Source of the DNA: Anaeromyxobacter dehalogenans 2CP-1
GTDB taxonomy: Bacteria; Myxococcota; Myxococcia; Myxococcales; Anaeromyxobacteraceae
Assembly: GCF_000022145.1 (NCBI RefSeq)
Contig: NC_011891.1
Coordinates: 4,446,501 to 4,510,500 of the forward strand
DNA: 64,000 nucleotides
Direction: 5' to 3'
Part shown: positions 1 through 64,000 of the stretch, piece after piece
How the letters are laid out: each line of letters opens with the position of its first letter
How positions within the stretch are numbered: the stretch's first letter is position 1
Position numbers and translations under genes: made by a program
Notes under the pieces: generated by a model
What the model saw: the letters and a program-made list of their open reading frames with translations, nothing else
Database searches by the model: none
What the model was told of the DNA's origin: nothing

Positions 1-663
<663 letters not shown>

Positions 664-700
664 GTAGGCCGGGCCCCGAGGCCGGGCCCCTCGGGTCCCG

Positions 701-899
701 CTCATCCCGAGCGTCCCTCGACTCCGGCCGTGCCCCAATCGTTCCGCTCACTCCGAGCGTCCCTCGACTCCGGCCGTGCCCCAATCGTTCCGCTCACCCC
801 GAGCGTAGGGCCGCGAAGCGGCCCGGAGTCGAGGGGCCCGGCCTACGCTCGGGATGAGCGGATCGGAGTCGAGGGGGCCCGGCGTACGCTCGGGATGAG
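701..899. repeat. Intergenic repeat cluster: 46-bp tandem unit plus inverted copies
   Basis: A 46-bp unit beginning CTCATCCCGAGCGTCCCTCG occurs at 701-746 and again, nearly identical, at 747-792, with a third partial copy from 793. After it come GGGCCGCGAAGCGGCCC, able to form a hairpin, and two inverted copies of the unit's edge (GGCCTACGCTCGGGATGAGCG near 840-860, and a variant near 880-900). It belongs to the same family as the repeats at 7.9 kb, 9.6-9.76 kb and 31.2 kb. It looks like a REP/MITE-type palindromic repeat; no coding is evident. Confidence 0.8.
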
Positions 900-929
900 C
901 GCACGGAAGACGCGCTACAATCCCGGCCG

Positions 930-1493
930 ATGGCCCTCTACGCCGCGCGCTGGGAACGTTCGCTCAAGGTGAGCACGGCGCTGTTCGTCGGCCTCACCGG
1001 CGCCGGCGCCGCGATCACCGCGTTCGCTGCGCGGCGCCCCGAGACGCCCGACGTCGGCCTGCCGGCGCTGCTCTTCGCCGCGCTCCCGGTGCTCATCGTC
1101 GCCACCGCCGTCCTCGTGTGGGCGCTCGCCCCGAGCGGCTTCGAGATCGAGGCCGCGCTCATCCGCGTGGAGCGGCCGCTCCTGCCGATCGAGATCCCGC
1201 TCCGCGAGGTGCGCGAGGTGGAGCTGCTCGCGCCGGGCGCGCTCGCCGGCGCCATCCGGCTGCTCGGGACGAGCGGCGCGTTCGGCCACTACGGCCGGTT
1301 CCGCTCGCGCACGCTGGGGAAGTTCCGGATGTACGCGACGCGGGGCGACGGCCTCGTGCGCGTCACCACCGAGCGCGACACGTTCGTGCTCTCGCCGGAT
1401 CCGGCCGAGCCGTTCGTGGAGGAGGTGCTCTCCCGCGCGGCGCGGGCGCGGCGGGTGAAGCCCGGGAGCCGGTTCGCCTCGCCACCGCGCTGA
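930..1493 (+). CDS. Membrane protein with PH-like C-terminal domain, hypothetical
   Basis: A 187-residue protein starting with ATG at 930. Two hydrophobic segments lie at roughly residues 13-35 and 44-67, followed by a soluble C-terminal part (about 68-170) rich in beta-strand-like alternation (FEIEAALIRVERPLLPIEIP, then REVREVEL). This layout, two helices then a strand-rich domain containing an Arg/Glu hydrophobic motif, resembles small bacterial PH-domain membrane proteins, but I do not recognise a specific family. It is convergent with the histidine kinase gene (stops 3 bp apart). Function unknown. Confidence 0.7.
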   Translation: MALYAARWERSLKVSTALFVGLTGAGAAITAFAARRPETPDVGLPALLFAALPVLIVATAVLVWALAPSGFEIEAALIRVERPLLPIEIPLREVREVELLAPGALAGAIRLLGTSGAFGHYGRFRSRTLGKFRMYATRGDGLVRVTTERDTFVLSPDPAEPFVEEVLSRAARARRVKPGSRFASPPR

Positions 1494-1496
1494 GGC

Positions 1497-2872
<1,376 letters not shown>

Positions 2873-2876
<4 letters not shown>

Positions 2877-3556
2877 GCGGCGCCCCCCGGCGGCACCACC
2901 AGCCGGTAGCCCACCCCGCGCACCGACTCGATGCGCACGCCCGGCGCGCCGAGCCGCTCGAGCTTGGTGCGGAGGTAGCCGACGTACACGTCCACCACGT
3001 TCGAGTTGCCCTCGAACTCCTGGCCCCACACCGTCTCGATGAGGCGGGTGCGCGAGAGCACCTCGCCGGCGTGGCGGGCCAGCTCGGCCACGAGGCCGTA
3101 CTCGCGGGCGGTGAGCGTCTCGGACTGCGCGCCCACGATCAGCGCCCGCCGGCGGGCGTCGAGCGTCACCGGCCCGAGCGCCGAGACGTCGGTGGCGCCG
3201 CCGCGGCGGTGCAGCGCCTCGATGCGGGCGATGAGCTCGTCGAAGTCGAACGGCTTCACCAGGTAGTCGTCGGCTCCGGCGCGCAGCCCGGTGACCTTCT
3301 CGCCGGTCGAGCCGCGGGCGGTGAGCAGCAGCACCGGCGTGCGCAGGCCCCGCGACCGCCACTCGCGCAGCACCGAGATGCCGTCGAGGTCGGGCAGCGA
3401 CCAGTCGAGCAGCACCACGTCGTAGGCGATGGTGGTCGCCTGCTCGCGGGCCGCGAGGCCCGTGCCGCAGACGTCCACCTGGTGGCCTTCCTCGGCCAGG
3501 CCGCGCGCCAGCACGCGCGCGACCCGGTCCTCATCCTCGACCAGCAAGAGCTTCAT
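2873..3556 (-). CDS. OmpR/PhoB-family response regulator (CusR/CzcR-like)
   Basis: A 227-residue two-domain regulator. The receiver domain starts MKLLLVEDEDRVARVLARGL with the acidic pair, has the phosphorylation aspartate in VVLLDWSLPDLDG and the conserved lysine in VKPFDFDEL. The C-terminal winged helix (about 125-222) includes LTAREYGLVAELARH and the recognition-helix region VVDVYVGYLRTKLE, ending SVRGVGYRL. Its ATG at 3556 lies 26 bp inside the end of the RND pump gene and its stop overlaps the kinase start, so translation is probably coupled. Probable role: transcriptional activation of this efflux operon in response to metal. Confidence 0.95.
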
Positions 3557-6500
3557 GCGCGGGCTCCGGGGCTGGTGCCGATGATCCCTCGGCCCGGCGC
3601 GCGAGCCAAGGATAGAGCGCCGGGAGCACGAGGAGCGTGAGGATGGTGGAGGTGACGAGGCCGAACGCGACCACCGTGGCGAGCGGGCGCTGCACCTCGG
3701 CGCCGACCCCGGTCGCGATGGCCATGGGGATGAAGCCCAGCGCGGCCACGAGCGCCGTCATCAGCACCGGCCGGGCGCGCTCGCGGGCCGCGGTGGCGGC
3801 CGCCTCGGCCGGCGAGCGCCCCTCGGCCTCGAGCGCCACCAGCCGGTTCATCAGCACCACGCCGTTCAGCACCGCCACGCCGGAGAGCGCGATGAACCCC
3901 ACCGCCGCGGAGATCGACACCGGCATGCCGCGGGCCCAGAGCGCGATCATCCCGCCCACCGAGGCGAACGGGACGTTCATGAAGATGACGAGCGCCGGCT
4001 TGAGCTTCCGGAACGCGGCGAGCAGCACGCCCACGATGAGCACCAGCACCACCGGGATGACCACGCCGAGCCGCCGCTTCGCCTCGTTCAGCGTCTCGAA
4101 CGAGCCGCCCCACTCGATGCGGTAGCCGGCCGGCGGGCGCACCTGCGCCGCCACCGCGCGCTCGGCCGCGCCCACCACGCCGCCCAGGTCGGAGCTGCGC
4201 ACGTTGAAGCCGACCACCAGCCGGCGCTCCGCGTCCTGGCGCGAGACCAGGCTCGGCGCCACCTCGCTCGACACGTCCGCCACGCGCGAGAGCGGCACCA
4301 GCGCGCCGCCCGGCGCGGGCAGGCCCAGCGACGGGAGCGTGAACGCGCTCGCCCCGTCGCCCAGGCGCAGCACGATGGGGATGCGGAGCGGGCCGTCGTA
4401 GGTGGCGCCCACCTCGACGCCGGTGCGGACCGCCGTGACCGCGTCGAGCACGTCGCGCACCGTGAAGCCCGCCGCCGAGACGTCGAGCGGCCGCGGCCGG
4501 ACCTCGAGCAGCGACACCGCCGGCGGTGCGTAGATGCGCACGTCCTCGGCGCCCTTCACCTGCTCCACCACGCCCGTCACCTGCTCGGCGAGCGCGCGGA
4601 GGTCGGCGAGGTCCTCGCCGTAGACCGAGATGGTCACGTCGGCCACCGAGCCGCCCAGCAGCTCGTTGAAGCGCATCTGGATGGGCTGGGTGAAGGCCGG
4701 GTCACCGCCCGGCGCCTCGCGCCCGATCGCGAGCTCCACCTCGCGGATGAGCTGGTCGCGGGTGAGGCCCCTCCGCCACTCCGAGCGCGGCTTCAGCGTC
4801 ACGAACACGTCCGCCTGCTCGAGCCCCATGATGTCGGTCGCGACCGCCGGGCTGCCCACGCGCGAGACGATGCGCGTCGCCTCCGGCACTTGCGAGAGCA
4901 CCGCGGCCTCCATGCGCCCCGCCTCGCGCACCGCCGACTCGAGCGAGATGTCCGCCGCGCGGGTGGTCTGGATGACGAGGTCGCCCTCGTCGAGCTGCGG
5001 CACGAACTCCGAGCCCGCCGTCAGGAACAGCGCCACGCCCAGCGTGAGCAGCGTCACCGCCCCCGCCGCCACCGCCTTCGGGCGCGCCAGCGTGCGGTCG
5101 AGGAGCGGCAGGTAGAGCCGGTCGAGGAGGCGCACCAGCGGCGGCGGGCGGGCCGGGATGTCCTTCGGGCGGAGCAAGAGCGCCGCCGCGGCAGGGATGA
5201 ACGTGACCGAGAGGACGAGCGAGGTGAGGAGCGCGAACACCACCGTCAGCGCCATCGGGCGGAACATCTTCCCGTCCACCCCGGTGAGCGACAGCACCGG
5301 CACGTAGACGAGCAGGATGATGAGCACCGAGAAGAACACCGGCGTCGCCATCGAGCGCGTCACCTCGCGCACGTGCGCCGCCATCTTCTCGCGCCCGCCG
5401 CGCCGGTCGGCCGACGCGAAGGTCGCCGCGGCCACGCCGTGGAAGATCGCCTCCACCATCACCACCGCGCCGTCCACCACCAGGCCGAAGTCGATGGCGC
5501 CCAGGCTCATCAGGTTGCCCGGGATGCCCAGCAGCACCATGGCGCCCGTCGCGCCCAGCATCGAGAGCGGGATGGCCGAGGCCACCAGCAGGCCCGCGCG
5601 GAACGAGCCCAGCATGAGGAACAGCACCGCCACCACCAGCAGGCCGCCCTCCAGCAGGTTCTTGAAGACCGTGCGGAGCGTGCCCTCGACCAGCTTGGAG
5701 CGGTCGTAGACGATGTCCACGGTGACGTCGTCCGGGAGCGCCGTGCGCACCTTCGCCATCGCGTCGTGGACGCGGTCCATCACCTCGAGCGCGTTGTCGC
5801 CGCGGAGCATCTGCGCCATGAGGTAGACCGTCTCGCCGTGGCCGTTCTTGGTGGCGGCGCCGATGCGCGGCATCGCGCCCACGCGGATGTCCGCCACCTC
5901 GGCGAGCCGCACCGGCGGGAGGTTGCCGCCCTGCGGGTGGACGAGCGCATGCGCGAGGTCGGTCGGGTCCTTCGGGAGCGCCACCGCGCGGAGCAGCGAC
6001 TGCGCCGAGCCCGCCGGCACGCTCGCGCCCGCCGCGGTGCCCGTCGCCTGTTCCAGCGCGCCGCGCAGGTCGGCGAGCGTGAGCCCGCGCTGCGCCATCC
6101 GCACCGGATCCGCGCGGACCTCGAGCGTGCGCTGCTCGCCGCCCCAGGTGTTCACCTCCACCACGCCCGGCACGCTGCGGAGCAAGGGCGACACGCGCAG
6201 CGTCGCCATCTCCAGCAGCTCCGCCGGCGTGCGGCGGTTGGAGGAGATGGTGAAGTGGAAGATCTCGCCCAGGCCGCCCGTCACCGGGCCCAGCTCAGGC
6301 GCCGAGACGCCGTTCGGCAGCGCCACCGTGTCGAGCCGCTCCTTCACCACCTGGCGGGCGCGGTAGGTGTCGGCGCCGTCGTCGAAGACCGCCGTGACCG
6401 AGGAGATGCCGTAGCGCGAGAGGCTGCGCTGCTCCACCATGCCCGGCACGCCGCCCAGCGCCGCCTCGATGGGCCGGGTGACGAGCTTCTCCACCTCCTC

Positions 6501-6674
6501 CGGCGTCAGGCCCGGCGCGCGCGTCAGCACCAGCACCTGGTTGGTGGTGATGTCCGGCATCGCGTCGAACTTGAGGCGCGCGCTGAAGATGGCGCCGACG
6601 ATCGCCAGGGCCACCGTGAGCGCGACCACCAGCTTGCGGTGGTCCACGCACCACGCCACCAGCCGTCCGATCAC
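3531..6674 (-). CDS. czcA: CzcA/CusA-type heavy-metal RND efflux pump
   Basis: Inner-membrane proton-driven pump of a tripartite efflux complex, 1047 residues, the usual length for HME-RND proteins. GTG at 6674 is chosen because it overlaps the adaptor stop (GTGA). The N-terminus (RLVAWCVDHRKLVVAL) is the first transmembrane helix, followed by the periplasmic porter region starting DAMPDITTNQV. The transmembrane-4 signature reads DFGLVVDGAVVMVE, with the two Asp and the Glu of proton relay; this form is typical of divalent-cation (Co/Zn/Cd/Ni) pumps and differs from the Cu/Ag subgroup. Sits between adaptor and two-component genes. Metal choice is an inference from this motif. Confidence 0.95.
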   Translation of the reverse strand: MIGRLVAWCVDHRKLVVALTVALAIVGAIFSARLKFDAMPDITTNQVLVLTRAPGLTPEEVEKLVTRPIEAALGGVPGMVEQRSLSRYGISSVTAVFDDGADTYRARQVVKERLDTVALPNGVSAPELGPVTGGLGEIFHFTISSNRRTPAELLEMATLRVSPLLRSVPGVVEVNTWGGEQRTLEVRADPVRMAQRGLTLADLRGALEQATGTAAGASVPAGSAQSLLRAVALPKDPTDLAHALVHPQGGNLPPVRLAEVADIRVGAMPRIGAATKNGHGETVYLMAQMLRGDNALEVMDRVHDAMAKVRTALPDDVTVDIVYDRSKLVEGTLRTVFKNLLEGGLLVVAVLFLMLGSFRAGLLVASAIPLSMLGATGAMVLLGIPGNLMSLGAIDFGLVVDGAVVMVEAIFHGVAAATFASADRRGGREKMAAHVREVTRSMATPVFFSVLIILLVYVPVLSLTGVDGKMFRPMALTVVFALLTSLVLSVTFIPAAAALLLRPKDIPARPPPLVRLLDRLYLPLLDRTLARPKAVAAGAVTLLTLGVALFLTAGSEFVPQLDEGDLVIQTTRAADISLESAVREAGRMEAAVLSQVPEATRIVSRVGSPAVATDIMGLEQADVFVTLKPRSEWRRGLTRDQLIREVELAIGREAPGGDPAFTQPIQMRFNELLGGSVADVTISVYGEDLADLRALAEQVTGVVEQVKGAEDVRIYAPPAVSLLEVRPRPLDVSAAGFTVRDVLDAVTAVRTGVEVGATYDGPLRIPIVLRLGDGASAFTLPSLGLPAPGGALVPLSRVADVSSEVAPSLVSRQDAERRLVVGFNVRSSDLGGVVGAAERAVAAQVRPPAGYRIEWGGSFETLNEAKRRLGVVIPVVLVLIVGVLLAAFRKLKPALVIFMNVPFASVGGMIALWARGMPVSISAAVGFIALSGVAVLNGVVLMNRLVALEAEGRSPAEAAATAARERARPVLMTALVAALGFIPMAIATGVGAEVQRPLATVVAFGLVTSTILTLLVLPALYPWLARRAEGSSAPAPEPAHEALAGRG

Positions 6675-7816
6675 GGCTGCTCCTCCGACGCGGCCAGCGC
6701 CGCGTCCGCCGCGACCTCGACGCCCGGCTCGACGCCCTTCACGAGCGCGTCCGCGCCGGAAGTGGCGAGCACCTGCACCGGGAGGCGCTGCGGCTTCCCC
6801 GCGACGTTGCGCACCACGTAGGCCTGCTTGCCGTCGAGCGCCACCGCGCGCGCCGGCACCGCCGCGGCCGCCTCGCCCATCTTCACCGCGAGGCGCGCCG
6901 AGAGGCCCGCCGGCAGCCGCGCGCCGCCGTTCCGGCCTGCGAACCAGGCCGCCGTGGTGCCGTCGCGCGGATCCACCACCGGCGCGCGGCCCAGCAGGTC
7001 CACCGGGTGGCGCGTGCCGTCCGGCAGGATGAGCTCGAACTTCGCCGTCGGGGGCGGCGCGTACGCCAGCCGCGCCTCCACCCGCGTCTCGCCGTCGGCG
7101 GCGACCCGCGCGATCGGCTCGCCCGCCGCCTCGCGCGTCTCGCCGATGGAGGCCTTCACCTCGTGGACCATGCCCGAGATCGGCGAGCGCAGGCCCACCT
7201 GCCCCGAGCCGTCCAGGATGCGCCGCGCGTCCGCCGCGCCGAGGTCCGCCGCGCGGAGCGTCGCGAGCGCGCTCTGCTGGTCCGCGCGCGCCTCGGCGAG
7301 CTTCGTCTCCGACTCGAGCAGGTCGGAGAGCTTCACCAGGCCGTCCTTCTTGAGCCCGTCGAGCTGGTCCTTCCGCCGCTGGTAGGCCTCGAGGCGCGTC
7401 GTCGCCGCCGCGTAGGCGCCCGCCGCCTGGACCACCTCCGGCATCACCACCTCGGCGATCACCTGGCCCCGGGCCACCTTCTCGCCCGCGCGGACCGAGA
7501 TCTTCGTGATCCGGGCGCGGAACGGCGGCGTCACTGCGGCCACGCCCTCCGGCGCCGGCAGCACCGTCGCCGGGGCCTCGAGCAGCGAGACGCCCTCCGC
7601 CGCGCGGGCGCGGACCCACGGCGTGCGCGCGCTCGTCGCCGCCGCCGGCGTCGTGTCGGCGGCGCCTTGCTGCTGCTCCTTCGCGAGCTTCAGCGAGGCC
7701 GGCTCAGTCGGCGAGCCCGCCGCCTGCTGCGCCGGCGCCGGGGCCGGCTCCTTCGAGCAGGCCGCGAAGGCGACGAGCGCGGCGGCGAGGAGGGACGTGC
7801 GAGAGGTTCGGTTCAC
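6671..7816 (-). CDS. czcB: Periplasmic adaptor (membrane fusion) lipoprotein, CzcB/CusB-like
   Basis: A 381-residue adaptor linking the RND pump to the outer-membrane channel. The N-terminus has a lipoprotein signal: MNRTSRTSLLAAALVAFAAC, with the lipobox cysteine at residue 20, followed by a Pro/Ala-rich tether. A biotinyl-lipoyl-like half motif (RITKISVRAGEKVARGQVIAEV, about 104-125) precedes a helical hairpin, and the second half (GLRSPISGMVHEVKASIGE) follows; a beta-barrel and membrane-proximal domain complete it. The GTG start at 7816 overlaps the stop of the outer-membrane factor gene (GTGA). No His/Met-rich metal-binding extension is evident. Confidence 0.93.
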   Translation of the reverse strand: MNRTSRTSLLAAALVAFAACSKEPAPAPAQQAAGSPTEPASLKLAKEQQQGAADTTPAAATSARTPWVRARAAEGVSLLEAPATVLPAPEGVAAVTPPFRARITKISVRAGEKVARGQVIAEVVMPEVVQAAGAYAAATTRLEAYQRRKDQLDGLKKDGLVKLSDLLESETKLAEARADQQSALATLRAADLGAADARRILDGSGQVGLRSPISGMVHEVKASIGETREAAGEPIARVAADGETRVEARLAYAPPPTAKFELILPDGTRHPVDLLGRAPVVDPRDGTTAAWFAGRNGGARLPAGLSARLAVKMGEAAAAVPARAVALDGKQAYVVRNVAGKPQRLPVQVLATSGADALVKGVEPGVEVAADAALAASEEQP

Positions 7817-9420
7817 GGCGTGACTCCGGTGCTGCGGGGTTGCGAAGCTTCGGTATCGCGCCCGTCCGGGCTAGGTGATCCGCTCACCCTGAGCGGAGGC
7901 GGGGCCGAAGGCACCGCCCAAGTCTGACCGTCCCCCTCACCCTGGGTTCCGCTCACCCTGAGCGTAGGCGGGGCCGAAGGCACCGCCGATGTCTGACCGT
8001 CCCGCTCACCCTGAGCTCCGCTCACCCTGAGCGTAGGCGGGGCCGAAGGCACCGCCGAAGTCGAAGGGCGAGCGGCGGCGTCCGGCGCCCCATCCGTCGG
8101 CACCAGCGCCACCAGCATCGCGACCTTCGCGCGCGCCCAGGCGTGCGCCGCCCGCGCGCGCAGCTCGCGCGCACGCGCCGCCGCCGCGCTCCGGCGGGCC
8201 ACCAGGACCTCGACCACGGTCGCGTCGCCCGCGCGCATCGCCGCCTCGCGCAGCCGGGCGCTCTCCGCCGCCGCCGGGACCAGCGTCTTCTCCAGCGCGT
8301 CCAGGACCTCGCCCGTGTGCTCCACCTCGTGGAACGCGCGCGCCAGCTCCGTTACCGCGCGGCGCGACGCGTCCTCCGCCTCGCCCGCGCGGCGGGCCGC
8401 CGCCGCGTCGAAGGTGGCCGCCTCGCGGTGGCCCCGCTCGAACACCGGGAAGGTGAAGCCGACGATGCCGTAGAGGACGTCGTTCCCCGTCGAGTCTCGC
8501 TGCGCGCGCGCGCCCAGCTGGAGATCGAGGCCCCGCGCCGAGCGCGCCTCCGAGGCGCGGGCCCGGTCCGCCTCCGCCGCGAGCTTCTCCGCGCGCGCCG
8601 CCGGCAGCGCCGCCGCACGCGCGATGAGCGCCGGCCACGCCGCGCGCTCCGGGACCGTCGCCATCGGCAGCTCGCCCGAGGTCGTCATCGGCAGCGGCGT
8701 CGCCCGGCCCACCATCTCCGCCAGGCGGAAGCCCAGGTCCGTCACCTCGCCCTCGACCGAGAGCGACGCCAGCCGCGCCTCCGCCTCGTAGGCGTCCGCG
8801 TCCGCCGCGTCCGCGCGGGTCAGCGCGGCGGCCTCCGCCGCGCGGCGGGTGCGGGCCGCGAGCTCCATGGCGAGGCCCAGCTCCTCGCGCGAGAGCTGGA
8901 AGGCCGCCTCCGCTGCCCACATGTCCAGCCACGCCTGCGCCGCGTCGAGGCGGCGCGAGAGCGCCACCGCGCGCGCCTCGTCGCGGAGCTGCTGCTCCTC
9001 GGTGCGGGCCGCCTTGCGGCGGTTGCCCGAGAGGCCCGCCAGGTTGAAGGACTGCGTGAGGGCTACCTCGCCCTCCAGCCGCGGGTTCGCGTCCCTGGTC
9101 GAGAACCCGGGCTGGAGGACGAGTGAGGGGTTGGAGGTGAGCAGGCCAATCTTCGAATTGCCCTCGGATTTGACCGAGACCGCGCGCTCCGCGCCCGCGA
9201 CCGAGGGCGCCTCCGCCGCGAGCCCCAGCGCCTCGTCGAAGGTGATGGCGTAGACGCGCTCCGGCGCGAGCGGGGCCATCTTGTGAGGTGGCGAGGCGTG
9301 GAACTGCGGCGACGTCGAGGCGTTCGCCGGCGCAGTCGCGGGCGGGACGCCAGACACGTCCGGAGCCGACGGTTCGGCGACGACCAGGAGCGAGAGGAGA
9401 AGGACCGAGGAGGGCATCAT
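7813..9420 (-). CDS. czcC: TolC-family outer-membrane efflux protein with repeat-encoded C-terminal tail
   Basis: Outer-membrane channel of the tripartite efflux system, about 535 residues from the ATG at 9420, where a signal peptide (MMPSSVLLLSLLVVAEPS) begins; a start at 9459 would add 13 charged residues. The central part shows paired long alpha-helical regions typical of outer-membrane efflux proteins. After the family domain (about residue 440) the last ~90 residues are unusual: three copies of a 23-residue unit containing SAVPSAPPTLRVSG, encoded by a 69-bp DNA repeat at 7880-8066 that belongs to the dispersed intergenic family. First gene of the operon; the stop overlaps the adaptor's start. 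Confidence 0.9.
   Translation of the reverse strand: MMPSSVLLLSLLVVAEPSAPDVSGVPPATAPANASTSPQFHASPPHKMAPLAPERVYAITFDEALGLAAEAPSVAGAERAVSVKSEGNSKIGLLTSNPSLVLQPGFSTRDANPRLEGEVALTQSFNLAGLSGNRRKAARTEEQQLRDEARAVALSRRLDAAQAWLDMWAAEAAFQLSREELGLAMELAARTRRAAEAAALTRADAADADAYEAEARLASLSVEGEVTDLGFRLAEMVGRATPLPMTTSGELPMATVPERAAWPALIARAAALPAARAEKLAAEADRARASEARSARGLDLQLGARAQRDSTGNDVLYGIVGFTFPVFERGHREAATFDAAAARRAGEAEDASRRAVTELARAFHEVEHTGEVLDALEKTLVPAAAESARLREAAMRAGDATVVEVLVARRSAAAARARELRARAAHAWARAKVAMLVALVPTDGAPDAAARPSTSAVPSAPPTLRVSGAQGERDGQTSAVPSAPPTLRVSGTQGEGDGQTWAVPSAPPPLRVSGSPSPDGRDTEASQPRSTGVTP
7880..8066. repeat. 69-bp tandem repeat inside the outer-membrane factor gene
   Basis: Three copies of a unit starting CCGCTCACCCTGAGCG begin at 7880, 7949 and 8018, exactly 69 bp apart, so each adds 23 codons and keeps the frame. 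Each copy includes AGGCGGGGCCGAAGGCACCG. The core matches the dispersed palindromic repeat seen at 0.7 kb, 9.7 kb and 31.2 kb. The tail encoded is rich in Pro, Ser, Ala and Gly. Confidence 0.85.
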
Positions 9421-9612
9421 CGCGGGCCGTGTTCTGTCGCGGCCGGCGCGCCGCGGCATGGGTTCCCCGTGAGAAGGCTCTCAGAAAAGGTCCTTTAGAA
9501 GCGGCATGTTGTCGCAAACCGAGGCGTGACGCCGGGGTCCGCTCACTCCACCGCTTCAGCCGGGTGCTCACACCCCCGTGTGGCGCTCATTCCCCCGCTG
9601 ATGGCGAGCGCG

Positions 9613-9663
9613 GGCCCGCACCACTGGTACGGGTTCGCAGGAGCGGGCCCACTGGTGCGGGCC
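9613..9663. repeat. Imperfect palindrome of the dispersed repeat family
   Basis: Arms at 9613-9623 and 9653-9663 are perfect 11-bp inverted repeats, with further partial pairing inside (CTGGTACGGG against GGGCCCACTGG). The same GGCCCGCAC core recurs at 9720-9742. Confidence 0.7.
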
Positions 9664-9719
9664 GGAGCCGAGGCCCCATCCCTGCGCAGCCCCTTCCCCA
9701 TCCGCTCATGCCGAGCGTA

Positions 9720-9742
9720 GGCCCGCACCCGAGGTGCGGGCC
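9720..9742. repeat. Perfect 10-bp-stem hairpin of the dispersed repeat family
   Basis: GGCCCGCACC, loop CGA, GGTGCGGGCC. It is flanked on the left by CGAGCGTA and on the right by GGAGTCGAGG, the invariant edges of the family; only the stem sequence varies between copies. Confidence 0.75.
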
Positions 9743-10070
9743 GGAGTCGAGGCAGGCCCCCTCAGCCCCCGCTCCCCCCGTTCACGGAGCAGGGGGAGCC
9801 GGGCGCGAGAGGCGATGCCGCCGCCCCCCACCGCGCCGCCGGCAGGTCTCGGTCCCAGCAGCGGAGGGGGGTTCGTGCTGGGGCCTACGACCCGTCGACA
9901 CGGAGGTGCCCGCCGGCCTTGCGGGGCGCGCAGCCGGCGGGTGCGACGAGGTGGGGGACGGCAGGCATCGAGGAGGACCGTACGAGAGGGCGCCCGGCCA
10001 CTGCATGGGAGGCGGATGAGCCCGCTCTCACGCGCCCCGCGCCCCGGCCGCCCGCCCCTGCGTTCTCCGC

Positions 10071-10099
10071 TTGATCCCCGGACGGCGGTGCCGTATATG
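10071..10099 (+). promoter_or_regulatory. Probable sigma-70-type promoter of the tRNA cluster
   Basis: TTGATC at 10071-10076 and TATATG at 10094-10099 are separated by exactly 17 bp, close to the consensus boxes. The first tRNA begins 75 bp downstream, which leaves a short leader. Confidence 0.6.
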
Positions 10100-10174
10100 G
10101 GCGGACTCCGAGCGCCGGACAGGATGCCCCCGGGGCCCGGAAGCAGACGGAACGAGGACGGATTCGCGGTTTTC

Positions 10175-10264
10175 GGAGGAGTGGCCGAGCGGTTTAAGGC
10201 GGCGGTCTTGAAAACCGCAGAGGGTTCACGCCCTCCGAAGGTTCGAATCCTTCCTCCTCCGCCA
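10175..10264 (+). tRNA. tRNA-Ser(UGA)
   Basis: A 90-nt class II tRNA. Acceptor stem GGAGGAG pairs with CTCCTCC before discriminator G and encoded CCA. The anticodon arm GCGGT-CTTGAAA-ACCGC gives anticodon TGA; a long variable arm (GAGGGTTCACGCCCTC) and GGTTCGAATCC in the T arm are present. Reads UCA/UCG-type serine codons. Confidence 0.97.
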
Positions 10265-10291
10265 GGACAGAAGGAGCGGAAGAAGGGTTCT

Positions 10292-10383
10292 GGAAAGGTG
10301 GCCGAGAGGCCGAAGGCGCTGGTTTGCTAAACCAGTATACGGGGTGACCTGTATCGAGGGTTCGAATCCCTCCCTTTCCGCCA
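10292..10383 (+). tRNA. tRNA-Ser(GCU)
   Basis: A 92-nt class II tRNA 27 bp after the previous one. Acceptor GGAAAGG/CCTTTCC, discriminator G and CCA end. Anticodon stem CTGGT/ACCAG around TTGCTAA gives anticodon GCT. The long variable arm includes TATACGGGGTGACCTGTAT. Reads AGU/AGC serine codons. Confidence 0.97.
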
Positions 10384-10456
10384 ATCTCGCAGCACCGCAG
10401 GACCCGCAGCGCCGCAGCACCCCGCCCTCCCCGGGCGGCACAACCGAATAGGCTTT

Positions 10457-10533
10457 GCGCCCTTAGCTCAGTTGGATAGAGCGTCGGACTACGAATCCGA
10501 AGGCCAGAGGTTCAAATCCTCTAGGGCGCGCCA
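10457..10533 (+). tRNA. tRNA-Arg(ACG), site of island integration
   Basis: A 77-nt tRNA with acceptor GCGCCCT/AGGGCGC, D arm AGCTCAGTTGGATAGAGC, anticodon loop CTACGAA (ACG) and encoded CCA. Its 3' 45 bases (10489-10533) recur imperfectly at 16688-16732, as expected when an integrative element recombines into the 3' half of a tRNA gene and restores it. Confidence 0.97.
10489..10533 (+). repeat. Putative att site (tRNA-Arg 3' half)
   Basis: These 45 bases, anticodon loop to CCA, are matched by 16688-16732 with four mismatches. The DNA between the two copies has lower GC than the surroundings and holds restriction genes. Confidence 0.7.
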
Positions 10534-10539
10534 GTTTTA

Positions 10540-10571
10540 CGGGCACTTGGCACATCGCCAGGTGCCCGTTT
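10540..10571 (+). terminator. Rho-independent terminator after the tRNA cluster
   Basis: A 12-bp stem (CGGGCACTTGGC with GCCAGGTGCCCG, one G-T pair) around loop ACATC, followed by TTTCCGTTT. Lies 6 bp after tRNA-Arg. Confidence 0.8.
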
Positions 10572-10620
10572 CCGTTTCCGGGGCCGCGTTGGGCCACGGG
10601 CGGCGTGCCCCGACTGCAAG

Positions 10621-10947
10621 TTGGGCCTCCGAGCGTGCAGTGGGGACCTCATACGGTCTCTTGGTAGGATCCGCATATCTGATTGTCAAAATTTGTACAA
10701 ACACTCAACAATTATCGCTGCCTACGCACCAAATCACTATTCTTCGCCACTCGCGAGGAAGGGCACTCCAGGGCGCCCCAGGAAGCTGTTCGACCACCAA
10801 CTCCTCTCGCTGCACCTGCCGTCCGGGATCCACCGTGACCTTCGCGCCTACGCTCTCGACCAGAGCCGATCGCTCAACGACATCCTTGTCGAGGTGATCG
10901 AGGCTTGGTGGGCCAGACGACGCCTGCGCACGCCCGAGGCGAAGTAA
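10621..10947 (+). CDS. Small ribbon-helix-helix-like protein, possible regulator
   Basis: The last ~65 residues look like an Arc/MetJ-type DNA-binding fold: basic KGTPGRPRK, then a strand LLSLHLPSGIHRDLRAYA and two helices through RSLNDILVEVIEAWWARRR. The start is uncertain: TTG at 10621 gives 108 residues, but no clear Shine-Dalgarno sequence is seen, and a later in-frame TTG at 10693 is possible. Upstream DNA is AT-rich and contains the perfect palindrome TTTGTACAAA at 10692-10701. It is the first gene of the island, 78 bp before the methyltransferase, so a controller role is conceivable but unproven. Confidence 0.55.
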   Translation: MGLRACSGDLIRSLGRIRISDCQNLYKHSTIIAAYAPNHYSSPLARKGTPGRPRKLFDHQLLSLHLPSGIHRDLRAYALDQSRSLNDILVEVIEAWWARRRLRTPEAK

Positions 10948-11025
10948 TGCCGGCGTCAAGAAGCACTGCCTGTCGATCGAACGTGGGCGTGTCGGCCCCG
11001 GGTGGTAGACAGCCTTGAGGTTCCG

Positions 11026-12813
11026 ATGAGTTCCCGAAAGAAGCGCAGGCCAGCGGAGCAGCTCGCCATGAATACGGTTCTTCAATCCACGCCCGACGAT
11101 TCCCCCAACGGCAGCGGGCTCCACCTTGAGTGGGAGGGGCGACGTGCGTACAGGTCGAAAATCCCGATTCCTCGGGTCCTGGAACCGGATGCACGTTTGT
11201 CCAAAGGCGACGGCGACAGCCTCGTAGTGGAGGGAGATAACCTCCAAGTCATGGTGTCGCTTCGCTCACAGTTCAACTCGTCTGTGGACGTGGCCTACAT
11301 CGACCCTCCGTACAACCGGGGCGGAAATGACTTCCGATACAGCGATGCCCGATACCACGATCCCAACGCCGAAGGGAAAGACGCCGAGTACGTCTCTAAC
11401 GAAGACGGCGGACGCCATACGAAGTGGCTGAACTACATGGCCCCCAGGCTCGCGATGATTCGTGAGCTGATGAAGGACACGGGAGTGATCTTCGTCTCGA
11501 TCAACGACATCGAGCTGTTTCGACTCGGCATGTTGATGGATGAGATCTTCGACGAGAAGAATCGAATCGGAATCGTGTGCTGGAAGGGCTCTGCCGACAA
11601 CAACCCCAGCCGAATCGCTATCGAGCACGAGTACGTTCTCTGCTACGCCAAGCGTGCCAGTGAACTGCCGAAGGTTTGGCGTCCAGTGAACCAGGAACTC
11701 AGCCAGTCTCTCATGGAGGAGTTCCGTCGTCTCAAGGACGCCGCGAAGACCCAAGACGATCTCGCCAAGAGCTGGAAAGCGTTCCTCAAGGACAACAAGG
11801 CGTCCTTCGAGCGCCTTGGTCGATACACCGCGGTGGATGAGCGTGGTCCCTACCAGGTAGGTTACCGCGTCCACAACACGCATCCCGCTGGATACCGGTA
11901 CGACATCATTCACCCTGTCACGAAGAAACCGTGCCGGATCCCGAGCAACGGGTACCGCTACACCGAATCGACCATGAAGCGGCTCATCGACGAGGGTCGA
12001 ATCATCTTCGGCAAGACCCACGAGCAGATCGTTCAGATGAAGGATTACCTGGACGAGTACAGGGATACGCTCCGAAGTGTCGTCTCTCTCGATGCGCGCA
12101 AGGGCGCATACACTCTGAAGGCGCTCTTCGGCGACAAATTCGACGGATTCGACTACCCGAAGCCCGTCGAGCTCATCGAACTCCTCGTGGGGGCGGCCGG
12201 CGGGAAGGACGCACTGGTGCTCGACGCCTTTGCGGGCAGCGGGACGACCGCCCATGCCGTCATGCGTCTGAACAAGATTGATGGTGGACGGCGACGCTTC
12301 ATCCTCATCGAGGAGGGAAACGGAAAGGATCGGTACGCCCGGACCCTGATCGTCCCCCGTCTCCGCAAGGCGGCCAAGCGGGACGACCTGAAGTGCGACT
12401 TCAGGTTCCTGAAGACTGGTCGAGAGCTCGACCGAGACGCCATTCTCGGCCTCGAGCGCGACAGAATCATCAACGTCATCTGCCAGACCGATCGTACAGG
12501 AGTCGGAGGAGGCGGCATCAAGCGGGTTGACCGTGGCAGGTACGTCATCGGACACAACAAACGCGACGAGGCCATCGCTCTCGTCTGGAACGGACGGGCG
12601 AACAGCGCGGTCACCGTCAAGATCGTAGACGAGGCGCTCGCTGAGGTGGCCAAGTTCGGCCTCAAGACACCGCTGCGCATCTACGGCACCGTCTGCCGGA
12701 TCAGCGAAACTCGGAGCTTTACCTTCTGTCAGATCCCGGATGAGATCCTTGCGTCGTTGCACTATGGTCCCTTGGAGATCGAGACCGAGAACGACGAAAG
12801 GACATCAGCTTGA
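11026..12813 (+). CDS. mod: Type III restriction-modification methyltransferase (Mod)
   Basis: Site-specific adenine-N6 methyltransferase of the beta class, 595 residues. The catalytic motif IV DPPYN is at residues 93-97 and the AdoMet motif FAGSGTT at 402-408, i.e. IV before I, as in beta-class Mod subunits; the long insert between them is the target-recognition region. ATG at 11026 is preferred over the GTG at 11002 because TTGAGG sits just ahead of it. Its stop overlaps the TTG start of the restriction subunit (TTGA), so the two are co-translated. Lower GC than the chromosome suggests acquisition. Mod protects host DNA and supplies specificity to the Mod-Res complex. Confidence 0.93.
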   Translation: MSSRKKRRPAEQLAMNTVLQSTPDDSPNGSGLHLEWEGRRAYRSKIPIPRVLEPDARLSKGDGDSLVVEGDNLQVMVSLRSQFNSSVDVAYIDPPYNRGGNDFRYSDARYHDPNAEGKDAEYVSNEDGGRHTKWLNYMAPRLAMIRELMKDTGVIFVSINDIELFRLGMLMDEIFDEKNRIGIVCWKGSADNNPSRIAIEHEYVLCYAKRASELPKVWRPVNQELSQSLMEEFRRLKDAAKTQDDLAKSWKAFLKDNKASFERLGRYTAVDERGPYQVGYRVHNTHPAGYRYDIIHPVTKKPCRIPSNGYRYTESTMKRLIDEGRIIFGKTHEQIVQMKDYLDEYRDTLRSVVSLDARKGAYTLKALFGDKFDGFDYPKPVELIELLVGAAGGKDALVLDAFAGSGTTAHAVMRLNKIDGGRRRFILIEEGNGKDRYARTLIVPRLRKAAKRDDLKCDFRFLKTGRELDRDAILGLERDRIINVICQTDRTGVGGGGIKRVDRGRYVIGHNKRDEAIALVWNGRANSAVTVKIVDEALAEVAKFGLKTPLRIYGTVCRISETRSFTFCQIPDEILASLHYGPLEIETENDERTSA

Positions 12814-15113
12814 GTGTCATCAGGCTGTTCGACTTCCAGGAAGCAGCCGTCGCGCGGGTACTGGATGCGGTGAACGACTGGACGGCGGCATGCGCCGCCC
12901 ATGGTCCTCCGCGACTCGGAAGACAGCCGATCCCGTTTGTGGGCCTCCTGAAGGCGGTCACGGGAGCTGGCAAGACCCCGATGCTTGCGGCCGTGTGCCA
13001 AGGTCTCGGACCGGCAGTCGTACTCTGGACATCGAAGTCCAGCGCTGTCGTTGACCAGACCTACAAGAACTTGCAAGGCAAGTATGCCGGCCTTCTGCCC
13101 CCAGGGACCCGAGTCATCCGGGAACGGCCAAGTAGGGGAGATTGGGAGCACCTAATCGCCGCGAAAGCGGGCGTGGACATCTGGGTCACGACCGTTGGCT
13201 CCTGGAACGAAGCAGAGGCGGTCGCGGCAGGCGGAAGCGCCGACGCCCGCCTAAACATGCATCGTCCTCACCCGGACTGGGGCGGAAGGCTATCCCCATG
13301 GGAGCAGCTGCGGACGCGGCTCAAGCGTTCACTCTGGGTGATCTACGACGAGGGTCACAACCAGACCCCCACTCAGCTTGACCAGTTAGTCCGGCTAGAG
13401 CCCATGGGGTTCCTGCTGGCCTCGGCCACGCCCCCGGCTAGTGAGCTATTCGGCAAGCTGAACGAGGCCATCCGCGACGACGATATTTTCGGGCCCATCG
13501 CATCCCAGGCGCGCGTATCCATTTCGACGGCGGACGTGGTCAAGGCTCAGCTCCTCAAGCACACGCTCGAGGTTCTGGACTACCAGGCCGAACCCGAAGC
13601 GATGCTCGACGAAGTCATCGATCGGTTCAGGCGATTGGAGAAGGCCGTTCACCGCGAGCGCTCCTCGACCTGCCCTCGCGCGGTCTACGTAGTGGAAGAG
13701 AGCAACCCGCGGCGTGGATCCACAGAGTTGTCCAGGCCGGTAGCGATCTGGAACCACCTGCGCCGCCGCAAGATCCCGGCCGAAGAGATCGCTCTTTACA
13801 CTCAGACGAAAGAACTTCCTGAGGATGCCGAGAAGGTTTCATCTCTGAACGCTCTCCAAGATCGGCATCGCCACATCATCTTCAACCGAGCGCTGCAAGA
13901 AGGTTGGGACGATCCAGAGGCGTACCTCTGCTATTTCGACGGTGAGACAAACTCGTACACGAGGATCCAGCAAATTATCGGCCGTGTGCTACGGCAACCG
14001 ATGGGCCGGCACTCGGGAGAGGAGGTTCTCAATACAGCTACCCTCTTCATCCGAGTCCCAAACCGTAAGTACGAGGAGATCATCCGGCAGATCAAGAATG
14101 AGTTGAGCCTCTACGCACTTGATGCGGATGATCCATTCGGCGGGTCGGCCATCCGACTGAAGACCCGCGGTGAACCCCTCAAGGCCATTTCTGTTAAGAG
14201 CGGTGGCAAGCGATTCTCGGTTCCCAACTACGTTCTTGGGGATGCCCAACTCGCTGGCGCTATCCGCCAGGTGGAGGCGCGAGGCAGAAGCATGTGGGCA
14301 GAAGCGGACCTCATCGCGAAGGGAACCAGGCGGTCGCGGACGATCGCCTTGGAAAAGGGAAGTGATCGCGTGAAGTTCGAGGAGTTCGCAAACAACATCC
14401 GCACGCCGAACGCCGACTACTTCCGAAGGAAGCTCCTTCTGACGAATCGATGGGCCGCCCACCAGGTACACGCCGATTCGTACGCAGGTCGATCCTTTCA
14501 CCAGGCGTCTTGCCCTCGGTCGGCGGCACAGGAAGCACTCGCCACCTTGGCAGGAGCCGTGGCAACGGCGTACGAACAGTCAGTGGAGTACCAGAAGAAC
14601 GAGATCGCCGGCGAACGTTCCTGGCACGTTGCCCCCCATCGGCCATCGGGTGCGGACCTGCTCACGTTCAGGCATGCCACGCACGCCAGCTACTCGCGGA
14701 AGTCCTTCAACAAGGATGAGCGCGAATTCGCTGACGCTCTGGATTCCTTCGGCAAGGGAACCTGGTGCCGGAACCCTTCGACCCCTGGAGAGGGATGGGC
14801 CTTGCCACTGCCGAGCAAGGTAGGGGACTCCCTCAACTTCTTCCCGGACTATCTTTGGTGGGTGAAGAGGACGTGCTTGGCCATCGATACGACGGGCAGA
14901 CACATCCTCCAGGCGAAGGTCCGCGGGAAGCTAATGTCCATCGAGGTTCCGATGATCGTCCTCGCAACGCGGGGGAAGGTCGCCCCGGACTTCGCCACGC
15001 TACAGGACGACGAGGGTTGGACGTTCGCGCGAGCGCGCCGCGGCATGCCGCCAGTCCCGCAGCATTGCGACACCTTGGACGACCTGGTCAAGGCACTCTA
15101 CGACCTCGCGTGA
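12810..15113 (+). CDS. res: Type III restriction enzyme subunit (Res), helicase-nuclease
   Basis: A 767-residue superfamily 2 translocase with a C-terminal nuclease region. Walker A TGAGKT is at residues 51-56, the Walker B box DEGH at about 180-183, and the motif III-like LLASATPP follows; a helicase C region includes QIIGRVLRQP. Near the C-terminus FPDYLWW...LAIDTTGRHILQAK resembles the PD-(D/E)XK pattern, with an unusual D/AK arrangement. TTG at 12810 has GAAAGGA upstream. It is shorter than many Res subunits (around 900 or more). It cuts unmodified DNA together with Mod. Confidence 0.9.
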   Translation: MSVIRLFDFQEAAVARVLDAVNDWTAACAAHGPPRLGRQPIPFVGLLKAVTGAGKTPMLAAVCQGLGPAVVLWTSKSSAVVDQTYKNLQGKYAGLLPPGTRVIRERPSRGDWEHLIAAKAGVDIWVTTVGSWNEAEAVAAGGSADARLNMHRPHPDWGGRLSPWEQLRTRLKRSLWVIYDEGHNQTPTQLDQLVRLEPMGFLLASATPPASELFGKLNEAIRDDDIFGPIASQARVSISTADVVKAQLLKHTLEVLDYQAEPEAMLDEVIDRFRRLEKAVHRERSSTCPRAVYVVEESNPRRGSTELSRPVAIWNHLRRRKIPAEEIALYTQTKELPEDAEKVSSLNALQDRHRHIIFNRALQEGWDDPEAYLCYFDGETNSYTRIQQIIGRVLRQPMGRHSGEEVLNTATLFIRVPNRKYEEIIRQIKNELSLYALDADDPFGGSAIRLKTRGEPLKAISVKSGGKRFSVPNYVLGDAQLAGAIRQVEARGRSMWAEADLIAKGTRRSRTIALEKGSDRVKFEEFANNIRTPNADYFRRKLLLTNRWAAHQVHADSYAGRSFHQASCPRSAAQEALATLAGAVATAYEQSVEYQKNEIAGERSWHVAPHRPSGADLLTFRHATHASYSRKSFNKDEREFADALDSFGKGTWCRNPSTPGEGWALPLPSKVGDSLNFFPDYLWWVKRTCLAIDTTGRHILQAKVRGKLMSIEVPMIVLATRGKVAPDFATLQDDEGWTFARARRGMPPVPQHCDTLDDLVKALYDLA

Positions 15114-15211
15114 GAGTTCCGTGGCCGAACTGGCTCCCCGGGCCTCGTCTTGCCGCCGTTCGGCCTGAAGGCGCCGTATCGCCGTTGAAGTGGACTGGGG
15201 AAGCGGATGCC

Positions 15212-15252
15212 GTTCCCAAACCCGCCTAATGCCTTTTGGAATGTTTGGGAAC
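15212..15252. terminator. Perfect 10-bp inverted repeat between convergent genes
   Basis: GTTCCCAAAC at 15212-15221 and GTTTGGGAAC at 15243-15252, separated by 21 bp. It lies between the convergent ends of res and the PIN-protein gene, so a bidirectional terminator is the simplest reading. The long loop and lack of a T-run keep this tentative; a binding site is an alternative. Confidence 0.4.
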
Positions 15253-15363
15253 ACCGGTTCTCGGGACCTCTCGCGTTCCTTTCGGCCACCGCCCTACTAC
15301 CTATACGAAACCGTACTATGTGGCCGCAACGTGCGATGAGGCCCGCGGTAGACTGCGGGTGGC

Positions 15364-16503
15364 TTACTTCTCAGGCCACTCGTAGCTCACGTCGTGGATG
15401 TCATCGAGCTCAACCGCCGAAATGCCGAGGGCAGCGTACTTGTCTGGCTTGAATTCGATTCGGACCGTGCCCTGAACGATGGCGGGACGCGAGACCTCTG
15501 CCGCGACGACCCAATCGTTCCAGTTGCCATCCCAGACCGGATAGTCCGCCTGCTCCTCCGCAGAGGCCCCGTAGTACTCATGCTTGTCAATGAAGACGTC
15601 TGCATTCAGCGGGTCAACGTGGATGGAAGCGGGCATCATCGCGGCATCCTGTCCCAAGTCCTCAAGGGAATCGACATCTAGCTCCACCGAGACGGTGCCG
15701 ATTCCACTAACGGAAGCAGTGCAGTCGTCGCTTGGGAACCTTGAGTCATGTACGTCCTTGCCTATGAGATCCCGCAACAGTGCGTCCTGAATCGCCTTCT
15801 GGATCACCTTCTGCGAGTCGGCAAGGAGCGCCTTCACCTCTGTGGTCCAGTTCGCGACCTGTTGTTCGGACGTAAGGGTCTTCGCGTGCGCTCGAACCGC
15901 ACTCTTCACTTCGTCATGTACAACAAAGTCGCCGATACTCTCGTGAGCCACTGCACCCAACTTCTCGGACGCAGTACGCAACAGTTTGTCGCCGCAGACG
16001 GCGTGCCACTTACCCTTTTCGGCGGCCATCAATCGCGCCAGCGCTGCAAGGATGAACGAATCCGGTATGTGGTCACGGTTCTTGGGTTGGTCAAAGGGCG
16101 GGCCGCCACTGAAGTACGCATCCCACGCCTGCGTCGTGTCCGCTGGGTCGATCTCAACTACAGTAGCCTTGGAGTTGCCCACCCACTCTTGTAGCCCGTT
16201 CGCAATGTAGAACTCAGTGGAGTGTTCGTCTTCCTGAAGCACGTCAACGGCGTCCTGTAACGTCGACCGAAGATGATCGTTCATCCAAGCCACGGCCCGT
16301 GAGGTTTGAACGACCTTCTTGATGCCTTCCTTGTATTCTTGCGCGCGCCTTGTGGCAGTCTCACGAAGGACCAGGCGATGAAGACACATACGCACGATTC
16401 CGTGCTCGGATAGGTCACGAAGTCGCCGCATCGGGCCTGACCGCGGTCCGAATTCGCGCAGGAGCGCCGATGTGTCCACGTACACGTGGAGGTCGCTGGC
16501 CAT
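15364..16503 (-). CDS. PIN-like nuclease domain protein (DUF4935-type)
   Basis: A 379-residue protein. The N-terminal PIN-like domain has the first acidic residue in HVYVDTSALLREFG, and acidic residues in NRDHIPDSFILAALARL and CGDKLL, the usual spread for a metal-dependent RNase of the PIN fold. The C-terminal half (about 200-379) is of unknown function and strand-rich. ATG at 16503. It is the last gene in the tRNA-bounded island, convergent with the restriction genes. The island setting suggests an abortive-infection or maintenance role, which is inference. No small antitoxin gene is seen beside it. Confidence 0.75.
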   Translation of the reverse strand: MASDLHVYVDTSALLREFGPRSGPMRRLRDLSEHGIVRMCLHRLVLRETATRRAQEYKEGIKKVVQTSRAVAWMNDHLRSTLQDAVDVLQEDEHSTEFYIANGLQEWVGNSKATVVEIDPADTTQAWDAYFSGGPPFDQPKNRDHIPDSFILAALARLMAAEKGKWHAVCGDKLLRTASEKLGAVAHESIGDFVVHDEVKSAVRAHAKTLTSEQQVANWTTEVKALLADSQKVIQKAIQDALLRDLIGKDVHDSRFPSDDCTASVSGIGTVSVELDVDSLEDLGQDAAMMPASIHVDPLNADVFIDKHEYYGASAEEQADYPVWDGNWNDWVVAAEVSRPAIVQGTVRIEFKPDKYAALGISAVELDDIHDVSYEWPEK

Positions 16504-16687
16504 GGCGTCGCATTATGCGTGAACCGACACCGCTAGTCATCCACCAGGGTTCGTCCACCTCAGGGTGGGACGGGGCCACTCCGGGGCCCACAGAACGGGA
16601 AGACCGTGCAAGTTTCCCAACTTTGAGGCGCCGGCGTAAGGCATTGGAACCTGGAGACGGCAAGATCAGCCATGAGCTCGTGGGCGC

Positions 16688-16732
16688 CTACGAATCCGAC
16701 AGCCAGAGGTTCAAACCCTCTAGGGCGCGTCA
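16688..16732 (+). repeat. Second att copy: imperfect duplicate of tRNA-Arg 3' half
   Basis: Matches 10489-10533 over 45 bases with four differences, including the T-arm (TTCAAACCCTC instead of TTCAAATCCTC) and the CCA (TCA here). No D arm or 5' acceptor strand precedes it, so it is not a functional tRNA. It marks the far end of the 6.2-kb island. Confidence 0.75.
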
Positions 16733-17227
16733 CCACAGAGGGCGGTTTTTCGCGGGTATTTCCCGGGAACTCCGGCCCTTCCTTTTGCGGGGCTCGTGTC
16801 GCCGCATTAGGCCGGAACGCCAACGAACGACCACAACCGCGTAGGCACCGGCTCCTCGAGGTTCCATCGAACCGTGACCGGCCGGTCCCCCTCGCACGAC
16901 TCGTTGGCGTCCTCCGGCGCGACGTCCGCGAGGAATCGGAACCAGTCGTCTGCGTATGAGAAGATCGCTGCGCCGCCTGTCCCCTTGCCTCCCGTCCAGG
17001 CGGCGATCGGGTTCCGCTCGAGAACGGTTCGTAGCGCTCGCTCCGCATTCGCGTCTGGTCCGCGATCCTCGAGCAACCGCGGCTTCCGCGACGCAACGTC
17101 ACGAACGCGCCGGACGAGCTCCTCGATCCGGAGAACGCGCCCCGTCAACGCGTCGGCGTCGAGCAGCGCCGAGACTACGAGCACCTTGTAGCTCTTGGTC
17201 ATCTCAGTCGCTTTGACCTGCCCCGCA

Positions 17228-18073
17228 TCACTGGGCGGCTGATGATGCCAGTCCGGTGAGACTGTGAGCCAACTCGTTTGGCGTCCTGTTGTCCAGCGAA
17301 CTGTGCGGCCTGACCTCGTTGTAGTCGACTCGATACGCCTCGACCTTGCGACGGACGTCATCGAGGCTGATGAACCAGTTCTCGTTCAGGCACTCGTCGC
17401 GGAACTTCCCGTTGAAGCTCTCGATGTGCCCGTTCTCGGTCGGCTTGCCCGGCGTGATGAAGTCCAGGCGGACCTGATTGGTATAGGCCCAGGCGTCCAC
17501 CGCGCTGCTCGTGAACTCCGTCCCGTTGTCGATGCGGATGACCTCGGGCGTGCCGTGGAGCTCGCGGAGGCGCTCCAGCGCGCGCACGACGCGCGCCCCG
17601 GTGAGCGAGTGGTCGGCCTCGATGAGCAGGCACTCGCGGGTGAAGGCGTCGATCAAGTTCAGGGTCCGGAACTGGCGTCCGCTTGCGAGCGAGTCCTGCG
17701 TGAAGTCCATCGTCCACTGCTGGCGCGGGCGCGTCGGCGGCGGTGGAACCACGCGCAGTGACGACGTGATCCGCTTCCGCCTCTTTCGCCTGACAGCCAG
17801 CCCCTCCGAGCGGTACAGCCGGAACACGAGCTTGTGGTTCAGGTGGTGCCCTTCGCGGTCGAGGAGCACATGCAGGCGCCGGTAGCCCCAGCGCGGACGC
17901 TGGGCGGCTAGATCCCGCAGGCGTGCCCGGACTTCGGCGCGCTCCGGCCGGCGGCTGCAGTAGTAGAGCGTCGACGGCGCGAGCCCGACGACGCGACAGG
18001 CCCGACGCTTCTTCATCGCGAACTTCGCCCCCAGCTCGATTACCGCCGGGCGAAGCGCGGCGGGCCCTACCAT
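17228..18073 (-). CDS. IS3-family transposase OrfB (integrase catalytic domain)
   Basis: 281 residues with an HTH-like N-terminal region (RRPRWGYRRLHVLLDREGH, the HTH_21-type segment) and an rve integrase core. The DDE triad is visible: Asp in WTMDFTQDS, Asp in IRIDNGTEF, Glu in NGHIESFNGKFRDECL. Its ATG overlaps the stop of orfA. Usually made as an OrfAB fusion by -1 frameshifting on the A7 run just upstream (A AAA AAA). No stop or missing catalytic residue is seen. Confidence 0.93.
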   Translation of the reverse strand: MVGPAALRPAVIELGAKFAMKKRRACRVVGLAPSTLYYCSRRPERAEVRARLRDLAAQRPRWGYRRLHVLLDREGHHLNHKLVFRLYRSEGLAVRRKRRKRITSSLRVVPPPPTRPRQQWTMDFTQDSLASGRQFRTLNLIDAFTRECLLIEADHSLTGARVVRALERLRELHGTPEVIRIDNGTEFTSSAVDAWAYTNQVRLDFITPGKPTENGHIESFNGKFRDECLNENWFISLDDVRRKVEAYRVDYNEVRPHSSLDNRTPNELAHSLTGLASSAAQ

Positions 18074-18333
18074 TTTTTTCCGAGAAGGTGCTGCAGCGCC
18101 TGCTTGTCGAGGGTGAGATCGGCGACCAGGGTTTTGAGCTTCCGGTTCTCATCCTCGAGCGCCTTGAGGCGCTTCACGTCCGAGACCTCCAGCCCGCCGT
18201 ACTTCGACTTCCACCGGTAGAAGGTCGTCTCGGTGATCCCGACCTTCCGGGTCACGTCCTGGACCTTGGCACCGGCCTCGACCTCGTTCAGCACCTTGAT
18301 GATCTGCTCTTCGGTGAACTTGCTCTTCCGCAT
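18067..18333 (-). CDS. IS3-family transposase OrfA (DNA-binding subunit)
   Basis: 88 residues: a helix-turn-helix of the HTH_8/IS3 type (RKSKFTEEQIIKVLNEVEAG...TFYRWKSKYGG) followed by a leucine-zipper-like stretch (VKRLKALEDENRKLKTLVADL). Ends GKKW at the slippery A7 tract, where a -1 shift would produce the OrfAB transposase. Confidence 0.92.
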   Translation of the reverse strand: MRKSKFTEEQIIKVLNEVEAGAKVQDVTRKVGITETTFYRWKSKYGGLEVSDVKRLKALEDENRKLKTLVADLTLDKQALQHLLGKKW

Positions 18334-18549
18334 CCGTCCTCCACTGTCAGTAGATGACTGGCAGTCAGATCCGTCCAGTTTTCGGGGGGCAGGTCAGCTT
18401 CGAACGCGCGGGGCTGCGCCCGTGCACGATCGAGCGCCCGCTTCTGCGCCTCATCTAGATACCCATCGCGTCGACGAACTCGAGCCAGCTCCCGTGGGTA
18501 ACGCGCACGGAACGTGGCTCGAAGCCGTCGTGACAGGTCTCCACCGCGC

Positions 18550-18980
18550 TAGGTGTCGTGTCTCACGACGTTGTTCATTGAGAGGAGATGTTCATCCGGC
18601 CGCTTCCGTGGCTGAGTGCAGCTGCCAGGCACACACCCACCCCACGGAGAAGCGAACCGGATGAACGTTCACTCTTCTGCCCGAATCACTCGGGCGGTCG
18701 AGCCCTGCTCGTCACCCAGGAGCACTGGTCCGTCGCAAGAGCCGCTGAAGCGGCGGGGATGAGCCCCCGGACGGTCTACAAGTGGCTTCGCCGTTTCGAG
18801 GTCGAGGGTGCCGAAGGCCTGCTCGACCGCTCATCGCGGCCGAAGCGGTCGCCCACCGCCATCTCGCCGGGCTGGCAGCAGCTGGTCCTGGAGCTGCGTC
18901 GTAGCCGCATGACCGGGGCGGCGATCGCCACACGACTGAAGACTCGATGTCGTGCGGGCCGCACGGCCGCGCGCGCATGA
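18550..18980 (+). mobile_element. IS481-family element remnant with broken transposase
   Basis: ATG at 18661 begins MNVHSSARITRAV, a typical IS481-transposase start, but a frameshift near 18700 is needed to continue into RALLVTQEHWSVARAAEAAG and PRTVYKWLRRFEVEGAEGLL, the HTH region. The frame is cut after about residue 95 (MTGAAIATRL), and the catalytic DDE core is absent. A possible left terminus TGTCGTGTCTCACGACG begins near 18554 next to CTAG, a common IS481 target. Non-functional. Confidence 0.75.
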
Positions 18981-19219
18981 GACAGCATCGCAGGTCGCGT
19001 TCGTGCCGCACTTTAGCGCGGCGTGGCGCGAGCCCCCTGCCCGACTCTGTCCGCCCACCAACCGCCGCCCGCATCCATGTCTGCCCGCTCGCCAGTCTCT
19101 AGGCGGAAACTAAGCTGGGACGCCGCGCGGTTATCCGGCCAAGCCTTGATCACTCTGACCCGCCGCTCCGCAGCGAACGCGCAACAAAGCCTTCGCTCCG
19201 TCCTCCGCCTTGCCCCCAC
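18981..19219. other. Intergenic stretch with no clear gene
   Basis: About 240 bp between the IS481 remnant and the end of the DGQHR gene. No frame has a convincing start or composition. It probably includes the break point where the rest of the IS481 element was lost. Confidence 0.5.
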
Positions 19220-20368
19220 TCACAGTTCCATGTATCGCGCAACCGCCTTGTAGAGGTCGACTTCACCACCGCCCCCCGGCTTGAATCTCTCGGACGTGAA
19301 GTCGGAGTCGTTTAGCTGGACGCGCGCCAACGCGTGAGCGAACTCGGGCACCGGAGAGTTAGCGCCTAGCCTCGGGTACAGCTTTTTCAGGACGCGCATC
19401 ATTGCCCGAAAGCCATTGGTCCGATTCAGAATTGCGCCTCGTTCATCCGAGTCCCACGCTGCGGGCCATCGGGAACGGACAGCATCGAAGAACTTCATCA
19501 CGATCTCGCCGATGACTACGTCCCGCTGCTGCAGGAACAGCAACCTGAAGGGATACTCTACGCGCTGCAGGTCATCCGGCGGATTCGGGTCGACGCCTCT
19601 GAGCAGACGATCTCGATCCCCCATCGGATCGCCTGAGATAAAGGACATGAGCGACTCGACAAACGTTGCCTGCGTAAGCCGTTCGCCCACACGCCCCGGC
19701 GTCGCTGTTCCGAGTCTTTTGATTTTCCGAAAGAACGGACTCTTAGGCGTCTGGTCGAGCGCCACCGCGATGTTGTGGCAGGTCCTTTGCGGGCTCCTGG
19801 CTTTTGAGAGCTCGGCCAGGTCGTACGCCAAACTCTTATTTACTTTTGTCTGCGCAAGATTCACCGTCGAGAAGATATACGCCTGGTCCTCGACATCGAT
19901 GTCGACAAACACGCTGACATTCACATCGAAGGGAGGTCCTTGGTAATCCATGAGACCAGCAATCCTGTGTTGCCCGTCGAGCACTCGCGCAATGTTGCGA
20001 TAGTATATTGGCTCTAAACCATTGCCAGGTTCGGGATCGTTCTTCAACGTAAGCACGGAGCGGCTCGGGTCGTACTCAGCGGATCGCGCGTCTACCGCCA
20101 GGATGACGGAGGTCGGAAAACACGCATCGAACGTCTTCACATACGCCTGCAGCTCGCTGACTCGCTGCGGGTTTAGTGGACGCTGGATCCCAAGATAGGT
20201 CTCAACGTCGCGTTCCTTTAGCATCCTGCGCACATCGAAATGCGCAATCTTGCACAAGCGCTCCGAAGGCATCACCCCCGCAAAGAATTGCCCGATGGGC
20301 TGTCGAACAGGGATAGCGGGGAACTCAAACCGAATGCTGCCTTCAGGAGTATTTGTGAGCACTGTCAT
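19220..20368 (-). CDS. DGQHR-domain protein (DndB-like superfamily)
   Basis: A 382-residue protein whose signature VLDGQHRIAGL lies near residue 130; RPLNPQRVSELQAYV before it and STVNLAQTKVNKSLA after it are typical of DGQHR-domain proteins. DndB of the phosphorothioation system, a relative, is a DNA-binding regulator; ParB/Srx-like folds share the motif. ATG at 20368 overlaps the stop of the membrane-protein gene (ATGA), so the two are translationally coupled. GC is clearly below the host average (about 54 %), a sign of transfer. No dnd genes are nearby, so a role with the membrane partner is more likely than DNA sulfur modification. Function unproven. Confidence 0.85.
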   Translation of the reverse strand: MTVLTNTPEGSIRFEFPAIPVRQPIGQFFAGVMPSERLCKIAHFDVRRMLKERDVETYLGIQRPLNPQRVSELQAYVKTFDACFPTSVILAVDARSAEYDPSRSVLTLKNDPEPGNGLEPIYYRNIARVLDGQHRIAGLMDYQGPPFDVNVSVFVDIDVEDQAYIFSTVNLAQTKVNKSLAYDLAELSKARSPQRTCHNIAVALDQTPKSPFFRKIKRLGTATPGRVGERLTQATFVESLMSFISGDPMGDRDRLLRGVDPNPPDDLQRVEYPFRLLFLQQRDVVIGEIVMKFFDAVRSRWPAAWDSDERGAILNRTNGFRAMMRVLKKLYPRLGANSPVPEFAHALARVQLNDSDFTSERFKPGGGGEVDLYKAVARYMEL

Positions 20369-20952
20369 TCACCGTCCCCGACGTGGCGCTGAAACTCGCG
20401 GACAAAATTCGTCTCGGGCGCGCGTAGCGTTCGCTCAGACACCTCCGGGAGACGTAGGCGGTGGTACAACATTGAAACATACCGCAACAGCAGCGCAAGA
20501 AGGCTGAGCGCCACGGAAAGCGCAAACACAAAGGGAACGTCCCTGATGGTGTTTGCTTTCAATAAAGCGAACAGCGCTCCGCAGATAACTACGGTCAACA
20601 CGCCGATCGTCGACAGCGGCAGCTTGTGCGGAAATATCCGCGCGCCGTCCGGATCATGAAGCATCAAGTATAGAGTAGGCGCTAACGTTGAAATCGTGAA
20701 CACGAGGAGCTCACCGTTTCGGAAAGTTGCCACGGTGGTGATAAGAATGCTCTTCTCTTGGACGTCGCTGGTCGCGTACCCAATTAACCCACCCAGCCAG
20801 AACGGTAGAGTCGACCACAAGAGCAGATAGAGCATTTCGTGGAAGGCGGATTCCGCGATTTTGCCCGAAACTTGAGACAAGCTGCCAATGACCCAAGCCC
20901 GCGCGAGTAGGCTCTGTTTCGGCGCTTGCCCTGCAGATGGTGCTTTCGCCAA
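20365..20952 (-). CDS. Four-helix membrane protein coupled to the DGQHR gene
   Basis: 195 residues from a TTG at 20952. Four hydrophobic segments are visible, near residues 42-60 (LLLWSTLPFWLGGLIGY), 82-97 (VFTISTLAPTLYLML), 114-133 (LSTIGVLTVVICGALFALL) and 142-160 (FVFALSVALSLLALLLRYV), with a short charged C-terminal tail. No known family is recognised. It is low-GC like its downstream partner and shares a 4-bp overlap with it. In such pairs the membrane part may be an effector that damages the membrane; that is inference. Confidence 0.75.
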   Translation of the reverse strand: MAKAPSAGQAPKQSLLARAWVIGSLSQVSGKIAESAFHEMLYLLLWSTLPFWLGGLIGYATSDVQEKSILITTVATFRNGELLVFTISTLAPTLYLMLHDPDGARIFPHKLPLSTIGVLTVVICGALFALLKANTIRDVPFVFALSVALSLLALLLRYVSMLYHRLRLPEVSERTLRAPETNFVREFQRHVGDGE

Positions 20953-21058
20953 CGACGTCCTCCTCGCTTGATCGAAATCTATCCGCCTCGGTGTCCTTCA
21001 GCGTCGCCTCGACCGCGTGTAGAGGCGAGCGGTTGCTTCGGCACCGCGGTCATGCCGC

Positions 21059-22006
21059 TCATTGTTCGAACACCCGATCGTTGTGCCAACGCAACAGGGC
21101 AGGATCTGGTCGATCTCGAGCGCTCGCCGGCAGCTGGATCATGCGTCCCTGCAGGGCATAGTACGTCTTGCCGTTCTCGAACTCCTGCCGGAGCCGCGAA
21201 CTCACCTCGAATCTGAACTCGGGCGTGACCGTCACGTATCCGCGATCGAGCAGCCAATGAATGTCGGCCCGTAGCAGGAGGCCGTTGCGGACTTCGTGTG
21301 GGCCGCCCTCGGCGTAGCCTCGAATGTGAGCGACATCGAGGACCGGTAGCGAATGTTCGCCGCTCACAGCACAGGCGCCGCGGTACGCCTGCGTCACGGC
21401 CACCCGGAACGTCCCCTGCCCCAGGCGCGGGTGCATGAGCTGAGGCGATCCGTAGCGCGTCCCGTCCTCGACCTCAGCCCACTGCGCTACCCCCTCGGCC
21501 GCGAGCGGGGCTCGTTGGCCACGAAGCCGATCCAGACACGCCTCCCAGATTCGGCGACCCTCGCCCTGGGCGACGTCATAGCCGGCGCCACGCACGATGT
21601 TCCTGGAGAAGTTGGCGGGCTCCTCGACCCAGTCTTCCTCCGCGAAGAACACCGGCTGGGAGATCATGAGGCAGCCGACCTTGTACTGCTTCGCCGGGTC
21701 TAGGATCTGGCCGCGGCGATACTTCTCGATGCGATTGCACATGGCGCCGAAGTCCGCGGAGCCGTTTCGCTCGCCGAACGCTTCCCAGGCGAGTTTCGCG
21801 GTCACGATCTCATGTCGCGCGAAGAGCCCGAAGCCGCCGATGACGTAGTGCGGCTTCTTGAGACGGAAGAAGAACGGCTCACCCGGCGCGAGCGCCCGAA
21901 AGGCAGTGCCGCCCGAGGGCTGCCAGAAGTTCACGTCCTCGAGTGGCTGTCGTGTCGCGAGGAACGAGAACCAGTCGAAGTCGGTGTTGGCGACGAATCC
22001 CCGCAC
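21059..22006 (-). CDS. HNH endonuclease, putative restriction enzyme
   Basis: 315 residues from GTG at 22006. The C-terminal third has an HNH fold: RGACAVSGEHSLPVLDVAHI, then RNGLLLRADIHWLLDRGYV, with the His/Asn/His-like metal-finger residues. The N-terminal half (KPHYVIGGFGLFARHE) resembles proteins that join a modified-base or PUA/EVE-like reader to HNH nucleases, which would suit cleavage of modified phage DNA; this reading is uncertain. It lies 49 bp after the helicase gene and 106 bp before the membrane-protein gene, all on the minus strand. GC is intermediate. Confidence 0.8.
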   Translation of the reverse strand: MRGFVANTDFDWFSFLATRQPLEDVNFWQPSGGTAFRALAPGEPFFFRLKKPHYVIGGFGLFARHEIVTAKLAWEAFGERNGSADFGAMCNRIEKYRRGQILDPAKQYKVGCLMISQPVFFAEEDWVEEPANFSRNIVRGAGYDVAQGEGRRIWEACLDRLRGQRAPLAAEGVAQWAEVEDGTRYGSPQLMHPRLGQGTFRVAVTQAYRGACAVSGEHSLPVLDVAHIRGYAEGGPHEVRNGLLLRADIHWLLDRGYVTVTPEFRFEVSSRLRQEFENGKTYYALQGRMIQLPASARDRPDPALLRWHNDRVFEQ

Positions 22007-22043
22007 CGGCGCATTGTAGCTCCGGGAGTGAAGGAACGCGATC

Positions 22044-22074
22044 GCGGACCGCGCCCTACCCCGCCCGCAGCGTC
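22044..22074. repeat. 31-bp direct repeat, copy A (overlaps 3' end of helicase gene)
   Basis: GCGGACCGCGCC-CTACCCC followed by GCCCGCAGCGTC is repeated at 26741-26772 in the same orientation with a single 1-bp indel. It encodes the last codons of the helicase on the minus strand. Confidence 0.7.
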
Positions 22075-25000
22075 GCGTACGCCTCGAAGAACGCCGGCGG
22101 GATCGGCGCCTCCAGCTCCCAGGTGATGCTCATGGGCCGGCTGCCCTGGTGCGAGCGATAGCGGACGGTTCCGAGGAACGTGAACTGGTCGTCCACGGTG
22201 GGCCGCGCGAACAGGTAGAAGCGCCAGCCCTGCCGGTGCCCGTCGATGTAGGCCTGTCCGGTGGGTGAGCTCTCGCTGGTCGTGCTCTGCGATTGCCAGT
22301 GAAACAGCGTCGGCGAGATGGCGTAGTCCTCGTACGACGTCGTCGGCGAGAAGCGACCGCTGGTGGACTTGTCGATGGTGACGAAGAAGAGCTGCACCTT
22401 CTGGTCCGTCATCCGGTGCACGCCCTCCATCGAGAAGACGCGCTTCTCGACGGTGGACTTCCCGACGGCGGCGAAGACCTCCTCGCGTGCGTAGGTGCGG
22501 TGAACGGCGAGCGGCCACTCGGGCGGGACATCGGCCACGCGGGCGCCGACGGCGACCCGCTCGTCGAGCACGGCGCAGAGCTGGGCCAGCTCCTCGCGCA
22601 GCGGCGCGCTCGAGCGCACCGGCGCGAGCAGCTCCTCGATCGACGAACCGGAGCCGCTGAAGAGCCGGAGCGCGAGCATCAGCAGGCGTCGGCGGGTTCG
22701 CTCGTCGCTGGCGTCCAGCCGCGCCGTCGGCTCGACGGCGAGCCGACGATACAGCCGCAGCCGCTCGGGCTCGTCGATGTGCGTGAGGTTCCCCATCCGC
22801 CGGGACGTGCGCTCCTCCCCCTCGGGCCCTGCGGCGGGCAGGAGCCCGGCGGCGCGGCGCAGCGTCGTCCAGCCTCGGACGCTGCTCGAGTAGACGTCGT
22901 CCAGCTCGCGGCCGGTCGCGTCCAGGAACTCGCCGAGCGTGATCCGGGGCCGCTCCCGCGCGAGCGCCTTCAGCTCCTGCGCGAGCCGACCCTGGCCGCC
23001 GCGGATCGCCTGCCTCAGGTTGTCGAGCACGATCTCGCGTGCGACGCGCTCGAGCTGGAGATGACATCCGGAGGGCAGCGTCGGGAACCCGCCCTGGACC
23101 GCGCGCTGGAGGTGGCCGCGCGGGATGCCGGTCATCGCGGTGAGCTTTCGATCGAACCGATACTCCGCCCGCTGCTGGCCGATGAAGTCGAGGACGAGCG
23201 CCTGCGTCTTCCCGGGGTGGAGGCGGAGCCCGCGACCGAGCTGCTGCAGGAACAGGGTCGCGCTCTCGGTGGGCCGGAGCAGGAGCAGCGTGTCGACGAA
23301 CGGCAGGTCGACGCCCTCGTTGTAGAGGTCGCAGGTGAACAGGAACGCGACCTCGCCGCGCTCGAGCTTGCGCGGCGCCTCGTCGCGCTCGTCGGCATCG
23401 GTCGCGCCGTGGATGACGAGCGACGGGATGCCGGCCTCGGTGAACCGGCGCGCCATGAACTCCGCGTGCGCGACCGAGACGCAGAAGCCGAGGCCTCGCG
23501 CGGTCTCGGGGTGGCCGTGGAGCTCCCTCAGCTTCGAGACGACCAGGCGCGCCCGCTCGTCGTTGCCGGTGTAGACCTTGTCGAGGCCGCCGAGGTCGTA
23601 CCCGCCTCGCCGCCACTCCACGCCTTCCAGCGAGACGCCGTCGGCGACGCCGTAGTACTCGAACGGCGCGAGGAGCTGCTTCTCGAGCGCGTGCCACAGC
23701 CGGATGTCCGCGGCGACGTGGTGATCGAACCAGCCGAGGACGTCGAGCCCGTCGGCGCGCTCGGGGGTCGCGGTGAGCCCGAGCAGGATCTTCGGCGCCA
23801 CCGCCTCGAGCAGCAGCCCATACGTCTTCGCGGCGGCGTGGTGGAACTCGTCCACGATGACCGTGTGCCAGTAGTCGCGGCCGAGCGCCGCGGGGAGGTC
23901 CTTGCGGTCGAGGCTCTGGATGGTCGCGAACAGGTGCTCGTACGATGCGGGCGTCGAGCCGCCCTTGAGGAGCTCGCCGAAGCTGTGGTCGCGCAGGACG
24001 TTCCGGAACGCGTGCAGGGCCTGCTCGAGGATCTCCTCGCGGTGCGCGACGAAGAGCAGGCGCGGCCGGACGCCGTCCTTCACCTGGGCCGCGTAGTCGA
24101 ACGCGGCGATCATGGTCTTGCCGGTCCCGGTCGCGGCGACGACCAGGTTCTTCCAGCGGCCGTGCTCCTCGCGCTCGACGCGGAGCTTCTCCAGGATGGC
24201 CCGCTGGTACTCGTACGGGCGCAGGTCGAAGAAGAACGGCGTCGCGGCCCCGCGCTCCCCTCGCTCCGACGACAGCGCCGCCTTCAGCCTGCGCACCGCG
24301 TCCGGCTGGTCGGGGTGGTACGGCTCGAACTCGCCGTCCTCCCAGAGCGAGGCGAACGCGCCCCGGAACTTCTCGACGATGGCGCGCGACTCGACCTCGC
24401 TCGCCTTCAGGTTCCACTCGATGCCGTCGGACAGCGCGGCGGACGAGACGTTCGCCGAGCCGACGTACACCGAGCTGAACCCGGTCGCCCGCTGGAACAG
24501 CCACGCCTTCGCGTGCAGCCGGGTCCGGCGCGCGTCGAACGAGACGCGGACCTCGGCGCCGGGCAGCCGCGCGATCGCGTCCAGCGCCTCGCGGTCGGTC
24601 GCGCCCATGTACGTGGTGGTGAGGACCCTCAGCCGCTTCCCGACCCGCGCGAACACCTCGAACGCGCTCCGGAGCCGCCGCCAGCCGTGCCACTTGATGA
24701 AGGACACGAGCATGTCGACCGAGTCCGCGCTGTCGATCTCGGCGGCGATCTCCGCGCCGAGGCGGGGCTCGTTCCGGGCGTGGGTGAGGAGCGTCGAGAC
24801 GCCGAGCGGAACGGTGGGCCGGGCGGGCGCGGTGGGCGGTGGGTGGATGGCGAGGAGCAGCTCGGGAGGGATGACGAGCGAGGTCCCCTGGAGCGCCTCC
24901 GCGTCCACCTTCGTCCTGAGGACGCCCAGCAGCTCGTTCACGATCTCGGCCTGGCTCGCCGGACCGCCGTCCTTCGGGAGCGCCCGCAGCGTCCGCTCGA

Positions 25001-25157
25001 GCTCGGCCGCGAAGTATCGCGCGAGGCGCTCGTGCGCGGCGGCGGCGTCCAGCGGCTGCCGGACGGCGCGCTCGGAGGCGGCGAGCCCCGCGAGCGCGTC
25101 CGTCGTGGAGGTGCTGAGGAGGAGGTCGTAGACGCCGGCGGGGAGGCGCTTCGTCAT
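22056..25157 (-). CDS. DEAD/DEAH helicase with N-terminal phospholipase-D domain and DUF3427-type C-terminus
   Basis: 1033 residues. The N-terminal ~300 residues carry a PLD-type nuclease region: RLHAKAWLFQR near residue 213 and GSANVS just after (HxK...GS/N). The helicase core has Walker A AATGTGKT near 341, the Walker B box DEFHH near 435, LGLTATPERADG, and the C-terminal motif FLQQLGRGLRLHPGK. The last ~170 residues (DQKVQLFFVTIDKST and later) resemble DUF3427 as found in this helicase class. Such PLD-helicase fusions are frequent in defence islands. ATG at 25157. GC is close to that of the host. Confidence 0.88.
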   Translation of the reverse strand: MTKRLPAGVYDLLLSTSTTDALAGLAASERAVRQPLDAAAAHERLARYFAAELERTLRALPKDGGPASQAEIVNELLGVLRTKVDAEALQGTSLVIPPELLLAIHPPPTAPARPTVPLGVSTLLTHARNEPRLGAEIAAEIDSADSVDMLVSFIKWHGWRRLRSAFEVFARVGKRLRVLTTTYMGATDREALDAIARLPGAEVRVSFDARRTRLHAKAWLFQRATGFSSVYVGSANVSSAALSDGIEWNLKASEVESRAIVEKFRGAFASLWEDGEFEPYHPDQPDAVRRLKAALSSERGERGAATPFFFDLRPYEYQRAILEKLRVEREEHGRWKNLVVAATGTGKTMIAAFDYAAQVKDGVRPRLLFVAHREEILEQALHAFRNVLRDHSFGELLKGGSTPASYEHLFATIQSLDRKDLPAALGRDYWHTVIVDEFHHAAAKTYGLLLEAVAPKILLGLTATPERADGLDVLGWFDHHVAADIRLWHALEKQLLAPFEYYGVADGVSLEGVEWRRGGYDLGGLDKVYTGNDERARLVVSKLRELHGHPETARGLGFCVSVAHAEFMARRFTEAGIPSLVIHGATDADERDEAPRKLERGEVAFLFTCDLYNEGVDLPFVDTLLLLRPTESATLFLQQLGRGLRLHPGKTQALVLDFIGQQRAEYRFDRKLTAMTGIPRGHLQRAVQGGFPTLPSGCHLQLERVAREIVLDNLRQAIRGGQGRLAQELKALARERPRITLGEFLDATGRELDDVYSSSVRGWTTLRRAAGLLPAAGPEGEERTSRRMGNLTHIDEPERLRLYRRLAVEPTARLDASDERTRRRLLMLALRLFSGSGSSIEELLAPVRSSAPLREELAQLCAVLDERVAVGARVADVPPEWPLAVHRTYAREEVFAAVGKSTVEKRVFSMEGVHRMTDQKVQLFFVTIDKSTSGRFSPTTSYEDYAISPTLFHWQSQSTTSESSPTGQAYIDGHRQGWRFYLFARPTVDDQFTFLGTVRYRSHQGSRPMSITWELEAPIPPAFFEAYATLRAG

Positions 25158-25290
25158 CGACCGGCGAGGCTAGCACGAAGCGTGCACCGCGCCCTGCGAC
25201 CCCGGTCGCCTTCGACGTCGGACGAGCGGCCGCCGGTCGAGACCTGGCGCCACCCCCTCCGGAGGGGCGGGATCTCGCGGACGCGACGCG

Positions 25291-25324
25291 TGGACACTCT
25301 GGCCTGATCTCGTCATATTATGAC
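25291..25324 (+). promoter_or_regulatory. Promoter with palindromic operator before the wHTH/nucleotidyltransferase pair
   Basis: TGGACA at 25291-25296 and TATTAT at 25316-25321 (19-bp spacing, long) form a plausible promoter. The -10 box lies inside GTCATATTATGAC (25312-25324), a perfect 6-bp inverted repeat around one base. Such a site is well placed for autorepression by the winged-helix protein encoded 36 bp downstream. Confidence 0.55.
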
Positions 25325-25359
25325 TACCTGCCCTGAGGTACTCCACAGGTGGGGAGCCC

Positions 25360-26160
25360 GTGACCCTCGACCTCACGAAAGCGCTGTTTCAATCCCGGAC
25401 ACGCACCGCGTTACTGCAGGCGGTGCTCCGTGACGGCGTCGCCGATTCGCTGAGCGGCCTCGCCAGGCGTACTGGCCTTTCGCAGCACGCGGTCGCGGTC
25501 GAGGTGCAGAACCTGGCGGGCGCAGGCCTGGTGAGGGTTGAGTCGGTCGGGGGCGCAGACGTGGTCCAGGCCAACCGCGATCACCCCGCGCTCAGACCGC
25601 TCGTGCAGCTGCTCTCCATTGCGGCCGCGAGGCCGCTGCGTCGGGACGACCCGGGGCTGCGGGCGTCGCTCGCCCATTTCGCCGGACCGGCGCGGACGGG
25701 GAAGCGGCGGGCACACCCCACGCTCGAGACCACGCTGGCAAGGGGCCTTGCCGCCGCCAGGCGCGAGCCGCCGCTGCTGACGTCGGTCGCGCTCGCGCTC
25801 CTGAGGAATCGGCGCGCGGTCGACTGGGCCGGCCTCGAGGAGGAGGCGCGCAGGCTCAAGGTGAAGCACGAGCTCGTGACGGTGGTCGAGCTGGTGGCCG
25901 AGGTCTCCGGGCGCGCGGAGCTGAGGGCGCACGTCGCTGACCTGAAGGACCGTCGGCGAAGGGCGGTCTCGTTCGTCGTGGACGACTCCACCAGGGCCGC
26001 GCTCGAGGCAGCGCTGCCCGCGTCTGGCCTGAGCCTCGCCGCCACGAGGGCGGCCGCCGCGGAACGTCAGCGCCTGCGGAGGATGGGACCCGCCGCGCGC
26101 GCCCTTCTCGCGCTGGAGCTCGGCGAGCGGTCGCGCGCCCTGCGGAGGGCGCGCCCATGA
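25360..26160 (+). CDS. Winged-helix protein, partner of nucleotidyltransferase (AbiEi-like antitoxin candidate)
   Basis: 266 residues from GTG at 25360 with GGGGAG ahead of it. The N-terminal part (about 10-70) is a winged helix-turn-helix: TALLQAVLRDGVADSLSGLA, RTGLSQHAVAVEVQNLAGAG. The remainder is helical and Ala/Arg-rich with no recognised domain. Its stop overlaps the ATG of the nucleotidyltransferase gene. This order, wHTH then NTase, matches AbiE/MNT-type toxin-antitoxin pairs in which the first protein represses its own promoter; the palindrome upstream fits. Sequence similarity to AbiEi itself is not apparent. Confidence 0.7.
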   Translation: MTLDLTKALFQSRTRTALLQAVLRDGVADSLSGLARRTGLSQHAVAVEVQNLAGAGLVRVESVGGADVVQANRDHPALRPLVQLLSIAAARPLRRDDPGLRASLAHFAGPARTGKRRAHPTLETTLARGLAAARREPPLLTSVALALLRNRRAVDWAGLEEEARRLKVKHELVTVVELVAEVSGRAELRAHVADLKDRRRRAVSFVVDDSTRAALEAALPASGLSLAATRAAAAERQRLRRMGPAARALLALELGERSRALRRARP

Positions 26161-26729
26161 CCGGATTCAGCGCCCGCACGGTCAGGTCCTTCGAGGTGGC
26201 GCGCGAGGCCTTCCGGCTGCTCACTGCGAACGGCATCCAGACCGCGATCGTGGGGTCCGTGGCCGTCGCGGTGCACGGTTATCCACGGGCGACGCGCGAC
26301 CTGGACCTCGGTGTGGCGGTGGTCGCGTTCAAGGTCCTCCAGCCCGCCGCTGCCGAGCTCCGGAAGCTTGGATACGACGTCCACGCCAGCGAGCCCTCGG
26401 TCGACGATCCGGTGGGCGGGATCATCACGGTCTCGGGAGACGACTTCGACCCCATCGAGATCGTGAACCTGCGAAGCCCCGGCGGGCGATACGGGCGGGT
26501 CGCGCGCGAGGCCATCGCGTCCGCGCAGCAGCTCGCTGAGCTGGGTCTGCCCGTCGTCGATCTCCCGCACCTCGTCGCCCTGAAGCTCGTGGCCGGCTCC
26601 AGGAAGGACGAGCTCGACGTCCTCGAGCTCCTTCGCGCGAACCCGGAGAAGGTCGACGACGTCGTCGCCGCGTGCGGGAAGTACCGCCTGAGAAAGCACC
26701 TGGAGCGCGTGCTCGCGACGCCGGACTGA
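26157..26729 (+). CDS. Nucleotidyltransferase-fold protein (toxin candidate)
   Basis: 190 residues. The Pol-beta-like signature is clear: AIVGSVAVAVHGYPRATRDLDLGV, with the GS pair at 33-34 and the metal-binding aspartates at 48 and 50 in RDLDL. A third acidic residue may be in DPIEIVNL. The C-terminal part (LVALKLVAGSRKDELDVLEL) matches the helical tail of AbiEii/DUF6036-type proteins, which transfer nucleotides to target RNA or protein. Coupled to the wHTH gene by an ATGA overlap. Confidence 0.82.
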   Translation: MTGFSARTVRSFEVAREAFRLLTANGIQTAIVGSVAVAVHGYPRATRDLDLGVAVVAFKVLQPAAAELRKLGYDVHASEPSVDDPVGGIITVSGDDFDPIEIVNLRSPGGRYGRVAREAIASAQQLAELGLPVVDLPHLVALKLVAGSRKDELDVLELLRANPEKVDDVVAACGKYRLRKHLERVLATPD

Positions 26730-26740
26730 GTCGGCTGACG

Positions 26741-26772
26741 GCGGACCGCGCCCCTACCCCGCCCGCAGCGTC
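26741..26772. repeat. 31-bp direct repeat, copy B
   Basis: Second copy of the sequence at 22044-22074, with one extra C. It starts 12 bp after the nucleotidyltransferase stop. The two copies bracket 4.7 kb that contain the PLD-helicase and the wHTH/NTase pair. Confidence 0.7.
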
Positions 26773-26836
26773 CCCGGAGCGCGAAGCGCTGGGTCGGGAG
26801 CGCTCGCGAATGAGGACGAGCGGGAGCGCCCCCGCC

Positions 26837-27343
26837 TCAGCTCCGCGCCCCCCGTGCGGCATAGGCGCTCGCGGCCGTGCGCCGCCGGACCAAGGTGTTG
26901 AAGACGAGCGACGGGATGCAGAAGTGCGTGACGCCCACGATCCCCGCGACCGCGGTCAGCGACGCGCCGAGCGCGTAGCCCAGGGCCATCGCGCCCTCGC
27001 GGAACGCGAGCCCGGTCGCGAGGAGCCAGACCGCCGCCAGGCCGCACGCGAACCGGCGCTGGATCGCGTGGTGCGGCAGCGGCCGCGTCCGGGTGAGGTG
27101 CCGGACGAGGTGGTTGTACATGAGGTCGAAAGGATGGAACGGGAGCGCGGCACCGAGCGCCGCGATCACGGCGAGCGTCCAGAGCACGGCGGGGGACGCC
27201 AGGATCGTCCCGGTCGCCATGACGAGCGCGCAGACCGCGGGCGACCATCTCATCCAGGGACCGAGCTCGGTGAGGGTGGCGTCGTCGAGGCCGAGGAAGC
27301 CCTGCGCCTCGAGACGGCAGCGTGTGATGGACAGTGACTGCAT
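26837..27343 (-). CDS. DUF4395-type integral membrane protein
   Basis: 168 residues, ATG at 27343 with GGAGG just upstream. Four hydrophobic segments can be seen (WSPAVCALVMATGTILA, VLWTLAVIAALGAALPF, ACGLAAVWLLATGLAF, ALGYALGASLTAVAGIVG). The sequence FHPFDLMYNHLVRHLT and the RRFACG segment fit DUF4395 membrane proteins. No function is established for the family. It stands alone and marks the return to high-GC host-like sequence. Confidence 0.75.
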   Translation of the reverse strand: MQSLSITRCRLEAQGFLGLDDATLTELGPWMRWSPAVCALVMATGTILASPAVLWTLAVIAALGAALPFHPFDLMYNHLVRHLTRTRPLPHHAIQRRFACGLAAVWLLATGLAFREGAMALGYALGASLTAVAGIVGVTHFCIPSLVFNTLVRRRTAASAYAARGARS

Positions 27344-27431
27344 GGCCTGCCTCCTTCTCCTTCTGCTACATCGGGCCGCCCGCGGGCCCCTCCGGGCGGG
27401 CGGGGCCCCGCGAGCGACCGGAGGCCCTCGC

Positions 27432-27875
27432 TCAGTGGACCGAGGGCGGCGGGCTGGCGAACAGATAGGGGCGCGCGTCCACCCACTGCCATCCGCTCCC
27501 GCTCCGCTGCGCGAGCATGACGACGTGCAGCTTCAGCGTGCCCCTGGAGCCGCTCGGCAGCCTGGCGTTCTGGAGCTCGTGGTCGAGATCCAGCAACGCG
27601 AGGTCGCCCCCGAGGCGCCGCACCGACTGGATCGAGAACTTGGAGGTCGTGCCCTCGAGCACGGTCTCGCAGTCGTGGCGGTAGGTCGTCTCCACGCCGG
27701 ACCGTCCCCGCCCGATCTCGCCCATCGGCGAGATCAGCGTCCCGTTCTCGGTCCAGCAGGCCGCCACCTGCTTCGCGTCGAACCGGTTGAACGCGTCGTT
27801 GAACTTGCGGAGTGAGGTCTCGAGCGACGGCTCCGCGCTGGTGTCCGGCGTCCCCACTGCTTGCGTCGATTCCAT
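27432..27875 (-). CDS. SnoaL-like / DUF4440-type protein
   Basis: 147 residues starting at 27875 behind GGAGG. The region LRKFNDAFNRFDAKQVAACW, then LISPMGEIGRGRSGVE, and the strands ending SGWQWVDARPYLF are typical of small NTF2-like (SnoaL/SgcJ-type) proteins. These include hydrolase/isomerase-like enzymes and ligand-binding proteins; the substrate cannot be predicted. No signal peptide. Confidence 0.75.
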   Translation of the reverse strand: MESTQAVGTPDTSAEPSLETSLRKFNDAFNRFDAKQVAACWTENGTLISPMGEIGRGRSGVETTYRHDCETVLEGTTSKFSIQSVRRLGGDLALLDLDHELQNARLPSGSRGTLKLHVVMLAQRSGSGWQWVDARPYLFASPPPSVH

Positions 27876-28065
27876 GGATCGCCTCCGTGAGAATGGCGCC
27901 GACGTGCTGGCGCCGACCTCCCCGTGGTCGAGGGCGCGATCCGGCGCAACGCCCTCGGGCCGCCAACGTGGGGCTCAAGCGGAGGTTGACCTCCGCGCGT
28001 CATCCCGCGTTCGTCGTGAGGTCGGGCCGGCCGCTCGACAGGCGGGCCGCTGCGGTCCCGCCTCA

Positions 28066-28352
28066 GTTCCTCCGCGCGAACGGGACCGGCGGCGTACGCC
28101 TCGAGGACCGCGCGCCTCGCGCTCGAGGAGCTGCGCCTCGGGGGTGGCGCGAGTGCCGGGGTGCTTCGCGAGCTCCTGGTAGATCACCGGGTCGTCGAAG
28201 CCTGCCCGCGCGGCGTCGTCGATGCCGGCGCCGTGGAACACGCAGTCGATGCGCGCCCAGCAGATGGCTGCGAGGCACATGGGGCACGGCTCGCCGCTCG
28301 TGTGGAGCTCGCGCCGCCCTACCGACCCTTCCAGGTTTCGGCGCCTTGTCAC
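28066..28352 (-). pseudogene. Nucleoside (guanine/tRNA-adenosine type) deaminase remnant
   Basis: The zinc-binding half GEPCPMCLAAICWARID and the following GFDDPVIYQELAKHP match cytidine/guanine deaminase-type enzymes, but the N-terminal part with the HAE motif is missing: the frame begins only ~15 codons before the PCxxC motif. Near the 3' end a frame change is needed to reach a plausible tail (AYAAGPVRAEELRRDR), so the gene seems broken at both ends. Confidence 0.7.
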
Positions 28353-28394
28353 ATCCCGAAGCCCTGCGCCGTCCGAGCGCGGACAGGAGGAGAC

Positions 28395-28868
28395 ATGTTC
28401 GGATCGGTAAGAAACAGTAGGGCTTCACGGCTGTGGTCGCGGGTCGCTTGCCCGGCCGCCGCGGCGCGGGTCGGGGCCGTCGTGCTCGCCGCACCGGCAG
28501 CCGCATGGGCCTCGGACCCGCAGGCCAGGGTCGCGGCGTACGCGCTCACGCCGCAGCGGCTCACGGCGCAGATCGGCATCCTGCTGGCGCTGATCGGCGC
28601 GATCGCCGGCTGGCGGGCCCTGGCCCGCGCAGCAGCTCGTGCGGGCGCGGGTGACGGGCGGCGCGGGGCGATCGTGGCCCTGGTGATGGGGCTCATTGGG
28701 CTCGTGATCGGCGGCCAGGTGGTGGCCGGCGCGAAGGGCGGCCTCGGCACGGGCCAGGGGTTGGCTGGAGCGGTCGTGGCGGTCGTGGTGGGACTCATCG
28801 GCATGGCCCTCGGTGGGTTGGCGCTGGCTCGTACGCGGCGCCGCATACCCGGCCGCGAGATGACATGA
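28395..28868 (+). CDS. Small DUF6223-like membrane protein
   Basis: 157 residues from ATG at 28395, with AGGAGG 5 bp ahead. Signal-like hydrophobic N-terminus (VGAVVLAAPAAAWA) and three further helices: IGILLALIGAIAGW, AIVALVMGLIGLVIG and GAVVAVVVGLIGMALGG, with glycine-rich loops. The pattern resembles DUF6223. The stop overlaps the start of the ECF41 sigma gene (ATGA), so both are in one operon; the protein may be linked to the signal that controls the sigma factor, which is speculation. Confidence 0.75.
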   Translation: MFGSVRNSRASRLWSRVACPAAAARVGAVVLAAPAAAWASDPQARVAAYALTPQRLTAQIGILLALIGAIAGWRALARAAARAGAGDGRRGAIVALVMGLIGLVIGGQVVAGAKGGLGTGQGLAGAVVAVVVGLIGMALGGLALARTRRRIPGREMT

Positions 28869-29806
28869 GCTCGATGAGCACGACCTCGAATCCGGCGGAG
28901 CGCTTCGAGCCGCACCGCGGCCGCCTGCTCGGCCTCGCCTACCGCATGCTCGGCTCGATGGCCGACGCCACCGACGCGGTGCAGGAGACCTACCTGCGCT
29001 GGCACGCGGCCGAGCGCGAGGAGGTGGAGGACGCGCGCGCGTTCCTCATCACCACGACGACGCGCATCTGCCTCGACCTGCTGACCTCAGCGCGCGCACG
29101 GCGCGAGGCGTACGTCGGTCCATGGCTCCCGGAGCCGGTCCTCGACACGGCGGCGCTCGCGCCGGACGCGCACACCGAGCTCGCCGAGGATCTGTCGGTC
29201 GCGTTGCTCCTGACGCTCGACCGGCTGTCGCCGCTCGAGCGCAGCGCCTTCCTGCTGCACGACGTGTTCGACCTGTCGTTCGCCGAGATCGCCCGGGCGC
29301 TGGAGCGAAGCGAGGCTGCGTGCCGGCAGCTCGCCTCCCGCGCCCGGGCGCGCGTTCGCGCGGCACGACCGCGCGTCGCGACCGAGCCGGCGGCGCCTCC
29401 AGGCACGGTGGACTCGAAGCACGCGCAGCTCATGGCCGCGTTCGCGGCCGCGGCGCAGGCGGGCGACGTGGATGCGCTGATGCGGCTGCTCGCGGCGGAC
29501 GTGCGCGTGGTGACGGACGGCGGCGGCAAGGTGCCGGCGGCGCTGGACGTGGTCGAGGGCGCCGACCGCGCGGCGCGCTTCCTGGTCGGGGCCACGCGCA
29601 AGCGCCCGGGCCAGTGGTGGCGCGAGGACTTCACGGTGCGCTTCGCGATCGTGAACGGCCTGCCGGGCGTGGTGGTGGACGGCTCGGACGGACCGGTGCA
29701 GACGTCGGCGTTCGAGATCGAGGACGGCGTCATCCGGGCGCTCTACGTCGTCCGGAATCCGGACAAGCTGCGGCACCTGGCGGGCGCGGCTGCGCCGGGC
29801 ACCTGA
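28865..29806 (+). CDS. ECF41-type RNA polymerase sigma factor with SnoaL-like C-terminal extension
   Basis: 313 residues. Sigma region 2 reads RLLGLAYRMLGSMADATDAVQETYLRW; region 4 includes LSPLERSAFLLHDVFDLSFAEIA. ECF41 hallmarks are present: WLPEP in the linker (from residue 87), DGGGKV (218) and NPDKL (298) in the C-terminal NTF2-like domain, which regulates the factor in cis instead of an anti-sigma. ECF41 genes usually lie next to a carboxymuconolactone decarboxylase, oxidoreductase or epimerase; here the coupled neighbour is a small membrane protein instead. Confidence 0.93.
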   Translation: MSSMSTTSNPAERFEPHRGRLLGLAYRMLGSMADATDAVQETYLRWHAAEREEVEDARAFLITTTTRICLDLLTSARARREAYVGPWLPEPVLDTAALAPDAHTELAEDLSVALLLTLDRLSPLERSAFLLHDVFDLSFAEIARALERSEAACRQLASRARARVRAARPRVATEPAAPPGTVDSKHAQLMAAFAAAAQAGDVDALMRLLAADVRVVTDGGGKVPAALDVVEGADRAARFLVGATRKRPGQWWREDFTVRFAIVNGLPGVVVDGSDGPVQTSAFEIEDGVIRALYVVRNPDKLRHLAGAAAPGT

Positions 29807-29851
29807 TGACCGACGGCGGCGGCGACCGGGGCGCCTGGATCCGGGCGGACC

Positions 29852-32800
29852 TCACGACGCCGCCCGCTCCGTGGTGAGCGCGCCCCCGACCACCACCCGC
29901 CCGCCGGCCGCGGCCGGGATGCGCGGCCCGGGGGTGAGAATGCCGGCGAGGTTGAGCGGATCGGCGGCGCACACCTCCAGCGGCGCGTCCTCGGCCGCCT
30001 CCCGCCGCGTGGCGCGGAGGGCGTCCACGGCCTCGGGCGCGGCGAACTGCTCGCCGCTGAAGCCGGAGACGAACCGGCCACCGCGGATCTCCCCGCGGGC
30101 CTCGAGCGTGCGGTAGACGCGGACGAGGTCGCGCCAGGGCGGCGGGCGCGCCTCGCGGGCGAGGAGGTCGCGGAAGACGACGCCGTAGCGGCGGAGGTAC
30201 TGCCGGGCGAGCGGCTCGAGCGTGGCCTCGGGCAAGGCGTCTGCTTCTGCGCCGGGCGCGGGCGGGCCGGCGCGCAGGAGCGCCCAGCGGCCGCCGGCGG
30301 CGGCGGGGCGCGTGCGATGGCCGGGCGGCGGCGAGACGAGCGCGCGCAGGCCGGCGAAGCCGTCGCAGGCGACGCGCCCGCCGGAGACGAGCTCCCAGAG
30401 CGCCTCCTCGGCCTCGCCGGCTTCGGTCCGGACGGCCTGGGCGAGCTCGCCGAGGAACGACGCGCCTCGGCGGGCGAGCACCTCGACCAGCTCGGCGGCG
30501 ATGGTGCCGAGGGGCGGCGGCTCGGCGCCGGCGGCGGTGGCCTCGAGCAGCCAGGGCAGGTCCTCGCGCAGCGCGAGCGTCACGGGCGCGGAGCGGGTGG
30601 GCGCGCCGCGGCGCCTCGGGGGCAGGCCGTCCTGCGGCGGCGCGACGTGCAGGCGGCCCCAGGCGACCTCGCCGGACGCGCACAGCGCGTCGAGGAGGCG
30701 CGGCTCGTAGGCCTGGACGCGGGCGGGCAGGAGGTCGCGCTCCCAGGCGCCGGCGGCGGCGTGGAAGCCCTGGAGCTGGCCGATCACCTCCAGCAGGCCG
30801 GACGTGCCGTGGAGCCGCGTGCCGGGCGCGGCGTGCTGCCAGCGCGCGAGGAAGCGCAGGAACACGGCGGTGCTGACGGGCTCGATCTCGCGGCGGAGCC
30901 GGCCGATGGTCAGCCGATGGATGCGCGCGAGCACGCCGCGCTCGCACCAGTGGGGCGTGTCGGGGCTCCAGGGCTCGCCGGGCAGGAACGTGCCGCGGAG
31001 CACCCTGCCCTCGGCCTCGAGGGCGGCGAGGGCGGCCTCCGTGGCGGCGAGCGGGAGGGCGGTGCGCGCGGCGAGGCGGGCGGCGGTGACGGGGCCGAGG
31101 TGGGTCATCCAGCCGCGGAGGACGGCGAGCATGGGGTCGGGGGCGGGCGCGGGGGCCGCTCGCCCTTCGACTCCGGCCGCGTTGCGGCCTACGCTCAGGG
31201 TGAGCGGATGGGCTGAATCGAGAGCAAGCGGGGTCGAGCGGGTCAGGGTGAGCGGATTGACTGAATCGAGCGGGAGCGCGCCGAGCCGTTCGGTCGCCAC
31301 CCACCACGTCCGTTCACCGTCCGTCACCGTCCGCGCCCGGCCGGCGGCGGCGAGCGCGTCGAGCCAGGGCGCCCACGCGGCGGCCTCGCCCGCGGGCAAG
31401 AGCACGAGGTCGAGCAGCGCGTCGTGGACCTCGTCGGCGTCGCGCGGCGCGGGCCAGACCTGCGACGCGACCTCCTCGATGGCGGCGGGATCGAGCGCGC
31501 CGGCGGCGGCCGCCTCGGCGGGCGGGAGCGCGCGGCGCACGGCGACGGCGCGGGCGCGGCGCTCCTCGAGCGGCGCGTCGTCGAGGTAGGCCCAGGGCCG
31601 CGCGTTCAGCAGCTCGTGCGCGAGCGGCGACGGCTCGGGCGTGTCCACGGCGACGAGCCGGATCTCCCCGGCGGCGATGCGCTCGAGCACGCCCCGGAGC
31701 GCGCCGGCGTCCATGGCCTCGCCGAGGCAGTCGCGGAGCGTCTCGCGGACGAGCGGGTGATCGGGCACCTCGATCGGCCCGCCGGGCGCGTTGTCCTGGC
31801 AGGCGGTCTGCGCGGGGAACACCGCGGAGAGGAGATCGTCGGCGCGCATCCGCGCGATGGGCGGCGGCATGCGCTTGCCCTTGAACAGGCGCGGGATGGC
31901 GAGCGCGCGCGTCGCGTTCCAGCGCCAGCGCACGCCGAACATGGGCGCCTGGAGGACGGCCTGGGTGAGCACCTCGTCCAGCGTCGCGGGCGTGACGTAC
32001 GAGAAGATCGACTCGAGCGGGAACGCGTGCTGCGGGCCGAGCGAGAGGAGCACGCCCTCGTCGGTGGCGGCGGCCTGGAGCTCGAAGTCGAACGTGCGAC
32101 AGAAGCGCTTGCGGAGCGCGAGCCCGAGCGCGCGGTTGGTGCGAGCGCCGAGCGGCGCGTGGACGACGAGCTGCATCCCGCCGGCCTCGTCGAAGAAGCG
32201 CTCGGCGACGAGCGTGTGCTGCGTGGGGAGCGCGCCGAGCATGGCGCGGCCGGCGGCGAGGTACTCGACGACCTGCCGCGCGCCGGCCGCGGGGAGCGCG
32301 GCCTCGGCCTCGAGCCAGGCGGCCGCGGCGGCGGGGTCGGCGAGGCGGGGCTCGAGCTCCTCGCGCAGCGCGGAGACCTCGGCCGACAGGGCCCCGCTGC
32401 GCCCGGGCGCCTCGCCGTTCCAGAACGGGACCCCGGGCGGCGCGCCGTGGGCATCCTCGACCCGCACGACGCCGGCCTCGACGCGGCGGATGCGCCACGA
32501 CGTCGTCCCGAGCAGGAAGATGTCGCCGGCGATGCTCTCCACCGCGAAGTCCTCGTCGAGCTGCCCGACCACCGCGCCCTCGGGCTCCGCGACCACGGCG
32601 TACTGCGCGGTGTCGGGGATGGTCCCGCCGCCGGTGAGCGCGGCGATGCGCGCGCCGCGCCGGCCGGTCACGCGCCGGTTCACGCCGTCGCGGTGGAGGA
32701 GCGCGGAGGCGCGGCCGCGGGAGGTCGCGATGCCCTCGGAGAGCATCTGCACCACCGCGTCGAAGTCCTCGCGCGCGAGCGCGCGGTAGGGCCAGGCGCG

Positions 32801-34111
32801 GCGACACAGCTCGAACAGCCGGTCCTCGTGGATGGCGCCGCAGGCGGCCTCGGCGACGACCTGCTGCGCGAGCACGTCGAGCGGCGCGTCGCGGACGGCG
32901 ACGGGCTCGAGCCGCGCGCGCCGCAGGCCGCGCACGAGCGCGGCGCACTCGACGAGCTCGTCGCGGCTCATGGGGAACAGGCGCCCCTTGGGCGTGCCGC
33001 CCTTCACGTGCGCGGCGCGGCCGATGCGCTGGAGGCCGGTGGCGAGGGCGCCGGGCGAGCCGAGCTGGACCACCACGTCCACGTCACCCACGTCGATGCC
33101 GAGCTCGAGCGAGGCGGTCGCGACCACGGCCTTGAGGGCCCCGGCCTTCAGCCGCTCCTCGGCGGCGAGCCGGCGCGTCCGCGAGAGGCTGCCGTGGTGC
33201 GCGGCCACCTCGCCCTCCCCGAGGCGCTCGGCGAGCGCGTGCGCGGCCCGCTCGGCGAGCCGACGCGTCCCGACGAACACGAGCGTCGAGCGGTGCGCGC
33301 GGACGATCTCGGCCACGCGATCGTAGGTCTCGGCCCACAGCTCCTTCGAGGCGACCGACGAGAGCTCGTCGCGCGGGACCTCGATGGCGAGGTCGAAGGC
33401 GCGCCGCCGGCCCACCTCGACGATCGAGCAGCGCGGCCGGCCGGTGCGGCCGACGCGCGGGGCGCCGACCAGGAACCGCGCCACCTCGGCGACCGGCTCC
33501 ACGGTGGCGGAGAGGCCGATGCGCTGCGGCCGCCGCCGGGCCAGCGCCTCGAGCCGCTCGAGCGAGAGCGCGAGGTGCGCGCCGCGCCTGTCCCCGGCGA
33601 GCGCGTGGATCTCGTCCACGATCACGGTCTCGACGCCCTCGAGCGTCTCGCGGCCGCGCTCGCCGGTGAGGAGGAGGTACAGCGACTCGGGCGTGGTGAC
33701 GAGGAGGTGCGGCGGGCGCAAGAGCAGGCTGCGGCGAGCGGACGCGGTCGTGTCGCCGGTCCGGACCGCGACGCGCAGCTCGGGCGGCGCGAGGCCGGCC
33801 TCGAGCGCGGCGGCGCGGATCTCGGCGAGCGGCGCCTCGAGGTTCCGGGCGATGTCGTTCCCGAGCGCGCGGAGCGGCGAGACGTAGACGACGCGCGTCC
33901 GGTCCTCGAGCCGGCCGGCGAGGCCGTCCTGGAGGAGCCCGTCGATGGCGGAGAGGAACGCGGCGAGCGTCTTGCCGGACCCGGTGGGCGCGGAGACGAG
34001 CACGTCGCGGCGGAGGGCGATCTGGGGCCAGGCGAGCGACTGCGGCTCGGTGGGGTCGCCGAAGCGGCCGGCGAACCAGGCGCGGACGACCGGGTGGAAG
34101 GTGTCGAGCAC
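29852..34111 (-). CDS. lhr: Large Lhr-type superfamily 2 DNA helicase
   Basis: 1419 residues, consistent with the long-form Lhr family (DNA repair, 3'-5' helicase). Walker A APTGSGKT at 41-48; DEIHALAGDRRGAHLALSLERL as the DEIH box; IGLSATVEP; STLVFVGTRRLAERAA; and GSPGALATGLQRIGRAAH (motif VI). Winged-helix and Lhr C-terminal regions follow from about 430. A segment at about residues 943-984, with TLTRS and HPLTLSVGRNAAGVEGRA, does not look like family sequence and is encoded by the dispersed repeat at 31159-31284, still in frame. Convergent with the ECF41 gene. Confidence 0.92.
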   Translation of the reverse strand: MLDTFHPVVRAWFAGRFGDPTEPQSLAWPQIALRRDVLVSAPTGSGKTLAAFLSAIDGLLQDGLAGRLEDRTRVVYVSPLRALGNDIARNLEAPLAEIRAAALEAGLAPPELRVAVRTGDTTASARRSLLLRPPHLLVTTPESLYLLLTGERGRETLEGVETVIVDEIHALAGDRRGAHLALSLERLEALARRRPQRIGLSATVEPVAEVARFLVGAPRVGRTGRPRCSIVEVGRRRAFDLAIEVPRDELSSVASKELWAETYDRVAEIVRAHRSTLVFVGTRRLAERAAHALAERLGEGEVAAHHGSLSRTRRLAAEERLKAGALKAVVATASLELGIDVGDVDVVVQLGSPGALATGLQRIGRAAHVKGGTPKGRLFPMSRDELVECAALVRGLRRARLEPVAVRDAPLDVLAQQVVAEAACGAIHEDRLFELCRRAWPYRALAREDFDAVVQMLSEGIATSRGRASALLHRDGVNRRVTGRRGARIAALTGGGTIPDTAQYAVVAEPEGAVVGQLDEDFAVESIAGDIFLLGTTSWRIRRVEAGVVRVEDAHGAPPGVPFWNGEAPGRSGALSAEVSALREELEPRLADPAAAAAWLEAEAALPAAGARQVVEYLAAGRAMLGALPTQHTLVAERFFDEAGGMQLVVHAPLGARTNRALGLALRKRFCRTFDFELQAAATDEGVLLSLGPQHAFPLESIFSYVTPATLDEVLTQAVLQAPMFGVRWRWNATRALAIPRLFKGKRMPPPIARMRADDLLSAVFPAQTACQDNAPGGPIEVPDHPLVRETLRDCLGEAMDAGALRGVLERIAAGEIRLVAVDTPEPSPLAHELLNARPWAYLDDAPLEERRARAVAVRRALPPAEAAAAGALDPAAIEEVASQVWPAPRDADEVHDALLDLVLLPAGEAAAWAPWLDALAAAGRARTVTDGERTWWVATERLGALPLDSVNPLTLTRSTPLALDSAHPLTLSVGRNAAGVEGRAAPAPAPDPMLAVLRGWMTHLGPVTAARLAARTALPLAATEAALAALEAEGRVLRGTFLPGEPWSPDTPHWCERGVLARIHRLTIGRLRREIEPVSTAVFLRFLARWQHAAPGTRLHGTSGLLEVIGQLQGFHAAAGAWERDLLPARVQAYEPRLLDALCASGEVAWGRLHVAPPQDGLPPRRRGAPTRSAPVTLALREDLPWLLEATAAGAEPPPLGTIAAELVEVLARRGASFLGELAQAVRTEAGEAEEALWELVSGGRVACDGFAGLRALVSPPPGHRTRPAAAGGRWALLRAGPPAPGAEADALPEATLEPLARQYLRRYGVVFRDLLAREARPPPWRDLVRVYRTLEARGEIRGGRFVSGFSGEQFAAPEAVDALRATRREAAEDAPLEVCAADPLNLAGILTPGPRIPAAAGGRVVVGGALTTERAAS
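31159..31284. repeat. Dispersed repeat copies inside lhr
   Basis: CGCCCTTCGACTCCGGCC, GCGGCCTACGCTCAGGGTGA and AGCGGATGGGCTGAATCGAG at 31160-31220 are a copy of the dispersed repeat, followed by a second, diverged CAGGGTGAGCGGATTGACTG. They are translated in frame as part of Lhr. Confidence 0.75.
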
Positions 34112-34361
34112 GCCGCGGATCTAAGGGGGCGCGGGCGGACCCGCCGCCGGGCGGTGGACCGGGCCCCGAGCGAGCGGGCGCCCGCTGGTGGGGCAGGATC
34201 GCCACGGCCGCGCTGGCGCGGCGGAGGATGCGTGCCGCGTTCACTCGACGTCCGGGATCAAAGGCTCCTTGTCCGCCCGCCTGCTACGGTGTCCTTCCAC
34301 GCGGGCCCGGGCGGTGCCGGCGTGTCGGTCCCCGGGCGTACCATCGGTCTCAGAGGCGCGC

Positions 34362-37300
34362 GTGAACGTCACCGTCATCGACACGCTGGGCGAGTGGGCG
34401 GACGCGGTCGCGGCGCTGCCGGCGACGGGCCCGCTGCCGTCGCGCACGGCGCTCGTCCCCTCGGAGCGCCACGCGCACGCGCTGCGGCGGGAGCTGGCGT
34501 GGACGGGGCGCGCCGGGGTGCTCGCGGGGACGCGGTTCCTCGGGCCGCTCACGGCGGCCATCGAGGTGCTCCAGGCCGCGGGCGTCGCGTTCACGCCGGG
34601 CGAGGGCGCCCTCCGCCCTGCCCGGCTCCTGGCGCTCTTCCAGGAGGATCTGCCGCTCGAGCACTTCGACCTCGAGCTGCTCCGCACGACGCGCGGCTGG
34701 GACGAGGCGTTCGCGAGCGCCATCGGCGACCTCGAGGCGGCGGGCCTCGGCCCGCGGGACCTCCCGGCGGAGCCGGCCGCCGCGCGCGACCTGGCGCGGC
34801 TCTGGTCGCGCGCCGAGGCGGGCGCGGGGACCTCCTTCTCCTCCGCACGGATCTTCCACGAGGCCGCGGCGCTGCTCGCCCGCGACCCGTGCGCGTGGCC
34901 GTTCCTCGGTCCGACGCTCGCGCTCGCGACCGGGCACGAGGACGCGGTGCACGCGGGCTTCCTCCGGGCCATCCCGGACGTGCGGCTCGCGGTTCAGACG
35001 GCGCGGCCGATAGGGGAGCGGCACCTGGAGCGGGTGGCGCGGCTCTTCGGCACCGACGTGCGGAGCGCGCTCGCCGCTCGGGGTCCGACGGGCTCACCGC
35101 GCGCGGAGAAGTCGACCGAGCGCGACCTCCTCGCGACCTACCTGCTCACCGACGCAGCGGTGCTCGCCGATCCGGCGCGCCCGCGCAGCGGCGGGCCGGA
35201 CGGCACGGTGGACCTCGAGGAGCACGCGGGCGTGGAGGCGGAGCTGGAGGCGACCGCGCTGTGGGTCGCGCGCCAGGTGCTCGAGGCGCGGCGGCCGCTC
35301 GAGGAGATCGCGATCCTCGTGCCGGCGCAGGATCCGCTGGCGGGGCTCGTCGCCGATCGGCTGGCGCGACTGCCGTTCGACGGTGGGCCGCTCCCGGTGT
35401 TCGTCGCGGGCGGCCTCCCGGCCATCTCGACCGCGGCGGGCGCCCGCATCCTCGCGGTCCTGCGCGCGCTCCGCTCGCACCTCTCCGCCGAGACGCTGGC
35501 GCCGGTGCTGCCCGCGCTCCGCCTCGACGGGATCGCCGGCGGCGACCGCACGCACCTCACGCACGGCGAGGCGATGGAGCTCGCCTTCGGCCTGGGGATC
35601 GTCGGCGGCAACCCGGCCCACCCGGCCGGCGCGCTCGCCTGGTCGGAGCGGGCCGCGGCGCGGGCCGGCGAGCTGGCGGCCGCGCTCGCGCAGGTGCACG
35701 CGGACGACGACTCCGCGGAGCGGGAGCGCTGGCGGCTCGAGCGCACGCTGAAGAGCCTGCGCGCGATCCGGCCGGCGCTCGACGCGCTGGTGGGCGTCGC
35801 CCGCAAGATCGTGGACGGCGCGCCGCTCGCAGCCGTCGCGGACGTGCTCGGGGGCTTCCTGGCGCGCTGGCTGCTCGCGCCGGGAGAGGGCGCCGCGCTC
35901 CCGGCTCGCCTCGCGGAGGCCCTCGCGCCGGCGTGCGCGGGGACGCTCGGGAAGGCGCTCTCGGGCGACGACGCGCTGCAGGTCATCGAGGACCAGCTGC
36001 TCGGCCTGCGCGTGGCGCACGGCCGGTTCGGCGAGCCGGCGGTGTACGTCGGCACGGTGGCCGGCGCGGCGGGGCTCGGGTTCGGCGCGGTGCGGATCGT
36101 GGGGCTCTGCGAGGGCGTGCTCCCGTCGCAGCCGCGCGAGGATCCGGTGGTGCCGGGCGCGCTCCGCGAGCAGCTCGAGCGCGGCGCACCGGGCCGCGTG
36201 GTCCCGCGTGCCGAGGATCGGGTGGCCGCCCAGGTGCACGCGCTCGTGGCCGCGGTGCAGGGCGCCCGCGACGCGGTCGCGCTCTCCGCCCCGCGCGTCG
36301 ATCTCGCCCGCACCGAGCGCGAGCCGGGCGCCATCTTCATCGACGCCGCCGCCGCGCTCGCACGCCCGCACGCCGGCACCGGCGAGCCCGCCGAGGCGGT
36401 CCCGGACGGCGCCGCCCTCCGCCGCGACGCGTTCCGGCCCGCGGCGAGCGCCGCCGCGCGGTTCCGCGACGCGCACCCGATCTCCGACGCGAGCTGGCTC
36501 GACCGCGTCGCCCGCACCGCCGCGGCGCTCCCGCCGGAGTGGACGGGCGCGCCGGTGGTGGACCTCGCCCGGCTCGCCGCGCTCCGCACGCCCACCGGCC
36601 CGCTCGGCCCCTCGGACGGCATCTTCGACGGCGGCGGCCCGTTCCCGCCGGTCCCGGGCATCGCCCCGGAGCGGCCCATCTCCGCCTCCGCGCTCGGCCA
36701 GCTCCTGCAGTGCCCACGCCTGTTCCTGATGCGCCGCATCCTCGGCTGGGACGAGCCCGCCGGCGCGCCCTCGCTCCGCGAGCTCGACCCGCTCTCGTTC
36801 GGGAGCCTGCTCCACCGCGTGGTGGAGCTGTTCTACCGCGAGCACGGGGACGCGTTCTCGCGCCGCGAGGGCACGCTCGGGAAGTGGCAGCTGCGTGCGC
36901 GCGCGGTCGCGGATCGCGCGTTCGAAGGGCTCCTCTCCGAGGTCCCGCTCGTCGGCGAGGGCGTCCGCCAGAAGGAGCGCGAGCGGCTGCACGACGCGCT
37001 CCGCGAGTTCCTCGCCTACGACTGGGAGGGAGGGCCGCGCCGGTTCGTCGGCGTGGAGCTGCCGTTCGGCACCCCCGAGGCGCCGCTCTCGGTGGACGCG
37101 GACGGCCAGACGCTGCACGTCCACGGCTACATCGATCGCGTGGACGCCGAGGACGGCGTGACGCTGGTGCGCGATCTCAAGTCGGGCAAGGCGCACCCGC
37201 GCGCCGGGAAGGAGGCCGGCCCCACGCCGCTCCGCGACGTGCAGCTCGGCCTGTACCAGCTCGCGGCGCGCAAGCTCGCGAAGGCGTGGAGGACGCCGGT

Positions 37301-37601
37301 GAAGGTCCAGGGCGCCTACGCGTACGCGAGCGGCCGGGGCGAGGTGGAGGAGCGCGCGTTCCGCGCCGACGCGGGCGCGCTCGAGCAGGCCACGGCCGAG
37401 TGGCTCGCGACTGCGGCGCACCTCCTCGCTGCACGGTGGTTCCCGCCCAGCGCCGACGAGGGCGACTGCACCTACTGCCCGTTCCACGTGGTCTGCGGCA
37501 GCGGCGCGACCCGGCGCGCCCGCGAGGCGCTCGCGGACGTCGAGGACGGGCCGCTCGCGCGCTTCCGCGCGCTGAAGCTGGACGAGGGGGACGAGGAATG
37601 A
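34362..37601 (+). CDS. addB: AddB-type PD-(D/E)XK nuclease / inactivated helicase subunit
   Basis: 1079 residues from GTG at 34362 (AGAGG ahead). The N-terminal part lacks a Walker A P-loop (PSERHAHALRREL instead) as in many AddB proteins of diverse bacteria; helicase-like GLGFGAVRIVGLCEGVLPSQ is visible. The C-terminal nuclease domain holds GYIDRVDAEDGVTLVRDLKSGKA, where the D...DLK pattern gives the catalytic Asp/Lys, and a 4Fe-4S cysteine set: one Cys in LLQCPRLFL and three in CTYCPFHVVC. Overlaps addA (ATGA). Partner in double-strand break resection. Confidence 0.85.
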   Translation: MNVTVIDTLGEWADAVAALPATGPLPSRTALVPSERHAHALRRELAWTGRAGVLAGTRFLGPLTAAIEVLQAAGVAFTPGEGALRPARLLALFQEDLPLEHFDLELLRTTRGWDEAFASAIGDLEAAGLGPRDLPAEPAAARDLARLWSRAEAGAGTSFSSARIFHEAAALLARDPCAWPFLGPTLALATGHEDAVHAGFLRAIPDVRLAVQTARPIGERHLERVARLFGTDVRSALAARGPTGSPRAEKSTERDLLATYLLTDAAVLADPARPRSGGPDGTVDLEEHAGVEAELEATALWVARQVLEARRPLEEIAILVPAQDPLAGLVADRLARLPFDGGPLPVFVAGGLPAISTAAGARILAVLRALRSHLSAETLAPVLPALRLDGIAGGDRTHLTHGEAMELAFGLGIVGGNPAHPAGALAWSERAAARAGELAAALAQVHADDDSAERERWRLERTLKSLRAIRPALDALVGVARKIVDGAPLAAVADVLGGFLARWLLAPGEGAALPARLAEALAPACAGTLGKALSGDDALQVIEDQLLGLRVAHGRFGEPAVYVGTVAGAAGLGFGAVRIVGLCEGVLPSQPREDPVVPGALREQLERGAPGRVVPRAEDRVAAQVHALVAAVQGARDAVALSAPRVDLARTEREPGAIFIDAAAALARPHAGTGEPAEAVPDGAALRRDAFRPAASAAARFRDAHPISDASWLDRVARTAAALPPEWTGAPVVDLARLAALRTPTGPLGPSDGIFDGGGPFPPVPGIAPERPISASALGQLLQCPRLFLMRRILGWDEPAGAPSLRELDPLSFGSLLHRVVELFYREHGDAFSRREGTLGKWQLRARAVADRAFEGLLSEVPLVGEGVRQKERERLHDALREFLAYDWEGGPRRFVGVELPFGTPEAPLSVDADGQTLHVHGYIDRVDAEDGVTLVRDLKSGKAHPRAGKEAGPTPLRDVQLGLYQLAARKLAKAWRTPVKVQGAYAYASGRGEVEERAFRADAGALEQATAEWLATAAHLLAARWFPPSADEGDCTYCPFHVVCGSGATRRAREALADVEDGPLARFRALKLDEGDEE

Positions 37602-40600
37602 GCCCGCGGAAGCCCGCACCGGACCAGGCCGACCGCGAACGGGCCATCCACGCCCGCGACGAGAACGTCATTGCCGACGCCGGCGCCGGGACGGGCAAGA
37701 CCACGCTGCTCGTGGCGCGGCTGGTGGAGCGGGTCGCGCCCGAGGACGACGGGCCCGCGCTCCCGCTCGGGCGCATCGCGGCGGTCACCTTCACGCGCAA
37801 GGCGGCCGGCGAGCTGCGGCTCCGCATCCGCGAGGCGCTCCTGCGCGCGCTCGCGCGGGCCGACCTCACGGAGCTCCGGCGCCGGCGCCTCGCCGACGCG
37901 CTCTCCGCGCTCGACACCGCGCACGTGGGCACCATCCACGCGTTCGCCGATCGGCTGCTGCGGCTCCGGCCGGTCGAGGCGCGGCTCTCGCCGTCGTACG
38001 ACATCGTGGAGGACGACGCGCCGCTGGTGGACGAGGCGTTCGCGGCGTTCCTGCACGCGGTCGAGGCGGGGACGCTCGCGGACGAGCTGCCCGGACTCGA
38101 CCCGAAGCTCGCGGCGGCGGCGCAGGCGGCGTTCCTCGACGCGCTGCGCGCCGGCGTCCGCGCCGAGCGGCGCGTGCACGACCACGGCGTCGTCCCCGGG
38201 CTCGACTGCCTCATCGAGGCGCTGGTGCACACGCGCGACGTCCCGCCGGTCGTCCCGGCGGCGCGAAGGCCGGACCTCGGGAAGTTCCGCGACCTCGCGG
38301 ACGAGCTCCTCGGCTACGCCGCGGACTCGAGCGGCGAGGGCGCCGGATCGCGGTGGGTGGCCGCCACGCGGCGGCGGATCGAGCGGATCCGCGACCAGGA
38401 GGACCCGGTCCTCGTCCTGAAGGAGCTCTTGCGGTGCGCGCCGCACCGCAAGCTCGGGATGAAGGCGGACTTCCCGGGCGACCCCGCGGGCTGGGCGCTC
38501 TACAAGGCGTTCCTCGGCGACGACGGCAAGAAGGCGCTCCGCGAGGGCTCGCTGCGCGACGACCTGCTCCGCCCGTTCGCCCGCTGGCTCGCGCGCCGGC
38601 TCGTCGCCGCCGCGCCCGCGGTGGTGGCGATGTACGAGCGGGTGAAGGCGCGCCACCGCGCGGTGGATCAGCTCGACCTGCTGCTCGAGCTGCGCGACCT
38701 GTTACAGCGCGATCGCGCCGTCCGCGCGGAGTACCAGGCGCTGTTCGACCACGTGATGGTGGACGAGTTCCAGGACACCGATCCGCTCCAGGCCGAGGTG
38801 GTCCTGTACCTCTGCGAGCAGGGCGCGGTGGCCGGGGACTGGCGCGACGTCCGGCTCGTGCCGGGCAAGCTCACCATCGTGGGCGATCCCAAGCAGTCGA
38901 TCTACCGCTTCCGCCGCGCCGACATCGGCGTGTACGCGGCGGTGCGGGCCATCGTCGAGCGCGGCCCGCACGTGGTGGCGAAGCTGAAGGCCAACTTCCG
39001 CTGCGAGCCGGCGCTGGTCCGGTGGCTGAACGGGACGTTCGACGGCGTGCTCGGGAAGGCGGCCGCCGACGCGCCGGTGTTCGACCCGGAGGCCGGGACG
39101 GTGGCGAACGAGCCGCTGCTCGCGGGCCGCGACGGCGGCGCGCCCTCCGCCGTCCAGGTCCTGCCGCTCGCGGCGGAGTCCGGCAAGAAGCCCGAGCTGC
39201 GGGCCACCGAGGCGACGGCGCTCGCGGCGTGGCTCCGCTGGCTGGTCGAGGGGAAGCGGCGAACCATCGTGGACCCGGCGACGGGCGCGCTGCGGCCCGC
39301 CGGCTACGGTGACGTCTCCGTGCTCGTCACCGCCACGGCCAACCTGCCGCTCCTCTTCCCGGAGCTGGACCGCCTGGGCGTGCCGTACGCGGCGCGGGGC
39401 GGGACGCTGTTCCTCGAGGATCCGCTCCACCAGCAGTTCCTGCTCGGCCTGCGGGCGCTCGCGGACCGCGACGACGGGATCGCGCAGGCGGCGCTGCTGC
39501 GGCCGCCGTTCTTCGCGGTGGATCACGACGACCTCGCCCGGGCCCGCGCCGCCGATCCGGCGTCCACGCACGCGGGCGTGCTCCGCGCGCGCGCGGCGCA
39601 GGCGATGGTTCGCGAGCTCCGCCGGACCCGGCTCGATCGCCCGCCGGGCGCGACCGCCCGGGACCTGCTCGAGCGGACCGCGTTCGGCCGCGCGGCCGCG
39701 CTCGGCCCGAACGGCGCGCAGCGGCTCGACGCGCTCCGCGAGCTGTGCCTCGTGCTCGACGCGGTCGCCGCCGAGGGGCTCGACTACGACGCAACCACCG
39801 CGCGGCTGCGCGCCTGGGTGGACGACGCGGTCCAGCTCGATCCGCCGAGGCCGGTCGGGACCGACGCGGTGCAGATCCTCACCGTGCACCAGGCGAAGGG
39901 GCTCGAGTTCCCCGTCGTCGTCCTCTGGGACGGGTGCGCGAACCTGGCCGCCCGCGACGTGCGCGCGCCGTTCGTGGTGGACCGGACCGGCGAGGCCTGG
40001 GCGGTCGCGCTCGACGGGCTCGAGTGGGAGGAGCCGGAGGGCGGCGAGGTGGCCGGCCGCGAGAAGCGCTACCTCGACGCCGAGCGGCTGCGCCTCGTCT
40101 ACGTGGCCGCGACCCGCGCGCGCGACCTGCTGGTCCTGCCGGTCGCGGGCGAGCCGGACCCGGAGTGGATCACCGGCCGGCTCGTCTCCGGCGAGGCGGC
40201 CGCGCCGGTGGAGACGCTCGATCCGTACCTGGTCGGCGCGGAGCCGGCGTGGGCCGGCGAGCTCCCCGCCCCCGCGCCGCGGCCTCCGACCGACGGCTCC
40301 GCGCTCGCCGCCGAGGTGAGGGCCGCCTGGCAGTCCGCGAGCGCGGACGCGACCCGGCCGCGGTTCGCGCCGGCGTCCGTCACCGGCGAGGCGCACGCGC
40401 TCGTCGAGGCGGCGGAGCGGCCCGGCGAGGCGGGCGCACCCAGGCCGGAGCGTACCAGCCGCCACGGCCGCGTGTTTGGCGACACGGTCCACCTGGCCAT
40501 CGGGCTCGTGCTGCGCGACCCGGCGCTCGCGCCCGCTGCCGCCGTCGCGCGGGCGGCCGGCGCGACCGGCCTCTCCGAGCGACGCGCCGAGGCGGCCGAC

Positions 40601-40933
40601 GACGTGGCCCGGGCGCTCGCCGCGCTCGAGCAGGCGGGGCTGCGCCGCGCACCCGGGCCCGACCTGCAGCTCGAGTACCCGGTGGCGCTCGCGGGGGACG
40701 GGAAGCTCGTCCAGGGCTACGTGGACCTGCTCGGCGTCCGCGGCGGCCGCGTGGTCGTCGTCGACTTCAAGACCGACGCGCCGCCCGCCGGCGACGTGCA
40801 CGCGTCGCACGCGGCCTACGTCGAGCAGGTGCGGGGCTACGCGCGGATCCTGGTCGCCCTGGGCGTGGCGCGGGAGGGCGCGGTGGACGCGGGGCTCCTG
40901 TTCACCGCCGACGGCGGGCTCCGCTGGGTGTGA
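37598..40933 (+). CDS. addA: AddA-type UvrD helicase-nuclease
   Basis: 1111 residues. Walker A ADAGAGTGKT at about 26-35; VTFTRKAAGELRLRIREA; Walker B VMVDEFQDTDPLQAE; GDPKQSIYRFRRADIGVY; VQILTVHQAKGLEFPVVVLW; RLVYVAATRARDLL. The C-terminal nuclease domain shows GYVDLL and VVVVDFKTDAPP (D-x-K). It forms the active helicase-nuclease with the upstream AddB-like protein, processing broken DNA ends for recombination. ATG at 37598 is fixed by the 4-bp overlap with addB. Confidence 0.92.
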   Translation: MSPRKPAPDQADRERAIHARDENVIADAGAGTGKTTLLVARLVERVAPEDDGPALPLGRIAAVTFTRKAAGELRLRIREALLRALARADLTELRRRRLADALSALDTAHVGTIHAFADRLLRLRPVEARLSPSYDIVEDDAPLVDEAFAAFLHAVEAGTLADELPGLDPKLAAAAQAAFLDALRAGVRAERRVHDHGVVPGLDCLIEALVHTRDVPPVVPAARRPDLGKFRDLADELLGYAADSSGEGAGSRWVAATRRRIERIRDQEDPVLVLKELLRCAPHRKLGMKADFPGDPAGWALYKAFLGDDGKKALREGSLRDDLLRPFARWLARRLVAAAPAVVAMYERVKARHRAVDQLDLLLELRDLLQRDRAVRAEYQALFDHVMVDEFQDTDPLQAEVVLYLCEQGAVAGDWRDVRLVPGKLTIVGDPKQSIYRFRRADIGVYAAVRAIVERGPHVVAKLKANFRCEPALVRWLNGTFDGVLGKAAADAPVFDPEAGTVANEPLLAGRDGGAPSAVQVLPLAAESGKKPELRATEATALAAWLRWLVEGKRRTIVDPATGALRPAGYGDVSVLVTATANLPLLFPELDRLGVPYAARGGTLFLEDPLHQQFLLGLRALADRDDGIAQAALLRPPFFAVDHDDLARARAADPASTHAGVLRARAAQAMVRELRRTRLDRPPGATARDLLERTAFGRAAALGPNGAQRLDALRELCLVLDAVAAEGLDYDATTARLRAWVDDAVQLDPPRPVGTDAVQILTVHQAKGLEFPVVVLWDGCANLAARDVRAPFVVDRTGEAWAVALDGLEWEEPEGGEVAGREKRYLDAERLRLVYVAATRARDLLVLPVAGEPDPEWITGRLVSGEAAAPVETLDPYLVGAEPAWAGELPAPAPRPPTDGSALAAEVRAAWQSASADATRPRFAPASVTGEAHALVEAAERPGEAGAPRPERTSRHGRVFGDTVHLAIGLVLRDPALAPAAAVARAAGATGLSERRAEAADDVARALAALEQAGLRRAPGPDLQLEYPVALAGDGKLVQGYVDLLGVRGGRVVVVDFKTDAPPAGDVHASHAAYVEQVRGYARILVALGVAREGAVDAGLLFTADGGLRWV

Positions 40934-40948
40934 GGCCCCGCGCCGGGA

Positions 40949-41239
40949 TCAGTGCAGCGTGTGCTCGTCGTGGGCGAGCTCGGACTCGAGCACCATCTCG
41001 ACGAGGTAGCCGTCCACCCGGTCGGGCACCTTCTCGACCACCTCGGGCGAGAGCCAGCGCACCACCACCTCGAGCTCGACGCCCTGTCCGCGCACCTCGA
41101 CCGGGCGCGCCTTCACGAACCACGGCTCGCCGGGGAGCACCGCCAGCTGGAGCGCGTTGCACGCGGTGCAGGCGATCTCCCACTCCTTCGGATCGAGGCG
41201 CCCGTCCGGCAGGTAGGGCGTCTGCGGGCGTTCGGCCAT
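40949..41239 (-). CDS. Small conserved-looking hypothetical protein
   Basis: 96 residues from ATG at 41239; another ATG at 41272 would add 11 residues and has GGTGAG close by. It contains a single CTAC (CxxC) pair near residue 25 and an acidic C-terminal half. No domain recognised. Convergent with addA. Confidence 0.6.
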   Translation of the reverse strand: MAERPQTPYLPDGRLDPKEWEIACTACNALQLAVLPGEPWFVKARPVEVRGQGVELEVVVRWLSPEVVEKVPDRVDGYLVEMVLESELAHDEHTLH

Positions 41240-41447
41240 GGCGTCGCGGAGGGCGCGAGGGCGGCGGGGCATGCGCTCACCCATACCCCGCGCATCCGAC
41301 ATCGCCTCCCGCGCGCACGCCGCTTGCTGAGGGACCTCTCCACCGACGGGCCGTGGCTCCGGTTGCGGCCTTCGGCGCCGGCGGTGGGTCCACCGCGCGG
41401 CGAGACGGTCCGCGCGGCGGACCATCCCCGAACCCCCGGAGGCCGTC

Positions 41448-41849
41448 ATGACCGAACTGGAAGCCCTCCTCGCCGAGCTCGAACGCTGCGCCGGCCCCGA
41501 CGACCCGCGCGCCGTCCAGGTCCTGTCGCGCATGCTCGACCGGCTCCTGCGCGCTCCGATCGCCGACTGCGCGCTCTGCGCGTGGCAGGACCTCGCCAGG
41601 ATCGCGGGCGCGATCCGCGCCTCGGGTGGGACCGTCACCGCCGAGCAGCAGGCGGGGATCGACGCGGCCTTCGAGGAGGGCGCGAAGCTGCTCGTCCCGT
41701 TCGATCCCTCCGCCGTCCCCTCTCCCGCCTCGCTGCCAGCGCGGGTCGCCCGCGCCCTGCGGCCCGGCCGCAACGACCCCTGCCGGTGCGGCAGCGGCCG
41801 GAAGTACAAGCGATGCCACCTCGCCGAGGACGAGCGGGCGGCGCACTGA
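41448..41849 (+). CDS. SEC-C motif protein
   Basis: 133 residues, ATG at 41448 behind GGAGG. The helical N-terminal part has an extra CALC pair (residues 41-44); the C-terminus ends GRNDPCRCGSGRKYKRCHL, the SEC-C zinc-binding motif (CxCxxxxxxxxCH) found in SecA and in many accessory proteins. It probably binds zinc and interacts with ribosome or protein partners; the role is not predictable. Confidence 0.85.
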   Translation: MTELEALLAELERCAGPDDPRAVQVLSRMLDRLLRAPIADCALCAWQDLARIAGAIRASGGTVTAEQQAGIDAAFEEGAKLLVPFDPSAVPSPASLPARVARALRPGRNDPCRCGSGRKYKRCHLAEDERAAH

Positions 41850-42066
41850 CCGGCCGGCGTTCACGGTGGGTGACCGTCCGTCCCGCGGACGCCCTGCCGG
41901 CGGTGTGGGTCCAATGCGCAGCGTTCGCGCGCGGCCCCGCGAGCCACCCACCGCGCCCCTGGTTTCCCGGTGGTTCGCGACGCACCCGCGGGGATCATGT
42001 GACTGACATCCGCGGCGGCGTGTCTTACTCGTGTTGGCGCTGGGCCACTGGACCCGAGGTGCATCG

Positions 42067-42711
42067 GTGAACGTCCCCCTCACGCAGCGCTTCATCTCCG
42101 CCGTGGCGAAGGCGCACGAGCTTCACGCGAGCCAGGAGCGGCCCGGCTCGGGCGCGCCGTACCTCACGCACCTGCTGGGCGCGGCGGCGAACGTGCTGCA
42201 CTTCGGGGGCGACGAGGACCAGGCCATCGCCGCGCTGCTGCACGGCGTGGCCGCCGACGGCGACGCGCGGGCGACGCTCGAGACGATCCGCGAGGCGTTC
42301 GGCGCCCGCGTGGCGGACCTGGTGGCGGGCTGCCGCGACGCGTTCGACAGCGCCGAGCCGGCCTGGCGCGCGCGCAAGGAGGCCTACCTCGCGCGCCTCG
42401 CCACCACGCCGCGCGACGTGCTGCTGGTGGCGGCGGCCGACAAGCTCGACGACGCGCGCGCCATCGTCACCGACCTGCGCACGCGCGGTTCGCAGGCCTG
42501 GTCGCACCTGCCCGGCGGCCGCAGCGGCTCGCTCTGGTACTACACCGCGCTCGCGGCCACCCTGGCGCGCGCCGGCGTCGGCAGCATCGCGGTCGCGCTC
42601 GAGGCCACGCTCGACGAGATGGCGAACGCGGCGGTCGACTGCGAGGTGGACGACCGCGTCGCGCTCGCCGAGCAGTTCGGCTGCCTGGCGCTGTCGGCCG
42701 TGCAGGCCTGA
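42067..42711 (+). CDS. HD-domain-like protein lacking the catalytic HD aspartate
   Basis: 214 residues from GTG at 42067 (GAGGTG ahead). It has the RelA/SpoT-type HD layout: FISAVAKAHELHASQ, YLTHLLGAA with its His at 35, and AIAALLHGVAADGDARATLE where the family normally has LLHD..ED. Here the H is kept (59) but the D is replaced by G60. TTPRDVLLVAAADKLDDARAI supplies the later Asp region. The metal site is therefore incomplete, suggesting a non-catalytic or altered protein. Confidence 0.8.
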   Translation: MNVPLTQRFISAVAKAHELHASQERPGSGAPYLTHLLGAAANVLHFGGDEDQAIAALLHGVAADGDARATLETIREAFGARVADLVAGCRDAFDSAEPAWRARKEAYLARLATTPRDVLLVAAADKLDDARAIVTDLRTRGSQAWSHLPGGRSGSLWYYTALAATLARAGVGSIAVALEATLDEMANAAVDCEVDDRVALAEQFGCLALSAVQA

Positions 42712-42850
42712 GGGCGCGGCCGCTCGCCCTTCGACGAGCCGCCCGGCGCGCCGGCGCGGATACCCCCGTATCGCCGCGGCGAGGACGACCGCGCGCCGGC
42801 ATCTACCGCTCCGCCCGCCGGATCGCCCGGCGGCATCGCGGAGGCCGGCC

Positions 42851-43327
42851 ATGGCGGACGTCGTCTATCGCCCGGAGATCCACATCGAGCGCCTCCCGGG
42901 CTCGGTGCGGAAGGCCCATCTGCCCGCCGAGCAGGCGCCGGTGATCTTCGGGACGCACGGCGCGGTCGCGGAGCACTACGGGCGCGCACCAGGCACGTAC
43001 GAGCCGCACGCGACCACGCTCGACTACGTGATCGCGGCGGCCGGTGGTTGACTGCTGGGGACCTTCGGAGGCGCGCTGGAGGCGCGCCACATTCCCGCGA
43101 CCGACGACCGGCTGACCGTGACCGTCACCGGAGAGGTGGAGCTGGAGGGCAAGGTGCTCGTGATCCGGCGCATCCACGCGCGGCTGGAGCTGCGCGCGAC
43201 GCCGGAGCACGCGGCGACGGCGCAGCGGGTGCACGGCTTCTATCACGAGGCCTGTCCGGTCTACCGGAGCCTCTCCCCGGCCATCGCCATCACCTCGGAG
43301 CTGGTGCTGCTGCCCGAGACGGCGTGA
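42851..43327 (+). CDS. OsmC-family peroxidase with in-frame TGA (selenocysteine candidate)
   Basis: An OsmC-like protein of 158 residues if TGA at 43049-43051 is read through. Both halves are in the same frame: ...LDYVIAAAGG, TGA, LLGTFGGALEAR.... The TGA (codon 67) sits exactly where OsmC proteins carry their first redox cysteine (AAxxC-L-x-G), and the second cysteine is present at residue 135 in HEACPVYRSL. A hairpin at 43070-43088 fits the bacterial SECIS rules. Start ATG at 42851 with GGAGG 6 bp ahead. OsmC-like selenoproteins are known in other bacteria. A simple nonsense mutation is the alternative. Expected role: hydroperoxide reduction. Confidence 0.85.
43070..43088 (+). promoter_or_regulatory. 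Putative bacterial SECIS element
   Basis: GGCGCGC, loop TGGAG, GCGCGCC: a perfect 7-bp stem with a 5-base loop that has G at its second position. The loop starts 25 bases after the TGA, inside the window (about 16-37) expected for bacterial SECIS elements that recruit SelB. GC-rich genomes give chance stems, so the support comes from position plus the protein context. Confidence 0.65.
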
Positions 43328-43759
43328 AGCACGGCGGGCGCCCGCGCCGCCCCGCGCGCACCCGGCATTGACTTTCCGCGCAATCTGGGGCAATGTTCCT
43401 GTTCGTTCGATGACGTTTGGCCCGATTCCATCAAGACGAGGCGAGGGCGGCGGCCCTGAGACCCTCGGCCAGCTCCCGGTCGGCATCGACCGGGGTTGTG
43501 GCAATGCCGCCTGCGATGGAGGACCCATGACGACCCCCGAGAAGACGACGTAATCGCAGGGCCCTGGCGCGTCCGCGGGGTGGCTCCGGCCGCCCGGTGA
43601 CCCGCCGCGCCCGCCGTCGCCCCTCGCGGGCGAGCGGCCGGACGTGTCCGCCCGCCGGGTAGGCTGATCCTGCCCGGCGGCCCACGCGATCAATCCAAAC
43701 CTATCCGCCCGCATCGCGGGCGGCGCGGGACCCATTGCGTCCCGGGAAAGGAGCGAACC
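43328..43759. other. Non-coding stretch with promoter-like box and two stem-loops
   Basis: About 430 bp without a convincing gene. A -35-like TTGACT lies at 43368-43373; a weak CAATGT is 17 bp further. Two consecutive hairpins follow: CGAGGG/CCCTCG at 43442-43467 and a perfect CCCGGTCG-GCAT-CGACCGGG at 43475-43494. A short 8-codon frame begins ATGACGACCCCC at 43525. It could be a structured leader or small RNA; no known riboswitch family is recognised. The rest up to the next gene is featureless GC-rich sequence. Confidence 0.4.
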
Positions 43760-43924
43760 ATGCAGCCCTACACGCTGGGCGTCGCCGGCCTGCTCGCGAT
43801 GGCCTGCGACTGCATCCGCCGCGGCGACCTCGACGGCGCCGCGGCCGCCATCGCGCGCGCCCGCGCGCTCCACCGTCCGGCGCGCGCAACGCGGCGCGGC
43901 GCCGAGGAAGCGGGGACTCGATGA
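43760..43924 (+). CDS. Small 54-residue protein coupled to the TPR-like gene
   Basis: ATG at 43760 with AAAGGAG six bases ahead, a strong ribosome-binding site. The product starts MQPYTLGVAGLLAMACDC and becomes Ala/Arg-rich and helical. Its TGA overlaps the ATG of the next gene (ATGA), indicating translational coupling. No family recognised. Confidence 0.65.
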   Translation: MQPYTLGVAGLLAMACDCIRRGDLDGAAAAIARARALHRPARATRRGAEEAGTR

Positions 43925-44535
43925 CCGCGAAGGAGACGACGAACCGGATCCTGGGCGAGCTGCGCCGCGCCTACCAGCTGGCGGAGGAGCAGCGCGCGCC
44001 GGAGGCGCTCGAGATCTACCGCGGCCTGATCGCCGAGGCGCGCCAGGCGGGCCTCGACTCGGCGCACCTGCACTGGGCCTGCGCGGTGGCGGCCGACTAC
44101 ACGGGGGAGCTGGAGATGGCGTTCGAGCAGATCACCACCGCGATCGCGAAGGACCCGCTGGCGCCGCCGTTCCGCCACTCCTTCGACCTCATCAGCCGCC
44201 ACCTCCGCGCGGCGCTCGCCGACCCGGAGCGCGACGCGGACGATCCGTCCACGCCGCGCCTCTACGCGCTGCTGCAGCGCTCGGACGAGGCGGACGTGGG
44301 GGCGCACCTCGCCATGGCGCGCTTCCACCTGGCGAAGGGCCACGCGGCGGAGGCGCGGGCGATGCTCGACGCGGTGACCTTGCTCCACCCCGCGGCGCGC
44401 GAGGCGTGGGAGCTGCTGGGCCGCGTGGCCCGCGAGGCGGGCGACGCCGCGACCGCGGAGCGGGCGCGCCTCGAGGCGTCCGCGCTCGGCGACGGCGAGC
44501 TGCCGTTCGCGATCCCGGGGCCGGCGTCGGCGTGA
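43921..44535 (+). CDS. TPR-like repeat protein, hypothetical
   Basis: 204 residues. The sequence is built of helical hairpins resembling tetratricopeptide repeats: LAEEQRAPEALEIYRGLIAEA, LHWACAVAADYTGELEMAFE, VGAHLAMARFHLAKGHAAEA and EAWELLGRVAREAGDAATAE. Probably a protein-interaction scaffold in the cytoplasm. The start at 43921 is fixed by the overlap with the 54-residue gene. Confidence 0.75.
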   Translation: MTAKETTNRILGELRRAYQLAEEQRAPEALEIYRGLIAEARQAGLDSAHLHWACAVAADYTGELEMAFEQITTAIAKDPLAPPFRHSFDLISRHLRAALADPERDADDPSTPRLYALLQRSDEADVGAHLAMARFHLAKGHAAEARAMLDAVTLLHPAAREAWELLGRVAREAGDAATAERARLEASALGDGELPFAIPGPASA

Positions 44536-44709
44536 GCGGGCACCCGACCTCGCCTCCGCTGTCCGTGCTTCCCCCTCCTCGGGGTCGGCCCGCGCGCCGG
44601 CTGCGACATTCCGTGCTGGTACGCTCGGAGCACCCCGAGTGGCCGTCGTTTCGACGCAGAGTGATCCTGCTAGCGTCGCCGCGATCCACGGGCAGCAAAG
44701 GGGGAGACC

Positions 44710-45255
44710 ATGGCGACGAGGAAGAAGGCGCGGGCCACGCGGAGGGCGTCGCGCAGGGCGAAGGTCCCGACCCGCGGGTTGCACCCGGTGTTCGGCCCCA
44801 TCCCCGACCCGGGCCCGGAGGCGCTGGCCGGCAGCATCGCGGGCCTGCGCGGGCCCTGGGCCGGAGGCTGGCACTTCGGACCGGTGGCGGACCCGGGCCC
44901 GGGCTTCGGGAGCTGGCGCGACTCGCTGTTCGGCCGCATCGATCGCGGCGCGCTCGACGCCGCCGCGCTGAAGCAGATGGCCGACCTGCGGGTGCGCCGG
45001 ATCCGCGCCGCGGCGAAGGCGATGCAGGAGCAGCTCGAGCTCACCGAGGAGGAGTTCAAGCTCCTGGCGCGCTTCCCGGACAAGCTGCAGATCGATCCGG
45101 CCCGGCTCCCGCCGCACCTCGATCCCGGCGACCCGCCGCCCGAGCTGCGCCCCATCGACTTCCTCCGGTTCGTCCGTGACCACCGCGTCGCGGCGCTGAA
45201 GCAGACCATCGAGTACCTGAACGCCTCGGCGGTCGCGATCGAGGCGGCGCGGTAG
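44710..45255 (+). CDS. Conserved-looking hypothetical protein, basic N-terminus
   Basis: 181 residues from ATG at 44710 (GGGGGAGACC ahead). The first 20 residues are highly basic (ATRKKARATRRASRRAK), followed by a Gly/Pro-rich segment (GPWAGGWHFGPVADPGPG) and a helical C-terminal half with KQTIEYLNASAVAIEAAR. No recognised domain. Followed 59 bp later by the radical SAM gene on the same strand. Confidence 0.65.
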   Translation: MATRKKARATRRASRRAKVPTRGLHPVFGPIPDPGPEALAGSIAGLRGPWAGGWHFGPVADPGPGFGSWRDSLFGRIDRGALDAAALKQMADLRVRRIRAAAKAMQEQLELTEEEFKLLARFPDKLQIDPARLPPHLDPGDPPPELRPIDFLRFVRDHRVAALKQTIEYLNASAVAIEAAR

Positions 45256-45314
45256 CTCGACGAGGCGGGGCAGCGGCGGGCGAGCCGCTCCTGCCCCGCC
45301 GCGCGGAGGCGGCG

Positions 45315-47036
45315 ATGGCGGGCTGCGACGTCGTCCTGGTCGGCTACGAGGACGAGGAGAACCTCGGCCTGCGGTACCTCGCCGCCTACCTCGCGCAGGC
45401 GGGCGTGACGGTGGACCTCGCGCCCTACCGCGCGGGCGTCCGCCGGGAGCTGCTCGCCTACCTGCGCGCGCGCCGTCCCCGGCTGGTGGGGTTCTCGCTC
45501 ATCTTCCAGGGGATGCTCCCGGACTTCGCCGACCTCGTCGCGTACCTTCGCGCGAACGGCGTCGCCGCCCACTTCACCATGGGCGGCCACTTCCCCAGCC
45601 TCGCCTGGGAGCGCACGCTGGCGCTGGTCCCGGGGCTGGACACGGTGGTCCGCCACGAGGGCGAGCTCACGCTGCTCGAGCTGGTGCGCGCGCTCGACCA
45701 GCCGGCGCGCTGGCGCGCGATCCCCGGCCTCGCGTTCCGCGACCACGGCGTCCCCGCCGCGACGCCGGCGCGGCCGCTCGTCCCGACGCTCGACGCGCTG
45801 CCGTTCCCCGTGCGCCGGCGCGAGACGCTCGCCGCCCGCGGCGTGGGCATCGCCTCGCTGGTGGCGAGCCGCGGCTGCTACTACGACTGCTCGTTCTGCT
45901 CGGTCCAGACGTTCTACGGCGAGCCGCCGGGTCCGCGCCGGCGCACCCGCTCGCCGGGCAACGTGGCGGACGAGATGCAGGCGCTGCACGACGGCAAGGG
46001 CGTGCGGGTCTTCATCTTCAAGGACGACGACCTCGCCACCCGCGGCCCGCGGGCGCGCGGGTGGATCGAGGCGTTCGCGCGCGAGCTGGAGGTGCGACGG
46101 CTCGGCCGGCGCATCGCCTGGCGCATCTCCTGCCGCGTGGACGACCTCGACGCGGACCTGCTCCGCCGGCTCCGGGGGGTCGGGCTGACGTGGGTGTACC
46201 TCGGCATCGAGTCGGGCTCGGAGCAGGGCCTGCGCACGTGCAACAAGCGCTTCACGGTGGACGCCGTCCGGCGCGGGGTCGCGCTGCTGCGCCGCCTCCG
46301 GCTGGCGTTCGACTACGGCTTCATGCTGCTCGACCCGGACTCCACCTTCGCGTCGGTGCGGGAGAGCGTGGGCTTCCTCGAGGACCTGGGCCGCCGCGGC
46401 GACGCCTCGGTCCACTTCACCAAGATGTTCCCGTACGTCGGGACCGCGATCGCGGCGCGGCTCGCGGCGGAGGGCCGGCTCGCGGGCACCGACGCGGCGC
46501 CGGACTACGCGTTCCGGGACCCGCGGCTGGACCTGCTCCAGGGGTTCCTGTCGGAGGCGTTCCACGAGCGCAACTTCGGGCCGACCGGCCTGGTGAGCGC
46601 GAGCCGCATGGCCGCGTTCGACCTCGAGCTCGCGACCCGTTTCGGCGGCGGCGCGAGCGACGGCACCCGCGCCTACCGCGCCTCGATCCGCGCGCTCACG
46701 GCGGAGGGGAACGCGATCGCGATCTCGGCGGTGCGGCGCGCGCTCGACGTGCTCGAGGCCCGCTCGGTGGACGGGTGCGTCGCCGCCTGGCCGGCGCTGC
46801 TCGAGCTGGCCCGCCGCGCCCGCGAGGCGGACCTCGACCTCGCAGGCCGGCTGCGCGAGGTCATGGCCGACAACGGCCACGACGCGCCGCGGCCCCGCGC
46901 GCTCCTCAGCGCGAAGCGCCCGGCCCGGCGGCGCCCGGCGGCGAGGCGGGTCCGGCCGCCCGAGGGCCGTGCATCAGCTCGAGCACGGCGCGGTACAGGC
47001 GCTGGCGCGCGTCGTGGCGCTGGCTGGCGCGGGTGA
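45315..47036 (+). CDS. B12-binding-type radical SAM protein
   Basis: 573 residues from ATG at 45315 with GGAGG ahead. An N-terminal Rossmann-like B12-binding-type domain (VLVGYEDEENLGLRYLAAYL... PRLVGFSLIFQGM... VAAHFTMGGHFPSL) precedes the radical SAM core with the cluster motif CYYDCSFC (CxxxCxxC) and VYLGIESGSEQGLR. Such proteins perform SAM-radical chemistry, often methylation, on unknown substrates. The C-terminal ~45 residues overlap, antisense, the end of the mechanosensitive-channel gene by 131 bp, and look like low-complexity read-through. Confidence 0.88.
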   Translation: MAGCDVVLVGYEDEENLGLRYLAAYLAQAGVTVDLAPYRAGVRRELLAYLRARRPRLVGFSLIFQGMLPDFADLVAYLRANGVAAHFTMGGHFPSLAWERTLALVPGLDTVVRHEGELTLLELVRALDQPARWRAIPGLAFRDHGVPAATPARPLVPTLDALPFPVRRRETLAARGVGIASLVASRGCYYDCSFCSVQTFYGEPPGPRRRTRSPGNVADEMQALHDGKGVRVFIFKDDDLATRGPRARGWIEAFARELEVRRLGRRIAWRISCRVDDLDADLLRRLRGVGLTWVYLGIESGSEQGLRTCNKRFTVDAVRRGVALLRRLRLAFDYGFMLLDPDSTFASVRESVGFLEDLGRRGDASVHFTKMFPYVGTAIAARLAAEGRLAGTDAAPDYAFRDPRLDLLQGFLSEAFHERNFGPTGLVSASRMAAFDLELATRFGGGASDGTRAYRASIRALTAEGNAIAISAVRRALDVLEARSVDGCVAAWPALLELARRAREADLDLAGRLREVMADNGHDAPRPRALLSAKRPARRRPAARRVRPPEGRASARARRGTGAGARRGAGWRG

Positions 47037-48837
47037 TGTACCGGACCACGACCTCCATGCCGTTCGCGGCAGGCACCACCTGGATGCCGGGCACGGCCGA
47101 GAAGCTCTGCACGGCGTAGCGCGAGGTGGTCTTCCGCCACTCGCTCTCCGCCGCCTTGGCGTTCGCCTCGGTCTCCTTCTCGACCAGGTGCTGCACGCCG
47201 TCGATGACGGGGTACGGGTCGCGGCCGAGCGGGACCAGCAGCCGCAGCTCGTCCCACATCCACTGGCCGGAGGTGGAGAAGTTGAAGTAGTGGCCCTCGA
47301 TGGCGAACGAGTTCACGAACGACACGCGGCGGCCGGTGGGGTGGCCGGCGTCGTTCCAGCTCCCGGTCTCGAGCAGCACGGTGTGGAAGAGCCCGATCTC
47401 CACCACCTCGCCGCCCACGCCCTTGATCTCCACCCAGTCGCCCACGCGGATGCCGTTTCGGCCCATGAGGATGAACCAGCCGAAGAAGGCGACGATGAAG
47501 TCCTTCAGCGCGACGGTGAGGCCGGCGCCGGCGAGGCCGAGGACGGTGGTGGCCTGCCCGGGCGCGCCGAACACCACGAAGAGCGCCACGAGCACGGTGA
47601 CCACGTTCACGCCCAGGCGCGCCACGGTGCGCACGGTCTCGACCCGCAGCCGCTCCTTCGCGCGCTTGCGGAAGAAGCGGTCCACCGCCTCGCCGAGCCC
47701 GAACCCGGCCGCCACCACCGCGAGCAGGCCCAGCAGGCCCCACAGCAGCCGGTGCAGCGCGGCGCGGACGTGGCCGTGCACCACCTCGCGCCACTGGCCG
47801 TAGGTGTCGGAGAGCTCGTTCAGGTCCTGCAGGCGTCGGCCGATGGTGGCGAGGCGGCGCTGGTCGTCGCTGAAGCGCTGGAGCGCCTTCACCGCCTCGG
47901 CCTTCGCGGCGCGATCCGCTGCGGCCGCCTCGCCGGCGGCCACCCGCGCGGCGGACGCCTTCGCGGCCTCGCGCTCCTCGGCCTCGCGCTTCTTCCGCGC
48001 CACGAGGTCGTCGCGGCGCTTCGCGAGCCGCTGCGCGCGATCCTGGATGTCGGCCTGCGCGGCCGCGAGCTGCGCCGCCTTGGCGCGGTGCCAGCTCCAC
48101 CCCCGCCAGCGCGAGAGCAGGCTGGGCGCGGTCGCGGGCGCCGCCGCGACCGGCGGCCGCGGCTCCTTCTGCGCGGCGTCGTACACCTCGCGCAGGCGGC
48201 GGATGCGCACCTGCGGATCGCCGCCGGCGCGCTGGAGCTGATCGGTCGCGGAAGCGAGCTCGTTGTTCTCGAGCTCCAGCTCGGCCCGCGCGACCTCGAG
48301 CTGGTCCTCGAGCTCCACCGGCTCGCGCTCCGGCGCGGCCTTCACCCTCGCCTCGAGCGCCGCCACCCGCCCCTCGGCCGCGTCCACCGCCGCCTGCGCC
48401 CGGGCCCGCGCGTCGGCGAGCGCCTTCAGCTCCGGCGTCTGCTCGGGCACGCTCTCGGCGGCGTCGCGCATCGCCACCGCGAACGCGAGGTCGATGGCGT
48501 GGTCGGCGAGCCGCTCGGCCTGGCGCGAGAGCTCCTGCTCCTCGGGCGTGCTCGCGAACGCGGAGAGCTGCTTCGCGGTGAGGAGCGGCCGCATGTCCAC
48601 GAGCCGCGTGCGGCGCGGCCGCTGGCCGCCCGGGCCCTGGCCCGGCGCGCCGGCGGGTGCGTTGCCGGCTCCGCCACCGCGGGCGCTCCCCTGCCCGGGC
48701 GCGCCGCCGCCGGCCGACGGCGCACCGGCCGCGCCTGCGTCGGGCGCGCCGCGATCGCGCGTGAGGAAGAGCCCGGCGCCGACCGCGCCGAGCAGGAGCA
48801 CCAGCAGGATCACCGTCACCGTTCGCGAGACGTTCAC
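46906..48837 (-). CDS. MscS-family mechanosensitive channel with long periplasmic coiled region
   Basis: About 643 residues from GTG at 48837 (GTG at 48855 would add six). An N-terminal hydrophobic segment (TVTVILLVLLLGAVGAGLFL) precedes a Gly/Pro-rich part and a long Ala/Glu/Arg-rich coiled region to ~residue 360, then helices near ALHRLLWGLLGLLAVVAAGFG and LGVNVVTVLVALFVVFGAPG, and the MscS beta domain: GWFILMGRNGIRVGDWVEIKGVGGEV. The pore helix segment ATTVLGLAGAGLTVALKDFI is present. Acts in osmotic relief in the inner membrane. Confidence 0.88.
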   Translation of the reverse strand: MNVSRTVTVILLVLLLGAVGAGLFLTRDRGAPDAGAAGAPSAGGGAPGQGSARGGGAGNAPAGAPGQGPGGQRPRRTRLVDMRPLLTAKQLSAFASTPEEQELSRQAERLADHAIDLAFAVAMRDAAESVPEQTPELKALADARARAQAAVDAAEGRVAALEARVKAAPEREPVELEDQLEVARAELELENNELASATDQLQRAGGDPQVRIRRLREVYDAAQKEPRPPVAAAPATAPSLLSRWRGWSWHRAKAAQLAAAQADIQDRAQRLAKRRDDLVARKKREAEEREAAKASAARVAAGEAAAADRAAKAEAVKALQRFSDDQRRLATIGRRLQDLNELSDTYGQWREVVHGHVRAALHRLLWGLLGLLAVVAAGFGLGEAVDRFFRKRAKERLRVETVRTVARLGVNVVTVLVALFVVFGAPGQATTVLGLAGAGLTVALKDFIVAFFGWFILMGRNGIRVGDWVEIKGVGGEVVEIGLFHTVLLETGSWNDAGHPTGRRVSFVNSFAIEGHYFNFSTSGQWMWDELRLLVPLGRDPYPVIDGVQHLVEKETEANAKAAESEWRKTTSRYAVQSFSAVPGIQVVPAANGMEVVVRYITRASQRHDARQRLYRAVLELMHGPRAAGPASPPGAAGPGASR

Positions 48838-48951
48838 GGCGCGGCAGCACAGCACGAACTCGGGGCGGCGCCAAGGTGGGCCGGCGTGGGCCTCGTCCGC
48901 GCGACGAGTCGGCGCGGCGCCGGGCCGCCGGGCGAGGGCCGCAGCGCCCCC

Positions 48952-49575
48952 TCACCGCCCCCGCGGCTCGAGCTTCAGCTCCACCCAGCCCCGCACCGAG
49001 CTCACCTGCCAGATCCGCTCGGCGCGCGAGAGGTCACCCAGCGTGAGCGCCGCCTCCTCCAGCTCGCCGGCCTCGAGGAGGTGCGCGCGGAACGTGCCGG
49101 GCAGGAGCCCGGCGGACGCAGGCGGGGTGAGCCTGCGGCCGCCGCGCTCCAGCACCAGGTTGCCGGTGCTGGTCTCGGTGAGCTCGCCGCGCTCGTTCCA
49201 GAGGATCACCTCGTCGGACTCCGGGTGGCAGGCGCGGGCGCGCTCGAACGGCTCGCGCCGCGAGGTCTTGAACCGGAGGAAGGCGTCGGCGGAGTCCACC
49301 GGGTCGGGGGCGAGCGCGGCGCCGAGCGGCCGCGAGGACGGGAGGGGCAGCGCCTCCACCGCGAGGCGCCCATCGGCCGCGAGCTCGAGGCGGACCTTGC
49401 GCGAGCCCTCGAGCCCGGCCACCGCGCCCTCGAGCGCCGCCCGGACCGCGGCCGGATCGAAGGGATGGCCGAACCGCGCCGCGGCGCCGGCGAGCCGCGC
49501 GAGGTGCCGGTCGAGCAGGAACCAGCCGCCCGCCGGCTCCCACCGCAGCGCCTCCAGCAGCAGGAGCCCGCTCAC
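48952..49575 (-). CDS. pabC: Aminodeoxychorismate lyase (class IV aminotransferase fold)
   Basis: 207 residues. GTG at 49575 overlaps the pabB stop (GTGA). Sequence landmarks of fold-type IV PLP enzymes are visible: LLLLEALRWEPAGGWFLLDRHLARL, FKTSRREPFERAR with the lysine expected to hold PLP, and ILWNERGELTETSTGNLVLE. Converts 4-amino-4-deoxychorismate to p-aminobenzoate for folate synthesis. Shorter than stand-alone PabC of E. coli (269 residues), but typical of proteins paired with PabB. Confidence 0.9.
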   Translation of the reverse strand: MSGLLLLEALRWEPAGGWFLLDRHLARLAGAAARFGHPFDPAAVRAALEGAVAGLEGSRKVRLELAADGRLAVEALPLPSSRPLGAALAPDPVDSADAFLRFKTSRREPFERARACHPESDEVILWNERGELTETSTGNLVLERGGRRLTPPASAGLLPGTFRAHLLEAGELEEAALTLGDLSRAERIWQVSSVRGWVELKLEPRGR

Positions 49576-51020
49576 CTCGCCACCTCGTGCCAGCTCGCGA
49601 CGGCGCGGATGAGGTTGCGCGCCTTCAGCTCCGCCTCGCCGTGCTCCGCCTCGGGCACGGAGTCGGCCACGATGCCGCCGCCGGCGTGCAGGTGCACGTG
49701 GCCGCCCGCGACGACGATCGTGCGGATGGCGACGTTCAGGTCCGCGGTGCCCTGGAAGCCGAGGTAGCCGATGCTGCCGGTGTACACGCCCCGCGCGACC
49801 GGCTCCAGCTCGTCCACGATCTCCATGGCGCGGATCTTGGGCGCGCCGGTGATCGAGGCGGCGGGGAACGCGGCGCGCAGGAGGTCGCAGACGCCGCGTC
49901 CGGGCGCGAGCCGGCCGCGCACGGTCGCGACGAGGTGGTGGACCGAGGGGTGGCGCTCGACCTCGGGGAACGCGTCCACCCGCACCGAGCCGGGCGCGCA
50001 CACGCGCCCGAGGTCGTTCCGCGCCACGTCCACGATCATGGCCAGCTCGGCGCGGTCCTTCGCGCTCGCGAGCAGCGCCGCCCGCAGGCGCGCGTCCTCC
50101 TCCGGCGTCGCCCCGCGTGGCGCGGTCCCCTTGATCGGCCGCGTCTCCACCTCGGCGCCGTCCACCCGCAGGAAGCGCTCCGGGGAGGCGCACGACACCT
50201 GCACGGCGTCGAAGCCGAGCCAGGCCGCGAAGGGCGCCGGGTTGAGCCGCATGAGGCGGCGGTGGAGCGCCCAGGGATCGCGCCCGCGCGCCGGCGCGAA
50301 CCACCGCCCGGTGAAGTTCACCTGGTACGCGTCGCCGGCGGCGACGTGGTCCTGGATGCGCCGCACCGCCGCGAGGTACGCGTCGCGCGTCAGGTCGCGC
50401 GAGAGCGGCTCGTCCGGCGCCGCGTCGTCCGGCGCCGCGTCGTCGGGCGCGGTGCCCCGCCGCGCAGCCTCGAGCACCGCGCGCCGGACCTCGCCGAGGG
50501 GCGCGCGGCCCGGGAGGTCGGGCGAGGCGAGGCAGGCGAGGTACGCCCGGCCCGCGCCGCGATCGAGCACGAGCACGCGATCGTAGAGGCCGAGCACGGC
50601 GTCCGGGGCGCCGCTCGCGTCGCGCGCGGCGCGTGGCAGGCGCTCCAGCTCACCCGCGAGCCCGTACCCGAGGTAACCGGCGGCCCCGCCCACGAACGGC
50701 GCGGGAAGCCCGCCCGCGTCCACCTCGAGGCGGTGCGCCGCGAGGAGCCGTTCGACGACGTCGAGCACCTTGCCGCGGAGGGTGGCCCGCTCGCCGGTCC
50801 AGCGTCGCAGCTCGACCTGGCCGTCGCGCGCCACCAGCGTCGCGAACGGATCGAAGCAGGCGAACGAGAACCGCCCCAGGCGGCCGTCCACCGCGCGGCT
50901 GTCGAGGAGCACGAGCCCGGGCCTGCGCCGGAGCGCGTCCACGCACCGCTCGAAGCCCTCGACGCCGAGCTCGAGCGCCTCGACCGCCGCCTGGAAGGTC
51001 ACCGCGCGCGGGGCGAGCAT
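49572..51020 (-). CDS. pabB: Aminodeoxychorismate synthase component I
   Basis: 482 residues from ATG at 51020; GTG at 51002 is an alternative. Chorismate-binding enzyme signatures: YQVNFTGRWF, VSCASPERFLRVDGAEVETRPIKGT, LAMIVDVARNDLGRVC, VHHLVATVRGRLAPG, FPAASITGAPKIRAMEIVDELE, and YTGSIGYLGFQGTADLNVAIRTI. Makes aminodeoxychorismate from chorismate with glutamine-derived ammonia; the PabA glutaminase is not in the window. An in-frame tandem AAPDDAAPDDAAPDE occurs near residue 200, a short repeat. Confidence 0.94.
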   Translation of the reverse strand: MLAPRAVTFQAAVEALELGVEGFERCVDALRRRPGLVLLDSRAVDGRLGRFSFACFDPFATLVARDGQVELRRWTGERATLRGKVLDVVERLLAAHRLEVDAGGLPAPFVGGAAGYLGYGLAGELERLPRAARDASGAPDAVLGLYDRVLVLDRGAGRAYLACLASPDLPGRAPLGEVRRAVLEAARRGTAPDDAAPDDAAPDEPLSRDLTRDAYLAAVRRIQDHVAAGDAYQVNFTGRWFAPARGRDPWALHRRLMRLNPAPFAAWLGFDAVQVSCASPERFLRVDGAEVETRPIKGTAPRGATPEEDARLRAALLASAKDRAELAMIVDVARNDLGRVCAPGSVRVDAFPEVERHPSVHHLVATVRGRLAPGRGVCDLLRAAFPAASITGAPKIRAMEIVDELEPVARGVYTGSIGYLGFQGTADLNVAIRTIVVAGGHVHLHAGGGIVADSVPEAEHGEAELKARNLIRAVASWHEVAR

Positions 51021-51101
51021 CGCGGCGTTCTACGCCGTCCCGAGGCCGGCCCACCAGCCGAGCCCGCACCTGGGACGCGGCCCACCGGGCGCGCGGCCGG
51101 T

Positions 51102-51383
51102 TCAGGCCGCCGGCGCGCCGAGCACGCGCAGGTAGGACAGCCCGTCCATGCGCTCCACCTCGAAGTAGCCGTGGCGCGCGCCCCACTCCGCCCACTCGAC
51201 CGCGGCGCCGCGGACCCACACCACCGATCGATCGGAGCCGCGCAGGAGGCGGCGCTGCTTGCGGCACCAGGCGAGGCGTCCGAGCGGCCCGAACACGGGG
51301 TCGATCAGCTGCTCGCGCAGCGCCGTCAGGACCGCCTTCAGCGTGCCGCCCTTCGACGCGTCTCGTCCCGGATCCGGAACCAT
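51102..51383 (-). CDS. Small hypothetical protein
   Basis: 93 residues from ATG at 51383 (AGGAAG ahead on the minus strand). The C-terminal part VVWVRGAAVEWAEWGARHGYFEVERMDGLSYLRVLG is aromatic-rich and looks folded. No family recognised. Confidence 0.6.
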   Translation of the reverse strand: MVPDPGRDASKGGTLKAVLTALREQLIDPVFGPLGRLAWCRKQRRLLRGSDRSVVWVRGAAVEWAEWGARHGYFEVERMDGLSYLRVLGAPAA

Positions 51384-51829
51384 GTCTGGTCGCTTCCTGC
51401 CGGCGCCGCCGTGGTCGCGCACCCGCCGCGCACCGCGCGCCCTGGGGCGCGCAGCGGCTCGTCGTGGCACGAAGGGTGGCGCGGGTGAGTTCCGCCGTGT
51501 CGCTCACGGCGTCCTGGAGGCCGGCGAGCTGCGCCGGCTGACACCGGTATACCACCGGGAGCGCCCCGGCGCTCGCCGCGCCGGCGGCGGTCATCTCAGG
51601 GCGACGGGTCGACATCTCCCCGTCCTTCGATTACATCCACCGAGAGCCTCCCGCCTCGGGAGGACCAGGGCGCACGGTCCGATCGGCGCCGCGCCGCCCA
51701 CTCCCCGACAACCGATTGAAGGTCCGCACACGGACCTCCGCACGGCGAAGGCCCGCAGCGCGCACGCGCGGACACCGTCCGCGCGCGCTCGTTCGTCGCC
51801 GCGCCGCGCACGCAAGAGAGGCAACGCGC
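51384..51829. other. Intergenic stretch without a clear gene
   Basis: About 445 bp between divergently placed small genes; several open frames exist but none has a good start or composition. A perfect 7-bp hairpin AGGTCCG-CACA-CGGACCT lies near 51720-51737. Promoters for both flanking genes must be here. Confidence 0.45.
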
Positions 51830-52051
51830 ATGAGCTTCAAGGATCTCGAGAAGAGAAACACCCAGCCTCACGTGGACACGCCGGCCCAGGCGGAGGCGAG
51901 GGCGGCCGCCGCGGCCGACGTGAAGACGAAGGCCGACGCCAAGGCGGCGAAGAACGCCGCGCAGCGCGAGAAGGGCGCGAACGACGCGTCGAAGGGCGCG
52001 GCCGCCGCGCCGCCGGCCAAGGAGACGAAGGCCGCTCCGAAGGCGAAGTGA
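51830..52051 (+). CDS. Small Ala/Lys-rich protein
   Basis: 73 residues from ATG at 51830, with GAGAGGCAACGCGC ahead. Begins MSFKDLEKRNTQP and is then an almost pure Ala/Lys/Glu helix (AAAADVKTKADAKAAKNAAQ), strongly charged. Probably an intrinsically helical or disordered cytoplasmic protein; function unknown. Confidence 0.6.
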   Translation: MSFKDLEKRNTQPHVDTPAQAEARAAAAADVKTKADAKAAKNAAQREKGANDASKGAAAAPPAKETKAAPKAK

Positions 52052-52337
52052 AGTAGCGTCCGGGGTCGTGGCGGCGCCCGTCCGCCACGACCGCTCCACC
52101 CGCTCCCGCGCGCCGGGCCCCTCGCCTCGCGGTCGAGCCCGACGCTCCGTCCGACCGATTCTCGAGTCGCGTCGTGTCGCCGCATCGTCACCTCACCGGA
52201 ATGGTCGCGCCCCGATCGGCGGCGATCTTCTCCGGAATGCGGCGCCTGTCTCGTGGTTCAACGACATGCGTTCCGGCACTGCGAGCGGAGACCTCCCCGC
52301 GAGCGGGCGCGCCCACCCTCACCCCACGGGAGCCACC

Positions 52338-52754
52338 ATGGAAGACCACCGTGAAACCGCGCAGCCGAAGGTGCTGCTGGTCGAGGACGACGACGACCTG
52401 CGCGTCGCCATGGCGGGCTGCCTCGCGGGCGCGGGCTTCGACGTGACGCTGGTCGCGACGGGGGCGGACGCGGTGCGCGCGGCGCTGCGCGATCACCCGC
52501 AGGTCATGGTCATCGACGTGATGCTGCCGGACTCGGGCGGGCTCGGGGTCGCGGAGGCGCTGCACCGCTACCCGGAGCTGGAGCAGGTGCCGGTGCTGTT
52601 CACCACCGGCCTCGCCGCCCCGGCGGTGAAGGCGCTGCTCGCGCCGGCGCCGGTGCTGTTCAAGCCGTTCGGCCGGCGCCAGCTCGTGAGCGCGGTGCGG
52701 AGCGCGGTGCAGCGGCGGCCGCCGGCTTCCCAGGCGCCGGCGGCCGCGCCCTGA
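52338..52754 (+). CDS. Stand-alone receiver-domain response regulator
   Basis: 138 residues. Acidic pocket VLLVEDDDDLRVAM, phospho-acceptor Asp in VMVIDVMLPDSGGLG, Thr in VLFTTGL, and Lys in VLFKPFGRRQL. No output domain, only a Pro/Ala tail, so it works by protein contact or as a phosphate sink, CheY/Spo0F style. Start ATG at 52338 with CACGGGAG ahead. No kinase gene adjacent. Confidence 0.9.
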   Translation: MEDHRETAQPKVLLVEDDDDLRVAMAGCLAGAGFDVTLVATGADAVRAALRDHPQVMVIDVMLPDSGGLGVAEALHRYPELEQVPVLFTTGLAAPAVKALLAPAPVLFKPFGRRQLVSAVRSAVQRRPPASQAPAAAP

Positions 52755-55598
52755 CTACGGCACGAGCTGCACCACGTCGTGCGTGTCCTTGCCGAGGTCG
52801 GACGCGCGGGTGAAGAGCGGGACGGTGTCGTTGGAGAGCCAGAGCGGCAGCAGGTTGAGGTCGTTCCACTCGCCCGGGACCCCGCTCGCGCCGCCGGGCC
52901 ACGCCGACTCGGCCCGCTTCACCGCGCCGCGCGAGAGCTCGACCACCAGCCGGTTGGACGGGCCGCTCGAGAACATGAACGCGTTCGCGGACGCGGCGCG
53001 CGCGCCGTGCGAGGACGCGTCCACCACGCCGAAGCCGCCGTCGGTGGGGATGCCGGGGAGCCCGGGGAGCGGCGCCGGGAACGCGCCGAACGCGGTCGGC
53101 ACGCTGAACGGCCCGCCCATCGGGTGCGCGAAGACGATCCGGTGGAGCTTGCCCCAGCGCCAGTCCTCCGGGTTGGTCGAGCCGCCGAACGCGGCGGCGA
53201 AGTCCGGGCCGGAGAGGAGCGCCAGCGCGTCGGCGAGGCTCTTCAGGAGCACGAGATCGCGCCGGTCGGCCGGGCTCGCCTCGAGGCCCGGTACCGCGAA
53301 GAAGTCGATCCCGGAGGCGCCGACGCCCTGCTGCGCGTCGAAGCGGTCGAGCAGGTTGCGGAGCGCGGTCATGGCCTGCTGGCTGGGCGGGAGCGGCATC
53401 GTGCCGAGCTTCGAGTCGATGACGTTGCGGATCGCCTGGCCGCGCCAGGTCGAGTAGATGGTGGCGGCGACGCTCGCGTCCACCTCGGCCTGCGGGGGCG
53501 GCGAGAGCTTCCCGGGCGGATCGTCGGAGTCCCAGCCCTCCGGGATCCCGGTGGGCGTCGAGCCGTCCCAGGCGGCGAGCCGGGCCACCGCGTCCGCGAC
53601 CGCGGCGTCGGCGCCCAGCGCCGCGAGCGGCGCCGGCGCGCCCTCGCGCCGCGCGTGCTCCAGCGCCGCGGTGAGGTACGGCACCAGCACCTCCGCGTCG
53701 AGCAGCGTCACGTCGGCCTGGATGGACTGCATCTGCTCGAACGTCATCTTCCCCGCGGCGAGCACGTCCTTCACGCGCCGGGTGATGCGGCCGGCGCGGA
53801 ACCCGGCGTCGAAGCCGGGCGCGAGGTAGTAGATGCCGCCGCCCGGGCGCAGCTTCGTGAGCGGCGCGTTCTCGAGCGTCAGGCCGGCGGGGTCGTTGTT
53901 CGCGTTGACGGCGAAGCCGGCGGGCGGGTTGACGACGTGCGGGAGCTCCTCGAGCGGCACCACCTCGTACGGCAGCACCTGGAGCGGCTGCGGGTGCTGC
54001 ACCGGCAGCCACTCGTTGCCGCCGGTGCCGTCGCGGATGAAGAACGGCGGCAGGCCGTCCACGGTCCCCTGCTGCAGGTCCTCGCGCACCGGCACGGCGG
54101 AGTGGGTGAAGTAGGCGATGTTGCCGGCGTCGTCGGCGTAGCAGAAGTTCTGCGACCCGACGTCGAAGTGGCGCATGGCGGTGACGAAGTCGTCGATCCC
54201 GGTCGCCAGGTCGTAGCCGAGGAACGCGTCCAGCTCGCGCGTGCCGGAGAAGCCGGTGTACTGGACCGAGAGCGCCACGCCGGTGGTCGGGTCGAGCTGG
54301 ATGATGGGGCCCTGGTTGCGCCGCGGCACCACCAGCGTGGCGGCGGGGATGCCGTTGCCGGGCGGCACCGGGACGAGGTCGTTCATCGCCGCATCGCCGA
54401 TCACGTTCGCGAGGTACGCCTCGGGGTACGGGATCACCGGCTCGAGCGCGCCCTGGTACACGGTGGCGAGCCCGCTCGGCGACGTCGGATCGGGCACCAC
54501 CTGCTCCTGGAAGACGTCGGTCACGTCGAACGGGTCCACGGTCGCGCCCCAGGCCAGGTGGCGGTTGTGCCCGACCACCACCGACGGCACGCCGGCGAAG
54601 CTGTTGCCGATGACGTCGAACGGACCGGCCTGCAGGTGCACCGGATAGAAGGTGGACGGCGCGCCGAGCGCGAGGTGCGGGTCGCTCGCGAGCATGGGGC
54701 TGCCGCCGGCGGTGTACGCGCCCGCGATCACCCACTGGTTGGAGCCGTCGCGCTCCTCGCGATCGGTGAGCCGGCTCAGGAACGCGTCGCCCTTCACCCG
54801 GCCGAGGAACTCGGCCGCGAGCGCGACGGCGCGCGGGTGCAGCCGTTCCGTGCTCGGCGCGGCGGCCCGGGCCGTCGCCGCGGCGGCGGGCGAGGGCGCG
54901 AGCGCGTCCGGCACGGTGGAGGCGGAGTCGAACGGCGCCGAGCGCCACAGGTCCTCGAAGAACAGCGCCGCGCCGTCGAAGCCCAGGGCGGCCCCGGCCT
55001 GCTGGTAGGTCGCGAGCGCCACGGTCCGCTCGACGTCGTCCACGTCGAACGAGAGGCCGAACGCGATGAGCTTGGCGGCGAGCAGCGAGTCCTGCACGGT
55101 CCAGGGCTCGAAGGTGGTGAGCTCGAGCGCGGCGTACTCGGGCGGCAAGGGGTGCGTCTCCGCCCAGGCGTTCACGCCGTCCGCGTACGCCTCCAGCGCG
55201 GCCACGGCGCGCGTCGAGAGGAGCGGCAGGCTGCGCGCCGCGGCCCGCGCCAGGCCGAACGTGCGGAGCTGCACGTCGCCGGGGAGCGCGCCGGGCCCGA
55301 GCAGCTCGGCGAGCCGGCCGGCGGCGCGGCGGCGGGTGACGTCCATCTGGAAGAGGCGATCCTGCGCGTGCACCCAGCCCTGCAGCAGGAACAGGTCGTG
55401 CTCGTCGGCGGCGCGCAGGTGCGCGATGCCGGCGCCGTCGCGCGTGATCGTCGCGGCGCCGTGCAGCCCGGGCAGCCGCCCCGGCGCGGTGCCGCCGCGG
55501 GCGGCGGAGGCGGCCGACGCGGTCGGTGTGGAGGACGAGGAGCAGGACGTGAGCCCTGCGAGGACGGCGAGCGAGGCGGCGACGAGGGCGGCGCGCAT
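52755..55598 (-). CDS. Penicillin acylase-family (Ntn-hydrolase) lipoprotein
   Basis: 947 residues. Lipoprotein signal MRAALVAASLAVLAGLTSC with the cysteine in the LTSC box. The alpha-subunit-like part starts ATITRDGAGIAHLRAADEHDL; processing would expose the nucleophile Ser in DGSNQWVIAG, with GGSPMLASDPHLALGAPSTFYPVHLQAG after it, the classic beta-subunit start. Members cleave amides such as acyl-homoserine lactones or beta-lactam side chains; substrate unknown. The long spacer before the Ser is normal. The stop directly abuts that of the receiver gene (convergent). Confidence 0.92.
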   Translation of the reverse strand: MRAALVAASLAVLAGLTSCSSSSTPTASAASAARGGTAPGRLPGLHGAATITRDGAGIAHLRAADEHDLFLLQGWVHAQDRLFQMDVTRRRAAGRLAELLGPGALPGDVQLRTFGLARAAARSLPLLSTRAVAALEAYADGVNAWAETHPLPPEYAALELTTFEPWTVQDSLLAAKLIAFGLSFDVDDVERTVALATYQQAGAALGFDGAALFFEDLWRSAPFDSASTVPDALAPSPAAAATARAAAPSTERLHPRAVALAAEFLGRVKGDAFLSRLTDREERDGSNQWVIAGAYTAGGSPMLASDPHLALGAPSTFYPVHLQAGPFDVIGNSFAGVPSVVVGHNRHLAWGATVDPFDVTDVFQEQVVPDPTSPSGLATVYQGALEPVIPYPEAYLANVIGDAAMNDLVPVPPGNGIPAATLVVPRRNQGPIIQLDPTTGVALSVQYTGFSGTRELDAFLGYDLATGIDDFVTAMRHFDVGSQNFCYADDAGNIAYFTHSAVPVREDLQQGTVDGLPPFFIRDGTGGNEWLPVQHPQPLQVLPYEVVPLEELPHVVNPPAGFAVNANNDPAGLTLENAPLTKLRPGGGIYYLAPGFDAGFRAGRITRRVKDVLAAGKMTFEQMQSIQADVTLLDAEVLVPYLTAALEHARREGAPAPLAALGADAAVADAVARLAAWDGSTPTGIPEGWDSDDPPGKLSPPPQAEVDASVAATIYSTWRGQAIRNVIDSKLGTMPLPPSQQAMTALRNLLDRFDAQQGVGASGIDFFAVPGLEASPADRRDLVLLKSLADALALLSGPDFAAAFGGSTNPEDWRWGKLHRIVFAHPMGGPFSVPTAFGAFPAPLPGLPGIPTDGGFGVVDASSHGARAASANAFMFSSGPSNRLVVELSRGAVKRAESAWPGGASGVPGEWNDLNLLPLWLSNDTVPLFTRASDLGKDTHDVVQLVP

Positions 55599-55814
55599 GC
55601 GGGCTCCGGTGTGGGCCTGAGGGTCACACCGATGTCGCGCCTTGGACCCACATGGTCAACGTCGCCGCAGGGGTGGCCACACCAAGGCCGGGGCGTTCGC
55701 GGACATCCGGTGTGGCGGCCGGCCGGCCACGCCCCGGAGCCGTTCCCGCCTGCGGGCGAGGAGGCAGGAGGTCCGCCTGGCCGCGGCCGGCGATCACCTC
55801 CCCTGCTCACGGTG

Positions 55815-55854
55815 AGAAGAAGGCCCGGGGCGGTCCGTGCCGCCGCCCCGGGCC
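55815..55854 (-). terminator. Rho-independent terminator of the outer-membrane protein gene
   Basis: On the minus strand, GGCCCGGGGCGG (55843-55854) pairs with CCGCCCCGGGCC (55822-55833), a 12-bp stem with a 9-base loop, followed by TTCTTCTCACC. It starts 9 bp after the stop codon at 55863. Confidence 0.75.
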
Positions 55855-55862
55855 CGTGCCGC

Positions 55863-57095
55863 CTAGAACCGGTGCGCGACGCCCACGTCGAGCGTCCACG
55901 CGGTGAACGTGGTCTCGTACGCGGCGATCCCCTGCGCGAGGTTCGACCCGGCCTGCTTGCCCTCGGGCGCGTAGGTCCCGCCCACGCTCACCGAGGTGCG
56001 GCCGAGCTCGAGGCCCACGCCCGCCGTGACGTGGTGCTCGAGCACCGCCGGGAACGCCAGGTTCTCGAGCGCGCGGTCCGCGTTGAGCGGGCTCTTGCCG
56101 TAGTCGTAGCCGGCGCGGAGCTTCAGCCAGCTCGCCGCGGCGTACTCGGCGCCGACCTTCAGCACCCACTGATCCGACCAGTCGAGGTCGAGCTGCATCC
56201 CGCCGGTGAGCGCCGGGTCGGTCTGGAGGCGCGGCTGGTTGCGGCCGTTGGTCTGCGACCAGCGGATCCACTGCACGTCGGCGGCGACGGCCAGCCCGGT
56301 CACCGGCCGCAGGCCCACGCCGAACGTCAGGAGGTCGGGCTGATCGAGCTCCAGCTTCTCCACGCCGGGGCCCACGTTCGCGGTCGCGCCGGTGGCCGGG
56401 TCCACCACGATGGTGTGCGCCGGGACCTCGTACTCGAAGTCCTGGAACCAGCCGCGGCTCTCGTAAGCGACGCCGGCGGTGAGCCACCCGACGGGCCGCC
56501 AGGTGGCGCCGACGGTGAACCCGCCGCCGTACGAGATGGCGCCGTCGCGCGGCTGCAGCCCGAGCCCGCCGCCGGCGGAGTACTCGAGCGTCGCGTACAT
56601 GATGTTGGCGGTCACGCCCAGCGAGAGCTCGGGCGTCACGCGGTACGACACGCCGGGCGCGAGCCGGAGCTGGGAGTACGACGTGTACAGGCGGCCGCCC
56701 AGCAGGTCCTGCGGGTAGTCCACGCCGAGGCCGGCGATGCCGTAGCCCCCGAGGCCGAAGGTGAGCCGGTCGCCGAGCGGGACCACCAGGCCGAAGCCGG
56801 GGATGAGCGTGGGGCGGCGCGAGGAGGTCTGCTCCTGCCCGGAGGCGGCGCCGACCGCGCGGTAGCGCACGTCCGCGTCGAGGATGGTGATCCCGAAGTC
56901 CACCCGGCCGTCCACCAGCGACAGGCCCGCCGGGTTCGTGATCACGGTGGCCGAGTCGAGCGGGAGGCCCACCGAGGCGCCGCCCATCGCGCTCTGCACC
57001 GGCCCGAAGCCGATCATGCGCATGCCGTTCACCGCCCCTGCCTGCGACGCCCACAGCGCGAGCGCCGCGGCGACGATCCACCTCTTGCCGGTCAT
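55863..57095 (-). CDS. FadL/OmpP1-family outer-membrane transport protein
   Basis: 410 residues from ATG at 57095 with GGGAGAG ahead. A Sec signal peptide (MTGKRWIVAAALALWASQAGA) precedes NGMRMIGFGPVQSAMGGASV and DSATVITNPAGLSLVDGRV, the N-terminal plug region typical of FadL/OmpP1/TodX proteins; the rest is amphipathic beta strands ending LDVGVAHRF with terminal phenylalanine. Takes up hydrophobic compounds (fatty acids or aromatics) across the outer membrane. Confidence 0.9.
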   Translation of the reverse strand: MTGKRWIVAAALALWASQAGAVNGMRMIGFGPVQSAMGGASVGLPLDSATVITNPAGLSLVDGRVDFGITILDADVRYRAVGAASGQEQTSSRRPTLIPGFGLVVPLGDRLTFGLGGYGIAGLGVDYPQDLLGGRLYTSYSQLRLAPGVSYRVTPELSLGVTANIMYATLEYSAGGGLGLQPRDGAISYGGGFTVGATWRPVGWLTAGVAYESRGWFQDFEYEVPAHTIVVDPATGATANVGPGVEKLELDQPDLLTFGVGLRPVTGLAVAADVQWIRWSQTNGRNQPRLQTDPALTGGMQLDLDWSDQWVLKVGAEYAAASWLKLRAGYDYGKSPLNADRALENLAFPAVLEHHVTAGVGLELGRTSVSVGGTYAPEGKQAGSNLAQGIAAYETTFTAWTLDVGVAHRF

Positions 57096-57630
57096 CGTTG
57101 ACTCTCCCTGGTTGGTCGAACCCCGGGCGCGCCCCTGCGGGGAACGTGCCGACCCTCCTGGTGGGACCGGAGGGTCCGCACTCCGGGTCACCGTGACCTT
57201 GCCCCGGGCCGGTCCCGGGTTCGCGCAGGGTGCGTGTCACCCAGCGTAAACGACCGTCACTGGGGGTCTTTCCGGTCCGCGGTGACTCCCCGGCTTCCGG
57301 GTGACGGCGCCGCGGACCCAGGGTCAACCGCGAGGACCCCCGAAATCGGGATGCTCCGATGTGCCGCGAGGTCGCCTCGCCTCCGCGCGGCTCGCACAGG
57401 CCGCCGCGGGGCGAGGACCCGCGCGAGGTGCCCTGCGCGCAGCCGCGCCGGCGGGGGACGTGCGCCGGTGATCCGGGTCAAGCAACGCGCCGGCGACGTG
57501 CCCGCCGCGCGGGCATGCCGCGTCCCACGGGTCGGGGGCGCGCCGATTGCACCCGGCGTCACCTGAACGGTCGGTCCGAGTCGTCCGGCGCCGCCGCCCC
57601 CGCGCGGCGCAGAGGGTGGGAGATCATCAG
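57096..57630. other. Intergenic stretch between divergent genes
   Basis: About 535 bp between the FadL-type and chemoreceptor genes. Contains the palindrome at 57186-57198 and probably both promoters; no gene supported. An open frame at 57547 runs into the chemoreceptor in frame but lacks a start signal. Confidence 0.5.
57186..57198. promoter_or_regulatory. Palindrome upstream of the FadL-type gene, possible operator
   Basis: GGTCAC-C-GTGACC, a perfect 6-bp inverted repeat around one base, 91 bp before the ATG at 57095. Could bind a TetR/GntR-like regulator of the uptake gene; no regulator gene is adjacent. Confidence 0.4.
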
Positions 57631-59286
57631 ATGTCGACACTTCGCAACGCGAAGATCGCCACGCGCCTCACGGCGAGCTTCAGCCTGTACATGGTCATCG
57701 CGGTCTTCGTGGCGGTCGCGCTGCTGTACGCCCTCGCCCGGGTGACCGATCGCGTGGCGGCGGTCTCGGCCGCCGCGCTCGATCGCGACGTCCTCGCCCA
57801 GCGCGCCGCGCTCGCCACCGGTGACGCCGGCGGCCTGCTCGCGGAGGCGACCGCGGCCCCCGACGACGCGCGCCGGGCGGCGCCGCTCTCGCACCTCGAC
57901 CGCCTCCTCGACGAGGACGCGGCCGCGGCGCGCGCGCTCGGGGCGATGTCGCTCGACGCGGAGGAGCGCGGGCTGCTCGGCCAGGCGGAGGCCGCCGGCG
58001 CCCGGCTCCGGGACGCGGCGACGCGCGCCCGGCGCTCGCTGGGCCAGCCGGACGACCCGGTGCGCGCGACCGACCTGCAGCAGGTGATCTCGGCGCGCGC
58101 GGACCTGCAGGGCGCCTGGCAGCGCCTGGCGGGGCTCGAGACCGAGCGCGTGCGGGAGGCGGCCGCCGCCGCCCAGGCCGACGCGGCCGTGGTGCGGCTC
58201 TGGATCTACGCGGGCCTGACGCTCGCCGGCACGCTCGTGATCCTCGCGAGCGTGACGCTCACCCGCAGCATCACCGTCCCGCTGCGCGCGACGGTGGTCC
58301 ACGCCGAGCGCATCGCGCGCGGCGACCTGCGCGAGGAGGTCGAGGTGACCGGCCGCGACGAGATCGGTCAGCTCGAGCAGGCGATGCAGGCCATGACCGA
58401 GAAGCTGGCCGAGGTCATCGGCGAGGTGCGCGGGAGCACCGACGCGCTCACCTCGGCCTCGCAGCAGCTCTCCGCCACGGCGCAGAACGTGTCGCAGGGC
58501 ACCGGCGAGCAGGCCGCGTCGGTGGAGGAGACCACCTCCTCGCTGGAGGAGATGAGCGCGTCGATCACGCAGAACGCCGAGAACAGCCGGCAGACCGAGA
58601 CGATGGCCCTGGAGGGCGCCCGCAACGCGCAGGAGAGCGGCGAGGCGGTGCAGCGCAGCGTGGAGGCGATGCGCACCATCGCCGAGAAGATCTCCATCAT
58701 CGAGGAGATCGCCTACCAGACGAACCTGCTCGCGCTGAACGCGGCCATCGAGGCGGCGCGCGCCGGCGAGCACGGTCGCGGGTTCGCGGTGGTCGCCACC
58801 GAGGTCCGCAAGCTGGCGGAGCGGGCGCAGAAGTCCGCCGGGGAGATCGGCGCGCTGGCCGGCTCGTCGGTGGAGGTCGCCGAGCGCTCCGGCGCGCTCA
58901 TCGCCGAGCTGGTGCCGGCCATCCGCAAGACCTCCGACCTGGTGCAGGAGGTGGCGGCGGCCTCGCGCGAGCAGTCCACCGGCGTCCGCCAGGTCACGAA
59001 GGCGATGGGCGTGGTGGACCAGGTCACGCAGCGGAACGCCTCCGCCGCCGAGGAGCTGTCGTCCACCGCCGAGGAGATGTCCTCGCAGGCCGAGGCGCTC
59101 CAGCAGCTGGTGGCGTTCTTCCGGGTGCGCGAGGCCCACGCCCCGGCCCGCCCGCGCCCGGCCCTGGCCGCGCCGCGGCTGCCGCCGCCCGCGCCGATGG
59201 CCGCCGCCGCGCGGGCCCCGGGTGCGCCGGGCCGGGCGAACGGCAAGCCGGATGGGACGGTGGAGAAGGAGTTCAGGCGCTTCTGA
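57631..59286 (+). CDS. Methyl-accepting chemotaxis protein
   Basis: 551 residues from ATG at 57631 (GGGTGGGAG ahead). Transmembrane helix 1 near 19-42 ([18 protein letters not shown]), a periplasmic domain of about 145 residues without recognised Cache/sensor fold, helix 2 ([18 protein letters not shown]), a HAMP domain ([22 protein letters not shown]) and the signalling domain with the hairpin tip [31 protein letters not shown]. Ends in a Pro/Ala-rich tail, then VEKEFRRF. The end overlaps that of the PPTase gene by 14 bp (convergent). Confidence 0.95.
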
Positions 59287-59992
59287 GCGGATCGACGGGC
59301 GCGTCCGAGGTCACCGCCACCAGCAGGTAGGGCCCGGCCGCCCCGATCCACGCCCGGAGCGCGGCGCGGACCGGGCCCTCCAGCGCCAGCGCGAACCGGC
59401 GCGCGCGCAGCCCGCCCAGCCGCTCCGGCGGCGCGGGCGGGCCGATGGAGAGGCGCACCGCGCGCAGCGGGACGGTGAGCCCGGTCCCGAGCCACTTCAC
59501 CACCGCCTCCTTCGCGCCGAACGCGGCGCACGCGGCGAAGCCGGCGCGCGGCTCGCCCAGCGCCCGCTCGAACGCGCGCAGCTCCTCCGGCCAGAACGCC
59601 TCGCGGCGGAACGCGCCGTCGAGCGCCTCCACCCGCACCAGGTCGAGCCCCACCGGCGCGCCGAACGCCGCCGCGGCCGCCACGCCCTCGGTGTGCGTGA
59701 TCGAGACGTACGCCGGGAGGCGCGCGCCGCGGGCGTCGAGCGCCACCGGCTGCGCCGTCCCGGCCCCGGCGTCGCGCAGCACCGCCGCGCACGCGCCCGG
59801 CGCCCGCAGCAGCCGGTCCACGGCGGCCCGCGCCGCGGCGCGCCCGGCCGCGAACTCGAACCGGCGCCGCGCGGTGGCCGCCGGCGGGAGCAGTGCGCGC
59901 TCCGCCGCGGGGAGCCCCGCCAGCGCCGCCTCCGCCCCGGCCACCGGGCGGAAGGCGATCACCGGCGCGCCGTCCCCCGCGGCCGCGGTCAT
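59273..59992 (-). CDS. 4'-phosphopantetheinyl transferase (Sfp-type)
   Basis: 239 residues, ATG at 59992 overlapping the stop of the PKS-like gene (ATGA). Family signatures: [20 protein letters not shown] (with the conserved His in SxSH/T), [10 protein letters not shown] with the metal-binding Asp, and [15 protein letters not shown] (KEAxxK). Transfers the phosphopantetheine arm of CoA to carrier proteins; coupling with the PKS-like gene makes it likely the dedicated activator of that pathway. Confidence 0.93.
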
Positions 59993-62900
59993 GCGGCGAC
60001 CTCGACCGCGGCGATGCGGCGGAGCTCCAGCCCGGTCACCTCGAGCAGCTCCTCGCCGTCCTCGCCCGCGACCACGAGGTCGTAGAACACGCGCGGTGCG
60101 TCCTCCGCGGTCCGGCGCGCCTCGACCCGGGCCCGCTCGCCGGCGCGGAGCGCGCGCCCGGCGCGGAGCCGCTCGACGGCGATGGGCACGCACACCCACC
60201 CCTCGCCGTAGCCCTCCAGGCTGCCCGCCACCTGGAACGCGGCGTCGAGCAGCAGCGGGTCGACCCGGAACGCCGGCGCGCGCACGCCCGGGATCGCCGC
60301 GCGCAGGTCGGCCGGCTCCACCGTCGCCCGCGCCGCGCCGCCCAGCAGCTCCAGCCAGCGCACGCGGCAGAACAGCGGGCCGAGCTCCACCGGATCGCGA
60401 GACAGCCGGTAGAACGAGCGGGCCCGCACCAGCCCGTCGCTGTCCGGCAGCGCGTGCCGCGGCGAGGCCGGCGCCGCCGCCTCGAGGCGCACCACCGCGC
60501 GCGCGTGGACGCGCTCGTTCCCGGCGGGCAGCGCGATGGGCAGGCTCGAGACGAGCCGCACCGCGAGGACGCCGCCCTCCCCGGGCTCGACCACCGCGCG
60601 CACGTCGAGCGCGGCGCGCGCGAGCGCCACCGGCGCCTCGATGCGGAAGCCGGTCACCTCCGCGACGCGCTCGCCGGGCCGCCCCAGCGCCGCCGCCTCC
60701 GCGAGCAGCTCCAGCGCGAACGCGCCCGGGAGGATGGGCCGGCCGTCCACCCGGTGCTGCGCCAGGAACGGCGCGTCGGCCCGGAGCCGCGCCCGCGCCA
60801 CGAGGCCGCCGCCCGGACGCGGCTCGGCCGCGTCCACCAGCGGCGAGGCGCTGCGCACCAGCGGCACCCCGCCGTCGTCGAGCAGCGCCACCGGGCGCGC
60901 GCCGTCGGCGGACGCGCCCAGGAACGGCCAGGCGTGCAGCATGCGCTCGGAGGCGAGCAGCGTCTCCGGCGCGTCGCCCGAGCGCAGCTCGGAGACGAAC
61001 CAGTAGCGCCCCTCCTCGGGCGAGATGGAGGTGACGCCCATGGCGTCGAGCCCGGCGGCGATGTCCGGGTTCGAGGCCGCCCAGCCGATCTCGCGCCAGG
61101 CCGGCCAGTCGATGGTGACGCAGTGGACCGCCCGCCCGCGCCGCGCCATCCACGCCGGCAGCAGCGCGGCCACGAGCGCGTTCGCGCCGGCGTAGTCGGT
61201 CTGCCCGCGGTTGCCGAAGCGCGCCACCCCGGAGCCGAACGCCACCACCGCGCGGAGCGGGTCGGCGCGCGTCGCGTCGAGGAGATGCAGGAGGCCGGCC
61301 ACCTTGGAGTCGAGCACCCGCGCGACGTCCGCGGCGGTCTTGCCGGGCACGCTGGCGGACCGCTCCACCATGGCCCCGTGGCCCAGGACGGTGATGGGGC
61401 CGAGCCGTGCGCGGACGTCGTCGACCACCGCCCGCACCGAGGCCGGGTCGGTCACGTCGCACACCGCGTACTCGAGCGCGAGCCCCTCCTTGCGCGTGCG
61501 CTCCAGGTTGCGGTGCAGCTCGCGATCCCGCGCCAGCGCGTCCATCTCGCGCGCGAAGCGGACCGGGGTGAGCCCGGGCTCGCCGCGGCGGCGGACGATC
61601 TCGCGTCGCCGGAGCTCGGCGAAGGCGCGGTCGTCCAGGGCGAGGTGCGGGAGCGCCGGATCCGGGGGCGGCGTGCGGCCGGTGACGACCACCTTCGCCC
61701 CGAGCCGCGCGACGGCGCAGGCGCACTCGAACACCACGCCGCGCCCGCCGCCGGAGAAGAGGAGGACGTCGCCCGGGCCGATCTCGCGCCGCACCGGCGC
61801 CCCGGCGTCGAGCGCCGCCTGTCGCAGCGCCACCACCGTCCGGCGGCCGGCGGCGAAGCCCACCTGCACGCGCTCGTTCCCGTCCTCCAGCTCGGCGACG
61901 AGCGCGCGCGCCAGGTCGGCGGCGTCCACCGCTGGTGCGAAGTCGAGCGCCTTCACCAGCGCCCCTGGCACCTCCTGCTTCAGCGCCAGCGCGAGGCCGT
62001 GCTGGAACGCGCCCGAGGGATCCGCGGCCGGCGCGCCCAGGCCGAGCGTGCCGCCCAGCGAGGTCACGGCCACGTACGCGCCGGGCCGCGCCGGGGTGGA
62101 GGCGAGGAGCGCGTCGTAGATCCGGCGCACCAGCGCATAGGACGTCTCGGCGGCCGCGCGGGCCGCGCCGGCGATCGCGCCGCCGTCCAGGGAGAGGTCG
62201 AGCCGCGCCGGCGCGCCGAACGCGGTGAGGTCCACCAGCACCTCGGGCGCGCCGAGCGACGCGACCGCGGCGTCCACCGCCTCCGGGGTCGAGGACAGGG
62301 CCTCGGCGCCGCGGGACCGCAGCGCCTCCGCCACGACCTCCGCCGCGCCGCCGGCCGCGCCGACCACCAGCGCGCGCCGGCCCGCGAGCGGTAGGCGCGG
62401 GGACCGCGCCGGGAGCGCCACCGGCACGGCCTCGGGCACCAGCCGGTCGGCGGCGAGGCCGTCGCCGGGCGGGATCACCACGGGCCCCGCCGCGGCAGCG
62501 GAGGGCGCCGCCTCCTCCAGGATCACGTGGTGGTTCACCCCGGCCATGCCGAACGTGCTCACCGCCGCGCGGCGCGGGTGGCCGGCGACGGGCCAGGGGC
62601 GGGCCTCGGTGGCGAGCTCCGCCGGGATGGCCTCGAGGCGCAGCTCGGCGTCGAGATCGCGGGTGGCGTTGGAGGGCGGCAGCACGCGGCGGTGCAGCGC
62701 CAGGCAGGCGCGCACCAGCGCGATGAGCCCGGCCGCGCTGGTGGTGTGGCCGACCTGCGACTTGGAGGCGGAGAGCACGAGCGGGGTCGCGCGCGGCAGA
62801 CCGCCGTACACCGCGGCGTAGGTGGCGACCTCGGTGCGGTCGCCGAGGCGGGTGGCGGGGCCGTGCGACTCGAGCAGGTCCACCGTCTCGGGCCGCACCC

Positions 62901-64000
62901 GCGCATGGGCGAGCGCCCGGCGCAGCGCGAGCTGCTGGCCGCTCGTGCTGGGCGAGTAGATCGACAGCCCGCGACCGTCGCTGGAGATCCCGTGGCCGCG
63001 GACCACCGCGTAGATGCGGTCGCCGTCGGCCCGGGCGTCGGCGAGGCGCTTCAGCGCCACCGCGCCGGCCCCCTCCGCCGGCACGAAGCCCTCGGCGTCC
63101 ACGTGGAACGGCAGGCCGCCGCGCGGCGACAGCGCGCCGAGCAGCCCGAGCGCCACGTAGTACTCGGGCACCAGGTTGTAGGCGACGCCGCCGGCCAGCG
63201 CGACGTCGACCTCCCCGCGCGCCAGCGCCTCGCAGGCGGCCGCCACCGCCGCGAGCGAGGAGGCGCAGGCCGCGTCCACCGTGAGCGGGATGCCGCCGAG
63301 CCCGAAGGCGGCGGCCACCCGCGCGGTGAGCGCGTAACCGGAGGTGGCGGCGAGCGCCTGGGGCCAGCGCGCCTCGCCGCGCGCGTCGAACACGGCGCGG
63401 GCGCGGGCCACCACCCCGGCGATGCAGGGCTCGTCGAGCCCCGCCTCGCGCATCGCGTCCTCGGCGAGCGCGAGCGTGTTCCCGAACGCGACGCGGGTCT
63501 CGACCGCCGCCTCGCGGGCGCGGAGCGAGAGCTGCCCGAACACCGCCTGGCCGCGCAGGCCGCGCGCGCGGGCGGCCTCCCAGCCCGCATCGGCGAGCGC
63601 CTGCTCCGCGGCGAGCAGCGAGATGGGCACCGCGCCGTCGAGCGCCGGCGCCTCCGCGGGATCGATCCCGTAGCGCTCGGGCTGGAACGGCGGCGGCGAC
63701 ACCGGGGCGGCGAGCCGGGTGCGGAACGCGTGCGCCAGCTCGGCGTTCGCGCCCACCAGCGCGTCCACGTCGAAGCGCGAGCGCGGCAGGTCGAGCACCG
63801 GGTCGGCGTGGTCGAGCACGTTGCGCCAGTAGGTGTCCACGTCGTTCGCGCCCGGGACCACCAGGCCCACGCCCACGACGGCGTAGCCCTGCTCGTCGCG
63901 CCGGGGCCGCGGGCGCGGCGCCGGGGCGGCCGGCCGGGGCGCGCCCGGCGCGGCCAGCACCGCGTGGTAGGCGACCGGCTCGGGGCCGCCGTCGCTCACG
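59989..64000 (-). CDS. Polyketide/fatty-acid synthase-like protein: KS, KR and DH-like domains (5' end at window edge)
   Basis: At least 1336 residues; a GTG at 63999 is the first start in the window but the gene may extend beyond it. Ketosynthase (about 40-470): active Cys in VDAACASSLAAV, His in ESHGPATRLGD (usual EAHGTGT altered) and His in SKSQVGHTTSAAG. A linker then a ketoreductase-like Rossmann domain (LLFSGGGRGVVFECACAVA; VVAFGSGVARFGNRGQTDYAGANALV) and a C-terminal hotdog dehydratase-like domain (LAQHRVDGRPILPGAFALELLAEA). No acyltransferase or carrier domain is seen, so these must be separate. Resembles multidomain PUFA/heterocyst-glycolipid-type synthases. Confidence 0.88.
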   Translation of the reverse strand, partial: VSDGGPEPVAYHAVLAAPGAPRPAAPAPRPRPRRDEQGYAVVGVGLVVPGANDVDTYWRNVLDHADPVLDLPRSRFDVDALVGANAELAHAFRTRLAAPVSPPPFQPERYGIDPAEAPALDGAVPISLLAAEQALADAGWEAARARGLRGQAVFGQLSLRAREAAVETRVAFGNTLALAEDAMREAGLDEPCIAGVVARARAVFDARGEARWPQALAATSGYALTARVAAAFGLGGIPLTVDAACASSLAAVAAACEALARGEVDVALAGGVAYNLVPEYYVALGLLGALSPRGGLPFHVDAEGFVPAEGAGAVALKRLADARADGDRIYAVVRGHGISSDGRGLSIYSPSTSGQQLALRRALAHARVRPETVDLLESHGPATRLGDRTEVATYAAVYGGLPRATPLVLSASKSQVGHTTSAAGLIALVRACLALHRRVLPPSNATRDLDAELRLEAIPAELATEARPWPVAGHPRRAAVSTFGMAGVNHHVILEEAAPSAAAAGPVVIPPGDGLAADRLVPEAVPVALPARSPRLPLAGRRALVVGAAGGAAEVVAEALRSRGAEALSSTPEAVDAAVASLGAPEVLVDLTAFGAPARLDLSLDGGAIAGAARAAAETSYALVRRIYDALLASTPARPGAYVAVTSLGGTLGLGAPAADPSGAFQHGLALALKQEVPGALVKALDFAPAVDAADLARALVAELEDGNERVQVGFAAGRRTVVALRQAALDAGAPVRREIGPGDVLLFSGGGRGVVFECACAVARLGAKVVVTGRTPPPDPALPHLALDDRAFAELRRREIVRRRGEPGLTPVRFAREMDALARDRELHRNLERTRKEGLALEYAVCDVTDPASVRAVVDDVRARLGPITVLGHGAMVERSASVPGKTAADVARVLDSKVAGLLHLLDATRADPLRAVVAFGSGVARFGNRGQTDYAGANALVAALLPAWMARRGRAVHCVTIDWPAWREIGWAASNPDIAAGLDAMGVTSISPEEGRYWFVSELRSGDAPETLLASERMLHAWPFLGASADGARPVALLDDGGVPLVRSASPLVDAAEPRPGGGLVARARLRADAPFLAQHRVDGRPILPGAFALELLAEAAALGRPGERVAEVTGFRIEAPVALARAALDVRAVVEPGEGGVLAVRLVSSLPIALPAGNERVHARAVVRLEAAAPASPRHALPDSDGLVRARSFYRLSRDPVELGPLFCRVRWLELLGGAARATVEPADLRAAIPGVRAPAFRVDPLLLDAAFQVAGSLEGYGEGWVCVPIAVERLRAGRALRAGERARVEARRTAEDAPRVFYDLVVAGEDGEELLEVTGLELRRIAAVEVAA

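Follow-up and report, generated by a model that had tools for sequence, protein, structure and literature searches.

A predicted selenoprotein of the OsmC superfamily in Anaeromyxobacter dehalogenans and its relatives in other bacterial phyla

We identified a gene of Anaeromyxobacter dehalogenans that almost certainly encodes a 158-residue selenoprotein of the OsmC superfamily, in which UGA67 would be read as selenocysteine (Sec) by means of a hairpin located downstream of it. Judging from sequence, Sec67 is supported by the conservation of the UGA, by Sec/Cys exchange at this codon, by a hairpin under selection, by a complete Sec machinery, and by the OsmC fold.

The gene is found in a 64-kb window (the whole stretch of DNA analysed here) of a genome that consists of a single contig of 5,029,329 bases (Table 1). 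It starts with ATG, and its sole interruption is the TGA at codon 67, after which no frameshift occurs, so the reading frame bears out the original prediction on this point. The read-through protein matches the Pfam family OsmC (PF02566) with an E-value of 1.3e-12; its 48.4 bits exceed the gathering score of 27.5. When both strands of the window were scanned for composition, TGA67 was the sole TGA joining two coding-like stretches in frame. The gene stands alone between those of an HD_4 protein (42031-42711) and a TPR protein (43735-44535), and its closest named homologues in the scan of species genomes belong to Anaeromyxobacter.

Table 1 Features of the candidate selenoprotein gene and of related loci (window coordinates unless a locus is named)
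Feature	Coordinates	Strand	Basis or remark
OsmC-family gene, predicted selenoprotein	42851..43327	+	158 aa with Sec67; frame read from sequence, Pfam, homologues, AlphaFold
Probable ribosome-binding site GGAGG	42840..42844	+	6 nt before ATG, from sequence
TGA codon 67, predicted selenocysteine at peroxidatic position	43049..43051	+	TGA in relatives, Cys in distant homologues, alignment with catalytic Cys of solved OsmC proteins
Putative bacterial SECIS hairpin	43070..43088	+	bSECIS criteria, -14.5 kcal/mol, synonymous constraint, covariation
Cys135 codon (TGT), predicted resolving cysteine	43253..43255	+	invariant in alignments; aligns with second Cys of OsmC proteins
Terminal stop TGA of the OsmC gene	43325..43327	+	reading frame
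DUF3179 genes flanking the OsmC gene	L141:1751-2824, 3550-4641; L144:1792-2865, 3484-4596		

The interrupting codon is shared by the relatives of this gene. Among 60 related genomes, its own included, all full-length matches (14/14) displayed TGA at the aligned codon and exactly one internal TGA each, and the sequence on both sides of it is strongly conserved in the 14 full-length relatives of the order. In a phylum sample of 195 genomes searched with the family profile, TGA was present in every full-length match, and of the matches only two, both partial, lacked it. The partial matches L020, which runs to the contig end, and L021 were put aside; in the latter, which comes from one family member, an OsmC C-terminal remnant (L021:1419-1721) is joined to unrelated sequence, perhaps as the result of a deletion or of joining in the assembly. 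When 84,980 species genomes were scanned, 313 stretches encoding relatives were obtained. The best 80 of these 313 all (80/80) had TGA at the position of codon 67; they come from Myxococcota, Acidobacteriota, Chloroflexota, Gemmatimonadota, Desulfobacterota, Poribacteria, and Actinomycetota. TGA at the redox site occurs in about a hundred genomes of at least seven bacterial phyla. The homologues can be aligned over their full length, with a mean column identity of 66% over the whole alignment. The subfamily displays the motif U-[LM]-x-G-T-[FLY]-G-G-A-L-E-A-R or a close variant, a Cys135 that is invariant in the alignments used, and invariant residues of its own (R14, R20, H36, Y43, T56, and D58). 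Its distribution is patchy, since five genomes of the same genus possess the Sec machinery and go without the OsmC gene, which indicates that the gene is not essential. No relative of it was found in the viral contigs or in the plasmids searched.

Two extra samples, of 396 genomes around an actinobacterial carrier and of 400 genomes around a chloroflexotal carrier, gave mostly TGA forms plus a few stop-free matches. The stop-free homologues carry TGC or TGT at the Sec codon, for example SVAGCLIGTFGGALKARG (L214 and L216; L213 with one change), and the same holds for the Cys forms L215, L217-L219, and L221. The exchange partner of UGA67 is therefore, on the evidence of these codons, cysteine. 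The alignment of homologues, which had been proposed as a check, thus showed codon 67 to be either TGA or Cys, with conserved sequence flanking it. One homologue, L220, has lost the redox motif. Another, the remote L222 (L222:1001-1372), displays TGG at the Sec codon and aligns poorly in its N-terminal part; either decay of this copy or an error in the assembly may account for it. TGA was also observed at the same site in distant OsmC clades, namely L225-L230 and L232 from Chloroflexota and L223 and L224 from genomes of the Actinomycetota sample. The motifs of these clades read GUMYGTLA.AL or UMMGTLA, with a SECIS stem that is compensated in several of them, and the distant putative Sec clade of Chloroflexota (L225-L232) displays GUMYGTLAGALSGRK.

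The fold of the protein was modelled by AlphaFold from an alignment of 57 sequences, with a mean pLDDT of 94.8. OsmC-family structures came out on top both in Foldseek (E 4.5e-08 to 1lql) and in VIA-align (Z 14.7 to 2onf and 14.2 to 1ml8), and the predicted fold is that of OsmC/YhfA. Among the nearest folds are those of YhfA-type proteins and of other OsmC-like proteins that are uncharacterised. A search of the PDB with the single sequence returned no match and one with the profile returned weak OsmC/Ohr matches; it was the fold searches that settled the family. When the profile is aligned with OsmC proteins of solved structure, residue 67 lines up with the first redox Cys and Cys135, encoded by TGT, with the second, exactly as had been claimed for this gene. 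In OsmC/Ohr chemistry, the peroxidatic role belongs to the first Cys and the resolving role to the second.

These assignments allow a mechanism to be proposed. SelB with Sec-tRNA(Sec) would bind the hairpin just 3' of UGA67, and the ribosome would put selenocysteine in at this codon, yet stop at the ordinary UGA that is found 92 codons on. In the mature protein, Sec67 could act as a peroxidatic selenol that attacks a hydroperoxide or another oxidised substrate, Cys135 could resolve the selenenic acid as a selenenylsulfide, and a cellular thiol partner would then reduce the Se-S bond. A selenol/thiol peroxidase or reductase is the likely mechanism of this protein, by analogy with its superfamily. 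Peroxidase activity as such, suggested by homology at about 8-18% identity, is a moderately probable assignment.

The genome was searched family by family for Sec-related genes, the presence of which had been named as a check, and selA, selB, selD, and tRNA-Sec were all found. The tRNA-Sec has the anticodon UCA and scores 76.7 bits, selA (357 bits, or 509 with a neighbouring match) and selB (293.5 bits) are over their cut-offs, and selD scores 380.9 bits. The selD gene (3923608-3924534 of the genome; L065:1501-2427) is itself a selenoprotein gene, with an in-frame TGA that reads ...AGUACK... and falls at the Sec site of selenophosphate synthetases. Among carrier genomes across phyla, selA was over the cut-off in 23/27, and the other four are draft assemblies with partial or weak matches.

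The hairpin consists of a 7-bp stem formed by GGCGCGC (43070-43076) and GCGCGCC (43082-43088), which enclose the loop UGGAG (43077-43081). Bacterial SECIS (bSECIS) elements are described as having a loop of 3-9 nt with a G in the first two positions, an upper stem of 4-16 bp, a spacing of 16-37 nt, and an MFE of at most -7.5 (PMC13188914). With its 5-nt loop UGGAG, 7 bp, 25 nt, and MFE of -14.5 kcal/mol, the hairpin falls within all of these limits. The perfect 7-bp stem with a TGGAG loop in the bSECIS range was thus correctly predicted; the distance given for the hairpin, 25 bases after the TGA, holds for the loop and not for the stem, which begins after 18 nt. Stability is unremarkable for GC-rich DNA (z = -0.42 for the 55-nt region), and for this reason it was dropped as evidence for a SECIS, and synonymous-site and covariation tests were used instead.

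The synonymous-site test covered 84 sequences and took its expectation from the codon use of the same genes; because these homologues are kin by descent, its printed tail probabilities overstate their independence and are not to be read literally. Within the stem, Ala75 is encoded by GCG in 83/84 sequences and Ala78 by GCG in 81/84, against 30.5 expected in each case (about 38%). Likewise, Gly74 is GGC or GGT in 84/84 (56.4 expected) and Arg79 is CGC or CGT in 80/84 (39.1 expected), a codon pattern that is not shared by the controls outside the stem (Gly70, Gly73, and Ala83). Paired states account for 97.2% of the pair cells over 42 sequences, with a covariation score unmatched by any shuffle or slid register. 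In five members of the Chloroflexota Sec clade, pair 27-35 is changed from G-C to C-G with the stem kept in place; in the Cys forms the stem is broken. The hairpin is held by selection, and the bSECIS check that had been called for thus gave both agreement with the published constraints and synonymous-site selection on the stem. As a separate observation, codon 66 before the UGA is GGT or GGC in 79/83 homologues, and at codon 73 these codons are avoided (23/83 against 55.6 expected). The bias at both codons suggests that the RNA is under additional constraint near the UGA and beneath the stem.

A frame interrupted by a stop could also belong to a decaying OsmC pseudogene, in which TGA67 is either a genuine stop or an error of sequencing, and both the several genomes of the same genus without the gene and the C-terminal remnant in one family member would fit such decay. 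We consider this very improbable, for it is already refuted by the conservation of the TGA and of the sequence flanking it: the same codon is TGA in dozens of independent assemblies from at least seven phyla that retain a high column identity, relatives keep the frame intact, and selection acts on synonymous codons. A second possibility is that UGA67 is decoded as some other residue, either by a code change to Trp or Gly or by programmed readthrough with a near-cognate tRNA. The TGG of the remote homologue L222 points in this direction, as does the codon after the UGA, which begins with C in 68/84 sequences, a known leaky-stop context. However, the OsmC gene itself ends with TGA, and hence TGA is not reassigned genome-wide. 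Further homologues carry Cys, neither Trp nor Gly, at the site, the genome possesses all of the Sec machinery and, in selD, another gene with a UGA, and the bSECIS-type hairpin is kept in the UGA forms and broken in the Cys forms. Decoding as another residue is therefore about as improbable as the pseudogene.

Even less probable, in our estimation, is the synthesis of two products, of which the N-terminal one would be a peptide of 66 residues and the C-terminal one a protein made by reinitiation. The GGAGG shortly past the TGA (43067-43071) could resemble an internal ribosome-binding site, but a conserved start codon is absent after it. Both halves are needed for the OsmC redox site, the structural model is one domain across the junction, and the Cys homologues read straight through. 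Insertion of selenocysteine at UGA67 was supported by every in-silico check that the original prediction had named, and none of the three findings that it had listed as refuting (no sel genes, unrelated residues at the site, or TGC instead of TGA) was made.

No conserved gene order was detected over the 80 loci, in which the commonest neighbour family occurs in 6/80. In six acidobacterial loci (L118, L115, L146, L083, L086, and L124), the OsmC gene is directly downstream of an AhpC/TSA-DsbD_N gene (L118:1864-2949 in L118), with a gap of 15-60 nt in five of them and of about 600 nt in L124. The active site of this neighbour reads DW-U-P-F/Y-C with TGA, so the two genes appear to form a pair of selenoprotein genes. 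Meanwhile, in L141 and L144, which belong to the hot-spring bacteria HRbin10 and HRbin08, the OsmC gene has a DUF3179 gene on either side, each with TGA at U-P-x-C, which makes three consecutive selenoprotein candidates. Prx-like UxxC proteins and DUF3179 are known selenoprotein families (PMC13188914), and the OsmC gene therefore sits in clusters of selenoprotein genes at these loci. Overall, it is found beside other selenoprotein genes in eight acidobacterial loci.

With these findings, a genus in which selenoproteins were already known gains another that is well supported: a 2006 survey reported 11 selenoproteins from A. dehalogenans, none of which is OsmC (PMC1794560). Standard gene finding would miss or truncate the gene. 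None of the NCBIfam models covers the 40 members of the subfamily that were tested, and for this reason public annotation probably truncates or misses its genes. A natural test of how a SECIS hairpin originates and decays within a coding sequence is offered by the Cys forms together with the second putative Sec clade, and the value of Sec over Cys could be measured directly in a small soluble OsmC protein. We give about even weight to the broader proposal that this is a distinct and widespread OsmC subfamily, largely missing from annotation models, in which Sec is the norm and not just an occasional substitute for Cys, and which forms a selenium-dependent redox module with neighbouring selenoproteins.

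OsmC-like selenoproteins are indeed known elsewhere, as had been stated at the outset. They were first listed from the Sargasso Sea with three sequences (PMC1088965) and later as COG1765 with the motif UxxT from the Sargasso Sea and GOS sets (PMC9312934, PMC13188914). The protein described here shares with them the OsmC domain, the predicted Sec at the redox site, and a bSECIS 3' of the UGA. Compared by listed motif alone, the two differ: in place of UxxT, the family of the window has U-[LM]-x-G-T, where +3 is Gly and +4 is Thr. The Sargasso set was reported from marine data, whereas the genomes that carry the present family come from soil, sediment, groundwater, hot springs, and in some cases the sea.

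Pfam OsmC is matched by 40/40 members tested, and the Ohr model TIGR03561 gives a weak match to 1/40 (best E 0.023), which does not place the family in Ohr. The NCBIfam model NF041052 (OsmC_like_Se, "OsmC-related (seleno)protein") is likewise of the OsmC superfamily, and its name foresees Sec or Cys forms. As the family of the present protein it was rejected, at 18.7 bits against a curated cut-off of 95; its best matches in the phylum are below the cut-off, bear Cys, and differ in motif from our family. The OsmC/Ohr/YhfA peroxiredoxins of solved structure (2onf, 1ml8, 1lql, 1ukk, and the Ohr entries) have the same fold as our model, with Z up to 14.7, and have two redox positions in common, the second of which is Cys-Pro in several. 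The protein of A. dehalogenans differs from them in its identity of about 8-18%, in the predicted Sec for the first Cys, and in its own set of invariant residues. Based on these comparisons, it probably represents a new subfamily of OsmC-like selenoproteins, an already known kind.
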